Shown here: piece by piece, positions 1 through 64,000 of the stretch
Numbering within the stretch: the first letter of the stretch is position 1
How the letters are laid out: the number at the start of each line of letters is the position of its first letter
From: Streptosporangium lutulentum
Lineage (GTDB): Bacteria; Actinomycetota; Actinomycetes; Streptosporangiales; Streptosporangiaceae
Length of the DNA: 64,000 nt
Assembly (NCBI RefSeq): GCF_030811455.1
Contig: NZ_JAUSQU010000001.1
Coordinates: 8,370,001-8,434,000, forward strand
Direction of reading: 5' to 3'
Notes under the pieces: model-generated
What the model was told of the DNA's origin: nothing
Seen by the model: the letters and a program-made list of their open reading frames with translations, nothing else
Database searches by the model: none
Made by a program: the position numbers and the translations under genes

Positions 1-254
1 TCCACCAGCAGCGCGTGCGGCACGGGGTAGCGGCTGTAGGCGATCAGCGCGTCGACGACCTGCTCGGCGTCGTGCCCGGCGGCCCGCGCGTTCCACAGCG
101 CCAGCGGGGTGATCCGGTAGGTGTGCACGTGCTCGGGCGCGCGCTCCAGCTCGGCGAACGGCGCGATCGCCTTGCGGCACTCGCCGGCCTTCTCATGATC
201 GACTTCAAGCAACAGGGTTTTGTCCGATTGGACGATCAACGGTCCGTCAGTCAC
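1..254 (-). CDS. DNA repair helicase XPB, N-terminal part (cut by window edge)
   Basis: Only the first 84 codons lie in the window; the rest continues past the left edge. Reading minus from a GTG at 254 gives VTDGPLIVQSDKTLLLEVDH, followed by IAPFAELERAPEHVHTYR and LWNARAAGHDAEQVVDAL. I recognise this as the N-terminal damage-recognition-like region of actinobacterial XPB/ERCC3-type DEAD/DEAH helicases, which are 3'-5' DNA helicases tied to nucleotide excision repair. The helicase motifs themselves are outside the window, so activity cannot be checked here. The second XPB-linked protein at 2797-5175 on the same strand supports the call, since the two are commonly close together in actinobacteria. 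The GTG start is inferred from the conserved N-terminus. Confidence 0.8.
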   Translation of the reverse strand, partial: MTDGPLIVQSDKTLLLEVDHEKAGECRKAIAPFAELERAPEHVHTYRITPLALWNARAAGHDAEQVVDALIAYSRYPVPHALLV

Positions 255-424
255 AGACGCTCCTTGGTTATGGCCGGCGAGCTCATGGTCGCACTCGTAC
301 GGGGACTCGTCGGTCTGCCGCGCGTCCCTCGCCTCCGGCTCCCTTATGTAACAGAGCCGAGGGGTCCAACAGTCCCGTAGGGAAAATTCCGGACCGATAA
401 CCTCGAACTACGTCAGTAGCGGTC

Positions 425-1120
425 TCAGTAGTCGTCGAAGGCTCCGTTGAGGCCGGCGATGATGAAGGTGGCGAGGCCCACGAGGATCAACGCGATGTTG
501 ATGCCGATGCCGATCCAGGTCCATTTGAGGAGCTTCTTGGCGCCCCTGACGTCGCGGTCGACCTTCCCCAGCGCCAGGCCGGACATGACGGCTCCGGCGA
601 TGCCGCCGAGGCTCACGTAGCAGCTCAGGGCGAACACGAGGCTGACGACCAGCGCGACGATCGCGTGGGTTCTGGCGCCCTCGCTGCCCGGCTGGTATCC
701 GTACCCCTGGGCGTAGGGCGGCGGCGGATACTGCACGTAGGGCGGCTGCTCGCCGTATCCCTGACCCTGGCCGTAGGGCTGCCCGTATCCCTGGCCCTGG
801 TCGTAGGGCCGGCCGTAGGACGGGCCCTGGCCGTAAGCCTGGTCCTGGGGCTGGCCGTATCCCTGGCCCTGGCCCTGGTCCTGGGACTGGCCGTGGGGCT
901 GGCCGTATCCCTGGCCGTGGTCCTGAGGCCGGCCGTACGCCTGTCCCTGGCCGTGGTCCGGTTGAGGGCCGGGACGGCCGTACTCGGGCTGGTGCTCCTG
1001 CTGGGGCGGCTCGTAACCGTAGGGCGCGCCGTGGCCGGGAGTCTGGTTGGGCCCTGTGGCGTACGGGCTCTTCCAGTCGTCCGGGTTCGTGCTGGGACCT
1101 TCGGGGTGACCGCTGCTCAC
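425..1120 (-). CDS. Q/G/Y-rich small membrane protein with C-terminal DUF4190-like domain
   Basis: 231 residues from a GTG at 1120, which has a purine-rich GAGAAG seven bases upstream; an upstream ATG at 1168 would add 16 residues that look non-conserved. Residues about 30-150 are low complexity, with many copies of GQGYGQP and similar (Gln, Gly, Tyr, Pro). The last 80 residues hold two hydrophobic segments (THAIVALVVSLVFALSCY and WIGIGINIALILVGLATFII) joined by a short charged loop with GLALGKVDRDVRG, the usual layout of DUF4190-type membrane proteins. No enzyme motif is visible. The disordered, tyrosine-rich cytoplasmic tail may mediate protein contacts, but this is inference. It lies downstream of the ligase gene on the same strand. 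Confidence 0.65.
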   Translation of the reverse strand: MSSGHPEGPSTNPDDWKSPYATGPNQTPGHGAPYGYEPPQQEHQPEYGRPGPQPDHGQGQAYGRPQDHGQGYGQPHGQSQDQGQGQGYGQPQDQAYGQGPSYGRPYDQGQGYGQPYGQGQGYGEQPPYVQYPPPPYAQGYGYQPGSEGARTHAIVALVVSLVFALSCYVSLGGIAGAVMSGLALGKVDRDVRGAKKLLKWTWIGIGINIALILVGLATFIIAGLNGAFDDY

Positions 1121-1241
1121 TGTGGATCTTCTCGCTTCTATCGAACTCTGAACGCCAACGCGTATCACGATATGGGTATGAGCCGTGTGTCACAGAGCGA
1201 TGCTCTCGTCGTGATCGCGATCGTCCTCCCTCGGTCCGAGG

Positions 1242-2789
1242 CTATCCGGTGAGGCGGGCGCGCAGTGCCTTACGGTCGAGCTTCAGCACGCTGGTGACCG
1301 GGATGGAGTCGGTGAAGTAGATCTCGCGGGGGTATTTCACCCGGCCGACCCGGGCGCGGGTCCAGGCGATGAGCTCCTCCGCCGTGGCGCGGCCGTCCGG
1401 GTGGAGCCGGACGAAGGCCACGACCTCCTCGCCGTGGATCGGGTCGGGACGGCCGATCACCCCGGACATCAGCACGTCCCGGTGCTCGTTCAGCGCGTCC
1501 TCGACGTCGCGGGGGAAGACGTTGAACCCGCCCCGGATGATCAGATCTTTTTTGCGGTCCACGATGTGCAGGTATCCGTCGTCGTCCACGCAGCCGATGT
1601 CGCCGGTACGGAGTTCGCCGTCCACCAGCGCGGTGCCGCCGGCAGCGGCGTCCGCGTCGCCCCAGTAGCCCTTCATGAGCGCGTCGCCCCGGACACAGAT
1701 CTCGCCCACCTCGCCGATCTCCAGCTCCTCGCCGTCGTCGTCGCGGACGGTGATCGTGTAGCCGGGCAGGGGCAGCCCGACGCTGCCCACCTTCCTGCGG
1801 TCCGGCGGGTTGAAGGTGGTGACCGCGCTGGTCTCGGTCAGGCCGTATCCCTCAAGGATCCGCACGCCGGGCATCCGTCGCTCGAACTCCCGGAGCACCT
1901 CGCGGCCCAAGGGCGCCGCCCCGCAGGTCAGATAGGACAGGTCGGGCAACCGGACGCTCTCAAGAGGCTCGGCCAGCAGCATCTGCAGCATGGCCGGGAC
2001 CACCGAGCCGTACTGGACCCGCTGCTCGGCGGCCAGGCGCAGGAACAACCCGGGGTCGAACCAGCGCATCAGCACGGCCTGCGGAGGTTCGACGGCGTGC
2101 ATGCCCGCGATGGTGATGATCAGGCCGTAGGCGTGGGAGAGCGGCACCGGGACGATCGCCCGGGTGACGCCCGGCCGGTGGGACATCCCCTGCGCGGCCT
2201 TCGAGACGTGCCAGAGGCCGCCGTGGGTCAGCATGACGCCCTTGGCCCGGCCGGTCGTGCCGCCGGTGTACATCAACGCCGCGAGATCGGAGGGGTCGCG
2301 CCTCACCGCACCGGTCTCCGCGGCCTCCTCAAGCCGGGCGAACGGCGTCGTGCCCGGCGGGGCGTCGCCCACCACGATCACCGGGACCTTCTCGGCGGCG
2401 GCCTGGACGGTGTCCAGCAACTCCGGCGAGGTGACCACCGCGACGGCGCCGCTGTCGACGAGGATGTGCCGCAGCTCCTCCACCCCGACCAGGAACACCA
2501 CCGGTGTCACCACGGCCCCGGCCGCCCAGAGCGCCTGGTAGGTGACCGGCACCTCCGGGCAGGTGGCCATCATGACCACCACCCGGTCGCCGGGCCGGAC
2601 CCCCAGGGCACCGAACCCGCCGGTGACCCGCCGCGTCCGCTCGGCGAGTGCCTCGGCGCGGTGCCAGGTCCCTTCGTAGTACAACGAGTCGAAGTCACCG
2701 AACCTGCTCCACGACTCCTCCGCGAGCCGGCCCAGTGTTTGATCAGCGCTCATGACCTTCAACCTGGGCGGTGCGGGCTGAGCAGTCAA
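1242..2789 (-). CDS. ANL-superfamily acyl-CoA ligase (long-chain fatty-acid--CoA ligase-like)
   Basis: 515 residues, a normal length for the family. The AMP-binding P-loop motif reads YTGGTTGRAKGVMLTHGG (about residue 170), the A5 motif EGYGLTETSAVTTFNPP, the A7 motif RTGDIGCVDDDGYLHIVDRKKD, and the A8 hinge/A10 lysine region ends VLKLDRKALRARL. These show ATP-dependent adenylation of a carboxylate followed by CoA thioester formation; substrate cannot be read. The first codon is a TTG at 2789, seven bases after the upstream stop and directly behind GAAGAGGGG; an internal ATG at 2753 (MSADQTLGRL) is an equally plausible start. Same strand and 7-base spacing suggest co-transcription with the helicase-associated gene, although no functional link is obvious. 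Confidence 0.88.
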   Translation of the reverse strand: MTAQPAPPRLKVMSADQTLGRLAEESWSRFGDFDSLYYEGTWHRAEALAERTRRVTGGFGALGVRPGDRVVVMMATCPEVPVTYQALWAAGAVVTPVVFLVGVEELRHILVDSGAVAVVTSPELLDTVQAAAEKVPVIVVGDAPPGTTPFARLEEAAETGAVRRDPSDLAALMYTGGTTGRAKGVMLTHGGLWHVSKAAQGMSHRPGVTRAIVPVPLSHAYGLIITIAGMHAVEPPQAVLMRWFDPGLFLRLAAEQRVQYGSVVPAMLQMLLAEPLESVRLPDLSYLTCGAAPLGREVLREFERRMPGVRILEGYGLTETSAVTTFNPPDRRKVGSVGLPLPGYTITVRDDDGEELEIGEVGEICVRGDALMKGYWGDADAAAGGTALVDGELRTGDIGCVDDDGYLHIVDRKKDLIIRGGFNVFPRDVEDALNEHRDVLMSGVIGRPDPIHGEEVVAFVRLHPDGRATAEELIAWTRARVGRVKYPREIYFTDSIPVTSVLKLDRKALRARLTG

Positions 2790-2796
2790 CCCCTCT

Positions 2797-5175
2797 TCAG
2801 GCGAGTTCGGCGATGCCCGTGATGCGGTGCAGGGCGAAACGGTGCACCGCGGCCCGCGTCTCGTCGTAGGCGGTGAGGTAGCCGCCCTCCATCCGGGCGG
2901 GTTCGAGGATCCGGCTGGTGGCGTTGCCCTGGGAGTCGAGGTAGCCGATCCAGACCTGGGAGCCCTGCCGGATGGCGTCGCGCAGGGCGGAGATCGTGGC
3001 GGTCGCGGGGGAGCGCGGGACCTGGCCGTCGGGGGCGTCGAGGGGAACGCGACGGGCCTGGTGGGCTGCGTCCCCGGCGCGCACGGCCCGGATGGCGGCC
3101 GCCACGACCTCGGCCTCCAGGCCGTTGAACGTGGCGGAGGAGCGGACGAGGGGCGGGCCCTCGGTCCTGCGGACGTCGAGCTGAGTGATGATCACGTCGC
3201 CGTCCAGGGACTCCGCGGCCGGGGCGTAGCCCATCGCGCGTAACGAGTCGATCAGGGCCGGCCTGGACGACTTGGAGGCGATCACCGTGGGGGCGAGCCG
3301 CCGCAGCCGCAGCGGGATCGCGCGCTTGTCGGCCATCACCTCGTCCAGCAGCGAGGAGTCGTCGCACCGCACGTAGGCGCTCGCCGTACCGATGCGCATG
3401 CGGCCGTGGCGGCGGGCCACGTCCGTGACCAGATAGCTGAGCGGCTGCGGGACGGGCGTGGTCGAATGGCGCTCCAGCATGGCCAGGATCTCGTCGGCGC
3501 CCTGCCCGGCGTCCAGCGCCCGCCGGATCGATCCCTCGTCGAACCGGTAGACCGTCGCGCCGCCGGTGGACTCCACCTTCGCGGACAGCGCCAGCCACCG
3601 CCTCAGCTCGGTGGTGAGCGGCCCCGGCGCGACGGCGGTCAGGTCGGCCTGGAGGAACACGTGATCGAGCGGCTCGGGCAGCAGCGGGGCCAGCAGCTCG
3701 CCGGGGGATCCGGTACGGCTCCCGCCGGGAAGCAGGGCGCGGCCGTGCGCGGAGAGCACGCCGAGACCGGTGACCCCGATCTGCTCGGCCTCGCGCAGCG
3801 TGAACTCCACAAGCTGGTCGCGGTGGCCGCCGCGGCGGCGGGGCTGCTCCCAGGCCAGGCGTTCGCGCACCGAGCCGAGGGTGGGCGCCACCCCAGGCGC
3901 CGCGGTGGCGAGCATGCCGAGGGTGGTGGTGCGGACCTCGGCGGCGGCGGAGCGGCGCAGGTCGGGGTGGAGGGCGTTGAGCAGCCGGTCGCGCTCGTCG
4001 CGCTCGCCGATCATCCCCGGCACGCGGTCCATGGTGAGCCAGGTCATGGCCAGTATCACCCAGCGGTCTTCGGTGCCCTTCATCCGCCAGGCGTCGTAGA
4101 CGGGGGTGGGCAGCCAGTCGCCGTCCACCGCGCCGCTCGCGGCCACCAGCCCGGCCGCGTGCGCCACCTCGATGATCAACCCTGCCACCCACTCGGGCAG
4201 GTCGAGCAGGGCCGTGATCCGCTTGAGGTCGCGCACGGCCAGGCCGCCGCTGCGGAGCACGCCGGGAGGGTCGGCGCTCCAGCGCTCGCACAACTCCTCC
4301 ACCGCGCGGGTGAACGTGAACGCCTGCCCGGCGGCCGTGCGGTCGGCGAGTCCCCGGTCGCGTCCGGCGCCGTCCAACGAGGGAGGGACGGGGGAGAGGT
4401 CCTGGTGAATCCGGCCGTCGCGGAGGAACAGGCCGACCTCGCGGGGCAGGACGACGGTCTCCTCGCCGGTGGCGCCCAGGAGCGCGCGAGAGAGGAGCTG
4501 CTCGATCGGCGACTGGGCGTCGGCGGCCCGCACCTCGCGGCGCGCGTTGGGCACCCGGCCGCTGGGCGGGCCCCAGGCCAGCTCGTTGAGGGCGGACCGC
4601 GCCTGCGGCGAGACGTCTTCGATCAGCCGCCCGACGACCTTCTGGTCGCCGAGCAGGTCGGCGAGGGCCTCCTTGGTGTCGCCGCCCCCGTGGTCTTCGT
4701 CGGTGATGTCCTGGATCAGCTCGGCCAGCCGTTCCGTGTGATGGTGCCGGAACACCTCCACGGCCGGGGGGCCGAGACCCGCCGGCCCGTCGAGGACCTC
4801 CCGCACCCCGGGTGCGGGGGCCAGGGCGCCGTCGGGCCCGTAGACCAGGACGAGGGTCCGCAGCCGCTCGACCGTCTCCTTGAGCGTGCTCCGGAAGACC
4901 GGATCGGCCGCTCCCGGCAGCGACCGGGCCATCTGGGCCTGCAACGATCTGTAGGAGATCGGCGAGGGGAGCACGCTCAGCGCCTCCATGACCGAGAGCG
5001 TGAACCGGTCGAGGCGATCGAGCATCCGGCCGACCGCGGACGGGCTGCTCGCCCGTCCCGCCAGGCCCTCGAGGTGCGCGGGGACGGGAGTGACGAGCTC
5101 GGGGCGCACGGCGGCGAGAGCCCGCAACTGATCGTCGCTCCGGCTGCGCAGCCACTCGGTGAACTCCGTGCTCAT
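2797..5175 (-). CDS. Helicase-associated XPB/Ssl2-like protein
   Basis: 792 residues from the ATG at 5175 (MSTEFTEWLRSRSDDQLRAL). A longer reading frame to 5874 exists, but it runs antisense over the divergent gene and lacks coding character, so I reject it. The N-terminal 150 residues are helical; the middle carries the helicase C-terminal-like domain found in actinobacterial proteins annotated helicase-associated or XPB/Ssl2 N-terminal-like. The last 70 residues (SQVWIGYLDSQGNATSRIL, YDETRAAVHRFALHRITGI) look like a WYL-type ligand-binding domain. I see no Walker A motif, so it is probably an accessory factor rather than a helicase. The XPB gene lies about 2.5 kb downstream on the same strand. 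It diverges from the gene at 5299. Confidence 0.75.
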   Translation of the reverse strand: MSTEFTEWLRSRSDDQLRALAAVRPELVTPVPAHLEGLAGRASSPSAVGRMLDRLDRFTLSVMEALSVLPSPISYRSLQAQMARSLPGAADPVFRSTLKETVERLRTLVLVYGPDGALAPAPGVREVLDGPAGLGPPAVEVFRHHHTERLAELIQDITDEDHGGGDTKEALADLLGDQKVVGRLIEDVSPQARSALNELAWGPPSGRVPNARREVRAADAQSPIEQLLSRALLGATGEETVVLPREVGLFLRDGRIHQDLSPVPPSLDGAGRDRGLADRTAAGQAFTFTRAVEELCERWSADPPGVLRSGGLAVRDLKRITALLDLPEWVAGLIIEVAHAAGLVAASGAVDGDWLPTPVYDAWRMKGTEDRWVILAMTWLTMDRVPGMIGERDERDRLLNALHPDLRRSAAAEVRTTTLGMLATAAPGVAPTLGSVRERLAWEQPRRRGGHRDQLVEFTLREAEQIGVTGLGVLSAHGRALLPGGSRTGSPGELLAPLLPEPLDHVFLQADLTAVAPGPLTTELRRWLALSAKVESTGGATVYRFDEGSIRRALDAGQGADEILAMLERHSTTPVPQPLSYLVTDVARRHGRMRIGTASAYVRCDDSSLLDEVMADKRAIPLRLRRLAPTVIASKSSRPALIDSLRAMGYAPAAESLDGDVIITQLDVRRTEGPPLVRSSATFNGLEAEVVAAAIRAVRAGDAAHQARRVPLDAPDGQVPRSPATATISALRDAIRQGSQVWIGYLDSQGNATSRILEPARMEGGYLTAYDETRAAVHRFALHRITGIAELA

Positions 5176-5298
5176 TTCGTCAATGGTAAGAGGCCTTACC
5201 GACAAAGCGAGGCACGGGTAAAGTTTGTGATCATGTGAGCGGCCGTGAATGGGGGAAAGAGGCCACAGGCAGGGCAGTGCCGAGAGAGGATGGCCAGC

Positions 5299-6723
5299 GT
5301 GATCGAGCGTGCCGACCAGCTTGTCCTGGAGTACGTCAGCAGGGCGGCCGACGCCGCCCACGGCGTGTTGCCCCCGAGGCAGCGGATCGATTTCGTCGGA
5401 AGGCTGCGGAAGCGGATAGACGCCGAGCGGACGGGGGCGGAGGGCCCGGAGGCCGTCGCGAAGGTCCTGGCCCGGTTCGGCGACCCCGCGGCGCTGGTAC
5501 GGCGCGAAGTACGCCGTCTGGAGGGTGAGACGCCCTCGGGGGGCGTGCCGGAGACGCCGGGGGAGACCGGAGGCGCCGCCGAGGCCGTCGTCCCGGCCCC
5601 GACGCCGGGGAGCCTGACGGAGTCGCTGGGAGAGGCCGATCGCCCCGCCGGCGTCGTCGTCCCCGCCCCGGCCTCCGGCCTCCACGATTCCGCCGAACCG
5701 TCCTCCGGTCGTCCGGCCTCCGGGGAGTCCGGTTCCGAGTGGCTGGACTTCCCCGAGGCGTCGACGGGCAATCCCCGGCGCTCGCATCCTTACGGGGCCG
5801 CGCCGGGCGCCCATCACTCCGGGGCCGGCGCCCCGGGGTCTCCGGCCCACGAGGGCACCCACGACGACGCCCACGAGGCCGTCTCCGCGGACGTCCCCGG
5901 GCCCGTCCCCACGGGCGCCCCCGAACCGGCGGCCCGGCCGCGATCCTCACCGATCGCGTCCGGGGGAGACGGACCGGACGACCCCGCGGCCGAGGGCGTC
6001 GACGCGAACGACCCGCCCACCGAGGAGATCCCGCCCACCCGGGACGTCGTGTCGCAGCCGGAAACCGGACCGGGACCGGACGAGAGAACGGGATCGGTAC
6101 CCGCGCCGAGGCCGGGAGAGGGATCGGGAGAGGGAGAGGGGCCGAAGGGCGCGACGGGGAGCGGAAGGCCCCGGTCCGTGACGCCGCCGGGAGTGGCCAA
6201 GGCCAGGCAGGAGGCCGAGCGGCTGCTGGCCAGGAAGCAGGCCAGGAAGCAGGCCAGGCGGCGGTTCAACCTGCCCCGCCGGAAGCACCGCCAGCCTCGA
6301 TCGAGGGAGGACGTCGTCGCCGGGGAGAGCGACGCCAGGACGGTCCTGCTCGGTCACCATCGCGAGGTGGTCGGGATGGCCCTGCTCGGCCTGGCGGGGC
6401 TGCTGATCCCCTTCCCCTTCGCCCCCATCGCGATCTTCCAGATCCCCGTGCTGGTCTGGGCGGTCGCCGCGCTGGTCGTGGTGTTCTGCGAGGCCTGGGA
6501 GAACGTCGACAAGGTGCGCGGGATCGGCGCGCCGATCCTGAGCTACACCATCGGCGGCTCCCTGGTCGCGCTCATCCGGGCACGGGAGGACCTCGGCCTG
6601 GTGGTGGAGCAGTTCTTCACGATCAGTGGGTTCATGTTCATGATGGGAAGCGCCGCGGGTGTGTTCTGGCTGGCCTACCGCCTGTTCAACCCGGTCACTC
6701 CGACCGGCAGGCGCAACGGGTAG
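5299..6723 (+). CDS. Membrane protein with N-terminal HAAS-like domain and long disordered linker
   Basis: 474 residues from GTG 5299, which has GAGAGG nine bases upstream; ATG 5290 and GTG 5245 are alternatives in frame. Residues 1-70 (IERADQLVLEYVSRAADA, LRKRIDAERTGAEGPEAVAKVLARFGDPAALV) match the helical HAAS/DUF1700-type module often fused to membrane proteins. Residues about 80-330 are Pro/Gly/Glu/Asp-rich and probably disordered. A basic patch (RKQARKQARRRFNLPRRKH) precedes the membrane part: hydrophobic segments MALLGLAGLLIPFPFAPIAI, LVWAVAALVVVFCEAW, and two more near the end. No catalytic motif. Function unknown; a cytoplasmic scaffold anchored by four membrane helices is the best structural description. 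Confidence 0.6.
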   Translation: MIERADQLVLEYVSRAADAAHGVLPPRQRIDFVGRLRKRIDAERTGAEGPEAVAKVLARFGDPAALVRREVRRLEGETPSGGVPETPGETGGAAEAVVPAPTPGSLTESLGEADRPAGVVVPAPASGLHDSAEPSSGRPASGESGSEWLDFPEASTGNPRRSHPYGAAPGAHHSGAGAPGSPAHEGTHDDAHEAVSADVPGPVPTGAPEPAARPRSSPIASGGDGPDDPAAEGVDANDPPTEEIPPTRDVVSQPETGPGPDERTGSVPAPRPGEGSGEGEGPKGATGSGRPRSVTPPGVAKARQEAERLLARKQARKQARRRFNLPRRKHRQPRSREDVVAGESDARTVLLGHHREVVGMALLGLAGLLIPFPFAPIAIFQIPVLVWAVAALVVVFCEAWENVDKVRGIGAPILSYTIGGSLVALIRAREDLGLVVEQFFTISGFMFMMGSAAGVFWLAYRLFNPVTPTGRRNG

Positions 6724-6774
6724 GCCGGCCGATCGTCTCGGCGGGTGGCTCGGCCGGAGGGCGCGACAGGTGGT

Positions 6775-7437
6775 TCAGCCGATCGCCTCGGTGGGCGGGC
6801 ATGCCAGGTAGCTCAGCCGATCATCCCGGCGGCCGGGTTCGGGCAACAGGCCGAGCGCGAGTCGCACCCATGAGGCGATGAAACGGTCGCGTTCCGCGCG
6901 TCCGGGGGGCTCGCCCACCGTCTCCTGGAACAGCTGGTAGTGGACCACCGCGCCGCCGAGCACGGCGCCGATCGCGGGCCAGTCCAGGTCGGCCTCGGCG
7001 TACTCGGGCTGGGCCCGGAACCACGTGGTGATCGCGTCGAACATGGGCTGCAGCAGCCCCTCGCGGACGATCGCCACCAGCTCGGGGAACTGGCTCAGGT
7101 CGCGGAAGAAGACGCGCGTCAGCTCGCTCTCCTCGCGGGCCTTGGCCAGTCCGGACTTGCACAGATGGGCCAGACGTTCTTCGACGTCCAGCGACATGTC
7201 GACGGTGCTCATCTCGGCGAGGGTCTCGACGATCTGGGTCCGGGTCCGGGCGGCGTGTTCGTTCATCGCCGCGGCGAGCACCTCGTATTTCGACTTGAAA
7301 TGCCGGTAGAGCCCTCCCGCGCCAGGCGACAACCCGGACGCGGCCTCGATCTCGGCCACGGAGGTTGCCGAATAGCCCCGTTCGGCGAACAGCCGCAGGG
7401 CTTCGTCGATGATCCGCTCGCGCGTTGATCTGGTCAT
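6775..7437 (-). CDS. TetR/AcrR-family transcriptional regulator
   Basis: 220 residues. Residues 5-60 are a clear TetR DNA-binding domain: RERIIDEALRLFAERGYSAT, then the turn region VAEIEAASGLSPGAGGLYRHF and KSKYEVLAAAM. The C-terminal two thirds is the variable ligand-binding/dimer domain, ending with a helix-rich part. A conserved AGGLYRHFKSK hallmark is intact, so DNA binding is likely. It is transcribed away from the HAD hydrolase gene at 7770; the shared 330-base spacer would be the natural place for its operator. The inducing ligand is not visible from sequence. Confidence 0.9.
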   Translation of the reverse strand: MTRSTRERIIDEALRLFAERGYSATSVAEIEAASGLSPGAGGLYRHFKSKYEVLAAAMNEHAARTRTQIVETLAEMSTVDMSLDVEERLAHLCKSGLAKAREESELTRVFFRDLSQFPELVAIVREGLLQPMFDAITTWFRAQPEYAEADLDWPAIGAVLGGAVVHYQLFQETVGEPPGRAERDRFIASWVRLALGLLPEPGRRDDRLSYLACPPTEAIG

Positions 7438-7769
7438 TTCTCTGTCGATACCTCCACCATGACCCTATCCAGTGCCCAACTTCTCAGGTCGCGGCACGCC
7501 GGACCAGTCACGTTACGGGCGGTGCGCCGGACGGTCACGAGCCGCCCCCGGCGATCCGCGGGCGGCTCGTCGGGCGGCCGTGCGAAAGCGTTATGTCGAT
7601 CATGAAGTGGCCCTCCCGGAGCTCGGCTCGGTGACTCGCCTTCCGGTAAGTGAATCCTTTCTTGAAAGGGGCCGGCGGCGAGTGGTGTCACGTACGGCGA
7701 GATTTACCATTCTTCGGGGGCCTCTCGGATAATGCCCTCCGGATCTGATAAGGAGTGGTGAGTGAGCCG
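7438..7769. other. Divergent spacer between TetR and HAD genes
   Basis: 332 bases without a gene I can support. The left half is ordinary GC-rich DNA. Near the right end lies a lower-GC stretch (7700-7750) that includes GGATAATG at about 7727-7734, a possible -10 box for the HAD gene, and AAGGAG at 7750-7755. I did not find a convincing long palindrome for the TetR protein. Confidence 0.4.
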
Positions 7770-8387
7770 ATGAACTCGGTGGGGTTCGATCTCGATATGA
7801 CGCTCGCGGACACGCGTGCCGGCATCGCCGCCGTCTACGACGAGGTGTCACGGCACATGGGTGTGTTCATCGACAGCGCCGCCGTGGTGGCCAGGCTGGG
7901 GCCGCCGCTGGAATGGGAGCTGGCCAACTGGCTGCCGCCCGAGGAGATCGCCGGGGCCGCCGCCTTCTTCAGGTCGCTGTATCCCTCGATCGCCGTTCCG
8001 GTCACCGTCCCCATGCCCGGTGCGCGTGAGGCCGTGGAGGCCGTACGGCGCGGCGGCGGCAGGGTCGTCGTGGTGACGGGGAAGAACGCCAGGGACGCGG
8101 CGAGCACGGTCGAATTCCTCGGCCTGGACGTGGACGAGGTCGCCGGCTCGGTCTTCGGGGCCGCCAAGGGGCCGGCTCTCATGAGTTTCGGCGCCTCCGC
8201 CTATGTGGGAGATCACGTCGCCGACATCGAGGCGGCGCGGGCGGGGGGCGTCGTCAGCGTGGCGGTGGCGACGGGCCTTTACCCGAGGGGAGAGCTGCAC
8301 GATCACGGAGCGGACGTCGTGCTGGGTGATCTGACCGAGTTCACCGAATGGTTCGACGGCTGGCGAACTCCCGCCTCACTCGTGTAA
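7770..8387 (+). CDS. HAD-superfamily hydrolase (phosphatase-like)
   Basis: 205 residues from ATG 7770. Motif I is VGFDLDMTLADT near the N-terminus, with the two aspartates expected for the nucleophile and acid/base. Motif II lies in GGRVVVVTGKN (Thr), motif III includes the Lys of GAAKGPALM, and motif IV is AYVGDHVADIEAARAGG with the metal-binding aspartates. The small helical cap sits between motifs I and II, as in subclass I phosphoglycolate-phosphatase-like enzymes. The protein should hydrolyse a small phosphate ester; substrate unknown. GTG 7758, two bases behind AAGGAG, is an alternative start that adds four residues. The cold-shock gene follows on the same strand after 90 bases. Confidence 0.85.
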   Translation: MNSVGFDLDMTLADTRAGIAAVYDEVSRHMGVFIDSAAVVARLGPPLEWELANWLPPEEIAGAAAFFRSLYPSIAVPVTVPMPGAREAVEAVRRGGGRVVVVTGKNARDAASTVEFLGLDVDEVAGSVFGAAKGPALMSFGASAYVGDHVADIEAARAGGVVSVAVATGLYPRGELHDHGADVVLGDLTEFTEWFDGWRTPASLV

Positions 8388-8477
8388 TTAGAGGCTGATT
8401 AGACGGTCGCTCTCGGCGTCCGCTGGGCATAACCTACATCCATTCCTTTTCACGACAGTCTGAACGAGGTCACCCCT

Positions 8478-8876
8478 GTGCCGAGTGGCAAAGTCAAGTG
8501 GTACGACGCCGACAAGGGTTTCGGCTTCCTCACCCGCGACGACGGCGGTGAGGTCTTCGTGCATTCTTCCGCGCTGCCCAATGGTGTGGACTCTCTCAAG
8601 CCAGGCCAGAAGGTCGAGTTCGGTGTGGCCGAGGGGCGTCGCGGCCAGCAGGCGCTCTCGGTTCGAGTGATCGATCAGCCCCCCACGCTCGCCAAGGCGG
8701 CCAAGCCAAAGGGCAAGCGTAAGAAGCCCGACGAAATGGTCGTCATCGTGGAGGACCTGATCAAGCTTCTGGACGCGGTCTCCACGTCGTACCAGAAGAA
8801 CAAGCACCCCGAACCCGCGCACGCCAAGCAGATCGCCGCCGTTCTCCGGGCCGTGGCCGACGACCTGGACGACTGA
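8478..8876 (+). CDS. Cold-shock domain protein with C-terminal extension
   Basis: 132 residues from GTG 8478, with GAGG eight bases upstream. Residues 1-65 are a cold-shock domain: SGKVKWYDADKGFGFLTRDD contains RNP-1 (KGFGFL) and EVFVHSSAL contains RNP-2 (VFVHSS). The domain binds single-stranded nucleic acid. Unlike the 67-residue stand-alone Csp proteins, it carries a basic linker (AKAAKPKGKRKKPDE) and about 50 helical residues (MVVIVEDLIKLLDAVSTSYQ), a form common in actinomycetes. Role of the extension is not known to me. The gene is followed after about 55 bases by a hairpin at 8932. Confidence 0.92.
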   Translation: MPSGKVKWYDADKGFGFLTRDDGGEVFVHSSALPNGVDSLKPGQKVEFGVAEGRRGQQALSVRVIDQPPTLAKAAKPKGKRKKPDEMVVIVEDLIKLLDAVSTSYQKNKHPEPAHAKQIAAVLRAVADDLDD

Positions 8877-8931
8877 TCCCCTTCCCCGTGGTTCCCCGGT
8901 AACCCCTGCCGGCCCGCCTTACGCGAGACCT

Positions 8932-8954
8932 CCCCCACGGTTCAGCCGTGGGGG
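8932..8954. terminator. Hairpin between convergent csp and MFS genes
   Basis: Perfect 9-bp stem CCCCCACGG / CCGTGGGGG with a 5-base loop TTCAG. It ends the plus-strand csp transcript and overlaps the last codons and stop of the minus-strand MFS gene. There is no T-run, as is usual for actinomycete terminators. Confidence 0.6.
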
Positions 8955-10531
8955 TTGGTCAGCGGCCTGGTCCGCTTCTCCGTGGGGGGATCGTCCCGCC
9001 GCACGATCGCGGTGGTCGTGCCCGCGGGCTTGGGCCTGGCCTTCTCCTCCGAGTGCCGTTCCCCGTTGGCGGAGGGCTGGGCGGCGGGAGCGTGGCCGGT
9101 CCTGGCGGCCTTCACCCTGGCGTCCCGCGCGTCGCTTCGCCTGCGCCGCCGTACCAGCAGCCAGCCGAGCGAGCCCGCCAGCACCGCGGCCATCACCGCG
9201 AGCCCGGCCGGCCCCTCGGTGAACAGCGACAGCAGCAGCCCGACCAGCCCGCCGACCACCCACGCGATCTGCAGGAACGCCTCGACCACTCCGAACGTGG
9301 ACGAACGCACCTCCTCGCCGATCTCGCGCTGCACGATCGCGTCCAGCGCGAGCTTGCCCAGGCCCTGGGCGAACGCGGCCACCAGTGCGACGGCCACCGC
9401 GGTCCAGAGGTTGAACACGATCGCCGACACCACCGTGATCACGGTCGTCAGCGCGAGCGTGGCCAGAACGATGATCTGGGGGGAGTGATTGCGCACCCAG
9501 GACGCCACGGCCGCTCCGGCGAGGCCTCCCGCTCCGGCGGCCACGGCCAGCACGCCGATCGTGACCGGCGGGGCGAGCCCGGGGAGATTTCTGTCCTGCA
9601 CCAGGAAGAGCAGGTAGAAGAGCAGGAAACCGGAGTGGAGGCGGATGGCCACGTTGGCCTTCATCGCCTCGGCGACCACCGGGCCCACGTTCAGCAGCGT
9701 GCGCCAGCGGGGTGGCCGCTTCTCGCCCTCGTCGTTCAGTTCCTCCAGATCGGGGGAGTCGACGTGACGGGGGAGCCGGACGGCCAGCACCCCCTGGAGC
9801 AGGAAGAGCACCGTCGCCGCGCGCAACACCCATTCGGCGCCGAGCCAGGCGCTGGCGCCCGCGCCGATCGGGATCGCGACACCCGCCGCGACCAGGGCGA
9901 ACAGGGCGACCCTCGCGTTGGCGGTGACCAGCGCGATGTCGGCGGGCAGCACGCTCGGCATGATCGCCGCGCGGGAGACGTTGTAGGCCTTGGACAGCAC
10001 CAGCACGGCCAGCGCCGCCGGGAAGATGGTGAACACGTCGCCGGGAACGATCGCCGCCGCCATGGCGAAACAGAGCAGCCCGCGGCCGAACAGCGTTCCG
10101 GCCATCACGAAGCGCCGGCCGGAGCGGAACCGGTCGAGGACCGGCCCGACGAACGGCGCGACCACCACGAAGGGGATCATCGTGATCAGCAGGTAGATCG
10201 CGACCTGGCCCCGGGCCTCGTTGACCGGAAGTTTGAACAGCGTCCCGGCCAGGGCCGCGGTGACCAGCGCGTCGCCCGCGCTGTGCGTGGCGGTCAGCTC
10301 GATCAGCTGTCCGAGACCCGTACGGCCCGCGCCCTGGGCGTGGGTCATCCTCCGGGCGGCCCTGCCGACCCGTTGCGTCCCGCTCGCCGCGCCACGCCCC
10401 GCGCGCAGGGTGGCACGGCCCGTGCTCTTTCCCGCCGTCACGGTCGCCCGCCCCGCTCCGGCCACCGCGCGGCCGGCCCGGCGGGAGGCCTCACCGATCG
10501 ACTTTCGCGCCCGTTCCCACCCAGCTGCCAC
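8942..10531 (-). CDS. MFS transporter with long basic N-terminus
   Basis: 529 residues. Residues 1-75 are unusually basic and Ala/Gly/Arg-rich, with loose repeats of (A/T)GR(A/G)xxxAGR, before the first membrane helix. From about residue 80 there are roughly twelve hydrophobic segments, with the loop VGPVLDRFRSGRRFVM after helix 2 matching the MFS loop motif. The C-terminus is a further basic, disordered tail of about 70 residues. Substrate is not readable; the fold resembles MFS exporters related to the tetracycline/macrolide group. It diverges from the DUF3027 gene at 10713. The basic N-terminal tail could contact membrane lipids or nucleic acid; that is speculation. Confidence 0.82.
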   Translation of the reverse strand: MAAGWERARKSIGEASRRAGRAVAGAGRATVTAGKSTGRATLRAGRGAASGTQRVGRAARRMTHAQGAGRTGLGQLIELTATHSAGDALVTAALAGTLFKLPVNEARGQVAIYLLITMIPFVVVAPFVGPVLDRFRSGRRFVMAGTLFGRGLLCFAMAAAIVPGDVFTIFPAALAVLVLSKAYNVSRAAIMPSVLPADIALVTANARVALFALVAAGVAIPIGAGASAWLGAEWVLRAATVLFLLQGVLAVRLPRHVDSPDLEELNDEGEKRPPRWRTLLNVGPVVAEAMKANVAIRLHSGFLLFYLLFLVQDRNLPGLAPPVTIGVLAVAAGAGGLAGAAVASWVRNHSPQIIVLATLALTTVITVVSAIVFNLWTAVAVALVAAFAQGLGKLALDAIVQREIGEEVRSSTFGVVEAFLQIAWVVGGLVGLLLSLFTEGPAGLAVMAAVLAGSLGWLLVRRRRRSDARDARVKAARTGHAPAAQPSANGERHSEEKARPKPAGTTTAIVRRDDPPTEKRTRPLTNPHG

Positions 10532-10712
10532 GTATCAAGTCATACCCGAATGGCGGGTGAGTTGGCGGGTGCGATAGGCAACTACTCGTGTGATCGGCAT
10601 CCGGCGGTGTCGTTCGCTCCGGGCATAGGTGAGAATGAACTGTGAGTGAGCGCAGCGAGCGAGCCAGTAGGGACAGCGGCCGACGGGCTGCCAGGCTGAC
10701 GGGAGACGACTC

Positions 10713-11528
10713 GTGAACCGTACTCGATCCCGCGCCGTGGTCCCGGACCAGGCCTGCGTCGCCGCCGTCGACTTGGCCCGTTTCGCGATCGAAGAGAACG
10801 TCAGACCCGATGAGGTGGGCGATCACCTCGGCGTCGAGGGTGAGGGCGACCGCGTCGTCACCCACTACTTCGCCAGTCTGGACCGCGCCTATCAGGGCTG
10901 GCGCTGGGCCGTCACCGTCGCCAGGGCCTCCCGGGCCCGCAACGTGACGGTCAGCGAGGTCGTGCTCCTGCCCGGCCCGGGCGCGCTGCTGCCGCCCCAG
11001 TGGGTGCCGTGGAGCGAGCGGTTGCGCCCCGGCGATCTCGGTGTGGGCGATCTGCTGCCCACCTCCGACGACGACGATCGGCTCGCACCCGGTTTCACCG
11101 AGGTCGACGACGACGTCGACCATCAAATGATCTTCGAGTACGGCCTCGGACGGGCACGGGTGCTCTCTCCGATCGGCCGTGACCGCGCCGTGCGGCGCTG
11201 GCACTCCGGCGAGTCGGGCCCGCACACCCCACTCGCCCACGCCGCTCCCGCCCAGTGCTCCACCTGCGGCTTCTACTGGCCGCTGGCGGGTGCGCTGCGC
11301 ACCGGCTTCGGCGTCTGCGCGAACGAGTACGCGCCCGACGACGGCCGGGTGGTCGCCGCCGACCACGGCTGCGGCGCGCATTCGGAGGCCGCCGTGCTGC
11401 CGCACCAGGTGGAGCCGACCTCGCCGATCCTCGACGATCTCGCCTATGACACCACCGAGGACTCCTCGGAGGCGGGTCTGGCCGGTTCCGTGGACGTCGA
11501 CGGCTCCGAGCCGCTGGGGCACTCCTGA
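10713..11528 (+). CDS. DUF3027-domain protein
   Basis: 271 residues from GTG 10713, with GGGAG seven bases upstream. The sequence matches the actinobacterial DUF3027 family: VDLARFAIEENVRPDEVGDH, YQGWRWAVTVARASRARNVT, and LPPQWVPWSERLRPGDLGVG. A CxxC-type pair (QCSTCGFYWPL) and later Cys residues (FGVCANEYAPDDGRVV, HGCGAHSEA) suggest a small zinc-binding site at about residues 185-230. Function of the family is unknown. It precedes the sacsin-like ATPase gene with a 135-base gap on the same strand, an arrangement I associate with actinobacterial genomes and which hints at a shared role. Confidence 0.85.
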   Translation: MNRTRSRAVVPDQACVAAVDLARFAIEENVRPDEVGDHLGVEGEGDRVVTHYFASLDRAYQGWRWAVTVARASRARNVTVSEVVLLPGPGALLPPQWVPWSERLRPGDLGVGDLLPTSDDDDRLAPGFTEVDDDVDHQMIFEYGLGRARVLSPIGRDRAVRRWHSGESGPHTPLAHAAPAQCSTCGFYWPLAGALRTGFGVCANEYAPDDGRVVAADHGCGAHSEAAVLPHQVEPTSPILDDLAYDTTEDSSEAGLAGSVDVDGSEPLGHS

Positions 11529-11663
11529 TCCGACCCTGTTTCGACAGCCCACCGGATAGTTTCTGATCCGGCGCTGTTTCCGCAGGCCGCCGGGTCACCT
11601 CCGGCCCGGCCGCCTGCCGGACGAGGTGATCTGCGTGGCCCTCGACCCATGGGACTCATCGCT

Positions 11664-14600
11664 GTGACTGACATCTTCGACACCGAGCGACTGCGCTCCG
11701 CCGTACTCGCCGCCTGGGCGGCCTCGCCCGCGCGTTTCCGCGAGGACGCCAACGCGGAGGAGGACTTCGCGCTCGGCGGCTACCGGGACCGGCTGATCGT
11801 CGAGCTCGCCCAGAACGCCGCCGACGCCGCGCTCCGCGCCGGGGTGCCCGGACGGCTCCGCCTGTCCCTGCGCGAGGGGGTGCTGTCGGCCGCCAACACC
11901 GGCGCCCCGGTGGACGCGGCCGGGATAGAGGGCCTGTCCACGCTGCGCGTCTCCGCCAAGCGGGACGAGTCCGGCGCGGCCGGCCGGTTCGGCGTCGGGT
12001 TCGCGGCCGTGGTGTCGGTCTGCGATGAGCCGGTGATCGGATCGCTCGGCTCCGGGGTCGTCCGCTGGTCCCGCGAGCAGACCGCCGCGCTGGTGGCCGC
12101 CGAGCCCGCGCTGGCCAAGGAACTCGCCGAGCGCGGGGGGCACGTGCCGCTGCTGCGCCTGCCGTTCCCCGCCGGTCCGGTCGAGATCCCCCCGGGCTTC
12201 ACCACGCTCGTACGGCTGCCGCTGCGTGACGGCACGGCCGAGGACGTCGTCCGGCGGATGCTGCGGGAGACCAGCCCCGCGCTGCTGCTCGGCCTGCCCG
12301 CCCTTGAGTCGATCGAGATCGACGTGGACGGCGAGACGCGGACCGTCACGCCCGACGGCTGGCAGGTGGTCGCGGCCTCCGGGCAGTTCGCCCCGGAGCA
12401 GGTGGCCGAGCTGTTCGCCGACCGCCCGACCGAGGAAAGGGCCCGGCCGTACTGGCTGGTCCGCTGGGCCGTGCCCGTCGCCGGATCCGCGAGCGGGACT
12501 CCGGGCGGCCCTGACACCGCGGGTGGGGAGCCTCGACCCCTGCCCGCGCAGGTGCCGCCGGTGGTGCACGCGCCCACGCCGAGCGACGAGCCGCTGGACC
12601 TGCCCGCGTTGCTGATCGCCTCGTTCCCGATGGCCACCGACCGGCGGCACGTGGCGAAGGGCCCGCTGACGGACTTCCTGGTGGAGCGCGCCGCCGACCT
12701 CTACCTAGAACTGCTCGCCGGGCTGCCGCGCACGCCCAAGCTGCTCGACCTCGTCCCCGGCCTGATGGGCAAGGGCGAGCTCGACGCGCAGATCCGCCGG
12801 GCGATCCTGCGCAGGCTCCCCGACGCCCCGCTGCTCCCCGTGCTCTCCCCGCCCGCCGACGGCGAGGGCCTGGTCGTGCCCGGACGGCGAGCCTCCGTGG
12901 TCGCGGCCCCGGGCGAGCTGCTGGAGAAGATCGCCCCCATGGTCCCCGGGCTGCTGCCCGCGGGGTGGCCGTCCCGCCATCCCGCGATCAACACGCTCGG
13001 CGTCAAGCGGGTGCAGCTCACCGACGTCGTGGACATGCTCTCCGGCGACGCGGTCGAAGACAGGGACCCGGCCTGGTGGCGGTCGCTGTACGAGGTGCTG
13101 CCCGCCGACGACCCCGAGTCCCTCGGCGCGCTGCCGGTCCCGCTCGCCGACGGCCGCCTGGTCCGGGGGCCGCGCGGCACGCTGCTGCTGATCGACGGCT
13201 CCGCGCTGGACCCGGCCGTGCTCGCCCCGCTCGGGTTGCGCGTGGTCCACCCGGACGCGGCCCACCCGCTCCTGCTCCGGCTCGGCGCGGGCGAGGCGAC
13301 CCCCCGGACGGTCCTGGAGGATTCGCTGACCCGCTCCGCCGTCTCGGAGTCCCTGAACAGCGCCGACGCCGAGCCGGTCGCCCAGGCCGTGCTCGCGCTG
13401 GTGGACGCCGCCGGACTGACCGCGGGAGAGGCCCCCTGGCTGGCCGACCTGGCGCTGCGCGGCGCGGACGGCGAGCTGTACCCGGCGGGTGAGCTGCTTC
13501 TCGCCGAGGGAGCGCTGGCCGGGCTGCTGGATCCGGACACGCACTTCGGCACGGCCGCGCCCGAGCTGGTGGAGCGGTACGGCTCGCGGGTGCTGGCCGC
13601 GGCCGGGGTGCTCGACGGCTTCGCCGTGGTGAACGACACCGACGTCATGATCGACCCGGATGACTGCGACCACGACCTGGACCGCGAGGACGAGTGGCTG
13701 GAGGCCGTTCTCGACCTGCTGCCCGAGATGGACGTCCCGCCGGTCGCCAGGGAGTTCTCCGCGATCCGCGACCTCGAATACGTCGCGAACTGGCCCGCGG
13801 CCCTCACCCTCCTGTCACGCCCGCCGCTCCGTTCGGTCCTGCATCCGCTGCGGATCCTCGTGGCGGGAGAGGTCGTGGAGGTGCCGTCCTACACCGCGTG
13901 GTGGCTCTCCACCCACCCGGTGCTCGGCGGGAGGCGTCCCACCGAGCTGAGGCTCCCGACCGCCGACGCGCTGCTGTTCGGCCTGTACGGCGACGCCCCG
14001 GCAGGGATCGACGAGGCCGCGCTGGCGATGATCGGCGTCCGGACCACGCTGGCGGAGCTGCTCGCCTCGCACGGCGGCCCCGACGAGCTGATCTACCTGA
14101 TGGGCGACCCCACCGTGGAGGTGGACCGGGCCCAGCTCCGAGCCCTGTGGGTGGCTCTCGCCGCCGTCGAACCCGCGCGGGTCGCGCCCCCGCGCTCGGT
14201 CCGCGCCATCCTCGGCGGCGAGATCGTCGTCGCCGACGCCGAGGACGGGCGCACGCTGTCCGCCGAGGGCGAGGGTGCGGACGAGCCGGGCGAACCGGTC
14301 GTGGTCGAGGCGCCTGACCTGCTTCCGCTGGTCGCGGGCCGGCCGTTGATCCTGGCGCCCTTCGACCTGGCCGAGGCCCTGTCGGAGCTGCTGGACCTGC
14401 CGCTGGCCGGGGAGGAGGCAGCGGGCGAGGTGACCTCCTCGGGCGAGGTCCGTGAGGTTCCGCCCGCCGTGCGTTCGCTGCTGCCGACCGCGCCCACGAC
14501 CTACATGGAGCACGAGAGGCTGCTCGTGGACGGCGTCCCCGCGGCCTGGCGGTTCTTCGAGGGCGTGGTGCACGCCACGGGGGTGGAGGGGCTGGCCCGC

Positions 14601-14729
14601 GGGCTCGCCTGGGCGTCGGGCCAGTGGGGAGACCGGCTCGCGGTCGCGGCGCTGCTGCGCGACCCCGAGGCGGTGCCGCTGCTGCTCGCCGAGGCGGACC
14701 TGGACAGCTGGACCGCGTCGACCAACTAG
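11664..14729 (+). CDS. Large sacsin/Hsp90-type ATP-binding protein
   Basis: 1021 residues from GTG 11664 (VTDIFDTERLRSAVLAAW); ATG 11649 would add five residues. Residues about 40-130 form a GHKL (Bergerat) ATPase: LIVELAQNAADAALRAG holds the N-box Asn/Asp, LSAANTGAP the D/NxG box, GLSTLRVSAKRD and AGRFGVGFAAVVSVCD the lid G-box. This arrangement is that of the sacsin N-terminal region and Hsp90. The remaining 880 residues are Leu/Ala/Glu-rich without other motifs, many acidic, and include partial repeats of the LP-x-ADGRL kind. A chaperone- or scaffold-like ATPase role is inferred. Followed by a perfect hairpin terminator. Confidence 0.75.
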   Translation: MTDIFDTERLRSAVLAAWAASPARFREDANAEEDFALGGYRDRLIVELAQNAADAALRAGVPGRLRLSLREGVLSAANTGAPVDAAGIEGLSTLRVSAKRDESGAAGRFGVGFAAVVSVCDEPVIGSLGSGVVRWSREQTAALVAAEPALAKELAERGGHVPLLRLPFPAGPVEIPPGFTTLVRLPLRDGTAEDVVRRMLRETSPALLLGLPALESIEIDVDGETRTVTPDGWQVVAASGQFAPEQVAELFADRPTEERARPYWLVRWAVPVAGSASGTPGGPDTAGGEPRPLPAQVPPVVHAPTPSDEPLDLPALLIASFPMATDRRHVAKGPLTDFLVERAADLYLELLAGLPRTPKLLDLVPGLMGKGELDAQIRRAILRRLPDAPLLPVLSPPADGEGLVVPGRRASVVAAPGELLEKIAPMVPGLLPAGWPSRHPAINTLGVKRVQLTDVVDMLSGDAVEDRDPAWWRSLYEVLPADDPESLGALPVPLADGRLVRGPRGTLLLIDGSALDPAVLAPLGLRVVHPDAAHPLLLRLGAGEATPRTVLEDSLTRSAVSESLNSADAEPVAQAVLALVDAAGLTAGEAPWLADLALRGADGELYPAGELLLAEGALAGLLDPDTHFGTAAPELVERYGSRVLAAAGVLDGFAVVNDTDVMIDPDDCDHDLDREDEWLEAVLDLLPEMDVPPVAREFSAIRDLEYVANWPAALTLLSRPPLRSVLHPLRILVAGEVVEVPSYTAWWLSTHPVLGGRRPTELRLPTADALLFGLYGDAPAGIDEAALAMIGVRTTLAELLASHGGPDELIYLMGDPTVEVDRAQLRALWVALAAVEPARVAPPRSVRAILGGEIVVADAEDGRTLSAEGEGADEPGEPVVVEAPDLLPLVAGRPLILAPFDLAEALSELLDLPLAGEEAAGEVTSSGEVREVPPAVRSLLPTAPTTYMEHERLLVDGVPAAWRFFEGVVHATGVEGLARGLAWASGQWGDRLAVAALLRDPEAVPLLLAEADLDSWTASTN

Positions 14730-14781
14730 ACCTGTCGTCCCAGTGCGTGGGACCGGTGCCCGGTTCTCACGCGAGTGTCCT

Positions 14782-14815
14782 CCCGCACATGCGCCGAAGT
14801 CAGCGCATGTGCGGG
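14782..14815. terminator. Hairpin between convergent sacsin-like and DUF2530 genes
   Basis: Perfect 13-bp stem (CCCGCACATGCGC / GCGCATGTGCGGG) with an 8-base loop. It lies 53 bases after the sacsin-like stop and 59 bases beyond the DUF2530 stop, so it can serve both strands. No T-run follows. Confidence 0.7.
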
Positions 14816-14873
14816 GACCGCGCGGTCGTCCGGCGGGGGGCGCACCCCTCGGACGTGGTTCGGAAAGGGACGA

Positions 14874-15137
14874 TCACAAGATCACTGTCGTGGGTTCGAC
14901 CGGCTTGTCCGAGGAGGGCGGCGGGCCACGGCGGTCGCGGCGCCGTACGAACCAGAGGCCGAACAGCCCACCGCAGATGCCCGACACACAGGTCCAGATC
15001 CACCACTGATGCTGGGGGCCCGGCTGTACGATCAGAAGCACGGCCAGGGCGATCGCCCACAGGACGGTGCCCGTGAGGATCGCGATCGTGTCGTTGGTCT
15101 TCAACGGCTGCAGATCCGGAGGGCGAGGCTGGTTCAC
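14874..15137 (-). CDS. DUF2530 small membrane protein
   Basis: 87 residues from GTG 15137 (VNQPRPPDLQPLKTNDTIAI); a longer frame to 15293 adds 52 residues that are not family-like. Two membrane helices are visible: ILTGTVLWAIALAVLLIVQ and WWIWTCVSGICGGLFGLWFV, followed by a basic RRRDRRG stretch, so the C-terminus should be cytoplasmic. Size and pattern fit the actinobacterial DUF2530 family, whose function is unknown. The gene is divergent from the NCS2 permease at 15269, with only 131 bases between them. Confidence 0.8.
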   Translation of the reverse strand: MNQPRPPDLQPLKTNDTIAILTGTVLWAIALAVLLIVQPGPQHQWWIWTCVSGICGGLFGLWFVRRRDRRGPPPSSDKPVEPTTVIL

Positions 15138-15268
15138 ATGATTCAGCCTAGGCGACGCCGCCTCACTACCCGCAAGGCGGAGTCTGTGAAGGCGCGAATC
15201 CATCTCGAAAGCATCACCATCGTGACCTGGGCCTTCCGACGGGAGAGCCTCAATGTCACTCTGCGTGC

Positions 15269-16735
15269 GTGAGTGACGCGAAAACCCCCTCAATAAGTAA
15301 ACTTGACCGTTTCTTCTCTATTTCCGACCGCGGTTCGTCGGTGGGCCGAGAGGTCCGCGGCGGCCTCGTCACGTTCTTCACGATGGCCTACATCGTCGTG
15401 CTCAACCCCCTGATCATCGCCACCGTCAAGGACGTGGACGGCCAGTTCATCGGTGACGGCCTCGTGCCCAACGTGCCGCTGGTCGCCGCCGGCACGGCTT
15501 TCGTTGCGGGCCTGCTGAGCATCCTGATGGGTGTCATCGGCAGGGTCCCCTTCGCGATGGCCGCCGGCCTCGGCCTGAACGCCTTCGTGACCTACGGCAT
15601 CGCCTCGCAGATGTCGTGGGAGTCGGCCATGGGCCTGGTGTTCCTGGAGGGCGTGATCATCGCCCTCCTGGTGCTCACCGGGTTCCGCACGGCGGTCTTC
15701 AACGCCATCCCACCCCAGCTCAAGACCGCGATCAGCGTCGGCATCGGCCTGTTCATCGCCCTGATCGGCTTTGTGGACGCGGGCTTCGTCCGCCGTGTGG
15801 CGGCGGGCCCGCCGCTGGAGCTCGGCATCGGCGGCAATCTGGCCAGCTGGCCGATCTTCGTGTTCGTGGTCGGTCTGCTGCTGATCGCCCTGCTGGTGGC
15901 GCGGCAGGTCAAGGGCGCCATTCTGATCGGCATCGTCTCCACCGCCGTCCTCGCGATCATCGTGGAGGCCGTCACCAAGGTCGGCGCCGCGACGGTGCCC
16001 GGTAAGGAGCCGAACCCGGCGGGCTGGCAGCTCGTCGTCCCCGGACTGCCCGAGAAGATCTTCGGGTTCGAGAACCCCCTGGTGCTCTTCAGGGAGTTCG
16101 ACCCGTTCGGCGCCTTCGGCTCCGTCTCGGTCATCCTGGCCCTGCTGCTCGTCTTCACCCTCCTGATCACCGACTTCTTCGACACGATGGGCACGATGGT
16201 GGGCGTCGGGCGCCAGGCCGAGCTGATCAAGGAAGACGGCACCCTGCCCAGGACCCGCGAGATCCTCCTCGTCGACTCCGTCGGCGCGGCGGTCGGCGGA
16301 GCGGGCTCGGTCTCCTCCAACACGACCTACATCGAGTCGGCCGCGGGCGTCGGGGAGGGCGCGCGCACCGGCCTGGCCAGCGTCGTCACCGGCGTGCTGT
16401 TCCTGCTGGCCATCTTCGTGTCGCCGCTGGTCGCCGTCGTCCCCTACGAGGCCGCCGCCCCCGCGCTCGTTGTCGTCGGCTTCCTGATGATGACCGCGAT
16501 CCGCGAGATCGACTTCACCGACTACGAGATCGCGATCCCGGCCTTCCTCACGATCGTGCTCATGCCGTTCAGCTACTCGATCGCCAACGGCATCGGTGCG
16601 GGCTTCATCACCTTCGTGCTGATCAAGCTGGTCATGGGCAAGGCCCGCGAGGTCCACGCGCTCATGTGGACGGTCGCCGCCCTGTTCGTCGTCTACTTCG
16701 CCCTGGGACCGATCAAGCTCCTGCTCGGCCTCTGA
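15269..16735 (+). CDS. NCS2-family purine/xanthine-type permease
   Basis: 488 residues from GTG 15269. The N-terminus (VGREVRGGLVTFFTMAYIVVLNP) and MAAGLGLNAFVTYG are signatures of the AzgA/PbuG (GhxP/PbuO) branch of NCS2 transporters, proton-coupled importers of adenine, guanine or hypoxanthine. The second signature LLITDFFDTMGTMVGVGRQA and SNTTYIESAAGVGEGARTGL are both present, the latter being the substrate-binding region. About 12-14 hydrophobic segments are seen. Length is slightly above the E. coli homologues because of an extended loop near residues 170-260. It ends in a strong hairpin at 16743. Confidence 0.92.
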   Translation: MSDAKTPSISKLDRFFSISDRGSSVGREVRGGLVTFFTMAYIVVLNPLIIATVKDVDGQFIGDGLVPNVPLVAAGTAFVAGLLSILMGVIGRVPFAMAAGLGLNAFVTYGIASQMSWESAMGLVFLEGVIIALLVLTGFRTAVFNAIPPQLKTAISVGIGLFIALIGFVDAGFVRRVAAGPPLELGIGGNLASWPIFVFVVGLLLIALLVARQVKGAILIGIVSTAVLAIIVEAVTKVGAATVPGKEPNPAGWQLVVPGLPEKIFGFENPLVLFREFDPFGAFGSVSVILALLLVFTLLITDFFDTMGTMVGVGRQAELIKEDGTLPRTREILLVDSVGAAVGGAGSVSSNTTYIESAAGVGEGARTGLASVVTGVLFLLAIFVSPLVAVVPYEAAAPALVVVGFLMMTAIREIDFTDYEIAIPAFLTIVLMPFSYSIANGIGAGFITFVLIKLVMGKAREVHALMWTVAALFVVYFALGPIKLLLGL

Positions 16736-16742
16736 GGACGAG

Positions 16743-16785
16743 ACACGGCCGTCATGGTGATCGGTTCTCACCGTGACGGCCGTGT
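16743..16785. terminator. Long hairpin after NCS2 permease
   Basis: 18-bp arms (starting ACACGGCCGTCA and ending TGACGGCCGTGT) with one G-T pair and a 7-base loop, 7 bases after the permease stop. The sigma factor gene converges from the right, so it probably works in both directions. Confidence 0.8.
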
Positions 16786-16831
16786 GCGTTCGGAAGGCGC
16801 GGGTGCCGCGGGAAAATCCGAGCGCTACCCG

Positions 16832-17989
16832 TCAGCGGCACCGCCGGGTGTTGAGCCGGGCGGCCTGGCGCGTCAGGTGGTCGCGCTCAGCGAGGTTGGG
16901 CGCCTTTCGGGCCGCCTCGGCGTACAGCCGTGCCGCCGCCGCCAGGTCGCCGTCGCGCTCGTGGAGATACGCCGCCACCGCGGTGTGCCGGGGCAGCGAG
17001 TCGTCCAGCGCCGCGAGCGCCGCCAGCCCGGCGCGCGGTCCGTCGGCCTCGCCGACGGCCACCGCGCGGTTGAGCCGGACGACCGGGCTGTCGGTCAGGC
17101 GCGCGAGCTCGTCGTACCACTCGACGATCTGCACCCAGTCGGTCTCCTCGGCGGTGGGGGCGTCGGCGTGGAGCGCCGCGATGGCGGCCTGGGCCTGGAA
17201 CTCGCCCAGCCGGTCGCGGGCGAGGGCCGCCTGCAGGATCTCGACGCCCTCGGCGATCGACTCGGTGTCCCACCGGGCGCGGTCCTGCTCGGCGAGCGGC
17301 ACCAGGCCGCCGTCGGGCGCGGTCCGGGTGGCGCGCCGGGCGTGGTGGAGCAGCATGAGGGCGAGCAGCCCCGCCACTTCGGGGTGGTCGATCGCGGACG
17401 CGAGCTGCCGGGTGAGCCGGATGGCCTCGGCGGCGAGGTCGACGTCGCCGGAGTAGCCCTCGTTGAAGACCAGGTAGAGGACGCGCAGCACGGTGGCGAC
17501 GTCGCCGGGCTGGTCGAACCGCACGCCGGAGACGGTGCGCTTGGCCCGGCTGATGCGCTGCGCCATGGTCGCCTCGGGCACCAGGTAGGCCTGGGCGATC
17601 TGACGGGTGGTCAGCCCGCCGACGGCGCGCAGCGTGAGCGCGACCGCGGACGACGGCGTCAGCGACGGGTGGGCGCACAGGAAGTAGAGCCGGAGCGTGT
17701 CGTCCACCCCGGGCGCGGGCTCGGGCGCCGGCTCCTCGTCGACGAGGTCCTCACGCCGGCGGCGGGCGGCGTCCGCCCGGGTCGCGTCGAGGAACCGGTG
17801 CCAGGCCACGGTGACCAGCCAGCCCTTCGGGTCACGCGGCGGGTCGGCCGGCCAGACGCGGACCGCATTGACCAGTGCGTCCTGCACGGCGTCCTCGGCC
17901 GCCGCGAAGTCGGCTCCGCGGCGGACGAGGATCCCGAGCACGCTCGGCGTGAGGCTCCGGAGCAGGGCCTCGTTCATCGAAGAGTTCAC
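16832..17989 (-). CDS. ECF RNA polymerase sigma factor, ECF42/DUF6596 type
   Basis: 385 residues from GTG 17989, overlapping the upstream stop in GTGA; ATG 17977 is an alternative. Region 2 is at residues about 10-75 (FAAAEDAVQDALVNAVRVWP, DPKGWLVTVAWHRFLDATR), region 4 at about 110-165 (LRAVGGLTTRQIAQAYLVPE with ATMAQRISRAKRTV). The remaining 210 residues are a TPR-like C-terminal domain with WYDELARLTDSPVVRLNRAVAVGEADG, typical of the ECF42 (SigJ-like, DUF6596) group. These sigma factors lack a classic anti-sigma and are encoded with a YCII protein, exactly as here. The C-terminal domain is known to affect activity in studied members. Confidence 0.9.
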   Translation of the reverse strand: MNSSMNEALLRSLTPSVLGILVRRGADFAAAEDAVQDALVNAVRVWPADPPRDPKGWLVTVAWHRFLDATRADAARRRREDLVDEEPAPEPAPGVDDTLRLYFLCAHPSLTPSSAVALTLRAVGGLTTRQIAQAYLVPEATMAQRISRAKRTVSGVRFDQPGDVATVLRVLYLVFNEGYSGDVDLAAEAIRLTRQLASAIDHPEVAGLLALMLLHHARRATRTAPDGGLVPLAEQDRARWDTESIAEGVEILQAALARDRLGEFQAQAAIAALHADAPTAEETDWVQIVEWYDELARLTDSPVVRLNRAVAVGEADGPRAGLAALAALDDSLPRHTAVAAYLHERDGDLAAAARLYAEAARKAPNLAERDHLTRQAARLNTRRCR

Positions 17990-18393
17990 TCCGTGATGGT
18001 GGGCGGCTCGGTCAGGAACGGGCGCAGCTCCAGCCACTCGTGGATCGGCTTCCCGCCCGCCCCGGGGGCGGCCGACAGCTCCCCGGCCAGTTCGAGGGCG
18101 CGCTCGTGGCTGTCGACGTCGATCACCATCCAGCCGGCGATGAGGTCCTTGGTCTCGGCGAACGGGCCGTCGGTGACCGGAGGGCGGCCCTCGCCGTCGT
18201 ACCGGACGAACGTGCCGCCGGGGGCGAGCGCCTGACTGTCGACGAACTCGCCGGTCTCCTCAAGCCGAGCCGCGAAGTCGTTCATGTACTGCACGTGCGC
18301 CGAGATCTCCTCCGGCGTCCACTTGTCCATCGGCACGTCGTTGACCGCAGCCGGAGCGCCGCGGTAGTGCTTGAGCAGTAGGTACTTGGCCAT
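17986..18393 (-). CDS. YCII-domain (DGPF) protein, partner of ECF42 sigma
   Basis: 135 residues from ATG 18393, with GAGGAG nine bases upstream. MAKYLLLKHYRG, the middle VTDGPFAETKDLIAGWMVID, and IEVRP-like ending HEWLELRPF identify the YCII/DGPF family. The DGPF motif is intact. The stop overlaps the sigma factor start by four bases, so the two are translationally coupled. YCII proteins beside ECF42 sigmas are thought to sense or modify a small signal; the reaction is not established. Confidence 0.9.
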   Translation of the reverse strand: MAKYLLLKHYRGAPAAVNDVPMDKWTPEEISAHVQYMNDFAARLEETGEFVDSQALAPGGTFVRYDGEGRPPVTDGPFAETKDLIAGWMVIDVDSHERALELAGELSAAPGAGGKPIHEWLELRPFLTEPPTITE

Positions 18394-18678
18394 CGTGTCT
18401 CTCCTCGGTGCTGACGCGACCCATTGTGGTCACGTTCACCGCGGGGACGGAGCCGGTCGCGGGTTCTCGACATCGCCATCCGATTTTTTTCGGTTTCTCG
18501 TGGATGAGCCTGGTGAGCCGTCTTGTGGGGCCCGGGTACGCGGCGTGGCGCGGGGGCGGCCTCGCCGTACTGACCGCCTGCCTCACGGCACGCGCCCGCC
18601 GGGGCGGGAGGAACCGCGGATGGCCCGAACCCCCGGCGAGCGATAGCCTCACGGCGGAATCGGTTCAGAGGAGGGCGG

Positions 18679-19053
18679 ATGGGGACCTGGGGTCCGGGCA
18701 ACTTCGACGATGACACGGCCGCGGATCATCTTTCCGCCGTCACCGATCGGCTGATCGCCGAGGTCGCCGAGGCGATGGCGGGTGACCCGCTCGACATCGA
18801 ACCCGACGAGTACTGGGGCGTCGCGGTGCCGTGCAACCTCGAACTGCTGTATCTCATCGCCCGGCAGGGGCACGTCGGCGCCACGCTGCCCGAGGCGGAC
18901 ACGATCGAGGAGTGGAAGAAGTCGTACCTGGCCGTCTGGGACAGGGAGATAGACGGCCTGGAACCCGGACCGGAACACCGGGAGCGGCGGCGCGAGGTCC
19001 TCGTCCGGACGTTCGACCAACTCGCCGAGCTGACCGCCGGGCGTCAGGCATAG
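18679..19053 (+). CDS. DUF4259-domain protein
   Basis: 124 residues from ATG 18679, with GGAGGG close upstream. MGTWGPGNFDDDTAADHLSA is the diagnostic start of the DUF4259 family, followed by EPDEYWGVAVPCNLELLYLI and the C-terminal helix AVWDREIDGLEPGPEHRE. A soluble, acidic helical protein of unknown function. The gene stands alone; its 5' spacer of 285 bases to the YCII gene has a run of eight T at about 18484-18491 but no gene. Confidence 0.85.
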   Translation: MGTWGPGNFDDDTAADHLSAVTDRLIAEVAEAMAGDPLDIEPDEYWGVAVPCNLELLYLIARQGHVGATLPEADTIEEWKKSYLAVWDREIDGLEPGPEHRERRREVLVRTFDQLAELTAGRQA

Positions 19054-19239
19054 CGCGGTCGGGAGTCCTCCGAGCCGGGACCGGGGCGCACCCGCCTGCC
19101 GGGGACCAGCCGGTCACGAGGCCGCGGCCGGGAGCGGGTTTCGCCGGTCGCCTGCTTCGATCCGGTTCGTCGCCACTCGGTGTTCAGCAGGCGGCCGAAC
19201 CGCCGCGGCGGCGGACACCTGAAGGTCCCGCGTCGCGGC

Positions 19240-19884
19240 TCAGTCGCGCCGGGGGCTCCTGCGTTTGACCCCGAGGCGCCGGTCGTCGTCTTTCTCCAGG
19301 CTCTCCACCGCCTGGCAGGCGTCCTTCACGCCTTCCACCGCCTGGCAGGCACTCTCCACGCTCTCCACCGCCTGGCAGGTGTTCTGCAGGGGATCGCCCC
19401 GATCGGCGTAGACGGCGACGCGCTTCAGAAGCTCCTTGAAGGTCGACTCCTCGTTTCCGAGGGTCGACAGGATGTGGGCCTCGGCATGGGCGAGGGCGTT
19501 CCGCCGATCCTGCCAGAGGGCCTGCCCCGCCTCCGTGGCGACAACCCTGCGACTGCGTCGATCAGCCGGGTCGGGCTGCCGTGTCACCAGCCCCGCGGCT
19601 TCCAGATCGTCGATCAGATAGGTGAGGACCGTCCGGTCGATACCCAGCTGCGAGGCCATGACGCCCTGGTTGGCGGCGAGGTTCTGGCTGGCGGAGGCGA
19701 TGACCTGGTAACCCCGTGGACCGCCCGGAATGTCGTTGAGGGACTCCTCCACGCTGCGCAGGTATGCCCGCAGGATGACGCTCAACGACCAGGCGAAGTC
19801 GTCCTTGAGTGTCTCGGCGGCGGACTGTCCTGCCGCGTCCTCGGCTGGTGAGGGGCGCGGGGCGGGAACGGGAGCACTGGACAT
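19240..19884 (-). CDS. MarR-family regulator with three-Cys repeat tail
   Basis: 214 residues. The winged helix is at about residues 55-125: PRGYQVIASASQNLAANQGV, MASQLGIDRTVLTYLIDDLE, AAGLVTRQPDPADRRSRRVV with the DxRxxR wing. This is a MarR repressor. Residues about 175-205 are three tandem 10-residue units (TCQAVESVES, ACQAVEGVKD, ACQAVESLEK), each with one Cys, then a very basic end. Such a tail is not part of the normal 140-150-residue MarR fold. The gene is divergent from an FMN-dependent azoreductase gene, which is the typical partner and likely target of quinone- or thiol-responsive MarR proteins. Confidence 0.88.
   Translation of the reverse strand: MSSAPVPAPRPSPAEDAAGQSAAETLKDDFAWSLSVILRAYLRSVEESLNDIPGGPRGYQVIASASQNLAANQGVMASQLGIDRTVLTYLIDDLEAAGLVTRQPDPADRRSRRVVATEAGQALWQDRRNALAHAEAHILSTLGNEESTFKELLKRVAVYADRGDPLQNTCQAVESVESACQAVEGVKDACQAVESLEKDDDRRLGVKRRSPRRD
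19304..19379. repeat. Three 30-bp tandem repeats in MarR gene
   Basis: The 16-mer TCCACCGCCTGGCAGG occurs at 19304, 19334 and 19364, an exact 30-bp period. It encodes the Cys-Gln-Ala-Val-Glu units of the regulator tail. Confidence 0.9.
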
Positions 19885-19937
19885 GGCCTCATGCTAGCCA
19901 ACCAACCACTTATGTGGCATCGCAGAGATTATCCTTG

Positions 19938-19978
19938 GCAACAGAGTTGCTTGACGGAACGTCTGTAATCAATATGAT
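19938..19978 (+). promoter_or_regulatory. Azoreductase promoter with overlapping MarR-type operator
   Basis: TTGACG at 19951-19956 and TATGAT at 19973-19978 are separated by 16 bases and match the housekeeping sigma consensus well. The inverted repeat GCAAC-AGA-GTTGC (19938-19950) abuts the -35 box. A MarR protein bound here would block the azoreductase promoter. The start codon lies 30 bases after the -10 box. Confidence 0.6.
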
Positions 19979-20007
19979 TTCTGCATCAACTAGCTGAGGA
20001 GCTCGAA

Positions 20008-20685
20008 ATGAGCCTGTTCCGTCTTGATGCCAGCATTCGGGGAGACCAGTCCGTCAGCCGCGCGGTCGCCGACACCGCCGAGGCGGCCTGGATTCGCACT
20101 CACCCGTCCGGCGTCGTCACCCGGCGCGATCTGTCCGCCTCGCCGATCCCCGCGGACGCGTGGTCGTCGGCCGTCATGGGCTCGTTCATGCCCGAGGACC
20201 AGCGCACGGAAGATCATCGTCGGTCCGCGGCGCTCGCGACGCGGCTCGTGGACGAGCTCGTCGCCGCGGAGGCCTACCTGTTCGCCGTTCCGCTCTACAA
20301 CTACGGGGTCTCGCAGCACGTGAAGGCATGGGTCGACCTGCTCCTGGCTGATCCTCGGATGGCCCCGGGGAAGGATCCGCTACTGGCTGGTCGTCCGGGG
20401 GCGCTCATCGTCACCCGCGGTGGCGGCTACGGCGCCGGCACTCCCCGTGAGGGCTGGGACCACGCGACGCCGTACTACCGCCGGTTCTTCGGCGACATGC
20501 TCGGGCTGGAGCTTCACGTGAGCGAGGTCGAGCTGACCCTGGCGGAGACCAGTCCCGGGATGGAATCCCTGCGGGACCTGGCGCGCCGGTCGCTGGACGC
20601 CGGCCACGCCTCCGCCGACGCGCACGGCGAGCTGCTGGCGAAGCACGTCCTCACCACGGGTGAAACGGCGGCGGCGGTACGTTGA
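20008..20685 (+). CDS. FMN-dependent NADH-azoreductase-type quinone reductase
   Basis: 225 residues from ATG 20008, with GAGGAG six bases upstream. Flavodoxin-like fold of the AzoR family: MSLFRLDASIRGDQSVSRAV is the FMN phosphate loop (S-x-R-x-x-x-S-x-S-R), YLFAVPLYNYGVSQHVKAWV the isoalloxazine-contact motif with PLYNYG and LK/VKAW, and VTRGGGYGAGT the glycine loop. Family members are cytosolic homodimers that reduce quinones and azo compounds with NADH. The divergent MarR gene suggests induction by electrophiles. Slightly longer than E. coli AzoR (about 200 residues) owing to the C-terminal helix. Confidence 0.88.
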   Translation: MSLFRLDASIRGDQSVSRAVADTAEAAWIRTHPSGVVTRRDLSASPIPADAWSSAVMGSFMPEDQRTEDHRRSAALATRLVDELVAAEAYLFAVPLYNYGVSQHVKAWVDLLLADPRMAPGKDPLLAGRPGALIVTRGGGYGAGTPREGWDHATPYYRRFFGDMLGLELHVSEVELTLAETSPGMESLRDLARRSLDAGHASADAHGELLAKHVLTTGETAAAVR

Positions 20686-20953
20686 CGCGGGGCTGAGCCG
20701 AGTCCCGGGCTCCACCGGAAAGCCGGAACGGCCGTCGTCAGCGACGGAGCCGCGGGGACGGACCCGGCCGGGTGACGCGCCGGAGGTCCGGGGCCACAGG
20801 CCCAAAGGGGTGACGCGACTTCGGTCGCGGGAGCAGGGATCCGGAGGAGCGACGCGTCCGGGGTCCGGGGTCACGGGCCCGGTCGGGCGAGATGCCGTTC
20901 GCCGCACGTGGACGGCGAGGTCATCCGGGAACGCTCCGGAGCGCCGGCGGCTC
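20686..20953. other. Gene-free spacer after azoreductase
   Basis: 268 bases of G/C-rich DNA with loosely repeated blocks of the type GTCCGGGGYCAC followed by GGCCC (around 20787-20802 and 20861-20880). I see no gene, RNA or clear terminator. Confidence 0.35.
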
Positions 20954-21037
20954 TCAGGAGACGAGGGCGCCGATCACCACGAGGAGCACGAGCAGTGCGA
21001 GCACCATGGGCAGCAGCCAGCGACGGGGACGATCCAC
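20954..21037 (-). CDS. Possible 27-residue single-span membrane protein
   Basis: Minus-strand frame from GTG 21037 to TGA at 20954. It encodes a basic start (VDRPRRWLLP) followed by an uninterrupted hydrophobic helix (MVLALLVLLVVIGALV) and Ser. GAGG abuts the start codon, which is close for a ribosome site. The charge pattern (positive outside the helix start) suits a tiny inner-membrane peptide. It is directly upstream of nothing on its own strand and lies after the thpR stop at 21047, ten bases away, so it may be the last gene of the marR-MFS-thpR group. Unrecognised; could be chance. Confidence 0.35.
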   Translation of the reverse strand: MDRPRRWLLPMVLALLVLLVVIGALVS

Positions 21038-21046
21038 CTCTGGAGC

Positions 21047-21619
21047 CTAGCTCTGCCCACGGGGCGCTCGCGCAGCGAGGTGCCATTCGGCGATGGTCTC
21101 GTAACGGACCTCGGCTCCGAGGGTGCTCCTCACCAGATGCACCGTGTCGGCCTCCCATTCGGTGCCGGCGAACGGCTCGAAGGCCTCGACCAGGGGACGC
21201 ACGTCGACGTCGGTGCGAGACCTGGCCAGGCTCAGGTGCGGCCGCAGGCGCCGGAGATCCGTCTGTACGGCTCCCGCCCGTCGCGCCCCCGCGCCCAGGG
21301 AGTCGGCCAGCCGGAGCAGCCGGGGGCCGCCCCCTCGCACACCGGTCAGGAAGATCCTCGCCCGGCGAGCCGAGGGAAACGCGCCCGCGCCCGCCAACGA
21401 CAGCGTCATCGACGCGTGGCGTGACGTGGCACGGGCGAGCCGCGTCTCCAGCCCGGGCAGGACCCGGTCCGGCACCTCACCCAGAAACGACAGGGTCAGG
21501 TGCCAGCCGACCGGGTTCAGCCAGCGTAGCCGGGGCCATTCCTCACGATGGGGTTCGAGGGCGCGGACGAGCTCATCGCGCACTGACCACGGCGGCAGCA
21601 ACCCCAGGAACAGCCGCAT
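21047..21619 (-). CDS. thpR: RNA 2',3'-cyclic phosphodiesterase (2H superfamily)
   Basis: 190 residues from ATG 21619, with AGGAGG four bases upstream. The N-terminus MRLFLGLLPPWSVRDELVRA and the two HxTx-like motifs, HLTLSFLG (about residue 40) and HLSLARS (about residue 128), define the ThpR/LigT branch of the 2H phosphoesterases, which open 2',3'-cyclic phosphates in RNA. The second motif has Ser in place of Thr (HLSL), as is common. The first 47 bases overlap the end of the MFS gene, including its ribosome site, so the genes are probably co-transcribed and coupled. Confidence 0.9.
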   Translation of the reverse strand: MRLFLGLLPPWSVRDELVRALEPHREEWPRLRWLNPVGWHLTLSFLGEVPDRVLPGLETRLARATSRHASMTLSLAGAGAFPSARRARIFLTGVRGGGPRLLRLADSLGAGARRAGAVQTDLRRLRPHLSLARSRTDVDVRPLVEAFEPFAGTEWEADTVHLVRSTLGAEVRYETIAEWHLAARAPRGQS

Positions 21620-23045
21620 TCGACCTCCTGGTGAGCGCCTTGGTCAGCATCGTCGCCGCGCCCACCCCGACCAGGGTGAGCACTCCGCCGATCGTAACCC
21701 CCGTACGCGGGCCGCCCAGTTCGGAGACCCAGCCGAGCAGCGGCGCGCCGAGAGGGGCGCCGGCGGTCAGCACCAGCACGTAGATGCCCATCACCCGGCC
21801 ACGCATCTCCGGCGAGGAGGCCAGCTGCACGCTGGCGTTGGCGGCCGTGTTGACCGAGATCAGCGCGATGCCGGCGGGGATGAGGAAGAGCAGGTAGAGC
21901 GGGTACCACGGGGCCAGACCGCTGGCGATCTGGAACACGCCGAACGAGAGCGCGCCGCCGATCAGCAGCTTCCCGCTGGGCTTCGCCCGCCGGGCCGCCA
22001 GGAGCGCGCCGCCCAGGGCGCCCACCGCGAACATGCTGGAGGCCACGCCGAAGGAGGACGCGCCCGCTCCGAAGACCTGGCGGGCCATCAGCGCGATGGA
22101 GATCGTGAACGACTGCGTGAACAGCGACACGAAGGCGACCAGCAGGATCGGCATCAGCAGATCCGACCTGTGCCGTACGTAGCGCAGTCCCTCGCGGAGC
22201 TGCCCCTTGGCCTTGGGCACCGGCGTCGGAGTGGTCAGCTCCGAGGTGCGCATCAGGACCAGGCCGGTGATCACCGCGACGAACGACAGTCCGTTGACCA
22301 GGAACATCGGCCCCGTACCGCCGAGCATGGAGATCAGCACGCCCGCGACGGCCGGCCCGACCACGCGGGCCAGGTTGAAGCTGGAGGCGTTCAGCGCGAC
22401 GGCGTTCGACAGGTCCTTGCGGCCGACCATCTCCACGACGAAGGACTGCCGGGTGGGCACCTCGACGCAGGAGATGAGCCCGAGCGAGAACGCCATCACG
22501 TAGACGTGCCAGACCTGCGCGTTACCGGTGATGACGAGCACGCCCATGGCGAGCGCCAGCAGACCCATGAGCGACTGGGCGACAAGCAGCAGCGAACGCT
22601 TGGGGTAGCGGTCGGCGAGCATGCCGCCCCAGAGCCCGAACAGCACCAGCGGCAGGAACTGCAGCGCGGTGGTCACGCCCAGCGCGACGGCACTGTTGTG
22701 CGTGAGGTCCAGCACCAGCCAGTCCTGCGCGGTGCGCTGCATCCACCCGCCGACGTTGGAGATCACTCCGCCGGTCAGGAACAGCCGGTAGTTGTGGTTG
22801 CGCAGTGCCCGGAACATCCCGCCCGGAGCCTCCGGCACGGCCTGGGTGGTCCCGGTCACGACGGCCTGCGACTCGCCGGCGGCCGCGGCCTGCGCGGCCC
22901 GGGCGTCCCGCCTGCGCAGACTCGCCCGCAGCCTGAGCCTCCTGCCGGGGACGGCACGCGTGAAGCGGCCTCGCAGTCCCGTCCGCACCCCGGGCTTCGC
23001 GCCGGGTGCGGTGCGGGTGAGGCGGCCTCGCAGCCTTGCCCGCAC
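21573..23045 (-). CDS. MFS transporter (multidrug-type)
   Basis: 490 residues. The frame is open much further, but the MarR gene overlaps it to 23123 and no start lies between that stop and GTG 23045, which has GGAGAAG nine bases upstream. Residues 1-90 are basic with two units of PGVRxxLRGR-x-TR, then MFRALRNHNYRLFLTGGVIS begins the membrane part. The loop motif GGMLADRYPKRSLLLV follows helix 2; twelve helices are visible. The pattern is that of the DHA3-like exporters (enterobactin exporter/ macrolide efflux group). It follows the marR gene directly, so the regulator probably controls it. The C-terminus overlaps thpR. Confidence 0.85.
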   Translation of the reverse strand: MRARLRGRLTRTAPGAKPGVRTGLRGRFTRAVPGRRLRLRASLRRRDARAAQAAAAGESQAVVTGTTQAVPEAPGGMFRALRNHNYRLFLTGGVISNVGGWMQRTAQDWLVLDLTHNSAVALGVTTALQFLPLVLFGLWGGMLADRYPKRSLLLVAQSLMGLLALAMGVLVITGNAQVWHVYVMAFSLGLISCVEVPTRQSFVVEMVGRKDLSNAVALNASSFNLARVVGPAVAGVLISMLGGTGPMFLVNGLSFVAVITGLVLMRTSELTTPTPVPKAKGQLREGLRYVRHRSDLLMPILLVAFVSLFTQSFTISIALMARQVFGAGASSFGVASSMFAVGALGGALLAARRAKPSGKLLIGGALSFGVFQIASGLAPWYPLYLLFLIPAGIALISVNTAANASVQLASSPEMRGRVMGIYVLVLTAGAPLGAPLLGWVSELGGPRTGVTIGGVLTLVGVGAATMLTKALTRRSNAAVPGVAAAVVSAR

Positions 23046-23122
23046 TCCCGGACTCTTCTCCGGTAGCGCGTGCGCCTCGGCGTCCTGCCGGATCGCCGAG
23101 GCCCCGGGTTCCTCGGGTTCGG

Positions 23123-23587
23123 CTAGATCCGGCTGAGCTTCTCCAGAATTGGAGCCGCCTGCCGGAGTATCGCCCTCTCCTCGGGGGTCAGCTCCTTCAA
23201 CCGCTGCGTCAGCCACGCCTCCTTGAGGCGGCGCTCCTCCTTCAGCAGCGTTGAGCCCTGCTCGGTCACGCTCACGGTCACCTGGCGACGGTCGGTCGGG
23301 TGCGGTGTACGGGACACCAGTCCCCGCTCGGCCAACGCGGCGATCACGCGTGTCATCGAGGGCGGTTGTACCTTCTCCAGCTCGGCCAATTCGCCGGGGG
23401 TTATCCCGGAATGCAGTTCCACGGCGACGAGTGTCGCGAGCTGGGTGGGGGTCAGTGAGTGCATCGCCGCCTGCCTGCGCAGGCGTCTGGTCAGTCTTGC
23501 CAGTGACACTCGCAGCGCCGAAGCCAGACCAGCGTCGCTGCGCAGGCTTGCGACGTGGTCCTTCCTGGGTTGGTCGTTCGTTAGCAT
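23123..23587 (-). CDS. MarR-family transcriptional regulator
   Basis: 154 residues from ATG 23587, with GAAGG nine bases upstream. Standard MarR layout: dimerisation helix ALRVSLARLTRRLRRQAAMH, recognition region ITPGELAELEKVQPPSMTRV, wing LVSRTPHPTDRRQVTVSVTE, and C-terminal helices. The stop is 77 bases before the GTG of the MFS transporter on the same strand, which makes that exporter its likely target together with its own promoter. Confidence 0.92.
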   Translation of the reverse strand: MLTNDQPRKDHVASLRSDAGLASALRVSLARLTRRLRRQAAMHSLTPTQLATLVAVELHSGITPGELAELEKVQPPSMTRVIAALAERGLVSRTPHPTDRRQVTVSVTEQGSTLLKEERRLKEAWLTQRLKELTPEERAILRQAAPILEKLSRI

Positions 23588-23607
23588 AAGTCATTACCTT
23601 CGCTAAC
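23580..23607. promoter_or_regulatory. Inverted repeat over marR start, candidate operator
   Basis: GTTAGC (23580-23585) and GCTAAC (23602-23607) form a perfect 6-bp inverted repeat with 16 bases between, covering the start codon and ribosome site of the MarR gene. The position suits autorepression. The surrounding DNA is locally AT-rich (CTAACTATATACG). Confidence 0.4.
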
Positions 23608-24107
23608 TATATACGAGTGCATGTGATTCCCTCCATGCCTTTCCTTCTCAGCGCGGCCGTACAGCGTGCCAGACAGGGAAAAGATCGCCAATTTCGGTGC
23701 GGGGCCCGGGACGCGGGACCCGTACGGCAGGTGTTCGGTTCGCCGAGCCCGATCGGAGCGACCCACTCGGTTCGGACGTCTGCGACCTTTGCGGCAGCCG
23801 CCTTGTCCTGCTCATAGTGAAGCATCCCGGCTCGTGACGACGGACGTGGTCGCGGCGGGGAGACGACGCCTTCCGGTCCAGGTGTTCACGGTGATCACGC
23901 GCACCGTTCCACGCGGCTCACGATGACCACGCGGCCCGCTCCGTACGGCTCGGCACTCCTGGGCCGTTCCCTCTCGAAACGCCCGCGAGTGTGATCAGGC
24001 TACGCGGTCATGCCCGGATAGCATCGGAACCCGCTGAACCCTCAGCTGTCCGCTCTCGATGAGATCAAACGGACATTCGTCATCACCGAAGGGAAGGCAT
24101 GACTCCC
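23608..24107. other. Divergent spacer between marR and epimerase genes
   Basis: About 500 bases without a supportable gene. Short open frames on both strands have no family resemblance and poor third-position GC. AT-rich TATATACGAG just upstream of marR may be its promoter. Confidence 0.4.
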
Positions 24108-24971
24108 ATGCGATCTCGCGTCGCCGTCACCGGTGGGAGCGGCAAGCTCGGCCGCGCCGTCGTCGCCGAACTGCTGGCGCACGGATGGGACGTGGTCAAC
24201 CTCGACCTGGTCGCCCCGGCGCAGCCGCTCTGCCCGTTCACCAAGGTCGACCTCACCGACTACGGCCAGGCCGTGGAGGCGCTGACGGGGGTCGACGACC
24301 GCCACCGGGGCGTGGACGCCCTGGTTCACCTGGCGGCGATCCCCGGCCCCGGAATGACAACGAACGCGGCCACCTTCGCCAACAACGTGACCGCGACGTA
24401 CAACGTGTTCTCGGCGGCCCGGCTGGCCGGGATCCGCAACGTGGTGTGGGCGTCGAGTGAGACCCTGCTGGGCCTTCCGTTCGACGTCCCGCCCCCGTAC
24501 CTGCCCGTCGACGAGGAGTATCCGGCCCGGCCGGAGACCGCGTACTCGCTGGCCAAGCACCTCGAAGAGCAGATGGCCGCCCAGTTCTGCCGCTGGGAGC
24601 CGGAGCTGAAGATGATCGGGCTGCGGTTCTCCAACGTCATGGAGCCCGGTGACTACGCCGGTTTCCCCGCCTTCGACGCCGATCCGCTGCTGCGCAGCTG
24701 GAACCTGTGGGGATACATCGACGCCCGCGACGGCGCCCAGGCCGTGCGCCGGGCGCTGGAGCACCAGGCCACCGGCACGGACGTCTTCATCATCGCCAAC
24801 GCCGACACCGTGATGTCCCGTACGAGCGGTGAGCTCGTCGCCCAGGTGCACCCCGACATCCCCGTCCGGCGCGAACTCGGACCGCACGAGACGCTGCTGT
24901 CCATCGACAAGGCCCGCCGCGTCCTGGGGTACGAACCCGCACACAGCTGGCGTGACCACATCGAGGATTGA
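24108..24971 (+). CDS. NAD-dependent epimerase/dehydratase (extended SDR)
   Basis: 287 residues from ATG 24108, with GGGAAGG ten bases upstream; ATG 24099 is one base behind that site and less likely. The nucleotide loop VAVTGGSGKLGRAVVAEL (TGGxGxxG) is at the N-terminus; VDALVHLAAIPGP carries the HLAA motif, and the catalytic YSLAK (YxxxK) is at about residue 147, following WASSETLLG. The C-terminal domain is short, ending RRVLGYEPAHSWRDHI. It probably acts on a nucleotide sugar or related hydroxyl compound; many close relatives are uronate or UDP-glucose-type dehydrogenases/epimerases. Stands alone between divergent and convergent neighbours. Confidence 0.85.
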   Translation: MRSRVAVTGGSGKLGRAVVAELLAHGWDVVNLDLVAPAQPLCPFTKVDLTDYGQAVEALTGVDDRHRGVDALVHLAAIPGPGMTTNAATFANNVTATYNVFSAARLAGIRNVVWASSETLLGLPFDVPPPYLPVDEEYPARPETAYSLAKHLEEQMAAQFCRWEPELKMIGLRFSNVMEPGDYAGFPAFDADPLLRSWNLWGYIDARDGAQAVRRALEHQATGTDVFIIANADTVMSRTSGELVAQVHPDIPVRRELGPHETLLSIDKARRVLGYEPAHSWRDHIED

Positions 24972-24976
24972 CACTC

Positions 24977-25040
24977 GGCCGCCCGGCGACGTGGAGATCT
25001 CGTCGCCGGGCGGCCGGTGAGGCGTCCCGTGTCGCCTCAC
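24977..25040. terminator. Two tandem hairpins between convergent epimerase and AKR genes
   Basis: First hairpin: perfect 15-bp stem GGCCGCCCGGCGACG / CGTCGCCGGGCGGCC (24977-25015), 9-base loop. Second: GTGAGGCG / CGCCTCAC (25017-25040), 8-bp stem. A third weaker one (GTTCC..GCCCC / GGGGC..GGAAC) runs 25078-25105, ending just short of the AKR stop. Together they separate the two convergent transcripts. Confidence 0.8.
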
Positions 25041-25108
25041 GCGGAACTCCGCGAGAGGCCGGGTGGGCGGCACGGGTGTTCCTCAGCCCCTCCGGGGCGG
25101 GGAACAGA

Positions 25109-26077
25109 TCACCAGGCGTAGTGCTCGGGAGCGGTCTTGAACCCGGGGAAGATCTCGTCGAGGCGGGCCAGGGCCTTCTCCTCCAGCTCGATCTCCAGCA
25201 CCCTGGTGGTGCCGTCGAGCTGTTCGAGCGTGCGCGGGCCGATGATCGGCGCGGTGACGGCACTCTGGTGGAGCAGCCAGGCCAGGCCGACGTTCGCCGG
25301 GTCCTCGCCGAGCTCGTCGCAGAACGCCTCGTACTGCTCGATCTTGTCGCGGTGCTTCTCCAGCTCCTTGGCCATGTTCTCCGAGGCGGAGCGACCCTTG
25401 TCGATCTTCCGGAGGATGCCGCCGAGCAGGCCGCCCGCCAGCGGGCTCCACGGGATCAGGCCCAGGCCGTAGTCCTCGCAGGCGGGGATGACTTCCAGCT
25501 CGGGGGCCCGGACGAGCAGGTTGTAGTGGGACTGCTCGGAGACCAGGCCAAGGCCGTTGCGGCGCCGGGCGGCCTCCTGGGCCTTGGCGATGTGCCAGCC
25601 CGCGAAGTTGGACGACCCGACATACAGGACCTTGCCCTGCTGCTTGAGGATGTCCATGGCCTCCCAGAACTCATCGAACGGGGTGTTCCGGTCGATGTGG
25701 TGGGCCTGGTAGATGTCGATGTAGTCGGTCTGCAACCGCTTCAGCGACGCGTCGGCGGCGCGACGGATGTGGAGCGCGGACAGACGCTTCTCATTGGGCC
25801 AGTCGCCCATGTCGTTGTGGACCTTCGTGGCGATGACCGTCTTCTCCCGGCGGCCCTCACCCTTGGCGAACCAGCGCCCAATGATCTGTTCGGTGATGCC
25901 CTCACCCTTCTTCCAGCCGTAGACATCGGCGGTGTCGAAGAAGTTGATCCCCAGCTCATGGGCGTGATCCATGATGGCAAAGGAGTCTTCCTCCGGCGTC
26001 ACAGGGCCGAAGTTCATCGTGCCAAGGCAGAGGCGGCTGACCTTAAGACCGGTACGGCCAAGCTGTGTGTAATCCAT
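25109..26077 (-). CDS. Aldo/keto reductase
   Basis: 322 residues from ATG 26077. AKR signature residues are visible: the catalytic Asp/Tyr in NFFDTADVYGWKKGEG, Lys in VIATKVHND, and the His in YIDIYQAHHIDRNTPFDEFW. NADPH-contact region is VGSSNFAGWH, SEQSHYNLLVRAPELEV, and GLIPWSPLAGGLL (PWSPL). The protein reduces aldehydes or ketones in the cytosol; close relatives are often called YdhF/Tas-like. The upstream 18-bp palindrome at 26094 is of MerR operator form, so expression is probably induced by an aldehyde or other electrophile, but no MerR gene is in the window. Confidence 0.92.
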   Translation of the reverse strand: MDYTQLGRTGLKVSRLCLGTMNFGPVTPEEDSFAIMDHAHELGINFFDTADVYGWKKGEGITEQIIGRWFAKGEGRREKTVIATKVHNDMGDWPNEKRLSALHIRRAADASLKRLQTDYIDIYQAHHIDRNTPFDEFWEAMDILKQQGKVLYVGSSNFAGWHIAKAQEAARRRNGLGLVSEQSHYNLLVRAPELEVIPACEDYGLGLIPWSPLAGGLLGGILRKIDKGRSASENMAKELEKHRDKIEQYEAFCDELGEDPANVGLAWLLHQSAVTAPIIGPRTLEQLDGTTRVLEIELEEKALARLDEIFPGFKTAPEHYAW

Positions 26078-26093
26078 GACTTCACACTAAGCA

Positions 26094-26111
26094 CCTGGAG
26101 TGCACTCCAGG
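26094..26111. promoter_or_regulatory. Perfect 18-bp palindrome upstream of AKR (MerR-type operator)
   Basis: CCTGGAGTGCACTCCAGG is fully symmetric and ends 17 bases before the AKR start. The form resembles the pseudo-palindromes of SoxR, AdhR and NmlR regulators (CTNNAGT..ACTNNAG). On the AKR strand it would sit between the -35 and -10 boxes. Confidence 0.6.
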
Positions 26112-26268
26112 CGAGCCGGGGCCGTCACCGGCCGTGGCCCGTCGTGGGTCCGCGGTCCGCCGTGGTCCTCCGATCCACCGCGAGCCGCGGCCTGTCACGA
26201 GCCCACGGCCAGTCGACGGCGGTCCGGCTGTCTCGACGGGGCATGATGGCGACATGGGAGACGTCCTG

Positions 26269-27318
26269 ATGCGCACGCTCGTAGTGGCCGCCCTGACAGG
26301 GGTGACGGTGTTCGCCGGGCAGGGGGCCTGGGCGGACGACGGGGAGGACGAGGTCCTCTTCCGCCTCAAGGACAAGCGGATCACCGAGTCGAGCGGGCTG
26401 GCGGTCTCGCCGACGGGCAAGGACGTCTACTACACCCACAACGACAGCTCCGCCGGGCCGACCTTCTTCGCGGTGGGACACGACGGACGGACCCGGGCGA
26501 CCTTCACCCTGAAGGGGGCCGTGGCCCGAGACTGGGAGGGCATGGCGGCCTCCAAAGATCCGAAGACCGGGCAGGGGACCCTCTGGTTCGCCGACATCGG
26601 CGACAACTTCGACGGGGCCTGGCCTGACATCTCCGTCTACAAGGTGGCGGAACCCACCTCGCTGAGCGACGCCGTCCTCCCCGCCGTGCGCTACCGGTTC
26701 CGCTACGAGGACGGCGGGCACAACGCCGAGGGCGTCATGGTGGACCCCCGGACCGGACGCCTCTACATCGTGACCAAGCAGTTCGCCGGTGCCGTCTACC
26801 GGGCCCCGAAGCAACTGCGCACCGACAGGGTCAACGTGCTCCGCAGGGTCGGTGACGCGCCCATCATGGCCACCGACGCGGCCTACGCCCCCGACGGGTC
26901 GAGCTTTGTGGTCCGTACCTACTTCTCCGCCACGGTCTACCGCGCGCCCGGGAAGGAGCTCGCCCGGGTGTCGATGCCCGTGCTGGACCAGGCCGAGTCG
27001 ATCACCTACACGGCGGACGGCAAGGCCCTGCTGGCCGGCAGCGAGGGACGCAACAGCCCGGTCTACCGGGTGCCGCTGCCCGAGGAGGTCCTCCGGGAGG
27101 CGGCCCCGAAGACCGGCCGCGCTCCCCTGCGGGTGCGCAGCCCCGCCCCCCTGCCCACCGGCACGACCGCCGACCTCGGCTCCAGCACGCCGGCCGCCGC
27201 CACGGAGGAGGCCGGACAGGACGACGCCGGGGTGCCGGCGCCGGTCGTGGCCCTGTGGCTGGCGGTCGCGGTGGGCGCCACCGGTGTGATCACCTTCATC
27301 GCCCGCCGTACCCGGTAG
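26269..27318 (+). CDS. Secreted, membrane-anchored beta-propeller-like protein
   Basis: 349 residues from ATG 26269, with GGGAG eight bases upstream; an earlier ATG at 26254 is possible. Signal peptide MRTLVVAALTGVTVFAGQGAWA is followed by repeated WD/NHL-like strands: ESSGLAVSPTGKDVYYTHND, WEGMAASKDPKTGQGTLWFA, HNAEGVMVDPRTGRLYIVTK, MATDAAYAPDGSSFVVRTYF, AESITYTADGKALLAGSEG. A Pro/Ala-rich linker leads to a C-terminal membrane helix (VVALWLAVAVGATGVITFIA) and basic RRTR end. This is the layout of an extracellular domain held on the membrane. Function is unknown; no catalytic motif visible. Confidence 0.75.
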   Translation: MRTLVVAALTGVTVFAGQGAWADDGEDEVLFRLKDKRITESSGLAVSPTGKDVYYTHNDSSAGPTFFAVGHDGRTRATFTLKGAVARDWEGMAASKDPKTGQGTLWFADIGDNFDGAWPDISVYKVAEPTSLSDAVLPAVRYRFRYEDGGHNAEGVMVDPRTGRLYIVTKQFAGAVYRAPKQLRTDRVNVLRRVGDAPIMATDAAYAPDGSSFVVRTYFSATVYRAPGKELARVSMPVLDQAESITYTADGKALLAGSEGRNSPVYRVPLPEEVLREAAPKTGRAPLRVRSPAPLPTGTTADLGSSTPAAATEEAGQDDAGVPAPVVALWLAVAVGATGVITFIARRTR

Positions 27319-27370
27319 GGGGTACTCAGCCCGTCCTTGTCGACGTCGGCGTAGGGCGGTGGGTCTTTCG

Positions 27371-27407
27371 CTTCGCGTGATGTGCCGGCCGCCGGGTTCA
27401 CGCGAGG
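27371..27407. terminator. Hairpin between convergent propeller and STAS genes
   Basis: 10-bp stem CTTCGCGTGA / TCACGCGAGG with one mismatch and a 17-base loop that can form an inner GCCGGC pairing. Lies between two converging stops. Confidence 0.5.
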
Positions 27408-27426
27408 TCGTGCGACATCGTCCCGA

Positions 27427-27804
27427 TCATTCCGGGGGCTGGGAGTCCGTCTCGGCGCTGTGCTTGAGAGCGTCGGCCACGTCGGCGTCGATGGGGAACC
27501 GGCTGTAGAGGTCGGTCATGCGCAGGAGGCGTTCGAGGTGGCCCCGTACCTCGGCCAGTCGCAGCCAGCCGCCCGCCTCGGAGGTCGTGCGCGCCCCGCT
27601 GAGGAGCGCGCGCAGCCCGGTGGAGTCGCAGAAGGTGATTCCCCCGACGTCGACGACGATCCGGGTGCGGTGGGCGGAGATCAACTCCTGGATGGTTTCC
27701 CTGAGCAGCGGGCTGGAGTTTCGGTCTATGTCGCCTATGACGGTGACCACGGTGCAACCAGGACGCTCGTGGTGGTCGACATCGATGGACAGCTCTCTAC
27801 TCAT
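27427..27804 (-). CDS. STAS-domain anti-sigma factor antagonist
   Basis: 125 residues from ATG 27804, with GAGG close upstream; an upstream in-frame start at 27864 adds basic, non-family residues. STAS core: LSIDVDHHERPGCTVVTVIG, DIDRNSSPLLRETIQELIS, VVVDVGGITFCDSTGLRALL, where the Ser of DSTG is the site phosphorylated by anti-sigma kinases in SpoIIAA/RsbV/BldG-type proteins. It should act in partner switching that frees a sigma factor. No kinase lies next to it; an anti-sigma-type ATPase gene is 35 kb away at 63098, with no evidence of a link. Confidence 0.88.
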   Translation of the reverse strand: MSRELSIDVDHHERPGCTVVTVIGDIDRNSSPLLRETIQELISAHRTRIVVDVGGITFCDSTGLRALLSGARTTSEAGGWLRLAEVRGHLERLLRMTDLYSRFPIDADVADALKHSAETDSQPPE

Positions 27805-28159
27805 CGCCTCGCATCTTCCACACCGGTGACGCGGCCTGCGCCGGCCGCCGTCCGGCCTGATCAAGGTATACCCCTCCGTGCCGGTGAGGTGGACGACGGT
27901 CTGGAGACATGTGCATAACGGCTGCGTACGGCGGACGGCCGGTTCCCCGATCGGGGCCGGGCACCGGGGCGTGCCCGCACTCCGGCGGGTCCGGAACGCG
28001 GGCGCGTTTTCAGATAAATGACCGCATCGACATTTTCTGTGCTGACATATTTACGTATTCCCAGGTCGAAGCGGCCGGGGTTCGCGGACGACGTCACGAT
28101 TGCAAAAGGGGCCGATCATTCCCTTCTCCTGGAGAGGGGGTTGCCGTTAACTTTCGAGG
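27805..28159. other. Divergent spacer with low-GC promoter-like segment
   Basis: 355 bases without a gene. 28010-28070 is clearly lower in GC than the surroundings (TTTTCAGATAAATGACC, TGCTGACATATTTACGTATT) and probably holds the promoter for the epimerase-lhgO operon. No clear operator was found. Confidence 0.4.
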
Positions 28160-29185
28160 ATGCGCGTTCTGGTAACCGGGGCATCTGGTTTCGTCGGCTC
28201 GCACGCGGTTGCCGCGCTTCTCGCCGACGGTCATAAGCCGGTTCTTCTGGTGCGCGATCCGGAGAAAACGCGGAGAGTTCTGGCCAAGGTCGGGGTCGTC
28301 GAGCCGGTTTCTCTCTATAAAGGCGATATTCGTGACGCGGTAGCCGTGCGCGCCGGACTCGAACAATGTGACGCGGTCATCCATGCCGCCGCCGAGATCG
28401 GGGTCGTCAACCAGGTCGGCGACGCGGCCGGGACGAACGTGGCCGGCCTCAAGAACGTTCTCGGGCAGGCCGCCGAACTCGGGCTCGACCCGATCGTTCA
28501 CATCTCCACGATCGGCGTCTTCGTGCCGCCGACCGAGCCGGTGATCACCACGGAGAGCCCGCTGTCCTCGCCGAGGAACGATTACGGCAGGACCAAGGTC
28601 CTGGGTGAGCGGTACGCCAGGCAACTCCAGGAGCGGGGAACGCCGATCACCATCGTCTACCCGGCCGGGGTCATCGGGCCGCACCAGCCCTCGATCGACG
28701 CCCTCATGGAGGGACTGCGCGCGGGGCTGAACCAGGGCTGGCCGATCACCTCGGGCGGCGTCGGCATCGTCGACGTTCGCGATCTGGCCGTCGTGCTCGC
28801 CCGGTGCCTTGAGCCGGGACGCGGACCGCGCCGGTTCATGCTCGGCGGGCACCATCTCACCTGGGCGCAGCTCGCCGACGTCTGCGACGAGGTGACCGGG
28901 GAGCGCTGCCGCAGGTTCAGGGCGCCGAGCGCGGTGCTGCGCGGCGCGGCGGCCGTGCTCGACGCCGTGAAGCTGATCAAACGGATCGACTACCCCCTGA
29001 CCAGGGACGCGGTCGAGATGATGGTCACGATGGTGCGGACCTGCGACACCCCCACCTTCGAGGCGCTCGGCGTGAGCCTGCGGCCGGTCCAGGAGACCGT
29101 CGCCGACTCGCTGCGCTGGTTGGCACAAGAAGGGCATATCGCTTCTGTGAAGGTCGGCAGGCTGGCGGGTAGGGTCACGCCGTGA
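28160..29185 (+). CDS. NAD-dependent epimerase/dehydratase family protein
   Basis: 341 residues. N-terminal Rossmann loop MRVLVTGASGFVGSHAVAAL; CDAVIHAAAEIGVV holds the HAA motif; catalytic pair is Tyr/Lys in SPRNDYGRTKVLGERYARQL. The C-terminal part (GGHHLTWAQLADVCDEVTG) is the extended-SDR substrate domain, with a family resemblance to dihydroflavonol reductase/3-beta-HSD-like proteins. A hydrophobic strand (AVLRGAAAVLDAVKLI) near residue 260 might touch membranes. Substrate is unknown. Its stop overlaps the lhgO start in GTGA, so the two enzymes are coupled. Confidence 0.82.
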   Translation: MRVLVTGASGFVGSHAVAALLADGHKPVLLVRDPEKTRRVLAKVGVVEPVSLYKGDIRDAVAVRAGLEQCDAVIHAAAEIGVVNQVGDAAGTNVAGLKNVLGQAAELGLDPIVHISTIGVFVPPTEPVITTESPLSSPRNDYGRTKVLGERYARQLQERGTPITIVYPAGVIGPHQPSIDALMEGLRAGLNQGWPITSGGVGIVDVRDLAVVLARCLEPGRGPRRFMLGGHHLTWAQLADVCDEVTGERCRRFRAPSAVLRGAAAVLDAVKLIKRIDYPLTRDAVEMMVTMVRTCDTPTFEALGVSLRPVQETVADSLRWLAQEGHIASVKVGRLAGRVTP

Positions 29186-30372
29186 ACATTGGGATCGTCG
29201 GCGCCGGAATCGTCGGCTTGGCGGTGGCCAGGGAACTGGCACGAACCCGCGGCGCCATGGTGACCGTCCTCGACAAGGAGGACCACGTCGGAGCCCACCA
29301 GACCGGGCACAACAGCGGGGTCGTCCACGCGGGGATCTACTATCAGCCGGGCTCGCTCAAGGCCAGGCTCTGCCGGGAGGGCATGGCCCTGCTCAGGCAG
29401 TACTGCGCTGAGCACCGGATCCCCTACGACGAGGTCGGCAAGCTCGTCGTCGCCTCCACGGCGGCCGAGCGGCCGGGGCTGCGGAAGATCGCCGAGCGGG
29501 CCCGGGCCAACGGGGTTCCCGACATCGCCGAGCTGGACGCGCTGGCCCTGCGCGAGGTCGAACCGCACGCCGTGGGAGTGGCCGCCGTGCACTCCCCGCA
29601 CACCGCGATCGCCGACTTCCCGGCCGTCGCCCGCCGCCTGGCCCTGGACGTCGAGGAGATGGGCGGTTCGGTGCTGCTGTCGCACCCGGTCCGCGCGCTG
29701 CGGGAGACCGCGAGCGGGGTGAACGTCCTGGCGGGACGGCGGAAGCTGAGCTTCGACCGGCTCATCGTCTGTGCCGGGCTCGGCACGGACACCGTCGCGC
29801 GGATGGCCGGAGCGGCCGGTGACGTGCGGATCGTCCCCTTCAGGGGCGAGTACTACGCGCTGGCCGGAGCGTCGAGGGAGCTGGTCCGCGGGCTCATCTA
29901 TCCGGTGCCCGATCCTCGCTACCCGTTCCTCGGGGTGCATCTGACCCGCCGGATCGACGGCGAGGTGCTGGTGGGGCCCAACGCGGTCATGGCGCTCGCG
30001 CTGGAGGGCTACTCCTGGCGAGACGTCAATCTCACCGAACTGCGCGGGATCCTGGCCTGGGAGGGCACCCGGCGACTGGCCGCCAAGCACTGGCGGACCG
30101 GGGTGAGGGAGGTGTTCGGCTCGATGGCCAAGAGATCGTTCCTGACCGCCGCTCGCCGCTATGTCCCCGCCCTCACCGAGACCGACCTCGTCAGGACCAC
30201 GGGTGGTGTCCGGGCTCAGGCCGTGGCCAGGGACGGCGGCATGTTGGATGATTTTGCGATTGACGTGCACGGTTGCGTTACTCTCGTAAGAAACGCCCCC
30301 TCACCAGCGGCGACCTCTAGTTTGGCGATTGCCAGGCATATTGTGGGGTTAGCCTCTGTGTTGACCAGTTAA
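29182..30372 (+). CDS. lhgO: L-2-hydroxyglutarate oxidase
   Basis: 396 residues from GTG 29182. FAD-binding GxGxxG is at the N-terminus (NIGIVGAGIVGLAVARELAR), followed by EDHVGAHQTGHNSGVVHAGI with the HxSGVxHxGIYY motif typical of LhgO, and Rossmann-like LIVCAGLGTDTVARMAG. The C-terminal part carries LVRTTGGVRAQAV. Length fits the family. It oxidises L-2-hydroxyglutarate to 2-oxoglutarate, passing electrons to the membrane quinone pool in studied members. Coupled to the preceding epimerase-like gene by a 4-base overlap; the two-component regulator follows after 34 bases. Confidence 0.92.
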   Translation: MNIGIVGAGIVGLAVARELARTRGAMVTVLDKEDHVGAHQTGHNSGVVHAGIYYQPGSLKARLCREGMALLRQYCAEHRIPYDEVGKLVVASTAAERPGLRKIAERARANGVPDIAELDALALREVEPHAVGVAAVHSPHTAIADFPAVARRLALDVEEMGGSVLLSHPVRALRETASGVNVLAGRRKLSFDRLIVCAGLGTDTVARMAGAAGDVRIVPFRGEYYALAGASRELVRGLIYPVPDPRYPFLGVHLTRRIDGEVLVGPNAVMALALEGYSWRDVNLTELRGILAWEGTRRLAAKHWRTGVREVFGSMAKRSFLTAARRYVPALTETDLVRTTGGVRAQAVARDGGMLDDFAIDVHGCVTLVRNAPSPAATSSLAIARHIVGLASVLTS

Positions 30373-30406
30373 CTGCTTTCTCATGTGGGCCGGTGAAAAT
30401 ATATCT

Positions 30407-31114
30407 GTGACCGACTCACCCGAAGCCCGCCTGCTGATCGTCGAGGACGAGCCCAACATCCTCGAGCTCCTGGCCGCGAGCCTGCGGTTCGCCGGGTTCG
30501 GTGTGAACACCGCGGGCAACGGCACGGACGCCGTCGCCGCCGTTCAGCGGCACCGTCCTGATCTCATCGTGCTCGACGTGATGCTCCCCGACATGGACGG
30601 ATTCGACGTCGTGCGGCGTCTGCGCGGTGGCGGCAGCGACACACCCGTGGTCTTCCTCACCGCGCGCGACGCCACCGAGGACAAGATCCGGGGGCTGACC
30701 GCGGGTGGGGACGACTACGTGACCAAGCCGTTCAGCCTGGAGGAGGTCGTGGCCCGGATCCGGGCCGTGCTCCGCCGTACCGGCGCCGGAGACCTGCTCG
30801 CCCGGATGCCGCGGCTCGTCTTCGCCGACATCGAGCTCGACGAGGAGAGCCACGAGGTGTGGCGCCAGGGCAAGGCCGTGGCGCTGTCGCCGACCGAGTT
30901 CAAGCTGCTGCGCTACTTCATGGCGAACGCGGGACGCGTGCTGTCCAAGGCGCAGATCCTCGACCACGTGTGGGACTACGACTTCCGGGGCGACGTCGGA
31001 ATCGTGGAGTCCTACGTCTCCGTGCTCCGTCGCAAGATCGACAATACCGATCCCCGGCTGATCCACACCCTGCGTGGAGTCGGCTACGTACTGCGTCTGC
31101 CGCCGGCTTCATGA
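30407..31114 (+). CDS. OmpR/PhoB-family response regulator (RR1)
   Basis: 235 residues from GTG 30407; an ATG at 30383 would add eight residues. Receiver domain: RLLIVEDEPNILELLAASLR (acidic pocket), Asp57 phosphoacceptor in LIVLDVMLPDMDGF, Thr in VVFLTARD, Lys in DDYVTKPFSLEEV. Winged-helix output domain from about residue 130: LSPTEFKLLRYFMANAGRVL, SKAQILDHVWDYDF, VESYVSVLRRKIDNTD, LIHTLRGVGYVLR. It acts as a DNA-binding activator or repressor. The kinase gene follows 166 bases downstream. It is a close paralogue of RR2 at 39045. Confidence 0.93.
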   Translation: MTDSPEARLLIVEDEPNILELLAASLRFAGFGVNTAGNGTDAVAAVQRHRPDLIVLDVMLPDMDGFDVVRRLRGGGSDTPVVFLTARDATEDKIRGLTAGGDDYVTKPFSLEEVVARIRAVLRRTGAGDLLARMPRLVFADIELDEESHEVWRQGKAVALSPTEFKLLRYFMANAGRVLSKAQILDHVWDYDFRGDVGIVESYVSVLRRKIDNTDPRLIHTLRGVGYVLRLPPAS

Positions 31115-31117
31115 GAC

Positions 31118-31285
31118 CGGTCGGCCGCGTGGCGTGTCCGCGGCGGGTAGCGTGATGCTCGGCCGGCCAGTCGATGTGCCCGCGACGGGTTCCAGGATGC
31201 CCGGTCGGCTGCGTGGCGTCTCTGCGATGGGTTCCGTGATGCTCGGTCGGCTGCGTGGCGTGTCCGCGGCGGGTTCCAGGATGCT
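31118..31285 (+). repeat. Four 42-bp tandem repeats at regulator/kinase junction
   Basis: Units start at 31118, 31160, 31202 and 31244, each close to CGGTCGGCTGCGTGGCGT then GGGTTCCNNGATGCT. Units 1, 3 and 4 are very alike; unit 2 has diverged. In the kinase frame each encodes a 14-residue unit such as GRLRGVSAAGSRML, and each ends in an ATG, so the kinase could start at any of four places. Confidence 0.9.
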
Positions 31286-32666
31286 CAACGGGACCCCGCT
31301 GCGGGTGAAGCTGATCGCGGTCATCCTGATCCTGTTGATGATCGCGCTCACGCTCATCGGCATCGGCAGCGTTTCGATCATGCAGGGGTACCTGATCGCC
31401 CGTGTCGACAGCCAGATCGACATAACCGCCGACACCGCGCTGCGCCGCCTGAGCCGCGGCTCCGAAACCCTGATCGGCAAACCGCTGTCCCCCGACGCCA
31501 GGCTGGAGCTCCGCAGCCGGGACGGCAAGGTCCTCGTCCTGCTCAGCGGCATCGACGTGGAGGGCAGGCCGGGGCCGAGTCTCCCTCCAGGACGGCACAC
31601 CAGGTCGTTCGACAACGGCGAGTGGCGGGTTCGCGCGATCCCCCTGCAAGACGGAGGAAGCCTCGTCGTGGCGGTGGACACGGCAGAGGTCCGGCAGATC
31701 GTCGGCCAGCTCGCGCTGGTGGAGCTGCTCGGCGGGGGCGGGCTGATGCTGGTTCTCGCCGGGGTGGGCGTGGTGATCATTCGAAGGAGCCTGCGCCCGC
31801 TGGGGGAGATCGAGCGCACCGCCCAGGCCATCGCCGCCGGAGACCTGAGCCGCCGCGTCCCCGACACCGATCCGCGCACCGAGGTCGGACGCCTAGGCCA
31901 GTCGCTGAACGGCATGCTCACCCAGATCGAGAACGCCTTCCGCGCCAGGTCGGAGTCCGAGTCCTCGGCCCGCCGGTCGGAGGAGCGCATGCGCAGGTTC
32001 GTCGCGGACGCCTCCCACGAGCTCCGCACCCCGCTGACCTCGATCCGAGGCTTCGCCGAGTTCTACCGGCAGGCGAACGGCATCGACGCCACGCCACTGA
32101 TGCGCAGGGTGGAGTCCGAGGCGGTCCGGATGGGGCTGCTGGTCGACGACCTGCTGATGCTCGCCCGGATGGACCAGCAGCGGCCGATGGCCATGCGACC
32201 GGTCGACCTGCTCGCCATCGCCGCCGACGCCGTCCACGACGCCCGCATCCTCGCCCCCGACCGTGAGATCACGCTCTCGGTGGACGGTTCCGCGCTCATC
32301 GTCTCCGGCGACGAGGTACGGCTCCGCCAGGTCGTGGGCAACCTGATGACGAACGCGCTCACCCACACCCCGCCTGAGACTCCCGTACGGGTGACGCTCC
32401 TGGCCGAGGACGGCATGGCCGTCATCGAACTGGCCGACGAGGGCCCGGGGCTCACCGTCGAGCAACAGGAGCGCGTCTTCGAGAGGTTCTACCGCGTCGA
32501 CTCCGCCCGCGGCCGCCGTACCACCGACGACGGTGGCAGCGGGCTCGGGCTGGCCATCGTGGCGGCCATGGTCGATGCCCACGGCGGCACCGTCGCGGTG
32601 GAGTCCGATCTGGGCAAGGGCTCGACGTTCCGGGTGGCCCTCCCGCTCGCTCCCGAGCTGGACTGA
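31281..32666 (+). CDS. Sensor histidine kinase (HK1)
   Basis: 461 residues from ATG 31281 (MLNGTPLRVKLIAVILILLM); the frame is open upstream through the repeats, so 14-56 more residues are possible. Two membrane helices (about residues 9-35 and 150-175) flank an extracytoplasmic sensor; HAMP follows (RRSLRPLGEIERTAQAIAAG). Dimerisation/phosphoacceptor H-box is FVADASHELRTPLTSIRGFA with His246. The ATPase domain has N-box NLMTNALTH, G1 ELADEGPGL, F-box VFERFYRVD, and G2 GGSGLGLAIV. Partner is RR1 just upstream; RR2 may also be served. Confidence 0.93.
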   Translation: MLNGTPLRVKLIAVILILLMIALTLIGIGSVSIMQGYLIARVDSQIDITADTALRRLSRGSETLIGKPLSPDARLELRSRDGKVLVLLSGIDVEGRPGPSLPPGRHTRSFDNGEWRVRAIPLQDGGSLVVAVDTAEVRQIVGQLALVELLGGGGLMLVLAGVGVVIIRRSLRPLGEIERTAQAIAAGDLSRRVPDTDPRTEVGRLGQSLNGMLTQIENAFRARSESESSARRSEERMRRFVADASHELRTPLTSIRGFAEFYRQANGIDATPLMRRVESEAVRMGLLVDDLLMLARMDQQRPMAMRPVDLLAIAADAVHDARILAPDREITLSVDGSALIVSGDEVRLRQVVGNLMTNALTHTPPETPVRVTLLAEDGMAVIELADEGPGLTVEQQERVFERFYRVDSARGRRTTDDGGSGLGLAIVAAMVDAHGGTVAVESDLGKGSTFRVALPLAPELD

Positions 32667-32670
32667 CCGA

Positions 32671-32747
32671 GGACGGCCCCGCTTCGTTCGGGGGCCGTCC
32701 CGGGTGTTCTCCGCCCGCCCCGCCCCGGGCCGGTCCGGCCCGGGGCG
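32671..32747. terminator. Two hairpins between convergent HK1 and HlyD1
   Basis: First: GGACGGCCCC / GGGGCCGTCC (32671-32700), 10-bp stem, 10-base loop. Second: 12-bp stem CGCCCCGGGCCG / CGGCCCGGGGCG (32721-32747) with a 3-base loop. Each sits close behind one of the converging stops. Confidence 0.8.
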
Positions 32748-32751
32748 TGTT

Positions 32752-34950
32752 TCACGAGGCGCTCGGAGCGGCTCCCGGCCAGCTGCTGTCCGGGAACTCC
32801 CCGGTGGCCGCGCCGCCGGGGAGCACCACGCGGTCGTTCTCCGTGAGTCCGGAGGTGATCTCGACGTACTGGTCGCTGCGGACCCCCGTCTCCACGACGC
32901 GCTCTCCACCGCCCTGGATGGTGACCAGGGATTTTCCGTCCTTGGTCCGTACGGCGCGGGCGGGGACGTAGAGGGTCCCCTCCGACTCCGCGACGGTCAC
33001 GGTGGCCGTCGCGGTCTGGCTCACCATGAGGTTGCTCGGCGCCTTGTCGAAGGCGAGCGTGACGCCGTACCTCACGAGCTGGTTGGTGTCGGTCGCGGTG
33101 GGGGAGATGTGGGTCACCGTACCGGTGTACTTCTCGCCCTCCCGGGTGGCCAGCGTGATCGTCGCCCGCTGCCCCAGCTTCAGCCGGCCGATGTCCGACT
33201 CGGTGAACAGCGCCTCCACCTCGAGTTCGTCGAGGTCTCCAAGGGTGATGAACGGGCCGGTGTCGGCACTGTCACCGACGGCACCGGCCACGGACATGAC
33301 GGTTCCGTTCGCGGGAGCGACGATCCGCACTCCCTTCAACTCCTCGTCGGCGTCGGTGAGCTCCGCCTGCGCCTGCTTCACGCGGGCCTCGGCCTGGTCC
33401 GTGCTGAGCGGTGCCTGCCCACCTCCGGCGCCCCGGCTGCCACCGCCACCGCCACCGGCGTTCGCCGGGACGTTGCCACCGGCCTGTCCCATGCCCTGGC
33501 CGGCGCCCTGCGCCGAGCCTCGCGCGGCGCCCTGTCCCGCTCCCTGCGCGGCGCCCTGTCCCGCACCTTGCCCGGCTCCCTGCGCGGCGCCCTGTCCCGC
33601 GCCCTGCCCGGCTCCCTGTCCCGCGCCTTGTCCGGAGCATGAGGTGGGCGGCTTCGAGCCCGTGCCCGGCTTCGCGGTCGTGGTCGGCGTGGCCGTCGGA
33701 CGAGAGCTGGGACCCCCGCCGTGTCCGGCCGGGCCGGAGGGGTGAGTGGGTTTCCCGGTCGCCGGCGGTGTGCCCGTGGGCGTCGCGGTCACGGTGCCCG
33801 TGGGCGTCGCGGTCACGGTGACCGTGGCGGTGGCGGTCACGGTCACCGTGGGGGTCGCCGTCACGGTGACGGTGACCGTCGGCACGGGACGGGGTGAACC
33901 CCCGCCGGTCGGTGTCGGTGTCGGTGTCGGGGTCGGGGTCGGAGTGGGTGTCGGAGTCGGAGTGGGTGTCGGAGTTGGTGTCGGCGTCGGCTTTGGCGGT
34001 CGCGCCTGCGCCTGCGTCTGGGTCCGGGTGGGGGTCGCCGTCGGGGTCTGCGGGGATTTCGGAGTCTGCGACCATTTGGCCTTGGCCTGGCTCTGGGTCT
34101 TGATCCTGGCCGTGGGTGTGGCTTCGGCCGTGGCCTCTGTTTTGACCTTGACCTTGGCCTTGGCCGTGGGGGTCGGGGTCGGGGTCGGGGTGGGAGTGGG
34201 CTTGAAGAAGTAACCGGCGGGCGCGACCTTCCCGGCTTCGAGCACCGTCACAGGCCCCCGCGGGCCGGCAGGTGCGGGTGTGACGCCCGGTGCGGACGTG
34301 GCAGCGGGGGCGGGTGCCACGGTTCGGGCGGTCGTGCCACTCGGACGGGGCGCGGACGCGGCGCCGGTCGGTGGGCAGTCCGCCTGTTGAGCGGGACCGG
34401 ATCCCGTCTGGCCCTGGCCCTGGGCCTGTGCCTGGCCCTGACTCTGGCCCTGGCCCTGGCCCTGGCCCTGGCCCTGTGCCTGCGCCTGGGCCTGGGCCAG
34501 GCTCTGACCCTGTCCTTGGCCTCGGCTCTGTCCTTGGCTCTGTCCCTGACCCTGGGCCTGGGCCGGGGTCGTCGTGCTTCCGGCGTTGTCCAGGGCCTCC
34601 TGAGCCGCCGCGAGCTGTGCCTTCGCCGCGTCGTAGCGCTCACGCGCGGGCGCCGAGCCGATCCTGGCGAGCACCTGCCCCTTGTCGACCTTGTCCCCGG
34701 GTTTGACGTAGACCTTCGTGACCGTGCCCGCTCCACCGAAGCCCAGGTCCCTCGTACCGTCGTCCACGGTGTTGCCCGCGGCGGACACCGCCGCGACCAC
34801 CGTTCCGCGCTTGGCGGCGGCGAGTTCCACCCGGGGCGCCTGGTCCGAGCCGTCGTCAAGCGTGTAGATGACGCCCGCACCCACAAGGACGAGGGCGGCC
34901 AGGGCGAGTCCTCCCGTACGCAGGGGCTTCGGGAGCTTGGTCGGTCTCAT
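32752..34950 (-). CDS. HlyD-type membrane-fusion adaptor with giant low-complexity insert (HlyD1)
   Basis: 732 residues from ATG 34950 (or 735 from 34959). One N-terminal membrane helix (LRTGGLALAALVLVGAGVIY), then the first lipoyl half with GAGTVTKVYVKPGDKVDKGQ and helix RERYDAAKAQLAAAQEALDN. Residues about 125-512 are Gln/Gly-rich, then Pro/Thr repeats, then GAGQGAAQG repeats. The family fold resumes with QAEARVKQAQAELTDADEEL, the second lipoyl half RIVAPANGTVMSVAGAVGDS, beta-barrel LGQRATITLATREGEKYTG and membrane-proximal part. Normal adaptors are about 400 residues. It has no transporter on its strand; the ATPase and permease lie on the opposite strand beyond HlyD2. Confidence 0.85.
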   Translation of the reverse strand: MRPTKLPKPLRTGGLALAALVLVGAGVIYTLDDGSDQAPRVELAAAKRGTVVAAVSAAGNTVDDGTRDLGFGGAGTVTKVYVKPGDKVDKGQVLARIGSAPARERYDAAKAQLAAAQEALDNAGSTTTPAQAQGQGQSQGQSRGQGQGQSLAQAQAQAQGQGQGQGQGQSQGQAQAQGQGQTGSGPAQQADCPPTGAASAPRPSGTTARTVAPAPAATSAPGVTPAPAGPRGPVTVLEAGKVAPAGYFFKPTPTPTPTPTPTAKAKVKVKTEATAEATPTARIKTQSQAKAKWSQTPKSPQTPTATPTRTQTQAQARPPKPTPTPTPTPTPTPTPTPTPTPTPTPTPTGGGSPRPVPTVTVTVTATPTVTVTATATVTVTATPTGTVTATPTGTPPATGKPTHPSGPAGHGGGPSSRPTATPTTTAKPGTGSKPPTSCSGQGAGQGAGQGAGQGAAQGAGQGAGQGAAQGAGQGAARGSAQGAGQGMGQAGGNVPANAGGGGGGSRGAGGGQAPLSTDQAEARVKQAQAELTDADEELKGVRIVAPANGTVMSVAGAVGDSADTGPFITLGDLDELEVEALFTESDIGRLKLGQRATITLATREGEKYTGTVTHISPTATDTNQLVRYGVTLAFDKAPSNLMVSQTATATVTVAESEGTLYVPARAVRTKDGKSLVTIQGGGERVVETGVRSDQYVEITSGLTENDRVVLPGGAATGEFPDSSWPGAAPSAS
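33907..33990. repeat. Hexamer minisatellite encoding Pro-Thr repeats
   Basis: About fourteen copies of GGTGTC/GGGGTC/GGAGTG variants in a row; on the minus strand they encode alternating Pro and Thr within HlyD1. A second, shorter tract of the same kind is at about 34168-34200, and TVTVTATPT-type repeats lie at 33780-33890. Confidence 0.85.
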
Positions 34951-34995
34951 GTCGGACATCCTGGCTTGTCCGATTCACTGGATGCTCACAAATGC

Positions 34996-35051
34996 CTGAA
35001 GGTTTCCTGTGCATAAGAGGTTTAAAACCGGCTTATGCAGCAAACCTTCAG
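34996..35051. promoter_or_regulatory. Nested inverted repeat between divergent adaptor genes
   Basis: Outer arms CTGAAGGTTT (34996-35005) and AAACCTTCAG (35042-35051) are perfect complements; inner arms GCATAAG (35011-35017) and CTTATGC (35032-35038) also; the core GGTTTAAAACC is centred at 35024. All nested arms share nearly one centre. The right outer arm with its flank (AAACCTTCAGCCA) recurs at 39009 before RR2. Best reading: regulator binding site controlling both adaptor genes. Confidence 0.65.
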
Positions 35052-35097
35052 CCAGGGCCGGGCTGAGCCCAAGCCTGGTAAGCCAAGGTCGGGCGCT

Positions 35098-36308
35098 GTG
35101 AAGTTGTCCACCAAGCGCAGAGCGCTGATCGTGAACGGGACCCTCGGTGTCCTGTTGCTGGGCGGCGCGGGGATCGCCTACTCCTCCCTCGGAACCGGAG
35201 GGGGAGCCTCCTCCGCCGACGCGGCGGTGCGGACCGTCCCGGTGACCCGCGCAACGGTGTCCGCCTCGGTGTCCGCCTCCGGAACCGTGGCCAGTGCCAA
35301 GACGCGGTCGCTCAACTTCGGGTCGAGTGGCACGGTCGAGAAGGTCTACGTCGAGGTCGGTGACAAGGTCACCACCGGACAGATCCTCGCCCAGCTGGAC
35401 GACGACTCCGCTCAGGAGAGCCTGGACGCGGCCGCCGCCGCCCTCGACGCCGCGGACGACGACACCTCGACCGCCGCCGCCTACGCCCAGTACGTCACCG
35501 CCAGGAACACCTACCGGGAGGCTCAGCGCGCGATGGCGGGCACCGTCATCAAGGCTCCGTTCGCCGGTACGGTCACCGCCGTCAACGGTATGGCCGGAGA
35601 TTCGTCCGGCTCGTCCGGCTCGTCCGCGAAGGCGTCCGGTTCCGGTGGAGCCGGCGGCGCAGGCGGTGCCGGTGGTGCTGGAGGCGCCGGTGCCTCCGGC
35701 GGCGCGGCAAGTGGTTCCACCGGGTTCATCGAAATCGCCGACACGAAGAAACTGCAGCTCGTCGGCAACTTCACCGAGTCCGATATCACCAGGCTCAAGG
35801 TCGGCCAGGACGCCTCGATCGGGTTCGACGCGCTGACCGGTGTCACCGCGACCGGCAAGGTGACCCAGATCCAGCCGACCGCCACCACCACCAACAACGT
35901 GGTCCAGTATCCGGTGACCATCTCCTTCACCAAGGTGCCGGAGGAGGTCCGGCTCGGTCAGACCGCCACGGTCAAGATCGTTGTTGAGGAGGCCGAGGAC
36001 GTGCTCGCCGTCCCCTCCACGATGATCTCCACGGTGGCCGGCCGGAGCACCGTGACCGTCCTCCGGGCCGGCAAGCGGGCACCCGTACAGGTCGAGCTCG
36101 GGATCAAGGGTGACGCGCTCACCGAGGTCAAGTCCGGGCTCAACGAGGGCGACCAGCTCATCCGCCCGGCGGCCACGGGAACCACCCAGCAGGGCGGCTT
36201 CCCCGGCCTCGGCGGTGGCGGCGGTGCTCGCGGCGGAGGCGGCGGCCTCGGCGGCGGTGGAGGCGGCGGCTTCGGCGGCGGCGCCCGCGGCGCGGGCGGG
36301 GGTGGCCG

Positions 36309-36312
<4 letters not shown>
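35098..36312 (+). CDS. HlyD/MacA-type efflux adaptor (HlyD2)
   Basis: 404 residues from GTG 35098 (VKLSTKRRALIVNGTLGVLL), with AAGG nine bases upstream. A longer start at ATG 35035 falls inside the operator palindrome, so I prefer the shorter. One membrane helix at residues 10-30; lipoyl half LNFGSSGTVEKVYVEVGDKV; short helical hairpin ARNTYREAQRAMAG; second lipoyl half VIKAPFAGTVTAVNGMAGDS. A Ser/Gly/Ala-rich insert (about residues 169-206) and a Gly-rich C-terminus (about 363-404) are unusual. The stop overlaps the ATPase start in ATGA. It should link to the MacB-like permease. Confidence 0.9.
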
Positions 36313-37036
<724 letters not shown>

Positions 37037-37040
<4 letters not shown>

Positions 37041-38302
37041 GCCGGCTCGAAATCCTGCGGTTCGCGCTCCGCGGTGTGTCCGCCAACAAGCTGCGCAGTT
37101 TTCTGACCACCCTCGGCATCCTCATCGGGGTGGCGGCGGTGATCATGCTGGTCGCCTTCGGAGAGGGGGCGTCGCAGAGCATCCAGCAGAGCATCCAGCG
37201 GCTCGGCGCGAACACCCTCACCATCTCCGCGTCCTTCACCGGGGGCGGTGGCGGAGGCGGCGGCTTCGGAGGCCGGGGCGGTGGCGGCGGCGGGCAGAAC
37301 ACGGGACCGCGCACCCAGGCCAAGCAGCTCACCCTGGACGACGCCAAGGCCCTGACCGACCGCGAGCAGGTGCCGTCGGTCAGGAGCGTGTCGCCGGTGG
37401 TGACCGCGTCCGCGGTCGCCGCCGTCTACGAGGGCGTCAGCCACACGATTCCCCAGCTCGTGGGCACCTACCCGAGCTACTTCGAGGCGACCAACAAGCC
37501 CGTCGAGACGGGCGCCTACTTCGTCAACGACGACGTGCTCGCCGCGAGGAAGGTCATAGTGATCGGGAAGACCGTGTCCGACGACCTGTTCGGCACGGCG
37601 AGCCCGGTCGGCAAGCAGATCAGCGTCTCCGGAGTGCCGTTCACGGTGGTCGGCGTGCTCAAGGAGTCGGGCTCGGTGGGGGCGCAGGACGCCGACGACG
37701 TGGCCATCGTGCCGCTGCCCGCCGTACAGCAGAGCCTGACCGGGTTCGGCCCGCTGGGGTCGATCATCGTGCAGGCGACCGGCGCCGACACGACCGACTC
37801 GGCCCAGGCCGAGGTGACCGCCGTTCTCGACCAGCGGCACGGCATCACCGCCACGAGCACCGCGGACTACCGGATCCTGAACCAGGCCACCCTGCAGGAG
37901 ACCGTCAGCTCGACCGTCGGCATCTTCACCGCCCTGCTCGGCGCGGTCGCCGGCATCTCCCTGCTGGTGGGCGGCATCGGCATCACCAACATCATGCTGG
38001 TCACCGTCACCGAGCGGACCAGGGAGATCGGCATCAGGAAGGCCATCGGCGCGCCCAGGAGCGCGATCCTCGGCCAGTTCCTCCTGGAGGCGACGGTGCT
38101 GAGCCTGGTGGGCGGTCTGTCGGGTGTCGTGATCGCGTTCGTCGGCACCCGGTTCTCGATCGCGGGCATCGCACCCGTGCTCGTGCCCTCCTCGATCGTG
38201 CTGGCCCTCGGCGTGTCCGTGGGCATCGGGCTGTTCTTCGGTGGCTATCCGGCCAACCGGGCGGCCAAGCTCCGGCCCATCGAGGCCCTGCGTCACCAGT
38301 AG
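37037..38302 (+). CDS. MacB-type ABC transporter permease
   Basis: 421 residues from GTG 37037. N-terminal helix LRSFLTTLGILIGVAAVIML after the conserved LRFALRGVSANK, then a large extracytoplasmic domain, then three helices beginning IFTALLGAVAGISLLVGGIG with the FtsX/MacB motif NIMLVTVTERTREIGIRKAI (coupling helix). The periplasmic-type region has a Gly-rich stretch at about residues 70-95 (GGGGGGGGFGGRGGGGGG), matching the Gly-rich tails of neighbours HlyD2 and the protein at 38361. Mechanotransmission-type exporter; cargo unknown (peptide, lipid or antibiotic are typical). Last permease gene of the coupled group. Confidence 0.94.
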
Positions 38303-38303
38303 T

Positions 38304-38350
38304 GATCTGTACGGCTTACACAACGCGAGCGATCTGTACGGCTTACGCAA
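38304..38350 (+). repeat. 27-bp direct repeat upstream of 38361 gene
   Basis: GATCTGTACGGCTTACACAA (38304-38323) recurs with one change at 38331-38350, GATCTGTACGGCTTACGCAA. The second copy ends at the ribosome site of the next gene. It may be a simple duplication or a regulatory pair. Confidence 0.75.
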
Positions 38351-38360
38351 GGAGAGAGAC

Positions 38361-38963
38361 ATGAGCGGCAATTCGGATGAGACGGTCTCGAACGGGAAGC
38401 TGCTGGAGACCTCCCCGTTCGCGGGTGACCTGGAGAGCGAGCTGGTGGCCCGGCCACGGCGCCATTTCTCCACGCTCACGGTGGTGCTCGCCGCCGGGGT
38501 GATGCTCGTCGCCGGAGTGATCGTGGGAATTCAGGCCCAGAAGGCGATGGGCGGCCCGGACGCGACGGCCGGTGCCGCGATGCGGCAGGGCGCCGCCGCA
38601 GCCGGCGGCGGAGGTGGGTTCGGCGGCAGGCAGCAGGCCGGCCAGGGCGCTCAGGGCGCTCAGGGCGCTCAAGGTCAGGGAGCCCGGCAGGGCGGTCAGG
38701 GCGGCTTCGCGGGCCGGCAGGGCGGTTTCGGCGGGATGACGATCGGCACGATACAGAAGGTGGACGGCGAGAAGGTCTACGTCCAGACGACGGACGGGTC
38801 CGTCGTCACCGTGAACACCAGCGACAAAACATCCGTGCGGGTCGCGAAGGAGGGCAAGGTCGCCGACCTCAAGCCCGGTGGCACGGTGACGGTTCAGGGT
38901 GCCAAGGCCGAGGACGGCTCGGTCACCGCGACAGTGATCAACCAGGGAGGCGGTCGCCGGTGA
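38361..38963 (+). CDS. Small membrane protein with Gly/Gln-rich linker and DUF5666-like domain
   Basis: 200 residues from ATG 38361, with AAGGAGAG upstream. Cytoplasmic N-terminus of about 35 residues, membrane helix LTVVLAAGVMLVAGVIVGIQ, then an extracytoplasmic linker rich in GAQ and GGFGGRQ (residues 60-125), ending in a beta-rich C-terminal domain TIGTIQKVDGEKVYVQTTDG, SVVTVNTSDKTSVRVAKEG, ADLKPGGTVTVQGAKAEDGS. The latter resembles DUF5666-type OB-like domains. The Gly-rich segment looks like those of the permease and HlyD2, so I infer a structural part of the same efflux complex. Same strand, 58 bases after the permease. Confidence 0.7.
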   Translation: MSGNSDETVSNGKLLETSPFAGDLESELVARPRRHFSTLTVVLAAGVMLVAGVIVGIQAQKAMGGPDATAGAAMRQGAAAAGGGGGFGGRQQAGQGAQGAQGAQGQGARQGGQGGFAGRQGGFGGMTIGTIQKVDGEKVYVQTTDGSVVTVNTSDKTSVRVAKEGKVADLKPGGTVTVQGAKAEDGSVTATVINQGGGRR

Positions 38964-39008
38964 TCGCCCGATCCTCTGAAGACTTTTTTCGGGAAACGTT
39001 TTCCCAGG

Positions 39009-39025
39009 AAACCTTCAGCCATGGC
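39009..39025 (+). promoter_or_regulatory. RR2-proximal copy of AAACCTTCAG motif
   Basis: AAACCTTCAGCCATGGC differs at one position from AAACCTTCAGCCAGGGC at 35042-35058. It follows the near-palindrome GGGAAACGTTTTCCC (38991-39005). It lies 20 bases before GTG 39045 and over ATG 39021, so it can mediate autoregulation. Confidence 0.55.
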
Positions 39026-39044
39026 TGAGCTACGTTCCAGCGGG

Positions 39045-39761
39045 GTGAGCGAGTCTCGGGGGGTGCTGGACAGAGCTGAAGCCCGATTGCTGGTCGTGGA
39101 CGACGAACCGAATATCAGGGAATTACTCTCGGCCAGCCTCCGCATGTCCGGATTCGAGGTGGTGACGGCGGCGGACGGCAGGGAGGCCGTGCACTTCGCC
39201 GAGCGAATCCGCCCCGACCTGGTTGTGCTGGACGTCATGCTGCCCGACATGGATGGGTTCGCCGTGGCGGGACGGCTGCGGGAGATGAGCGAGCAGATGC
39301 CCGTGGTCTTCCTGACCGCCAGGGACGGAACCGACGACAAGGTGGCCGGACTGCGCCTGGCCGACGACTACGTGACCAAGCCGTTCAGCCTGGAAGAGGT
39401 CCTCGCCCGGATCCGGGCCGTGCTTCGCCGTACCAGGGGGGACCTCGACCTTCCCACCCGCCTGCAGGTCGGCGACCTGGAGCTGGACGAGGAGGCGCAC
39501 CAGGTGTGGCGGTCGGGCGTCCCGGTACGGCTGTCGCCCACCGAGTTCAAGCTGCTGCACTACTTCATGGTCAACACCGGCAGGGTGCTGTCCAAGGCAC
39601 AGATCCTGGACCACGTCTGGAACTATGACTTCGGCGGCGACGCCGGAGTGGTGGAGTCCTACGTCTCCTACCTCCGCAGGAAAGTCGACACGGCCGAGCC
39701 TCGGCTCATCCACACCCTTCGGGGAGTGGGCTACGTCCTGCGACCACCCCATAGTGATTGA
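39045..39761 (+). CDS. OmpR/PhoB-family response regulator, no adjacent kinase (RR2)
   Basis: 238 residues from GTG 39045 (or 246 from ATG 39021, which overlaps the proposed operator). Receiver: RLLVVDDEPNIRELLSASLR, Asp63 in VVLDVMLPDMDGF, Thr in VVFLTARDGTDD, Lys in DYVTKPFSLEEV. The loop before it, GLRLADDYVTKP, is one residue shorter than in RR1 (GLTAGGDDYVTKP). Winged helix: LSPTEFKLLHYFMVNTGRVL, SKAQILDHVWNYDF, VESYVSYLRRKVDTAE. Very similar to RR1. No kinase gene follows, so HK1 or another kinase must serve it. It probably regulates the efflux operon through AAACCTTCAG sites. Confidence 0.92.
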   Translation: MSESRGVLDRAEARLLVVDDEPNIRELLSASLRMSGFEVVTAADGREAVHFAERIRPDLVVLDVMLPDMDGFAVAGRLREMSEQMPVVFLTARDGTDDKVAGLRLADDYVTKPFSLEEVLARIRAVLRRTRGDLDLPTRLQVGDLELDEEAHQVWRSGVPVRLSPTEFKLLHYFMVNTGRVLSKAQILDHVWNYDFGGDAGVVESYVSYLRRKVDTAEPRLIHTLRGVGYVLRPPHSD

Positions 39762-39764
39762 ATT

Positions 39765-39808
39765 TTCAGCTTATATTCAGGTTCGCCGGATGTGACGCTG
39801 AGTTTCAG
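39765..39808. promoter_or_regulatory. Direct repeats TTCAG with 11-bp spacing
   Basis: TTCAG occurs at 39765, 39776 and 39804. The first two are exactly 11 bp apart, one helical turn, as in OmpR/PhoB direct-repeat sites. They share TTCAG with the AAACCTTCAG motif. Placed just after the RR2 stop and before the probable RNA. Confidence 0.4.
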
Positions 39809-39839
39809 GTGTTCCAATGGGCAACGCATAGCCCCCGAT

Positions 39840-39986
39840 CACCCCGGAATCGCGAAGCGGGTTCGGACTCGCCTCCAGCTGCGGGGGAGACGAGTCCGGG
39901 ACAACCCCACGCGAGGACCGGGGGGAGCCCCACCGCTTTACCGAGTTCGCCCCCGTAACCCGGTCGAGCGGTGGGGCCGTTTTTTG
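39840..39986 (+). ncRNA. Probable structured RNA ending in T-run terminator
   Basis: No gene lies between RR2 and the GTPase pair, but structure is dense. An 8-bp hairpin CGGACTCG / CGAGTCCG (39864-39898) encloses CCTCC and GGGGG that can pair further. Downstream, GCCCCACCGCT / AGCGGTGGGGC (39927-39977) is a perfect 11-bp stem with a 29-base loop, followed by CGTTTTTTG, a rare true rho-independent terminator here. Two C-rich runs (AGCCCCCGA, CGCCCCCGT) and GGGGGAG segments could form alternative pairings. It may be a small RNA or a leader riboswitch-like element; family unknown. Confidence 0.5.
39927..39986 (+). terminator. Rho-independent terminator with six T
   Basis: 11-bp perfect stem (39927-39937 with 39967-39977) followed within two bases by TTTTTT. 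It ends the RNA or the RR2 transcript, 290 bases before the next gene. Confidence 0.8.
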
Positions 39987-40043
39987 TATCCCGTTTTCCT
40001 CGCGTCCCTTCGCGCTCCGGCCGTTCCGGCGGGCACTCTGTGA

Positions 40044-40065
40044 CGATCCGATCACCATCGGATCG
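40044..40065. promoter_or_regulatory. 9-bp inverted repeat upstream of dynamin-like operon
   Basis: CGATCCGAT, spacer CACC, ATCGGATCG: perfect arms. A further half-copy (CGGATCGA) follows at 40073-40080, and GACCG/CGGTC pairing lies at about 40092-40105. It is 210 bases before the GTPase start, a possible operator. The remaining 200 bases before 40276 hold no gene. Confidence 0.45.
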
Positions 40066-40275
40066 TGGATCTCGGATCGAAGAAGGTCAGACCGGATATG
40101 CGGTCCGACCACCCCTCGCGCGAACGTCACCCCCGATTTCCCTCCCGCGGAGGCCGGATGAAGCGGGGGCCACCGGCGCCGTCGAGTGAGGTGAAAAGGA
40201 GAAAAAGGAAATCGCCGGGATTCTCCGAACGGCCATACACGTCTAGCGGGCCTCCCGTCGGGCAGGATCGATCCT

Positions 40276-42204
40276 ATGAAGGGGAACGACGGTCTGCTCG
40301 GGGCGCTGCGGGAATTACGGCAGCACCTCGACCGTGACCTGTTCCCCCTCGCGATCGGCGACGTCGAAACCGACCGGCGGGCGTTGCGCGAGCTGACCGG
40401 TCAGCTCGACGACTACCTGATCCCTCGCCTGAGCGTGATCGACGCGCCGCTGCTGGCCGTCGTCGGCGGCTCCACCGGAGCGGGCAAGTCCACCCTGGTG
40501 AACTCCCTGGTCGACGAGGACGTCTCGGAGCCCGGGGTCCTGCGGCCCACCACGCTGGCTCCCACCCTGGTCACCAGCCTCGCCGACCGCGAGTGGTTCG
40601 CCGCCCAGCACGTCCTGCCCGGCCTTCCTCGCGTGACGGGGAGCGCCAGAGGAGAGCCGGGCACGCTCCGGGTGGTCACCACCTCGGTCCTGCCATCGGG
40701 GCTGGCCCTGCTCGACGCGCCGGACATCGACTCGGTCGTCACCGCCAACCGCGAGCTGGCGGCCCAGTTGCTCGCCGCCGCGGACCTGTGGCTGTTCACC
40801 ACCACCGCCGCCCGCTACGCCGACGAGGTTCCGTGGGGCTTTCTCCGCCTGGCCAGGGAACGGAGCACGGCTCTGGCCGTCATCCTGTCCCGGGTTCCGC
40901 CGGAGGCCCTGGGCGTGGTGAAGAAGGATCTGGACCGGTTGCTGGAGGCCAACGGGCTGGGCGGGACGCAACTGTTCGAGGTGCCCGAACTGGGACTGCC
41001 CGAGGAGAACGCCCGGCTGCCGCGTTCGGCGGTCCAGCCGGTCGTGGACTGGCTGACCGCCATCGCCGCCGACGCGCAGTCACGCGCCGACGTGGTGCGC
41101 CAGACCCTGTCGGGCGCTCTTGGAAGCCTCGCCGTCAGGGTTCCCGCGCTCGCCGAGGCGGTGGAGCGCCAGCACGCCGGAGCGAAGGAGCTTCGCTCGA
41201 TGGCGGACGCCTCCTACGCCGTGGGGCTGGCCTCCTTCGACGAGGGCATGCTGGACGGGTCGCTGCTCCGGGGAGAGGTGCTGGCCCGCTGGCAGGACTT
41301 CATCGGCACCGGCGACCTGATGCGCACCCTGGAGAGCCGGGTGGGCCGGCTCAGAGACCGCGTCGTGGCACTGTTCACCGGCCGGCCGGCACCCGAGAGC
41401 GAGCTGCGGGTCGCGCTGGAGAGCGGGGTGGAGGCGCTGATCAGATCCTCGGCGGACGGCGCCGCCGAGCGCCTGCTCGACTCATGGTCGTCGCACCCCT
41501 CGGGGCGCGCCCTGCTCGGAGAGGCGGGGGTCGCCACGGTCGGACGGCTCGGCCGGGCCTCGACCGAACTGCGCGTGAAGGCGGAGGCGGCGGTCAGGGG
41601 CTGGCAGGGATACGTGCTCGACCTGGTCCGGGAGGAGGGGGCGGAGAAGCGCACCACCGCCCGGGTCACCTCGTTCGGGGTCAACGGCGCGGGGCTGCTG
41701 CTGATGCTGGCCGTGTTCGCCTCGACCGGCGGTTTGACCGGGATCGAGGTCGGCATCGCCGGAGGCACCAGCATGCTGAGCCAGAAACTCCTGGAGGCCG
41801 TCTTCGGGGACCAGGCCGTCCGGACCCTCACCGTCAAGGCCCGTGTCGACCTGCGCGCCCGCGTCGCCGCGCTCCTGGGGGAGGAGGCCGCCCGGTTCAC
41901 CGTCCTCCTCGACGCCGTGGAGCCTCCCGAGGGGGCGGCCACGGCCCTTCGTGCCACCGCGCGGGCCATACAGGATCATTTGCGCGAGCTTCCGGTCGGG
42001 GAGCGTCAGGAGGCGCTTCCGGAGGGGGAGCGTCAGGGCGGGCTTCCCGGGGGCGGACGTCAGGGCGAGCTTCCCGAAGGGGAGCGGGGGCGGGTTCCTC
42101 CCGCGCTCCCGCGCCCGGCCGACGACCCGCAGGCCGTACAGGAGCGTGGCCGGACCTCCGGCGCCGCTCCCCGCACGACCGGTGGAGAGACGGGTGAGGC
42201 GTGA
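40276..42204 (+). CDS. Dynamin-like GTPase, first of pair (DynA/DynB type)
   Basis: 642 residues. G1/P-loop LLAVVGGSTGAGKSTLVNSL at about residue 60, G2-type Thr region RPTTLAPTLV, G3 LALLDAPDIDSV (DxPD). The position expected for G4 reads VILSRVPPEALG, so NKxD is not seen. The long middle is helical, like a dynamin stalk, and two hydrophobic segments occur at about 478-510 (NGAGLLLMLAVFASTGGL). The C-terminus has four 9-residue LPxGERQ repeats and a disordered end. Sporulating actinomycetes encode paired dynamin-like proteins that support FtsZ rings in septation; I infer the same here. The stop overlaps the next start. Confidence 0.75.
   Translation: MKGNDGLLGALRELRQHLDRDLFPLAIGDVETDRRALRELTGQLDDYLIPRLSVIDAPLLAVVGGSTGAGKSTLVNSLVDEDVSEPGVLRPTTLAPTLVTSLADREWFAAQHVLPGLPRVTGSARGEPGTLRVVTTSVLPSGLALLDAPDIDSVVTANRELAAQLLAAADLWLFTTTAARYADEVPWGFLRLARERSTALAVILSRVPPEALGVVKKDLDRLLEANGLGGTQLFEVPELGLPEENARLPRSAVQPVVDWLTAIAADAQSRADVVRQTLSGALGSLAVRVPALAEAVERQHAGAKELRSMADASYAVGLASFDEGMLDGSLLRGEVLARWQDFIGTGDLMRTLESRVGRLRDRVVALFTGRPAPESELRVALESGVEALIRSSADGAAERLLDSWSSHPSGRALLGEAGVATVGRLGRASTELRVKAEAAVRGWQGYVLDLVREEGAEKRTTARVTSFGVNGAGLLLMLAVFASTGGLTGIEVGIAGGTSMLSQKLLEAVFGDQAVRTLTVKARVDLRARVAALLGEEAARFTVLLDAVEPPEGAATALRATARAIQDHLRELPVGERQEALPEGERQGGLPGGGRQGELPEGERGRVPPALPRPADDPQAVQERGRTSGAAPRTTGGETGEA
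41989..42096 (+). repeat. Four 27-bp tandem repeats in GTPase C-terminus
   Basis: Units start at 41989, 42016, 42043 and 42070, each near CTTCCGGAGGGGGAGCGTCA. They encode LPVGERQEA, LPEGERQGG, LPGGGRQGE and LPEGERGRV. Confidence 0.85.
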
Positions 42205-44081
42205 AACTGCTACGTCGTAAGAAGTCGGTGTCGCTGGACGAGCGGCTGGCCGGACTGGCGCAGGCCGCGGATCTGGCCGACGGACGGCTGGGCGACGACG
42301 CGATCGCCGGAGCGCGTTCGGTGATCGCCCGCGCCGGGGTACGGCGGAACCTGTCGGTCGACCACACCGCGGTCGCGCTGGCCGGTGCCACGGGCAGTGG
42401 CAAGTCCTCCCTGTTCAACCTGTTGTCCGGCGCCTCGCTCGCCACGGTCGGGGTCACCCGTCCGACCACCTCGACCGCGCAGGCCGCGCTCTGGGAGGGA
42501 GAGGGGGCGGGATCGTTGCTCGACTGGCTGGAGATCCCCCGCCGCCACGAGGTGCTGGACGTCCCTCCCGTGGCCGCGCCGCGGACACAGACGCGGAACG
42601 GCGGGCAGGCGGCGGTCGCGTCGGTCCCGCAGGCGGGGAAGGCCGAGATCGTGTCCGGTTCGCCGGGCGGGGCGGTGGAGGCCGCGTTCGGCCCGTCGGA
42701 CGAGGAGGCGGCCGGGCTGATCCTGCTGGACCTGCCCGATCACGACTCGATCGAGCTGTCGCACCGGCTGGAGGTGGACAGGCTCGTCGAGCTGGTCGAT
42801 CTGCTGGTGTGGGTGCTCGACCCGCAGAAATACGCCGACGCGGTCGTGCACGAGCGATACCTCAGGCCGCTGGCCCGGCATCGGGACGTGATGGTCGTCG
42901 TTCTCAACCAGATCGACCGGCTCTCCCCGGCCGCCGTGGAGCGGTGCCTGAAGGACCTGCGGAGATTGCTCGACGACGACGGGCTGACCGGGGTTCCCGT
43001 GGTCGGGATCTCCACGCGCACCGGCGCGGGTGTCTCCGAGCTGCGTGCCCTGCTCAGATCCCGGGTCGCCGACCGGCGGTCCTGGGCCACCCGCCTGGGC
43101 GCCGACGTCGGCACGGCCGCGGATGCGCTCGTCAGGGCGTCCAGCGGCGCGGACTCTCACCCCGCCGACTCGTCGCGGGGAACCGACGCCGAGCCGTCCG
43201 GGTCTGGGACTGGTCGGGTCTCCCGGTCCGGCCGGGAGCGCGGCCCGGGTTCCGGGGAGGAGGTGCCGTCGGCGAGCGTGCCGGAGGTGTCCGTGGACGG
43301 CTTGGCCAGGCCGCTGACCGACGCGTTGTCGGAGGCGGCAGGAGTTCAGGTCGTCGTCGAGGCCGTGGCCAAGGCCCACCGCCATCGCTCGGTCGCGGCC
43401 ACCGGCTGGCCGCTCACCCGGTGGATCCGCCGGCTCCGCCCCGACCCGCTCCGCCGTCTCCACCTGGGAACCTCCCCGAACCGGCGCTCCGACGAGCCGG
43501 TCGGACGAACCTCGACCCCCGCCACGACCGTCGTCCAGCGCTCCCGGATGGACACCGCGATCCGGGAGGCCGCCGGGGCCGCCTCGGCGGAACTGCCCGG
43601 ACCGTGGGCGGTGGCCGTACGGCAGGCGGCGCGCTCGCACGGAGACGAGCTGGAGGACGGCCTGGACCGGGCCGTGGCCGCCACCACGCTCGGGGTGTCC
43701 AGGCGGCCCGTGTGGTGGCGGGTGGTCGGACTGGCGCAGTGGCTGGTGCTCGCGGCCATGATCGCGGGCGGGGTGTGGCTGCTGGGCCTGCTCGGGATGG
43801 ACTACCTGCGGCTTCCGCAGCCGTTCCTGCCGACCGTGGGCGATCTGCCCTGGCCCACCTTCCTGCTGAGCGGTGGCGTCCTCCTCGGGCTGGTGATCGC
43901 GTTGCTCTCCCGGGTGGCCGCCTGGCTCGGCGGCCGTCGTCGCGCGCGCAAAGCGGCCAGGGCGCTTCGCGCGAGCGTGGACCAGGTCGCCCGCGAGCTC
44001 GTGCTGGAACCCGTGGACGGGGAACTGTCCCGATACCGCCGGTTCACCGAGGCGATCACTGTGGCCCGGGACGGCGACTAG
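42201..44081 (+). CDS. YfjP-type dynamin-like GTPase, second of pair
   Basis: 626 residues from GTG 42201, overlapping the previous stop in GTGA. GTPase motifs: G1 VALAGATGSGKSSLFNLLSG (about residue 60), G2 RPTTSTAQA, G3 ILLDLPDHDSIELSH, G4 VVVLNQIDRLSP (NQxD), G5-like GISTRTGAG. All needed motifs are present, unlike in its partner. An Ala/Arg/Gly-rich linker (about 310-370) and helical region follow, then two membrane helices near residue 520 (QWLVLAAMIAGGVWLLGLLG) and 560 (FLLSGGVLLGLVIALLSRVA). Likely forms a membrane-bound heteromer with the first GTPase. Third-position GC is normal. Confidence 0.8.
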   Translation: MKLLRRKKSVSLDERLAGLAQAADLADGRLGDDAIAGARSVIARAGVRRNLSVDHTAVALAGATGSGKSSLFNLLSGASLATVGVTRPTTSTAQAALWEGEGAGSLLDWLEIPRRHEVLDVPPVAAPRTQTRNGGQAAVASVPQAGKAEIVSGSPGGAVEAAFGPSDEEAAGLILLDLPDHDSIELSHRLEVDRLVELVDLLVWVLDPQKYADAVVHERYLRPLARHRDVMVVVLNQIDRLSPAAVERCLKDLRRLLDDDGLTGVPVVGISTRTGAGVSELRALLRSRVADRRSWATRLGADVGTAADALVRASSGADSHPADSSRGTDAEPSGSGTGRVSRSGRERGPGSGEEVPSASVPEVSVDGLARPLTDALSEAAGVQVVVEAVAKAHRHRSVAATGWPLTRWIRRLRPDPLRRLHLGTSPNRRSDEPVGRTSTPATTVVQRSRMDTAIREAAGAASAELPGPWAVAVRQAARSHGDELEDGLDRAVAATTLGVSRRPVWWRVVGLAQWLVLAAMIAGGVWLLGLLGMDYLRLPQPFLPTVGDLPWPTFLLSGGVLLGLVIALLSRVAAWLGGRRRARKAARALRASVDQVARELVLEPVDGELSRYRRFTEAITVARDGD

Positions 44082-44147
44082 CGGACCTGCGGAGCTGATC
44101 GGCACCCAGATCGGCTTGCCGGGTCCGGATCGGGGCCGGGCAGGTCG

Positions 44148-45035
44148 TCATCCGGGTGGTAAGCGCGGCGATCGTTTGTCGGGCCCTTCCTGGAGGGACA
44201 TCACGGCGTCGGCGAAGGCCTCGGGGCATTCCAGAGGGGTGAAGTGGCCGACCCCGTCGACCGGCCGGAGCTCGACATCGCGGAAGAAGGCCGGCAGCCG
44301 GTCGGACCACTCCCGGGGGAAGAGCGGGTCGTGCTCGGGCCACACCACGACGGTCGGCGTGGCGATGCGATGTTCCGGGTCGGGCTGTCGCTCGGCGGCC
44401 GACGCGGCGACGGTCCCGGCGCCGGCGCGATACCAGGAGATGGACGCGGAGAACGCCCCCGGCTCCGCGTAGCCGCGGACCAGGTGGTCGATGCCGGGCT
44501 CGAAGTCCGGCCCTGACCAGTGCGACCAGAAGTACAGCAGGTAGTCACGGACGGCCTCGGGTCTGCCGTCGATCAGTTGCTCGACGAGCGTCAGCTGGTG
44601 GAACGCCTGGTACCAGAACTCGCGCTGCGCCCGCTCGCCGAACACGCGTTCGGCGACGCCCGGCAGGGGAGGAGACAGGGCCAGGCCGCAGATGAGGTCG
44701 GGACGTTCCGAAGCCACTCGCTGGGCGACCCGGCTTCCGACGTCGTACCCGCCCAGCACCGGCCGGTCGAGCCGGAGTTCCTCGATGAGACCGATGACGC
44801 TGCGCGCCTGCCCGGCGGCGCCGTACTGCTCCCGGGGGTCGGCGAGATGCTTGTCCGACTCGCCGAATCCGCGCAGGTCGGGTACAACGACCTGGCGCGT
44901 GGGCGCGAGCAGGGGGACCACGTGCCGGTAGTCGGTCCGGTCACCGGGCCACCCGTGGAGCAGTACGGCGGGCGGTCCGTCGCCGGTGACGTCGTAGCCG
45001 AGCTGGAATCCGTCCACCATCGAGGTTCTCGGCAT
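44148..45035 (-). CDS. Alpha/beta hydrolase, epoxide-hydrolase-like
   Basis: 295 residues from ATG 45035, with GGAGGGG three bases upstream; a longer frame to 45269 is rejected because it runs through the operon terminator. Oxyanion motif HGWPGDRTDYRHVV (HGxP), then VVVPDLRGFGESDK, and nucleophile elbow GGYDVGSRVAQRVA with Asp as nucleophile (GYDVGS). The catalytic His is in DGVGHFTPLECPE; the lid region has WYRAGAGTVA and LLYFWSHWSGPDF. These are the features of epoxide hydrolases and haloalkane dehalogenase relatives; Asp at the elbow favours epoxide hydrolase. Downstream of the operon but separated by a terminator. Confidence 0.85.
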   Translation of the reverse strand: MPRTSMVDGFQLGYDVTGDGPPAVLLHGWPGDRTDYRHVVPLLAPTRQVVVPDLRGFGESDKHLADPREQYGAAGQARSVIGLIEELRLDRPVLGGYDVGSRVAQRVASERPDLICGLALSPPLPGVAERVFGERAQREFWYQAFHQLTLVEQLIDGRPEAVRDYLLYFWSHWSGPDFEPGIDHLVRGYAEPGAFSASISWYRAGAGTVAASAAERQPDPEHRIATPTVVVWPEHDPLFPREWSDRLPAFFRDVELRPVDGVGHFTPLECPEAFADAVMSLQEGPDKRSPRLPPG

Positions 45036-45106
45036 CGCCCCTCCTTCACGGAACATCTCTCCGGGGGGAGCCTCTACGAGGTAGGTCTCCCCTGCGGGGA
45101 AGCCCC

Positions 45107-45250
45107 CTACGCCCTCACGCTCGGGATTCGTCGGTGCCGGAGCAGCACGACCCGGGAGTCGAACGTCCGTGACTCGGCGAGTTCGAGGCCGGCCCGGTGG
45201 CTCCGCTCCTGGAGGACCGGCTTGCCGCCTCGCGCCCGCGGGGTCGGGCC
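45107..45250 (-). pseudogene. Possible 3' fragment of an unrecognised gene
   Basis: A minus-strand frame without start codon ends in TAG at 45107. It reads GGKPVLQERSHRAGLELAES followed by RTFDSRVVLLRHRRIPSVRA; nearly all its codons end in G or C, as in true genes here. The frame is cut off by the operon terminator at 45260 and has no ribosome site. It may be the tail of a gene truncated by deletion. I cannot name the family. Low confidence. Confidence 0.3.
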
Positions 45251-45259
45251 GCGAGCGCC

Positions 45260-45300
45260 GGGAGGTCATGGCCGCCGCCCGCCGACGGCCATGACCTCCC
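45260..45300 (-). terminator. Perfect 14-bp hairpin ending the PixA-like operon
   Basis: GGGAGGTCATGGCC (45260-45273) pairs perfectly with GGCCATGACCTCCC (45287-45300), 13-base loop, 35 bases after the last operon stop. No T-run. Confidence 0.8.
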
Positions 45301-45335
45301 TCTTCACCGCACCGTGCTCACGGTCCCGAAGACCG

Positions 45336-45884
45336 TCAGACGGGCATCACCCGCAGGGCGGGATAGCGGGCCGAGTTCAGGTACAGCTTGTCGGTGCCGT
45401 GTTCCTTCTCCAGCTCCAGGACGAACCGATAGCGGTAGAGCCCCGGCCGGGCGTCGCTCATCACCGCCCCGGCCCAGTAGTAGTAGACGGCGGTGTACTG
45501 GTCGCGCATCCGGTCGGGAGCGCCGTAGACCTTGAGCTCGGTCATGATCCGGCGTTCGGCGACGTCGTCCTCGTCGCCCTTCTCGATGTCGAGGAAGACC
45601 AGGTTGTTGATCTTCGGCATCGGAGGCCAGGTGCCGTCCGCACCGCGGTGCATGTCGATCGGGCGGATGATCCAGTTGATCACCTGACCCTGCTTGCAGG
45701 TGGTCTCCAGGTGGTCGGTGCCCTGCCCGACCCCGCCGATGCTGTTGTCCATCATGTAGAGGCAGCCGTCCAGGGACTTCGTCGCGGCGGCCCTCTCCAT
45801 GTCGACGAGGGTCACCACGTTCAGCTGGACGGAGTTGAGCTGGCCGCGATCGGCGAAGTCCGTGGCCGCGTATGCCTGGGTCAT
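45336..45884 (-). CDS. PixA/AidA-like inclusion-body family protein, paralogue 4
   Basis: 182 residues from ATG 45884, with AAGGAAGG upstream and a 4-base overlap (ATGA) with paralogue 3. N-terminal strand NSVQLNVVTLVDMERAA, then GCLYMMDNSIGGVGQGTDHL and QGQVINWIIRPIDMH: the pattern DN..G.G.GT..L..T...G..I.W is shared by all four paralogues and resembles the PixA/AidA family, known from inclusion bodies of Xenorhabdus and quorum-controlled proteins of Burkholderia/Ralstonia. The middle insert (KGDEDDVAERRIMTEL) is acidic. C-terminus GLYRYRFVLELEKEHGTDKL holds strands. No signal peptide, so cytosolic. Family call is my inference. Confidence 0.6.
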   Translation of the reverse strand: MTQAYAATDFADRGQLNSVQLNVVTLVDMERAAATKSLDGCLYMMDNSIGGVGQGTDHLETTCKQGQVINWIIRPIDMHRGADGTWPPMPKINNLVFLDIEKGDEDDVAERRIMTELKVYGAPDRMRDQYTAVYYYWAGAVMSDARPGLYRYRFVLELEKEHGTDKLYLNSARYPALRVMPV

Positions 45885-46348
45885 CGGCCTTCCTTTCCCT
45901 CGTTGGCGGGACCGGCCAGGGCCGGCCGGGCATTGGGGGTGAACGGCGTGCTGACGGTGCCGAGCAGGAACGAGAGCCGGTACGGGACCGGTTCGGTGAG
46001 GTCCTGCTTGACCTCGGCGGTCCAGAACACGATGTCGGTGCCGGGATACACCTTCTGCGTGGGCTCGGCGATCCGCGGGTCGATCTCGATGTCGCAGAGG
46101 GCCGCGTAGGTCTCGCACTCCAGCGGGATCACGTTCCACAGCAGGGTGTCGCCCTTGCGTACCCGGCTGTGCAACTCGGGGGTGCCGAAACCGGTGGATC
46201 CCGCGGCCCTGTTGGTGTCGTAGAAGTAGATGTTCTCGTCCAGGTTCTCCGACGCCAGCGCGGCCACGGGATCGACCACCGCGGTGATCGTCACGGGACG
46301 GGTGGGCCGGGCGGGCCGGCGTTCGGGCTGTTTGTTCCTCGGGGGCAT
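45881..46348 (-). CDS. PixA/AidA-like inclusion-body family protein, paralogue 3
   Basis: 155 residues from ATG 46348. A basic N-terminus (RNKQPERRPARPTRP) precedes the domain: VTITAVVDPVAALASENLDE, IYFYDTNRAAGSTGFGTPEL, VRKGDTLLWNVIPLECETYA, and C-terminal PGTDIVFWTAEVKQDLTEPV, YRLSFLLGTVSTPF. The shared pattern is GS.GFGT.EL...V..GD.L.W. It ends in a short acidic tail, and its TGA overlaps the next gene's ATG. This shortest copy shows the core fold best. Function unknown, but the four-gene set suggests a multi-subunit particle or layered assembly. Confidence 0.6.
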   Translation of the reverse strand: MPPRNKQPERRPARPTRPVTITAVVDPVAALASENLDENIYFYDTNRAAGSTGFGTPELHSRVRKGDTLLWNVIPLECETYAALCDIEIDPRIAEPTQKVYPGTDIVFWTAEVKQDLTEPVPYRLSFLLGTVSTPFTPNARPALAGPANEGKEGR

Positions 46349-46387
46349 GAGACTCCTCCGCTCGAGAGTGCTTCGGCTCGGATCGGG

Positions 46388-47170
46388 TCAGCCGGCGGCC
46401 GGGACGGGCGGGAGGGGGAGCGCGCCCAGTCCGGCGCCGGTGAACCCGTTGCGCTTTGGATCGTTGATGATTTTGAGGCTGGACTCGCAGGTCAGGTCCA
46501 CGGACTCCCAGACCAGCTCGTCGTTCCGCTCGATCAGCTCGTGCAGCTGGATGTGCATCGTGTACCTGTAGACCCCGGGCCGGCTCGTGTCCACGGTCGC
46601 GGCCCAGTACCAGCCGTCGTAGATCATGTCGGGCGACCCGTACTGGGCCGGGTACATGATCTTCTCGGTGACGGCCGGGCCGGTGATATCGGTGATCACC
46701 GGAGCCGGATAGTTGTACGCGCCGGGATCGCTCGTGGTCTTACCGGTGACGTCCAGCAGCTTGGCGTCGGTGAGGCCGCGCCCGCTGCCCGACTTGCGGG
46801 GGTGCTTGCCGACCTGCTTCTGCAGCCGCTTGAGACTGGCCTCGCTCATGCCGCCCTCGTCGCTGAGCGAGGCCAGCTCCTCCAGCGTCCGCCGGTCGTC
46901 GGCGCGCTCCTGCTCGGCCAGGTAGTTGCGCGGCACCGTCGGGGGGATCGACCCCAGCGCCGCGGGCAGCCAGTTCAGCACCTGCTCGGTCGCCTGCGAT
47001 CCGTCGAGGAAGTGGGTGCCGGGCACGATCGTCACCAGTTGCTCGGTGCCCACCCCGGCGGAGCCGAACAACTTCATGTTGTCGAACCAGTACGTGTTGC
47101 CCTCGAGCGATCGCGTCTGGAGCGCGTTCTCGACGTCGAAGAGCACGATGATCCCGTGTTGCTGGGCCAT
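46388..47170 (-). CDS. PixA/AidA-like inclusion-body family protein with insert, paralogue 2
   Basis: 260 residues from ATG 47170, with AAAGGCGG upstream. Core strands GIIVLFDVENALQTRSLEGN, TYWFDNMKLFGSAGVGTEQL and QATEQVLNWLPAAL match the other paralogues, then about 80 residues are inserted (YLAEQERADDRRTLEELASL, MSEASLKRLQKQVGKHPRKS) that look coiled and charged. The family part resumes with VITDITGPAVTEKIMYPAQY, YDGWYWAATVDTSRPGVYRY and ELVWESVDLTCESSLKI. The insert may be a binding or oligomer contact. It ends in a Pro/Gly-rich tail. 40 bases separate it from paralogue 3. Confidence 0.58.
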   Translation of the reverse strand: MAQQHGIIVLFDVENALQTRSLEGNTYWFDNMKLFGSAGVGTEQLVTIVPGTHFLDGSQATEQVLNWLPAALGSIPPTVPRNYLAEQERADDRRTLEELASLSDEGGMSEASLKRLQKQVGKHPRKSGSGRGLTDAKLLDVTGKTTSDPGAYNYPAPVITDITGPAVTEKIMYPAQYGSPDMIYDGWYWAATVDTSRPGVYRYTMHIQLHELIERNDELVWESVDLTCESSLKIINDPKRNGFTGAGLGALPLPPVPAAG

Positions 47171-47195
47171 GAAACCGCCTTTCGCAGAACGTGGC

Positions 47196-47684
47196 TCACA
47201 CGCGCAGCAGCGCGGGCGAGTCGATGTGCAGCACGCTGTTGGGTCCTTCGTGGAGCCTGAGGGAGAGCCGGTACCGGTACGGGACACCGGGGGTCATGTC
47301 GTAGGGCACGACGCCCTCCCACACCAGCAGGTCGTGGTTCTCGCGCCCGTTGGAGCCGATGGCGTCGACCCCCGGCCCGGGCACCGGAACGATGGAGGGC
47401 TCCGCCGGGTACGGCGGCCCGGTCTGGTCGGCCGGGGACGGGGCTGCCGCACCGGCCAGGAACTCGATGGCCTGGATCTCGACCGGGGTCTGTACGTCCA
47501 CGTGGATGGGGGTCCACTGGACGACCTGTCCCGGGGACACCATCGTGATGAGGTCGGGGGTTCCCTGGTGCTTGCTCCCCGCCGAGCTGTCGTCGACCAT
47601 CGAGAGGTTGCCGTTGTGCAGCGTCCGATCGGACAACGCCCCGACGGCGTCGACCATCACGACGATGCTGATTCTAGGTTTCAT
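47196..47684 (-). CDS. PixA/AidA-like inclusion-body family protein, paralogue 1
   Basis: 162 residues from ATG 47684, with GGGAGG six bases upstream; ATG at 47708 is upstream of that site and less likely. Core: RISIVVMVDAVGALSDRTLH, NLSMVDDSSAGSKHQGTPDL, VSPGQVVQWTPIHVDVQTPV. C-terminal strands NHDLLVWEGVVPYDMTPGVP and YRYRLSLRLHEGPNSVLHID end in PALLRV, close to paralogue 4 (ALRVMPV). The middle (GAAAPSPADQTGPPYPAEPS) is Pro-rich. First of the four after the adenylating enzyme, 48 bases downstream. Confidence 0.6.
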   Translation of the reverse strand: MKPRISIVVMVDAVGALSDRTLHNGNLSMVDDSSAGSKHQGTPDLITMVSPGQVVQWTPIHVDVQTPVEIQAIEFLAGAAAPSPADQTGPPYPAEPSIVPVPGPGVDAIGSNGRENHDLLVWEGVVPYDMTPGVPYRYRLSLRLHEGPNSVLHIDSPALLRV

Positions 47685-47732
47685 CGATCCTCCCTTGTCG
47701 GATGTCATTCGGGTGCGAGGGCCGCCACGTGC

Positions 47733-49274
47733 TCAGCCCCGGTCCCTGACCAGCGGCGTCTTGCCGACGGTGGTTTGTTCGATCTGTGGTGAGGAGCGCG
47801 GCACGAACGCCAGCCGGAAGCCGTATCCGGTCTGCTCGATGGCCGCCGCATTGGCCTCCCGGTCGTTGAAGAGCGACAGGGAGATCGGCAGCGCCTGGGT
47901 GAACAGCTGTCGCGTCCCGCTCGGGCCGAGGGCGTGCTCGACGGCCGCGGTGGTGCCCTCGGCGTCGTCCACCGCCACGAGCAGGGTGAGGGTCCGGTCC
48001 TCACGGTGGTTGTGGAACTGGACCTCGTGCGCGACCAGATCCAGGTCGACGCCGGTCATCGAGCGAAGCCGCTCGCGCAGGGCCGCGTAGGCCAGCGTCG
48101 CCGAATACTGGCTGTCGTTGAGGTGCAGCACGTCGGCGGTGCGCCCGGCGAACTCGAATCGCTCGGTGCGCGGCCCGGGGCCGTTCAGGGCCGAGCGGCG
48201 GATCATCCGATCGCCGAGTTTGAGCCGGAGCAGCGGCGTCTCGTCGGCGTGCAGCCGGGTGACGACCAGCTCGCCCTCCTCGCCTTCGGCGACGGCACGG
48301 CCGTGCTCGTCCACGATCTCCACCAGGTGCAGCCCCGGCACGGCGGAGAGCGCCGGCGAGTTGTGGTCGAGCTGGAGCCCGACGCACTCGGCCTGGGTCG
48401 CGGCGAAGTAGCTGAGGATCGACACGTTGGGGAAGAACGCCTGCAACTCGTCGCGCTTGCGCTGGGGCAGGGAGCCGCTGCCGTACATGGCGACCCGGAA
48501 GCTCGCCCTGGCCTGCGGGGACAGGCCCGCGCCCAGCTCGGGCAGGAGCGCGATGCCGGCGGTGATGCCCATCAGCGCCTTGTGGCCCGGGTAGGAGAAC
48601 ATGTGCTCCAGCACCGGCGCGCTCACCGGTCCCGCGCCGATGTAGTTGACCCCCGGGACGTGGGACAGGACGCCGCCGACCATGGTCCCGCTGCTCCACA
48701 TCTGGTAGTCGGCCAGGGTGGTGAACAGCCAGCGCGGCGCGGGACCGCGCAGGTAGCGGCCGAGCTGGTAGGCGCCCATGAACGCCCCGGAGATGCGGTA
48801 GGTGTCGCGCAGCTCCCGCAGGGAGTACACGATCTCCAGGGGCATGCCGTCACCGGTGCCGCCGCTGGCCACCACCTCGAACCCGCCGGAGTCGAGCGGC
48901 ACGACCATCCCGGCCCGCGCGCCCATGAACATGTCCCGCTGCACGGTCTTGTCCGAGAGAGGGATCCGCTCCCACTCGGACATGTCGGCGGGGGCGCTGC
49001 GGATCCCGAAGTAGTGCAGCCGCTCGCGCCACAGAGGGTTGAGCAGGGCGATGCCGACGAGCTGCTGGAGCCGGCGGAACACCAGCGCGTTCTGGAGGTC
49101 GAGCGGGGACTCGCAGTACGGGACTCCGGTGAGCCGCCCGCACTCCTCCAGCTTCCCCGCGAACGACGGCAGCCGGGTGACGTCGTCCACCGAGCGGACC
49201 CTCAGCTCCTCCTCGGGGATCAGCCGTGCCGCCAGCTCCGTCGAGGTGGCGACGTCCAAATCCATCATGGTCAT
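47733..49274 (-). CDS. PaaK-like ANL adenylating enzyme
   Basis: 513 residues from ATG 49274, overlapping the decarboxylase stop (ATGA), with GGGAG six bases upstream. The family is that of phenylacetate-CoA ligase-like enzymes: WERIPLSDKTVQRDMF (helix before P-loop), P-loop EVVASGGTGDGMPLEIVYS in place of SSGTTGxP, SYFAATQAECVGLQ (A5, Y-x-A-T-x-A-E), GEEGELVVTRLH, and PLLRLKLGDRMIRR (A7). The P-loop is degenerate (SGGTGDGMP), yet glycines remain. The C-terminal small domain runs from about residue 400. It probably activates a carboxylate as AMP ester or thioester, perhaps an amino acid linked to the adjacent decarboxylase. Substrate unknown. Confidence 0.72.
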   Translation of the reverse strand: MTMMDLDVATSTELAARLIPEEELRVRSVDDVTRLPSFAGKLEECGRLTGVPYCESPLDLQNALVFRRLQQLVGIALLNPLWRERLHYFGIRSAPADMSEWERIPLSDKTVQRDMFMGARAGMVVPLDSGGFEVVASGGTGDGMPLEIVYSLRELRDTYRISGAFMGAYQLGRYLRGPAPRWLFTTLADYQMWSSGTMVGGVLSHVPGVNYIGAGPVSAPVLEHMFSYPGHKALMGITAGIALLPELGAGLSPQARASFRVAMYGSGSLPQRKRDELQAFFPNVSILSYFAATQAECVGLQLDHNSPALSAVPGLHLVEIVDEHGRAVAEGEEGELVVTRLHADETPLLRLKLGDRMIRRSALNGPGPRTERFEFAGRTADVLHLNDSQYSATLAYAALRERLRSMTGVDLDLVAHEVQFHNHREDRTLTLLVAVDDAEGTTAAVEHALGPSGTRQLFTQALPISLSLFNDREANAAAIEQTGYGFRLAFVPRSSPQIEQTTVGKTPLVRDRG

Positions 49275-50845
49275 GAATGACTCCCGTTCCGCTGGTCGTG
49301 CCGGGCCGCGGCGCTCGCGCGCAGTACCCGTTGCCCGATGTCCCTGATCTCGGCGATGAGCATGGTCAGGTGGTCGGCGTCGATCAGGTGGTTCATCACC
49401 ACCACGCGCAGCGCCGCCACCCCGTCGATGTCGACCTTGGAGATGAAGAAGCGTCCGTCGTCCCGGATCCGGTTGCGTATCTCCAGTTGCAGCCGGTGTA
49501 CGGTCGCCGGGTCCAGGCCGTCCGGCCGGTACCGGAAGCACAGGATGTTGGACTCCGGTTCGTGCGCCACGGCGAAGTCCGGCTCGGCGGAGAGCATCTG
49601 GTACGCCTGCCGGGCCGTCGCGCACAGCCGGTCGATCTTCTGCTCGAACAGCGCCGGGCCGTAGACCGACCAGACCGCCCAGAGCGGCATGATCATCGGG
49701 CGTTTTGTGCACTCGAAGTTCTTGTCCGCGCTGTCATAGGCGCTGTAGATGTCCGGTTCCTCGTCGAACACGTAGCTGGCACGCTGGCGGAACGCACCGC
49801 GTGCCGCCGCGCCGTCGCGGTAGAAGAGCAGCGTGCACGGCGCCGGCATGAACAGCATCTTGTGGGCGTCCCAGGTCAGTGAGTCGGCCTGCTCGATGCC
49901 GCGCAGCTTGTCCCGGTGCCGGTCCGACAGCAGCAGGCTCGCCCCGTGCGCCCCGTCCACGTGGAGCCAGAGCCCGTACCGGCTCGCCACGTCCGCGAGC
50001 TCCTCCAGCGGGTCGAAGGCGCCCATCGACGTGGTCCCGGCCGACGCCACCAGGCAGAACAGCCGCAGGCCGCGCCGGCGCGCCTCGTCCAGTACCGGGC
50101 CGGCCAGATCGGGGCGGATCCGCCCGGCCCGGTCGACCGGGAGCCGGACGATCTGCCGTTCTCCGATGCCGAGCACCCCGGCCGCCCGGGTCACGCTGTA
50201 GTGGGCCTCCTCGCTGACCGCGATGGCAGGGAGGCCCGGCATGCCGCCGGCGCCGCGCGTCCAGATCTGCGGGAAGGCGCGGTTGCGGGCGGCCAGCAGC
50301 GCGGTCAGGTTGGCCAGGGAGCCCCCCGAGGTCGTCACCATGGCGAACCGGTCGCGGTCCCAGCCGATGAACCGGTTGAGCTCCTCGGCCATGAGCCGCT
50401 CGGCGACGTTGGGGAGCTGCCCGGCCTCGTAGAAGGAGGAGGGCTGGTTGACCACCGAGCCGACCAGGTCGATGAGGCCGGCCAGCGGCACCACGCCGGA
50501 GAACTGCCGTCCCATGTAGCCGGGTGAGTAGACCGGGATGCCGGTCCTCGTGTACAGGTCGACGATCTGGTTCACCCGGTCGGTGTCGAAGTCGGCGATG
50601 CGCTGCCGCTCCGGGGTCATCAGTCCTCGCGCGGCCTTCAGCAGCACCGACGGATCGAGGAGGTCAAGGCCCCGGACCGACCGGTCGCCCAGATACCTCG
50701 TCAGGCGGCTGACGATGTCCGCGGCGCCGTCGTGGAAACGTTCGGGGTCGAAGGCCGCGGTGAGGCCCGGCATGAGCGGTCGGGAGCCTTCGGCGGTGGT
50801 CGGCTCTGGAAAGGAATTCTGGACATCGGAAATCGAACTCGTCAT
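49271..50845 (-). CDS. PLP-dependent group II amino acid decarboxylase
   Basis: 524 residues from ATG 50845, with GGAG eight bases upstream; longer starts (ATG 50884) fall in the inverted repeat arm. Family features: YSPGYMGRQFSGVVPLAGLI, ATTSGG-like VTTSGGSLANLTALLAARNR, EEAHYSVTRAAGVLGIGERQ, AGTTSMGAFDPLEELADVA, HVDGAHGASLLLS (Asp binds pyridine N) and the PLP lysine in TWDAHKMLFMPAPCTLLFYR. This is the fold of aromatic-L-amino-acid, glutamate and diaminobutyrate decarboxylases; substrate specificity cannot be read. It would make an amine from an amino acid. First gene of the operon, coupled to the adenylating enzyme. Confidence 0.9.
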   Translation of the reverse strand: MTSSISDVQNSFPEPTTAEGSRPLMPGLTAAFDPERFHDGAADIVSRLTRYLGDRSVRGLDLLDPSVLLKAARGLMTPERQRIADFDTDRVNQIVDLYTRTGIPVYSPGYMGRQFSGVVPLAGLIDLVGSVVNQPSSFYEAGQLPNVAERLMAEELNRFIGWDRDRFAMVTTSGGSLANLTALLAARNRAFPQIWTRGAGGMPGLPAIAVSEEAHYSVTRAAGVLGIGERQIVRLPVDRAGRIRPDLAGPVLDEARRRGLRLFCLVASAGTTSMGAFDPLEELADVASRYGLWLHVDGAHGASLLLSDRHRDKLRGIEQADSLTWDAHKMLFMPAPCTLLFYRDGAAARGAFRQRASYVFDEEPDIYSAYDSADKNFECTKRPMIMPLWAVWSVYGPALFEQKIDRLCATARQAYQMLSAEPDFAVAHEPESNILCFRYRPDGLDPATVHRLQLEIRNRIRDDGRFFISKVDIDGVAALRVVVMNHLIDADHLTMLIAEIRDIGQRVLRASAAARHDQRNGSHS

Positions 50846-50881
50846 GGAGGAGACTCCAAATGATCCGGCGTCGAGAACGCC

Positions 50882-50943
50882 CATGTGATCGCGCCTGGAC
50901 GAGAATTCGGACACGGTGAATTGAACTCTCGGTCGATCACATG
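50882..50943. promoter_or_regulatory. 10-bp inverted repeat at head of decarboxylase operon
   Basis: CATGTGATCG (50882-50891) and CGATCACATG (50934-50943) are perfect complements, 42 bases apart, 37 bases upstream of the first gene. Between them GAATTC and GAATTG lie in a locally lower-GC stretch. It is a likely operator pair or looping site for the operon. Confidence 0.5.
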
Positions 50944-51843
50944 AGGGTTGTCGCGAATAAATGCGTGATCTGCGGTGATGAGTGGAGCGAGAAAGAGATC
51001 CCCGGCATTCGGGGACACGAGGCGGCATTCGTGCTGTCGCCGAACCGTTCTGGTGGTTTGGAACGGTCCAGCTTGGGAGGGGATGTCGATCGGCGATGGG
51101 GGGAGGATGGCACGAGAGGGCCTCGCTGCCCCCTGTTCACGCCCTGTTCAAGCAGTTCGGATCAGTCCGGCGACGATGTCGCCGACGATCAGGGTCTGGA
51201 GACGACCCGTCGTGGATGAATCGCGATTAATGCGATCTGAATTTCACCCGCCTTATGCGTTGGCATGCCCGTCATGTAAGCGACCTAATCATTGATTACG
51301 GGAGTGACGCAAGACCTCGGATGCAGGTGGAGTGGCAGATTCCGGCCACAGTTACTTGCGCACCGCGATTAAGGCGGGGAGATGTTCGACGAATCTCAGT
51401 TGTTTTGGGGCTTATGGGCCTTTGTCGTGAATTTTGATCAAACTCCGCATTCTGGGTCGCCCCGGCGGGCGACTCTCTTGGTGGGCGTTATTTAATATGC
51501 TTATATTTGCTTAAATATGGTAGATAAGGCGATGTGTCGTCTTTCGTGGGGTGCCGACGCTGAAAGCGGGCCTCTCCACCGTTTTGTGGAGGTGTCGGGT
51601 TGGGTGGCGTCGCTTCCGGATCGGCCGCCCCGGCCGGCGGGAGATCGTCGGTGACGCCGGGCCGGCGGAGGGCGGGCCTTCGCGTCCGGGACGGCCGGGC
51701 CCGCGGACCCGGGACCGCCCCGGAACGTCTTCGCGGACTCCGAGTGATCACGTGGTGGCCGTCTCCCCGTGCCTCGTCCGGGAAGGTCGCGAAGCGTCAC
51801 CGGAGCATGAGGGAGCGGGCATCCTGAACTGTGGTGATATGCG
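50944..51843. other. Gene-free stretch with AT-rich blocks
   Basis: 900 bases with no supportable gene. 51225-51540 is clearly lower in GC than the rest; TTTAATATGCTTATATTTGC and following bases at 51491-51520 include the inverted repeat ATATTT-GCTT-AAATAT (51503-51518). Short frames here do not look coding. CGCGATTAA occurs twice (51221 and 51366). It may be a promoter-rich region or relic of lost DNA. Confidence 0.45.
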
Positions 51844-51874
51844 TATCGATATCAATGTTCGATTGATATCGATA
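51844..51874. promoter_or_regulatory. Perfect 31-bp operator upstream of beta-lactamase
   Basis: Arms TATCGATATCAAT and ATTGATATCGATA are exact complements with 5 bases (GTTCG) between. 64 bases before the beta-lactamase start. The AT-rich arms in a GC-rich genome are far from chance. The TATCGATA core is of the kind bound by PadR- or TetR-type repressors; no such gene adjoins. Confidence 0.75.
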
Positions 51875-51937
51875 TTGGACGGCGACGGATCCGGTCTGGT
51901 TTGCTCTCCCTTCTGCCGATGAAGAGCGAGGACAGGA

Positions 51938-52948
51938 ATGCGACACCCCCGCACCCGCCGTTTCCCGGCGACGCTGAAAGCGACCGCGCTGACGACCTCC
52001 ATCCTGCTGGGCGGTACCGCCTGCGGTCCGGCCACCACCTCGGCCGCCGGCCACGCGATCCCGCGAACCGGGACGGCCGGGATCGGGATGACGAACGGGC
52101 AGGTGGTCCTTGACGACCTCCGGACGCCGGCGCCCGGCGAGGCCGAGGCCCGCCGGCGGCTGCGCGCGCTGGAGACGTCCTACAAGGGCCGCATCGGTGT
52201 GTACGCCCTCGACACGGCCACCGGAAAGACGATCACGTACCGGTCGGGCGAACGCTTCCCGCTGCTGTCCACCTTCAAGGCCTCGGCGGCCGCCGCGGTG
52301 CTGCACAAGGCACGCACGTCGGACCCGGGGCTGATGGACAGGGTCATCCACTGGAAGCGGAGCGAGGTGAAGGCGAACTCGCCGGTCACCGAGAAGCACG
52401 TGGAGGACGGGCTGACCGTCGCCCGGCTGTGCGAGGCGGCCATCACCCAGAGCGACAACACCGCGGGCAACATGCTGCTGAAGCAGATCGGCGGACCAGC
52501 GGGGCTGACCCGATACCTCCGCACGTTGAAGGACCCGGTCTCGCACCTGGACCGCTGGGAGACCGAGCTCAACGACTGGACCCCCAAGGAGAGGCGGGAC
52601 ACCACCACCCCCGCGGCCATGGGCCGGAACCTGCACAGGCTCACGGTCGGCACCGCGCTCGACGCCAAGGACCGGGCGCGGCTGAACGGCTGGCTGATCG
52701 CGAACAAGACCGGCGGCGAGCGCATCCGCGCCGGGCTGCCCAAGACCTGGATCGTCGGCGACAAAACCGGCACCACCTCGTTCTACGGGGCGGCCAACGA
52801 CATCGCCGTCGTCTGGCCGGCCAAGGGCGCCGCACCTCTGATCATGTCCATCTACACCAACCGGCGGGCCGCCGGCGCCCTGAACGACAACAAGGTCATC
52901 GCCGACACCGCCGCCATCCTCGCGCGGGGCCTCGGCAGGCTTTCCTGA
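51938..52948 (+). CDS. Class A beta-lactamase (lipoprotein-type signal)
   Basis: 336 residues from ATG 51938, with GAGGACAGG upstream. Signal with lipobox LLGGTAC, so probably membrane-anchored outside the cell. Class A motifs: active-site STFK in FPLLSTFKASAAAAV, SDN in ITQSDNTAGNMLL, Glu in WETELNDWTPKERRDTTTPA (omega loop), KTG in VGDKTGTTSFYGAANDIAVV. All catalytic residues are intact, so it should hydrolyse beta-lactams. A perfect operator lies upstream, which suggests induced or repressed expression. Convergent with ROK gene, 40 bases apart. Confidence 0.95.
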   Translation: MRHPRTRRFPATLKATALTTSILLGGTACGPATTSAAGHAIPRTGTAGIGMTNGQVVLDDLRTPAPGEAEARRRLRALETSYKGRIGVYALDTATGKTITYRSGERFPLLSTFKASAAAAVLHKARTSDPGLMDRVIHWKRSEVKANSPVTEKHVEDGLTVARLCEAAITQSDNTAGNMLLKQIGGPAGLTRYLRTLKDPVSHLDRWETELNDWTPKERRDTTTPAAMGRNLHRLTVGTALDAKDRARLNGWLIANKTGGERIRAGLPKTWIVGDKTGTTSFYGAANDIAVVWPAKGAAPLIMSIYTNRRAAGALNDNKVIADTAAILARGLGRLS

Positions 52949-52988
52949 CGTCCGGCTCGTACGGCGTCCGGAAGAGGATCCGCGGTGC

Positions 52989-54131
52989 TCAGCTCAGTAC
53001 GGTGTCCAGGAGCAGGGACCCGGCGCCGAGCAGTGCCGCGTCCGGGCCCGAGCGTGTGACGGAGATCTCCAGGTCGCGGGTGGCCAGGGGCAGGCAGCGT
53101 TCGTAGACGGCGCCGCGGATCGCCGAGATCAGTGGTTCGGCGGTGGACAGACTGCCGCCGACCACGATGGCGTCGGGGTTGAGGAAGTTGACCAGGACGG
53201 TGAGCACCTCGCCGATGAGACGCCCCGCGTTTCTGACCAGGGCGGTGGCCTCGGGCACCCCGTCGTCGACGAGGGCGACGAGTTCGGCGGGCCGCCGTAC
53301 GGCGATGCCCTGCTCGGCCAGGGCGCCCATCAGCGCGGCGCCGCTCGCGTAGGCCTCCAGGCAGTCGGGGTGGCCGCAGGAACACATGACGGAGGAGTCG
53401 GTCCTGACCCGGACGTGGCTGATGTCGCCGGCCGCGCCGCGCCCCCGGTGCAGGCGGCCGTCGACGATGACCCCGCATCCGATGCCGCTGCCGGCCTTCA
53501 GCACCATGAGGTTGTCGCAGCCGGGCCACGCGCGTGCCTCGCCGACGGCCAGGAGGTTGGCGTCGTTCTCGACGAGCACCGGCAGGTCGTAGCGGGCGCC
53601 GAGATACTCGGCGACGGGGAAGTTGTTCCAGCCGGGCATGCGCGAGGGGGACACCACGCGACCGCTGGCGGGGTCCACGGGACCGGGGATGCCGGTGCCG
53701 ACCCCGCGAAGGGGGGCGCCGGGTGGGCCGTGGGCCAGGAGCAGCTCGTCGAACGAGGCCGCCATCCAGTCGAGGGTCGCCTCGGGGCCCAGCGCGATGT
53801 CGCAGGGGCGTTCCTCGATGATCAGCGGGGTGCCGTTGAGGTCGAGCAGGCCCAGCCGGGCGTGGTGCGCCCCGAGGTCGGCCACCGCGAGCAGTCCGGA
53901 GGTGGGGCTGATCCGCAGCCGCCGTGGCCGCCGCCCGCCACGTGAGGTGCCCGACCCCTCCTCGACCAGCAGGCCGGTGTCGATCAGTTCCTCGACCCGC
54001 AGGGACACACTCGACGCCGCCAGGCCCGTCAGCCGGGCCAGCTCGGCGCGCGACTCGGCGTGGCCGGTGGCGATGAGGCGCAGAAGATCGCCCTGTGCCC
54101 CCCGCACGGACAGCCTCTCTTTGCCTGACAT
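52989..54131 (-). CDS. ROK-family transcriptional regulator
   Basis: 380 residues from ATG 54131; 14 codons further up are also open. N-terminal winged helix (LRLIATGHAESRAELARLTG, AASSVSLRVEELIDTGLLVE), then ROK domain: VGTGIPGPVDPASGRVVSPS, PVLVENDANLLAVGEARAWP, GSGIGCGVIVDGRLHRGRGA, and the zinc motif CSCGHPDCLEAYASG with its three Cys. Glucokinase-like signature intact, yet it acts as a repressor bound to sugar or similar ligand. Divergent from the ABC importer operon at 54271, the likely target. A palindrome at 54212 lies between. Confidence 0.92.
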   Translation of the reverse strand: MSGKERLSVRGAQGDLLRLIATGHAESRAELARLTGLAASSVSLRVEELIDTGLLVEEGSGTSRGGRRPRRLRISPTSGLLAVADLGAHHARLGLLDLNGTPLIIEERPCDIALGPEATLDWMAASFDELLLAHGPPGAPLRGVGTGIPGPVDPASGRVVSPSRMPGWNNFPVAEYLGARYDLPVLVENDANLLAVGEARAWPGCDNLMVLKAGSGIGCGVIVDGRLHRGRGAAGDISHVRVRTDSSVMCSCGHPDCLEAYASGAALMGALAEQGIAVRRPAELVALVDDGVPEATALVRNAGRLIGEVLTVLVNFLNPDAIVVGGSLSTAEPLISAIRGAVYERCLPLATRDLEISVTRSGPDAALLGAGSLLLDTVLS

Positions 54132-54211
54132 GGACAGAGGAATACCACGTCTGTACTTACTACAGCAATCCATTGACTTACAGCGGAATCATCCATTACC
54201 TTCCGGTTTGT

Positions 54212-54225
54212 CTTCGATATCGAAG
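54212..54225. promoter_or_regulatory. Palindrome between ROK and importer genes
   Basis: CTTCGATATCGAAG is perfect over 14 bp. Outer ATTACC (54195) and GGTAAT (54232) add a looser symmetry. It sits in the 139-base divergent spacer, so it is a candidate ROK operator. Confidence 0.5.
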
Positions 54226-54270
54226 GAAGACGGTAATAACTCAGGCTGATCACAAAGGATGGTGGGCCCG

Positions 54271-55194
54271 ATGGTGTCCCTGAAGCGGATGGCCGCTGTC
54301 GCCGCCGTGTCGCTGGTCGGCCTCTCGGCCTGCGCCGGCACGGATTCGGGCAGCTCAGCGGTGCCGGGCGCGGCCACGAGCGGCGGTAACGACCTGCTTG
54401 CCGGTGCGCCGGTGGCGGCCGCCACCGACATCCTGCCCGGCTCCACGATGGAGAAGATCAAGAAGCGCGGCGAGCTGATCGTCGGCGGGTCGCTCGACGC
54501 TCCGCTGCTGTCGCAGCAGAACCCGGTGACCGGCGAGATCGAGGGCTTCGACGCCGACATGGGCAAGGCGCTCGCCAAGTACATCATCGGCGAGCCCAAG
54601 GTGAAGATCGTCAACGCGGCGTCGGAGACGCGCGAGGCGCTGCTGAGCAACGGCACCGTGGACGTCGTCCTCCAGACCTACACGATCACGCCGGAGCGGG
54701 CCGAGCAGGTCGCCTTCGCCGGGCCGTACTACTCCTCGGGCCTGACCATCGCGGTCAAGAAGGGCGCGACGGGGATCACCAAGCCGGAGGACCTGAACGG
54801 CAAGACCGTCATCGCCGGAGCCAACACCCCGGCCATTCCGGCGATCAAGAAGCTCGCCCCGCAGGCGGAGATCGTGACGTTCGGCAGCGACCCCGAGTGC
54901 ATGCAGGCGCTCAAGCAGGACCGCGGCGTCGCCTACGTCCAGGACGAGACGCTCCTGATCGCCAACGCCCAGAAGGACCCGTCGATCCAGATCATCGGCT
55001 CGCCGTTCACGAGCGACCCGTACGGCATCGGCCTCAAGCACGGCGACGAGCAGTTCAAGAAGTTCGTCAACGACTGGCTGGTGAAGATCCAGGGCGACGG
55101 CCTCTGGCAGAAGACCTGGAAGAACTCCCTCGGCACGGTCGTGCAGGGCGAGGCTCCCACCCCGCCGCAGATCGGATCGGTTCCGGGGTCCTGA
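54271..55194 (+). CDS. Glutamate-type ABC importer, substrate-binding lipoprotein
   Basis: 307 residues from ATG 54271, with AAAGGA eleven bases upstream. Lipobox LVGLSAC at about residue 20 anchors it to the membrane. Periplasmic-binding-protein family 3 fold: KIKKRGELIVGGSLDAPLLS, GEIEGFDADMGKALAKYIIG, ALLSNGTVDVVLQTYTITPE, RAEQVAFAGPYYSSGLTIAV (typical of GluB/ArtI proteins), DLNGKTVIAGANTPAIPAIK, and C-terminal YGIGLKHGDEQFKKFVNDWL. It binds a polar amino acid outside the cell. The permease starts within its stop (TGATG). Confidence 0.93.
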   Translation: MVSLKRMAAVAAVSLVGLSACAGTDSGSSAVPGAATSGGNDLLAGAPVAAATDILPGSTMEKIKKRGELIVGGSLDAPLLSQQNPVTGEIEGFDADMGKALAKYIIGEPKVKIVNAASETREALLSNGTVDVVLQTYTITPERAEQVAFAGPYYSSGLTIAVKKGATGITKPEDLNGKTVIAGANTPAIPAIKKLAPQAEIVTFGSDPECMQALKQDRGVAYVQDETLLIANAQKDPSIQIIGSPFTSDPYGIGLKHGDEQFKKFVNDWLVKIQGDGLWQKTWKNSLGTVVQGEAPTPPQIGSVPGS

Positions 55195-55838
55195 TGTCCG
55201 CCTTCCTGGATCACCTGCCCGAGTTCTGGGAAGGACTGATCGTGACGCTCCAGCTGATCGCGGCGTCGTTCGCCGGCGCCGTGGTCGTGGGGTTCGTGAT
55301 CACCGCCATGAGGGTCAGCCCGGTCGGCGTCCTGCGCGGGATCGGCACGGCCTACGTGGAGACCTTCCAGAACCTGCCCCTCCTCGTGCTGCTCGTGCTG
55401 GCCGTCTTCGGCCTGCCGGAGATCGGGATCAAGGCGAGCCTGCTGGTGACGGCCGTCGTGGTCATCGCGCTCTACGAGGCGGCCTACATCGCCGAGGCGC
55501 TGCGGTCCGGCGTCAACTCGATCGCGGTGGGACAGGGCGAGGCGGCCCGGGCACTCGGCCTGACCTTCGGCCAGTCCCTGCGTCACGTGGTCCTGCCGCA
55601 GGCGCTGCGCACGGTGATCCAGCCGATGGGCAACATCTTCATCGCACTGACCATGAACACCGCGCTCGCCGGCGCGGTCGGGGTGGTCGACCTGACCGCC
55701 GCCGCGAACCGGGTGAACCTCATGGAGGCCCAGCCCATTCCGATCTTCGTCGGGGCGGGCCTGGCCTACGCGCTGATCGCCGCCTGCGTCGGGCTCGTCA
55801 CCGGGCGGCTCGAACGACGGCTGGTGATGGTCCGATGA
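55194..55838 (+). CDS. Amino acid ABC transporter permease (GluC-like)
   Basis: 214 residues from ATG 55194, overlapping the binding protein stop. Four to five membrane helices, beginning FWEGLIVTLQLIAASFAGAV. The ABC permease EAA motif is EALRSGVNSIAVGQGEAARA, followed by LGLTFGQSLRHVVLPQALR. Pairs with the second permease at 55900; together they form the membrane channel of a polar amino acid importer. The end of this gene is partly duplicated just downstream. Confidence 0.93.
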   Translation: MSAFLDHLPEFWEGLIVTLQLIAASFAGAVVVGFVITAMRVSPVGVLRGIGTAYVETFQNLPLLVLLVLAVFGLPEIGIKASLLVTAVVVIALYEAAYIAEALRSGVNSIAVGQGEAARALGLTFGQSLRHVVLPQALRTVIQPMGNIFIALTMNTALAGAVGVVDLTAAANRVNLMEAQPIPIFVGAGLAYALIAACVGLVTGRLERRLVMVR

Positions 55839-55903
55839 CCTTCGACCGAGGGCCGATGCCGGTCCCGACGACCCTCGAACGACGGCCGGTGATGCTCCGA
55901 TGA
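55809..55903 (+). repeat. 30-bp duplication at permease junction
   Basis: 55809-55838 and 55874-55903 match at 28 of 30 positions (both near CTCGAACGACGG then GGTGATG, TCCGATGA). The second copy supplies the start of the second permease gene. A third, degenerate unit lies between them. Confidence 0.8.
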
Positions 55904-56724
55904 GCAGCCTGCTCTTCGACGAGCCGGGCCCGCGCGCCCGCCGCAGGATCCGGATCGCGACCGTGGTGGGGGCGGTCGCGGTGCTCGGCCTGCTGGCGCT
56001 GGCCGTACGCCAGTTCGCGGCCAACGGCCAGCTCGACGCCGACCGCTGGCAGCCGTACGCGACGTGGCCGATGTGGCGCTACCTGCTGAACGGGCTCTGG
56101 TCCACCGCGCTGGCGGCGGTGGTCTCGGCCGCGCTCTCGATGGCGGCCGGGCTGGCGCTGGCCCTCGGACGGCTGTCGCGGCGCCGGTGGGTGCGCGTGC
56201 CCGCCGCCACGTACGTGGAGGTCGTGCGGACCGTCCCGGCGCTGCTGCTGGTCTACGTCGTGCTGTTCGCGCTGCCCCGGTACGGGCTGGATCTGCCGCT
56301 GTTCTGGAAGCTCGTGGTGCCGCTGTCGGTCTCGAACGCCGCGGCCTTCGCGGAGATCTTCCGGGCCGGGATCGGATCCATCGAGCGCGGCCAGAGCGAG
56401 GCGGGCCTCGCGGTCGGCCTCACCTACGGCCGGACCATGCGCCTGATCGTGCTGCCGCAGGCGGCCCGGCGGGTGCTGCCCTCGATCGTCAGCCAGTCGG
56501 TCGGCCTGCTGAAGGACACCTCGCTCGGCTTCGTGGTCAGCTACGCGGAGCTGCTGTACAGCGGCAAGGTCCTGGCGACCTACAACGGCCTGCTCATCCA
56601 GACCTACATCGTCGTCGCGCTGACCTACCTGGTGGTCAACGCGTCCCTGTCCAAGCTCGCCCGCGTCCTCGAAGCGCGCACCCCCCAGGCCCGCCGGCCG
56701 CGAAGGAGACTCATCCGTGCCTGA
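55900..56724 (+). CDS. Amino acid ABC transporter permease (GluD-like)
   Basis: 274 residues from ATG 55900. N-terminal helix VVGAVAVLGLLALAVRQFAA, then permease core with EAA loop EIFRAGIGSIERGQSEAGLA followed by VGLTYGRTMRLIVLPQAARR. Typical of GluD, which carries extra N-terminal sequence compared with GluC. The basic C-terminus (ARRPRRRLIRA) overlaps the start of a 26-codon frame. No ABC ATPase gene follows, so the transporter must borrow one encoded elsewhere. Confidence 0.93.
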   Translation: MSSLLFDEPGPRARRRIRIATVVGAVAVLGLLALAVRQFAANGQLDADRWQPYATWPMWRYLLNGLWSTALAAVVSAALSMAAGLALALGRLSRRRWVRVPAATYVEVVRTVPALLLVYVVLFALPRYGLDLPLFWKLVVPLSVSNAAAFAEIFRAGIGSIERGQSEAGLAVGLTYGRTMRLIVLPQAARRVLPSIVSQSVGLLKDTSLGFVVSYAELLYSGKVLATYNGLLIQTYIVVALTYLVVNASLSKLARVLEARTPQARRPRRRLIRA

Positions 56725-56797
56725 GCCCGCTTCCCTCGTCGAGGGACGTGCCGGATTCATCGGGCGCGCGGCGGCGGTCATCGACGCGAACCCGTGA
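56717..56797 (+). pseudogene. Short ORF, probably truncated gene after permease
   Basis: GTG at 56717 has a strong AAGGAG eight bases upstream and overlaps the permease stop by eight bases, which is how a genuine next operon gene would start. It encodes only 26 residues (EPASLVEGRAGFIGRAAAVI within them) and a TGA at 56795. The frame beyond the stop stays protein-like for about a dozen codons (VTAVVAPAVLQV), then becomes Arg/Gly-rich. This fits a gene ended by a nonsense mutation or deletion. A genuine short peptide cannot be excluded. Confidence 0.35.
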
Positions 56798-56914
56798 GTC
56801 ACGGCCGTGGTCGCGCCCGCCGTACTCCAGGTGAGGGCGGGGCGGCGGAGGCCGCGAACGTCCGGTGCCGGGCGGGGGTGTCCCGGTCGGTGAGATCCAT
56901 GTTGTGGAGGAAAA

Positions 56915-57661
56915 ATGAGCCTTACCTATGAGATCTGCATTGACAGTACGGCGGGCGCGCTGGCGGCCGAGCAGGCGGGGGCGAACCGGGTCGAGCTGTG
57001 CTCGGCGCTCTTCGACGGCGGGCTCACCCCGACCCTCGGCACCGTCGAGGCGACCCTCGCGGCGGTCACGGCGATCCGCGTCCACGCGATCATCCGTCCT
57101 CGCGGCGGTGACTTCATCTACGACGAGTACGAGATCGCGGCCATGGAGCGCGACATCGCCACCATCAGGGACGCGGGCGCGCAGGGCGTGGTGATCGGGG
57201 TGCTGACACCGTCGGGTGAGGTGGACGTCGAGGTGGCCAAGCGGCTCATCGACGCGGCAGGAGGGCTCTCGATCACCTTCCACCGGGCCTTCGACATGAC
57301 CGCCGACCCGTTCGCCGCCCTGGAGACGCTCGTCTCACTCGGCGTCGACCGGGTCCTCACCTCCGGCCAGGACGTCACGGCGCTTGAGGGCGCGCCGCTG
57401 ATCGCCTCCCTGGTCGAGCAGGCACAGGACCGCATCGTCATCATGCCCGGCGGCGGGATCACCCCCCGCAACGTCGGTCGCGTGGTCGAGGCGACGGGGG
57501 TCAAGGAGATCCACTTCGCGGCGCTGGTGGACGCGCCCAGCCCCGCCGTCCACCGCAACCCCCGCCCCTTCATGGGCGGCGAGCTGCGCCGGCCCGAGTA
57601 CGCCCGCCTGGTCACCTCGCCGGGCCTGGTCTACGAGGTGATCGCCGCCTCCGGCGCCTGA
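56915..57661 (+). CDS. cutC: CutC-family protein (copper homeostasis protein)
   Basis: 248 residues from ATG 56915, with GGAGG four bases upstream. TIM-barrel CutC sequence: YEICIDSTAGALAAEQAGAN, RVELCSALFDGGLTPTLGTV, IIRPRGGDFIYDEYEIAAME, FHRAFDMTADPFAALETLV, GVDRVLTSGQDVTALEGAPL, IVIMPGGGITPRNVGRVVEA, HRNPRPFMGG. All are hallmarks of the family. The role in copper handling came from E. coli genetics and is disputed; the reaction is not known. Follows the importer operon by 117 bases and is closed by a hairpin. Confidence 0.94.
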   Translation: MSLTYEICIDSTAGALAAEQAGANRVELCSALFDGGLTPTLGTVEATLAAVTAIRVHAIIRPRGGDFIYDEYEIAAMERDIATIRDAGAQGVVIGVLTPSGEVDVEVAKRLIDAAGGLSITFHRAFDMTADPFAALETLVSLGVDRVLTSGQDVTALEGAPLIASLVEQAQDRIVIMPGGGITPRNVGRVVEATGVKEIHFAALVDAPSPAVHRNPRPFMGGELRRPEYARLVTSPGLVYEVIAASGA

Positions 57662-57676
57662 GGGCCACGCGCACGC

Positions 57677-57708
57677 CCTGCCCGCTCGGTAAGCACCGCG
57701 CGGGCAGG
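57677..57708. terminator. Hairpin between convergent cutC and 57755 gene
   Basis: CCTGCCCGC / GCGGGCAGG perfect 9-bp stem; the loop has an inner CGGT-AAGC-ACCG hairpin. 16 bases after the cutC stop. Confidence 0.75.
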
Positions 57709-57754
57709 TGGAGTCCGGGACTTCAAGCGTGTGCCGCTGTGTCAGGACACTCGC

Positions 57755-58990
57755 TCACCGGATCCTCGTGAGGTCGATGATCACGTATTCGCCCTTGACC
57801 GGGTAGGACACCAGGCGGTCGTCACCCATGCCGAGCTGCACGCTGACCGACTGGCCCTTGGCGTCGGGAGGGGGCAGGCCCAGGTCGCCGGACTTTCCGG
57901 TGACCAGGTCGATCAGGTACTGGCCATCCCGCGGCCTGGGCATGTCGACGGTTTGGAAGCGATCGGCGCCCAGTCCCATAAATGCGGAACCGGGCAGGTC
58001 TCGTTCCTGCGAGCCGTCCCGCAGCCGGTGGAAGGACGGGCCCTCGGACCTGTTGCCGATGCAGGTCGTCACGCCGCAGCGTACGTCCTGCTCGCCCGGC
58101 CGGACGACCGCCTTGCTCGTCTCACCGGTCTCGACGTTGAGCAGGTCCTCGAAGCTCGTCTCATGGTTCGGTGTGTACTCACCCGGCGTGCCCACCCAGG
58201 GCCAGCGCAGGATGTGATGTCTGCCGGCGCCCGCGACAGGCTCCACCGTCCCGCCCCCGAGGGGGACCGTGAAGACCCCGCCTTCGAGAACGGAGAAGGC
58301 CAGCTTGTCGCCGACCACGGTGAGGCGGTCTCCGCCTCCCTTGACCGGGGCGGCCGTGTCGACGGCCGTGGGCCGCCCGCCCGAGATCGGGACCGACCAG
58401 AACTCCGTGACCCTGCCGCCGTCGACCACCTTGATGGTCTTCCAGATGATCCGCCCGGCGCCCGCCGTGTAACCGTCGGCGAAGACCCCCTTCGGCGTGC
58501 GGATATCGGCGATCTTGCGAACCCGGCCGCCGTCCAGATCGTAGGCGTAGATCGCGTCGGCCTTCTCGAAGCTCTCCCAGGTCTCCAGCAGCAGAGTGCG
58601 GTCGTCGATGAAGATCCGCGGATGGTACTTGCGGATGCCGGGCAGCTTGGACGGGATCTTCCAGACCGCCTGCGGCCAGACCTTCTCGATGGGCTCGGGG
58701 GGCACGAACGCCTGCTCGCGGGAGGGAGACGGCGTCGCGGTCACGGAGCTCGGTGCCTGGGTCGGATTCACGACCAGAGGGGCGGGGTCGCCGCCGGCGC
58801 CGCGCACCGCCACCACTGCCCCGCTCGCCACCACCGCGACCGCGACGGCCGCGACCAGGGTCTGCACGCGGGTTCTGCGCCGCAGGGAGTGGGCCCTGAC
58901 CTGTACGGACAGGCTGCTCGGTGCGTGCGGTGCGCGCTGGGAGGCGTGACCGAGAGTCCGGCGAAGAACGTCTTCCAGGTCGTCGTTCAT
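57755..58990 (-). CDS. Membrane protein with extracytoplasmic propeller-like domain, sigma partner
   Basis: 411 residues from ATG 58990, overlapping the sigma factor stop (ATGA). The cytoplasmic N-terminus (NDDLEDVLRRTLGHASQRAP) is about 40 residues, then one membrane helix (TLVAAVAVAVVASGAVVAV), then an extracytoplasmic domain with repeated short strands such as KYHPRIFIDDRTLLLETWES, DGGRVRKIADIRTPKGVFAD and GDRLTVVGDKLAFSVLEGGV, resembling a beta-propeller. Position and topology suit an anti-sigma or sensor for the SigE-like factor, common in actinomycetes, but no zinc-binding anti-sigma motif is seen. Cys pair in VRCGVTTCIGNRS may form a disulfide. Confidence 0.72.
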   Translation of the reverse strand: MNDDLEDVLRRTLGHASQRAPHAPSSLSVQVRAHSLRRRTRVQTLVAAVAVAVVASGAVVAVRGAGGDPAPLVVNPTQAPSSVTATPSPSREQAFVPPEPIEKVWPQAVWKIPSKLPGIRKYHPRIFIDDRTLLLETWESFEKADAIYAYDLDGGRVRKIADIRTPKGVFADGYTAGAGRIIWKTIKVVDGGRVTEFWSVPISGGRPTAVDTAAPVKGGGDRLTVVGDKLAFSVLEGGVFTVPLGGGTVEPVAGAGRHHILRWPWVGTPGEYTPNHETSFEDLLNVETGETSKAVVRPGEQDVRCGVTTCIGNRSEGPSFHRLRDGSQERDLPGSAFMGLGADRFQTVDMPRPRDGQYLIDLVTGKSGDLGLPPPDAKGQSVSVQLGMGDDRLVSYPVKGEYVIIDLTRIR

Positions 58991-59487
58991 AGGGCGCTCC
59001 CGTTGGTGGCGGTGGGGTGCGGGACGGCGGAGCGGAGCTTGTTCAGGCCGAGTGACGCGTGGCTGCGGACGGTCCCCCGGGAGATGCCGAGAACGTCGGC
59101 GATCTCCGCGTCGGTCAGCTGCTCGTAGTAGCGCAGGACGAGTACGGCTCGCTGCTTGCGGGGAAGTCCTTCGAGCGCCCGCCAGAGTCCCTGTTCCACC
59201 TCGGAGGGAAGCACGTCGAGATGCGATCCTTCCGGCAGGTCCCAGGTGAGCCGCTCGCGGCGGCGCAGCCGCCAGACGCCGATGTGCAGCCGAGCCATGA
59301 TCATTCTGGTGTAGCTCTCCGGATCGTGCTTGCGGCGCACCCGCGACCACGCGCGGTGCAGCCGGATCAGTGCCTCCTGGGTGAGATCGGCCGCGTCGTG
59401 GGGGTTGCCGCTGAGCACGTAGCCGTAGCGCAGCAACGCATTGGCCCGCTCGGCGACGAAGTCCGCGAAGCGGGGGTCGTCATCCAA
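58987..59487 (-). CDS. SigE-family ECF sigma factor
   Basis: 166 residues from ATG 59487. Region 2: RFADFVAERANALLRYGYVL, NPHDAADLTQEALIRLHRAW, KHDPESYTRMIMARLHIGVW. Region 4: RALEGLPRKQRAVLVLRYYE, QLTDAEIADVLGISRGTVRS, HASLGLNKLRSAV. This is the short SigE-like group (SigE70 family) of actinomycetes, each normally paired with a membrane protein encoded next, here at 57755 with a 4-base overlap. Confidence 0.93.
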   Translation of the reverse strand: MDDDPRFADFVAERANALLRYGYVLSGNPHDAADLTQEALIRLHRAWSRVRRKHDPESYTRMIMARLHIGVWRLRRRERLTWDLPEGSHLDVLPSEVEQGLWRALEGLPRKQRAVLVLRYYEQLTDAEIADVLGISRGTVRSHASLGLNKLRSAVPHPTATNGSAL

Positions 59488-59574
59488 TTGCCTTCGCCTT
59501 TCGTCGGTTCGTCACAACCCAGACGAACTCGGGGACGAAAGTGTTGAATCCCGATACGGCAGAGTTCAGCCGAC

Positions 59575-59673
59575 CAGGGCTCCGCGTCACGAGCGAGAGC
59601 GCACAAGGTGCCATGGCTCATGAGCGCGAGCGCACAAGCCGGTCAGGGCTCCGCGTCACGAGCGAGAGTGCAC
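59575..59673. repeat. 30-bp direct repeat with intermediate partial copy
   Basis: CAGGGCTCCGCGTCACGAGC and the following ten bases occur at 59575-59604 and 59644-59673 with one change, separated by 39 bases. A partial copy (GAGCGCGAGCGCACAAG) lies between at about 59622-59638. It fills the gap between the sigma gene and the acetyltransferase; no gene there. Confidence 0.8.
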
Positions 59674-59682
59674 GCGAAGGGC

Positions 59683-60186
59683 TCAGGAGATCACCGGACT
59701 GCGGCGCTCGATGAGGACGACGTCGCGCCAGACGCCGTGGTGGCGGCCGACGCGGATCCGGGTGCCGATCACGCGGAATCCGGCGCGCCGGTGCAGGGCG
59801 AGGCTGACGGCGTTCTCGGGGAAGATCCCTGACTGGATCGTCCAGATGCCCGCCGCCTCCGTGGAGGCGATCAGTGCCCGCAGGAGGGCGAGGCCCACCC
59901 CGCGGCCCCGGGCGTCGGGGTGGACGTAGACGGAGTGCTCGACGACACCGGCGTAGACGCACCGGCTGGAGACCGCGACCACCGCGCTCCAGCCCACGAC
60001 CCGCCCGTCGGCGTCGAGGGCGACATGCCGGTGGCCGGGCAGCTTGGTCGCGTCGAACTCCTCCCAGCCGGGGGCGGTGGTCTCGAAGGTCGCCTGCCCG
60101 CCGTCGATCCCGAGCCGGTAGATCGCCAGAACCCGCTCGGCGTGCTCGGTGCCCATCGGGACGACGCGAACGCCGGCGGCCGTCAT
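59683..60186 (-). CDS. GNAT acetyltransferase, phosphinothricin acetyltransferase-like
   Basis: 167 residues from ATG 60186, which has no clear ribosome site of its own and overlaps the stop of an upstream 21-codon frame (ATGA). Family features: IYRLGIDGGQATFETTAPGW, acetyl-CoA loop VYVHPDARGRGVGLALLRAL (R-G-x-G-x-G-x-A type), and the C-terminal PAT signature FPENAVSLALHRRAGFRVIG followed by RIRVGRHHGVWRDVVLIERR. Such enzymes acetylate phosphinothricin, methionine sulfoximine or sulfone and related amino acid analogues. True substrate here is not known. Confidence 0.88.
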   Translation of the reverse strand: MTAAGVRVVPMGTEHAERVLAIYRLGIDGGQATFETTAPGWEEFDATKLPGHRHVALDADGRVVGWSAVVAVSSRCVYAGVVEHSVYVHPDARGRGVGLALLRALIASTEAAGIWTIQSGIFPENAVSLALHRRAGFRVIGTRIRVGRHHGVWRDVVLIERRSPVIS

Positions 60187-60248
60187 GCCCGGCCGTTCGC
60201 GGAAGCGATGAACCGGATCTCCCGGTGGTCATCCACGGCGGTCCTCAT
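60183..60248 (-). CDS. Possible 21-residue leader peptide coupled to acetyltransferase
   Basis: Minus ATG at 60248 with GGAG seven bases upstream (AGAGGAG) begins a 21-codon frame, MRTAVDDHREIRFIASANGR, ending Ala-stop. The stop is the TGA inside the acetyltransferase start (ATGA). Since the downstream gene lacks its own ribosome site, ribosomes ending here would start it. A regulatory leader peptide or an overlapped small protein are both possible. Confidence 0.45.
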   Translation of the reverse strand: MRTAVDDHREIRFIASANGRA

Positions 60249-60500
60249 GGCCGGTCTCCTCTGTGATGGGGGTCACGTACGCCGCATCCATCGCGAAGCC
60301 GCCCGGATCATTCTCCCCTACGGGAAATCACGGAAACCATCCCCCGTACGGCGTGCCGGCCGCCCCCGGGCGGGCAGAGCTCGCGGCGTGTCCGGGCACC
60401 CGGTCGAGCCGCGTCGATCGGGACGCTCGCCGACGGTGAGGGCCGCTCCTGGGTGTATCGCGTCCTCCCTACCTGCGGATTTACGACATACCGTGCTGGA
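60249..60500. other. Divergent spacer between acetyltransferase and XRE gene
   Basis: 252 bases without a gene. It has CCCCTACGGG at 60315 and the related CCCCCGTACGG at 60341, and ends with TTTACGACATACCGTGCTGG directly before the XRE ATG, which may be leaderless. No long palindrome. Confidence 0.35.
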
Positions 60501-61328
60501 ATGGACAGTGACAACCTCCTGGGTGAATTCCTGCGCGCCCGGCGTGAGGCCACCACCCCCGCACAGGTGGGGCTGCTGCATTCCGGCCTCCGCTCGGCGC
60601 CGGGGCTGCGCCGGGAAGAGGTGGCGATGCTGGCCGGGGTCAGCACCGACTACTACATCCGGCTGGAGCAGGGGTGCGAGCATCATCCGTCCCAGAGGGT
60701 GCTCCGCGCCCTGGTGCGGGTCCTGGGTCTCGGCCCTGACGCCGCGGCGGACCTGAGCGGACTCGCCCGGCCTCGGCCGCGGCGCCCCGGAAGGCCCGGC
60801 AGGGGGGAGCGGGTCAGCCCGGACCTGCTGCGGCTGATGTCCAGCTGGCCGTACACGCCGGCGCTCGTGTTCGGCCGCCACATGGACGTGCTGGCCGCGA
60901 ACCCGCTGGCCACGGTCCTCTACGACGGGCTGGAGCACGCGGACAACCTGGCCCGGCTGGTCTTCCTGGACCCCGCCGCGCACGAGTTCTACCGGGACTG
61001 GGACGAGGTCGCTCGCTGCAGGGTGGCCCATCTGCGTGCCGCCGCGAGAACGGACCCCGGCGATCCGTACCTGATCGAACTGATCGATGACCTCTCGCTC
61101 AACAGCGCGGACTTCCGCCGGCTCTGGGCGTGCCACGACCCCGTCGGCCTGCTCCACGAGGACAGGCATTTCCACCATCGCGAGGTCGGCGACCTGACTC
61201 TCAACTGGGAGCTGTTCAACGTCAACAGTGCTCCCGGCCAGCAACTCCTCATCTTTCAGGCCGAGCCCGCCAGTTCCTCCGAGCAGGCCCTGGCCCTGAT
61301 GGGCAGCCTCGCGATCATGGCGGCATGA
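60501..61328 (+). CDS. XRE-family regulator with MmyB-like ligand-binding domain
   Basis: 275 residues from ATG 60501, without an evident ribosome site. N-terminal helix-turn-helix: LLGEFLRARREATTPAQVGL, SAPGLRREEVAMLAGVSTDY, YIRLEQGCEHHPSQRVLRAL. C-terminal MmyB-like PAS fold: WPYTPALVFGRHMDVLAANP, LARLVFLDPAAHEFYRDWDE, FRRLWACHDPVGLLHEDRHF, FNVNSAPGQQLLIFQAEPAS. Homologues of this kind repress divergent oxidoreductase genes and bind a lipid-like ligand. Here the divergent neighbour is the acetyltransferase, so the target is not obvious. Confidence 0.9.
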   Translation: MDSDNLLGEFLRARREATTPAQVGLLHSGLRSAPGLRREEVAMLAGVSTDYYIRLEQGCEHHPSQRVLRALVRVLGLGPDAAADLSGLARPRPRRPGRPGRGERVSPDLLRLMSSWPYTPALVFGRHMDVLAANPLATVLYDGLEHADNLARLVFLDPAAHEFYRDWDEVARCRVAHLRAAARTDPGDPYLIELIDDLSLNSADFRRLWACHDPVGLLHEDRHFHHREVGDLTLNWELFNVNSAPGQQLLIFQAEPASSSEQALALMGSLAIMAA

Positions 61329-61519
61329 TGCCCCCCGCCCACCGTGATCACTCGATCCCGGATCGTCGTTGGCGGATATCGGCCGGTTTTAGAGCCCGTA
61401 CGCCTTTTGTCGATATCTAGCGTTCAGATGACGGATGTGATCGGAAGCAACTGACCCCTATCAGGCCCTCTGCCGCATGATGAGTCGATCGTGGGCAGCA
61501 CACATCCTGGAAGGAAGAC

Positions 61520-63013
61520 ATGGTGACGCTGATCCCGCGCCTGCGTTCGATCCAAGCGCGCTACACGATGACCGCGACGGCGCTTCTGCTGGTCGTGCTC
61601 GTCGTGGTGAGCGTGAGCTCCGATCTGGCGATTCGGTACCGGATTCAGGATGACGTCTTCAACGCCTCCGAACGGGTGGCCAGCCAGTGGAGCGCGGCGG
61701 TGCGCAACGGCAACATGCCCAGCGTGATCCCCACCTCCGGCGGTGTCGATCTCATCCAGCTGGTGGACTCCCACGGCACCGTGCTGAGCGCGAGCCGGCA
61801 GGCGTTGCCCAGGCCGCCGCTGAGCTCGATCCGGCCGCCTGCCGACGACCGGTTCCAGCGGCTGACCAGCGGGGGCGTGATGATGATGGCCATCCGTCTC
61901 TCTCCCCTGGTGGACGCCCCGGTCATCTACGCGGGTCAGGAGGAGCCGTCCATCCTGAACAAGCACTATCTGGAGTACTTCCTCACCGCGGGTGCGTTGA
62001 CCCTGCTGCTGCTGGGGGCCTGGATGACGTGGTGGGGGGTGGGCCGGACGCTGCGTCCGGTGGCGGCGATCCGCGAGCGGATGTCGGAGATCACGGTGAG
62101 CGACCTGAGCCTGCGGGTGCCCATGCCGCCGGGCGATGACGAGTTCGCGCTGCTGGCCCGCACCGCCAACCAGACCCTGGAGCGGTTGCAGGAGGCGGTG
62201 GAGCAGCAGCGGCAGTTCGCCTCCACCACCTCCCACGAACTGCGCACCCCGATCGCCGGTCTGCGCACGCAACTGGAGGAGGCGCTGCTCTACCCCGACG
62301 AGGTCGATTCGTTCGGGAGCATCCAGGGGGCGCTGTCGGCGACCGGCCGGCTGGAGGCGATCGTCAACGACCTGCTGCTGCTGGCCCGGCTGCGCGTCGC
62401 CGACCCGGTGCGCGAACGGATCGATCTCGGCAAACTCGTGACCGAGGAGGCGTCGGCCCAGGCCAACGGCGTGCCGGTGTACGTCCGGGCGGCCCCCGGC
62501 GTGTGCGTCTACGGCTCGCAGATCAGGTTGATCAGAGTGGTGAACAACCTGCTGAGCAACGCGCGCCGGCACGCCGACACCAGCGTCGAGATCTCCGTCG
62601 ACTCCGCCGACGGCCAGGCCGTCGTGGCGGTGGTCGACGACGGCGCCGGCGTCGCGCCGGCCGATCGGGAGCGGGTCTTCGAACGCTTCACCCGCCTGGG
62701 CGACGGGCGGCGCCGTGATTCCGGGGGCAGCGGGCTCGGCCTGGCCATCTCCCGCGACATCGCGGAAGCCCATCACGGGACCCTGCGGATCGAGGACTCA
62801 CCGCGCGGCGCCCGGTTCGTCCTGCGGCTGCCGCTCCTGAACCAGAACATCGAGCGAACCGGTGCGATGACCGGGCCGGTGGCGAGGGGCCGTTCCGGAC
62901 AGGCGGGGGCATCCAGCCCCATCCTGCCGGGAAGCCGCCGGCTGGCGGGGTCATGGTCGAACGGGGAGGGAACCGGCATCCCCCGGCTTTCGTGGAGTCG
63001 TCACTTTGACTGA
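61520..63013 (+). CDS. Sensor histidine kinase without adjacent regulator
   Basis: 497 residues from ATG 61520, with GGAAGGAAG upstream. Membrane helices at about residues 15-40 (ATALLLVVLVVVSVSSDLAI) and 155-175 (LTAGALTLLLLGAWMTWWGV); sensor between them; HAMP; H-box QRQFASTTSHELRTPIAGLR with His239; N-box NLLSNARRH; G1 VVDDGAGVAP; F-box VFERFTRLG; G2 GGSGLGLAISRD. The last 60 residues (GAMTGPVARGRSGQAGASS onward) extend past the ATPase fold and look disordered. No response regulator is adjacent, and RR2 at 39 kb also lacks a kinase, but a link is unproven. Confidence 0.92.
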   Translation: MVTLIPRLRSIQARYTMTATALLLVVLVVVSVSSDLAIRYRIQDDVFNASERVASQWSAAVRNGNMPSVIPTSGGVDLIQLVDSHGTVLSASRQALPRPPLSSIRPPADDRFQRLTSGGVMMMAIRLSPLVDAPVIYAGQEEPSILNKHYLEYFLTAGALTLLLLGAWMTWWGVGRTLRPVAAIRERMSEITVSDLSLRVPMPPGDDEFALLARTANQTLERLQEAVEQQRQFASTTSHELRTPIAGLRTQLEEALLYPDEVDSFGSIQGALSATGRLEAIVNDLLLLARLRVADPVRERIDLGKLVTEEASAQANGVPVYVRAAPGVCVYGSQIRLIRVVNNLLSNARRHADTSVEISVDSADGQAVVAVVDDGAGVAPADRERVFERFTRLGDGRRRDSGGSGLGLAISRDIAEAHHGTLRIEDSPRGARFVLRLPLLNQNIERTGAMTGPVARGRSGQAGASSPILPGSRRLAGSWSNGEGTGIPRLSWSRHFD

Positions 63014-63097
63014 CTCACACGCCTCCCGGCGGGGACTGCCGGGCTTGCCCTCGAAGCCGATGAACCACGTGATCGAGCACTACAGCGAGATCGGTCG

Positions 63098-63565
63098 ATG
63101 AATCAGGAAACCTTGAGAGAGTCACGTCTGCCCGGTGATCCCGAAGCCGCTTCACGGGCACGTGACGAGGTCCGTGAGTGGCTGGGGTGCGATCATCCGG
63201 CTTACGAGAACGTGCGGCTGGCCGTGTCCGAGCTGGTGACCAACGCCGTCCGGCACTCCCGGATGGAACAGGCCGGGGTCGTCGAAAGCGATCCGCTGAT
63301 CCTCCGGCTGACGGCGCACGACGATCTGCTGCGCGTGGAGGTCACGGACAAGGGCTGGACCATGGGTAATCCGCGCGTCCGCACGGAGCCGGTGCCCCAC
63401 CTCGCGGAGAGCGGCCGGGGGCTGGCGATCGTCAGCGCGCTCTCGGACGGGAACTGGGGGTACCACTCGCACGGGCCGGGACCCGGCCGGACCGTGTGGT
63501 GTGAGATCCCCGCGGCCCCGCTGACCTCCGAAGACCCGTCCGGACTCCTCCCCCGGTTCGGCTGA
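63098..63565 (+). CDS. Anti-sigma-type serine kinase/ATPase (HATPase_c_2)
   Basis: 155 residues from ATG 63098. N-box NVRLAVSELVTNAVRHSRME, G1 LLRVEVTDKGWTMGNPRV, G2 SGRGLAIVSALSDGNWGYHS, then WCEIPA, typical of RsbW/SpoIIAB-like GHKL proteins in actinomycetes. Alone in its spacing, it may act as anti-sigma kinase on a STAS protein. It follows the orphan kinase by 84 bases on the same strand and could be co-transcribed. Confidence 0.9.
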   Translation: MNQETLRESRLPGDPEAASRARDEVREWLGCDHPAYENVRLAVSELVTNAVRHSRMEQAGVVESDPLILRLTAHDDLLRVEVTDKGWTMGNPRVRTEPVPHLAESGRGLAIVSALSDGNWGYHSHGPGPGRTVWCEIPAAPLTSEDPSGLLPRFG

Positions 63566-63575
63566 GGCGGCCCGT

Positions 63576-64000
63576 CTACCTCAGCGGCGGCACCCGGCGC
63601 AGGGTCGTCGCGGTGTTCCGGAAGGCGTCCAGCAGGGGGACGAGCAGTGGGTGACGTTCCGCGCCCCGCCGGACGGCCGCGAAGACGCGGCGCTCCGGCC
63701 CCTCGACCGGGCGGATCACCACACCGGACAGGTCGGTGTCGCGCAGGGCGAGCCGCGGGACCATCGCCACCCCGGCCCCGGCTGCGGCCAGGGCGACCAC
63801 GGCGCTGAAGTCGTCGGAGGAGTGGGCGAACTCGGGGGTGAAACCCGCGTGCTCACAGGCCAGCGCGATCACGTCGTGGCAGGGGTTGCCCGGATAGGGG
63901 CCGATCCAGACCTCACCGGCCAGATCGGCGACCGACAGCGTCTCCGCGTCGTGTTCCGGGGCGGGTGACGCGTCGACGGGCGCCGATCTCGCGTCGCGCC
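63576..64000 (-). CDS. LysR-family transcriptional regulator, C-terminal part (cut by window edge)
   Basis: The frame is open from the right edge to a TAG/TGA-type stop at 63576 and gives 141 residues. It covers the second half of the LysR substrate-binding domain: LSVADLAGEVWIGPYPGNPC, HDVIALACEHAGFTPEFAHS, SDDFSAVVALAAAGAGVAMV, PRLALRDTDLSGVVIRPVEG, RRVFAAVRRGAERHPLLVPL. The DNA-binding N-terminus lies outside the window. Convergent with the anti-sigma-type gene, with only 10 bases between stops. Confidence 0.9.
   Translation of the reverse strand, partial: RDARSAPVDASPAPEHDAETLSVADLAGEVWIGPYPGNPCHDVIALACEHAGFTPEFAHSSDDFSAVVALAAAGAGVAMVPRLALRDTDLSGVVIRPVEGPERRVFAAVRRGAERHPLLVPLLDAFRNTATTLRRVPPLR

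Follow-up and report, generated by a model that had tools for sequence, protein, structure and literature searches.

By sequence, the closest described relatives of the proteins treated here appear to be MakC and MakD, two paralogues heading the Vibrio cholerae mak operon, which the available text of PMC11484084 presents as a genomic island. That account places both proteins in the cytosol and describes crystals in which each forms a homodimer through an equivalent sheet edge, with a MakC-MakD heterodimer predicted to use the same interface (PMC11484084). Cross-linking in vivo is strong for MakC and slight for MakD, and in the makC makD double deletion both MakB expression and MakA secretion are impaired (PMC11484084). 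PixA/AidA proteins (PF12306; 4lzk, 4pib) likewise occur in small paralogue sets, such as the two-gene aidA-BCAS0292 operon, and the accessible part of PMC9060813 describes PixA proteins as inclusion-body proteins and Bnr1 as a dimer. Quorum sensing is reported to control AidA, Bnr1 and the mak operon (PMC9060813, PMC11484084).

The DNA analysed here, a 64,000-nucleotide stretch of Streptosporangium lutulentum referred to as the window, carries four related but divergent paralogues, named here pxA to pxD, behind genes for a decarboxylase (dec) and a PaaK-like ligase (lig). Whereas the two Mak paralogues are co-encoded with a three-part pore-forming toxin, the four px proteins are co-encoded with enzymes, and Pfam and NCBIfam place no MakABE toxin gene among the six. 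No decarboxylase-ligase pair is described alongside PixA/AidA in the accessible part of PMC9060813. The parts of the cassette belong to known families, but the whole matches no known kind of system that could be found. The open-licence literature yielded no prior description of the six-gene set, and an earlier account elsewhere is possible.

Gene layout and the four paralogues

All six genes lie on the minus strand and together span exactly positions 45336-50845 of the window. From gene 1 to gene 6 they are dec (P0001; 49271-50845; 524 residues), lig (P0002; 47733-49274; 513 residues), pxA (P0003; 47196-47684; 162 residues), pxB (P0004; 46388-47170; 260 residues), pxC (P0005; 45881-46348; 155 residues) and pxD (P0006; 45336-45884; 182 residues). 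The spacings between them are -4, 48, 25, 39 and -4 bases, with the lig start codon overlapping the end of dec and pxD overlapping pxC by 4 bases each, in line with the short gaps and 4-base overlaps of the original prediction. The strong hairpin that it placed at 45260 was also recovered, as a terminator-like minus-strand element at 45260-45300 that forms an 18-bp stem on folding; each of the 12 loci compared has a strong hairpin 3′ of its last gene, the sequence differing in L034 and L035. The predicted inverted repeat at the operon head has a counterpart in GGAGACTCC (50849-50857), a small palindrome over the ribosome-binding site of which relatives retain only part, and its identity with the repeat originally meant is uncertain. 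Farther out, some 213-226 bases upstream of dec, the near-palindrome YTGGAYCGTTCCAA (51058-51071, read on the minus strand) is a possible regulatory site: in a 12-locus upstream alignment, slightly altered copies occur in 11 loci of the window's genus and none was seen in L035.

The residue pattern predicted to be common to the four px proteins is real, since 12 paralogues from three loci share 13 invariant columns, including D31, G36, G41, L45, G52 and W57 of pxA. The NCBIfam model NF049870 (MakCD) matches all four at E values from 1e-8 to 2.5e-14 (pxA 1.3e-9, pxB 1e-8, pxC 2.5e-14, pxD 1.5e-13), at 35.3-53.4 bits against a curated cut-off of 110 bits that no protein of the organism's own genome exceeds; all 38 pxD members scanned also match it. 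Profiles of the four proteins each reach the structures 8rqy and 6tct with E no higher than 4.4e-7, and MakC and MakD are the only solved proteins that all four match significantly. The individual values are 1.6e-11 (8rqy) and 3.4e-11 (6tct) for pxA, 2.5e-8 (8rqy) for pxB and 6e-9 (8rqy) for pxD, while pxC reaches 8rqy at 2.7e-10 with a single sequence and at 8.7e-21 with a profile. Because 6tct is named MakD and 8rqy is a single chain bearing the title of the MakC/MakD paper, 8rqy is taken by elimination to be MakC. One outcome that would have undone the prediction, unrelated folds for the four proteins, did not occur.

The predicted PixA/AidA likeness holds in part. The four proteins form one family, and structure comparison bears the kinship out for pxB: its model (pLDDT 80.2) matches MakD and MakC best and also PixA (4lzk; Foldseek E 4.5e-5, probability 1.00, TM-scores of 0.60 for the target and 0.39 for the query). 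Against MakD the TM-score is 0.71 by target and 0.37 by query, the latter being low because pxB contains a long insertion. In the proposed profile search, the Pfam PixA model (PF12306) matches none of the four window proteins at E values up to 1 and only one of 30 pxC members, at E 0.11. Taken together, pxB by its model, and pxA, pxC and pxD by profile kinship, are predicted to be PixA/MakCD-fold proteins, nearer in sequence to MakC/MakD than to PixA/AidA. Besides its insertion, pxB has a conserved C-terminal tail in which N241 and F243 are retained across phyla, in no fewer than 97% of 72 sequences. Its model also matches 3njm (E 9e-4), the structure of SO1698, a protein that undergoes self-cleavage; such a role was considered and set aside, and nothing on it appears among the five of 11,034 literature matches listed.

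The decarboxylase and the ligase

Both predicted enzyme assignments are upheld. The first protein, dec, matches Pfam Pyridoxal_deC at 1.3e-55 (189.1 bits, cut-off 27), and among solved structures it lies nearest to those of glutamate decarboxylases 1 and 2, GADL1 and cysteine sulfinic acid decarboxylase. Residues H215, D297, K329 and R480 align with glutamate decarboxylase 1, each being conserved in 97% or more of the 72 sequences; from work on glutamate decarboxylase, we take them to be the PLP-binding lysine and its partner residues. Thus dec shares clear homology and catalytic residues with the group II PLP decarboxylases GAD67, GADL1, CSAD, PanP and DABA decarboxylase, but it reaches no NCBIfam equivalog cut-off and differs from them in a pocket segment. 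In this segment, GYMGRQFS, R113 (also conserved in 97% or more of the 72) stands opposite a glutamine of glutamate decarboxylase 1, and a substrate carried over from GAD, CSAD or GADL1 was therefore set aside.

The second protein, lig, is divergent. Its Pfam AMP-binding match (E 0.0018, 17.6 bits) falls below the cut-off of 29.9, unlike that expected of PaaK-like enzymes, while its profile matches 4r1l at E 9.7e-13 and its AlphaFold2 model (pLDDT 86.6) matches PaaK1 (2y27) by Foldseek at E 3.4e-24. PaaK1, BT_0428 (4r1l), NatL2 (6tm4), AjiA1 (6wuq) and ClxA (9s3l) share their fold with most of the model, but at only 14-18% identity in fold alignments, and they have about 400-440 residues against 513 in lig. 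Conserved in lig are ASGGT, YFAATQAE, GDR and K505, presumably adenylation motifs. By modelled fold and these motifs, lig can be placed among the PaaK-like adenylate-forming (ANL) ligases.

Distribution, surroundings and shared history

A ligase-based genome scan of a collection other than the window's found 72 loci, and 71 of them hold all six genes in identical order; the remaining locus is truncated by a contig end. The other outcome that would have undone the prediction, six genes not kept together elsewhere, did not occur either: the order extends far beyond actinomycetes, with loci in Actinomycetota, Pseudomonadota, Bacteroidota, Acidobacteriota, Chloroflexi and Aminicenantes (assigned from record titles and recall, with Andreprevotia and Granulicella looked up). 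The scan required one of two exact seven-residue ligase patterns, so 72 is a lower bound and the ligase is present by construction, in L107 only in part. The 71 full loci include L085, whose dec is cut by the contig start, and L071 and L106, in which pxA and pxB, respectively, are split over two frames. The same order appears in all 12 loci compared within the window's family, a set not additive with the 72 because several genomes are in both. In the organism's own genome, all four px matches lie inside the operon, and in 12 genomes of other lineages the px matches (3-4 each) all lie within about 2 kb of each other. Sampling of Actinomycetota as a whole shows the set to be rare there: one of 396 genomes has it, the organism's own. 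Two rhizobial plasmid records annotate the ligase and all four px genes as hypothetical proteins.

Streptosporangium, Tenacibaculum, Bradyrhizobium and Granulicella all keep the exact order, in surroundings that differ. No flanking ORF family is common to more than five of the 12 family loci. Among the 72, BLAST clustering of flanks, with families in at least three genera listed and some ORFs labelled from their translations without a profile scan, gave as the widest families isochorismatase-like (12 loci), sensor-kinase-like (13) and response-regulator-like ORFs (12). The latter two come mainly from Streptomyces, and in five of those loci they lie directly downstream on the opposite strand. 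An isochorismatase-fold hydrolase gene lies within 700 bases in 13 of the 72 loci and an aminotransferase is added in three, neighbours that suit metabolism. ORFs labelled ABC-ATPase-like and MFS-like from their translations occur in eight and four loci, the latter directly upstream in two of its four.

In the window's family, a full-length ligase occurs in 26 of 297 genomes and px genes in the same 26. Over 71 sequences (L085 being left out), the six proteins have correlated pairwise distances, with coefficients of 0.86-0.94 that drop to 0.63-0.88 among divergent pairs and partly reflect shared history. In a px tree from 23 of the 71 loci, each of the four paralogue classes forms one clade (23/23 loci each). 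The alignments used, beside the window protein, 37 of the 71 loci for A5 and A8, 36 for A4, 34 for A6 and 29 for A7. Given the fixed order, differing flanks, px clades, ligase-px co-occurrence and retained catalytic residues, the six genes are a discrete, transferable and co-evolving unit.

Horizontal spread by older transfer is proposed. Recently acquired foreign DNA was rejected, as the cassette and its flanks differ in G+C by no more than 0.03 in 24 of 25 loci listed; the difference in L085 is 0.07, with very short flanks. A phage-borne module was likewise rejected, because 50,697 phage records gave no match and none of 21 pattern matches in viral contigs proved to be a relative. A known anti-phage defence system was rejected on PADLOC system proteins, where dec weakly matches SspA (0.00096) and the other five proteins have no match at E up to 0.01.

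Possible roles of the cassette

Six genes in fixed order across distant bacteria point to a molecular machine or pathway not described before, and because that order persists as the surroundings change, the cassette must have a function for which all six parts are needed. Our leading reading, held tentatively and at somewhat less than even confidence, is a self-contained, horizontally spread cassette that would join a small-molecule enzyme pair to a four-subunit PixA-fold assembly. Gene 1 would decarboxylate an amino acid, and gene 2 would activate a carboxylic acid as an adenylate, to be passed on to an amine, CoA, a protein or another acceptor. The four px proteins would serve as set subunits, none able to replace another, in a single cytosolic assembly acting as scaffold or enclosure for the two enzymes or their product. 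We infer from sequence that the enzymes are active and act in one pathway; by analogy, the px proteins may assemble among themselves and with the two enzymes, and the dimer and inclusion-body data for MakC/MakD and PixA count for such assembly. The self-assembly, storage body and small amine or acid cargo of the original prediction likewise stay hypothetical. We know of no established molecular function for PixA-fold proteins, so the assembly is borrowed from relatives of low similarity; the slight in vivo cross-linking of MakD counts against it, and gene order may also be conserved for reasons of dosage or through co-transfer. A bolder version, which we consider distinctly doubtful, is a proteinaceous enzyme body that would form a class of its own: four obligate px proteins would build a hetero-oligomeric scaffold or shell around the decarboxylase-adenylase pair, with the whole unit passing intact, by descent and by transfer, through six phyla. 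None of the Pfam and NCBIfam matches that the six proteins give at E up to 1 belongs to an encapsulin or microcompartment shell family.

The enzymes' retained catalytic residues and the metabolic add-ons (aminotransferase and isochorismatase-fold genes) would also suit a small-molecule operon for a signal, defensive compound or siderophore-like product, as would quorum-sensing control of AidA, Bnr1 and the mak operon (PMC9060813, PMC11484084). The px proteins would then be separate soluble binders, stores or protectants that form no joint particle, a possibility on the doubtful side: all four are always there, in the same order and each in its own clade, whereas separate binders should have been lost or duplicated in some lineages. 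The px proteins might instead resemble MakC and MakD in steering expression or export of the operon's product. The significant match of all four profiles to these two alone among solved proteins, the effects of the makC makD double deletion on MakB and MakA (PMC11484084) and the transporter-like flanking ORFs speak for this, but those ORFs are few and at varying distances, a MakA/B/E-type toxin is absent from the six genes and NF049870 matches only below its cut-off, and we judge this role unlikely.

Conservation of the pxB tail across phyla could also mean that the ligase couples a decarboxylation product to px proteins or to that tail, but the tail is equally explicable as a docking segment, and the nearest enzymes by fold use small acids (phenylacetate, salicylate and aminohydroxybenzoate, by their entry titles). 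We know of no precedent for a PaaK-like ligase acting on proteins, and we give this coupling very little weight. The decarboxylase family is common, with a match in 52 of 60 related genomes, as expected if an ordinary operon had brought the six genes together by chance. That explanation is rejected, its probability being negligible: identical order in 71 of 72 loci across phyla, within differing flanks, and perfect ligase-px co-occurrence in the family sample (26/26) contradict it.

If, as in our leading reading, the enzymes and px proteins work together, the role of PixA, AidA and MakC/MakD would become directly testable in laboratory strains of actinomycetes or Bacteroidota that carry the set. 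Should the enzyme-body version prove true, organising co-encoded cargo would be the first general role for the PixA/AidA/MakCD fold.

Distribution and inheritance of the six-gene unit

The unit runs on the minus strand from position 50845 down to 45336 and, as the original prediction described, consists of six consecutive genes, named here dec (decarboxylase), lig (PaaK-like ligase) and pxA to pxD (four paralogues), with inter-gene gaps of -4, 48, 25, 39 and -4 bases. At locus L031, in genome G004, the decarboxylase carries a stop codon six codons early, and the overlap with the ligase start is lost. A decarboxylase search of 60 genomes identified 12 orthologous loci in the genus and family (the source genome, 10 of 15 others of the same genus and one of another genus), all of which hold the six genes in order. 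Across about 7 kb per side (in the window, 5.5 kb on the downstream side), no flanking ORF family is common to more than five of these 12 loci. The neighbours in the window, an alpha/beta hydrolase (44148-45269), a class A beta-lactamase-like protein (51938-52948) and a ROK-family regulator (52989-54173), adjoin the cassette in none of the other 11.

Scanning one genome per species across 84,980 species yielded 72 loci, a lower bound, since one of two exact ligase patterns was required and the ligase is thus present by construction. The order dec-lig-pxA-pxB-pxC-pxD is complete in 71 of them, and in the last the contig edge falls inside the ligase; the search of other genomes for this order, proposed by the original prediction, thus came out positive. 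Actinobacteria account for 49 loci, and 22 come from elsewhere: their record titles point to Bacteroidota, to Alpha-, Beta- and Gammaproteobacteria, to the acidobacterial genus Granulicella (Acidobacteriota), and to one MAG each of Chloroflexi and Aminicenantes. At its most divergent among the 72, the ligase is still about 48% identical to the window's enzyme.

The genes also occur together. The ligase profile matches 47 of 297 family genomes at E <=0.001, full-length in 26 (E 1.1e-249 or better) and short and weak in 21; the pxC profile matches exactly those 26, each with three to four px matches. Among 396 genomes sampled from the phylum, ligase or px matches appear in the source genome only, and one in 396 marks the set as rare. 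Twelve genomes from other lineages have all their px matches (three to four each) within about 2 kb of one another.

The pairwise distance matrices of the six proteins are correlated, at 0.86-0.94 over 71 sequences (70 loci and the window) and at 0.63-0.88 among 1702 divergent pairs, and shared ancestry alone accounts for part of these correlations. A tree of 92 px proteins pooled from 23 loci resolves every px class as a single 23-member clade (support 0.94-1.00), so the division into four classes predates the cassette's spread. The decarboxylase-ligase tree places Granulicella among Alphaproteobacteria and the Aminicenantes MAG beside a Pseudomonadales MAG, positions that suggest transfer of the whole unit between lineages. 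Cassette G+C tracks that of its surroundings, indicating that such transfers are not recent. Rhizobia from soybean and Sesbania nodules carry copies on plasmids, and no phage-borne copy was found in 50,697 phage records or among 21 pattern matches in viral contigs. One entry of the plasmid collection, NZ_LT559118.1 from Nonomuraea gerenzanensis, is 11.85 Mb long and therefore presumably a misfiled chromosome.

The two enzymes and the four paralogues

Gene 1 encodes a group II PLP decarboxylase (Pfam, E 1.3e-55). At least 97% of 72 sequences retain H215, D297, K329 and R480, the cofactor and substrate positions in GAD-type enzymes. The segment GYMGRQFS marks this group without pointing to a particular substrate; R113 within it stands where glutamate decarboxylase 1 has glutamine. 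Gene 2 encodes a very divergent adenylating enzyme whose Pfam AMP-binding score lies under the cut-off. A profile search links it to 4r1l, a putative acyl-CoA ligase (E 9.7e-13), and its AlphaFold2 model (mean pLDDT 86.6) matches PaaK1 (E 3.4e-24). ASGGT, YFAATQAE, GDR and K505, the adenylation motifs of ANL enzymes, are conserved to the same degree in the 72 sequences (at least 97%).

The proteins pxA to pxD are four paralogues with 13 invariant columns (12 sequences, three loci), and each matches the NCBIfam MakCD model weakly. Profiles built from their relatives match only two solved proteins significantly, 8rqy and 6tct, with best E values of 2.5e-8 (pxB), 6e-9 (pxD), 1.6e-11 (pxA) and 8.7e-21 (pxC). 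Structure 6tct is MakD; 8rqy, a single-chain entry that bears the MakC/MakD paper's title, is assigned to MakC by elimination. The model of pxB (mean pLDDT 80.2) matches MakD, MakC, Burkholderia PixA (4lzk, 4pib) and an uncharacterised Chitinophaga protein, each at E < 0.001. TM-scores for the best chains are 0.50-0.71 by target and 0.35-0.40 by query, the lower query-side values reflecting a long insertion in pxB. PMC11484084 reports these PixA and Chitinophaga entries as the closest structures to MakC and MakD. The PixA-like assignment of the original prediction thus holds at fold level, through the pxB model; in sequence the four proteins lie closer to MakC/MakD, and the Pfam PixA model claims none of them. 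The C-terminal tail of pxB (N241, F243, then LP; minus strand near 46388-46450) is kept across phyla, despite lower model confidence there, and could be a docking segment.

Accessory genes and a possible role

Variants at other loci support a metabolic role. A class I aminotransferase gene lies between ligase and pxA in three loci from two phyla, hosted by a betaproteobacterium, the Aminicenantes MAG and a Pseudomonadales MAG (L080 10570-11733; L081 5021-6205; L083 10554-11756). Of the 72 loci, 13 have an isochorismatase-fold (cysteine hydrolase) gene within 700 bases of the cassette, before or after it and in either orientation; one member is confirmed by Pfam. In proteobacteria the gene sits close downstream of pxD (L080 14196-14741; L087, L088, L089, L101, L105; plasmid loci L113, L114), whereas three Nonomuraea and one Actinacidiphila have it on the opposite strand. 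Both Tenacibaculum loci (L098, L102) carry a second dec-lig pair directly upstream, 46-48% identical, whose ligase departs from the exact SYFAAT motif.

Other neighbours recur more locally. Several Streptosporangium and Sphaerisporangium have a gene for a metallo-beta-lactamase-fold hydrolase after the cassette (L025 12776-13534; downstream of L036, L038, L042, L043, L104). In five Streptomyces loci (L056, L062, L063, L066, L067), ORFs resembling a sensor kinase and a response regulator by translation lie just downstream of pxD on the opposite strand and may form a local regulator or be neighbours by chance.

No earlier description of the six-gene set was found in open-licence papers. Its parts belong to known families, and the system as a whole matches no kind that we recognise. 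Judging from family knowledge and conserved residues, the decarboxylase would make an amine or omega-amino acid, and the ligase would activate an acid. The four fixed PixA-type subunits may then form a cytosolic body that organises the enzymes or holds their product, as suggested by the fixed set of four, the conserved pxB tail and reports on relatives. PMC9060813 describes the PixA family as inclusion-body proteins and Bnr1 as a dimer. PMC11484084 places MakC and MakD in the cytosol, reports crystal homodimers formed via equivalent strands, and predicts a heterodimer built the same way. It also reports little in vivo cross-linking of MakD, which counts against a body. The main alternative, that the px proteins are soluble binding or protection proteins, is rated a little less likely. 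An enzyme pair working with a four-subunit, PixA-type cytosolic body is our tentative reading, held at somewhat less than even odds.
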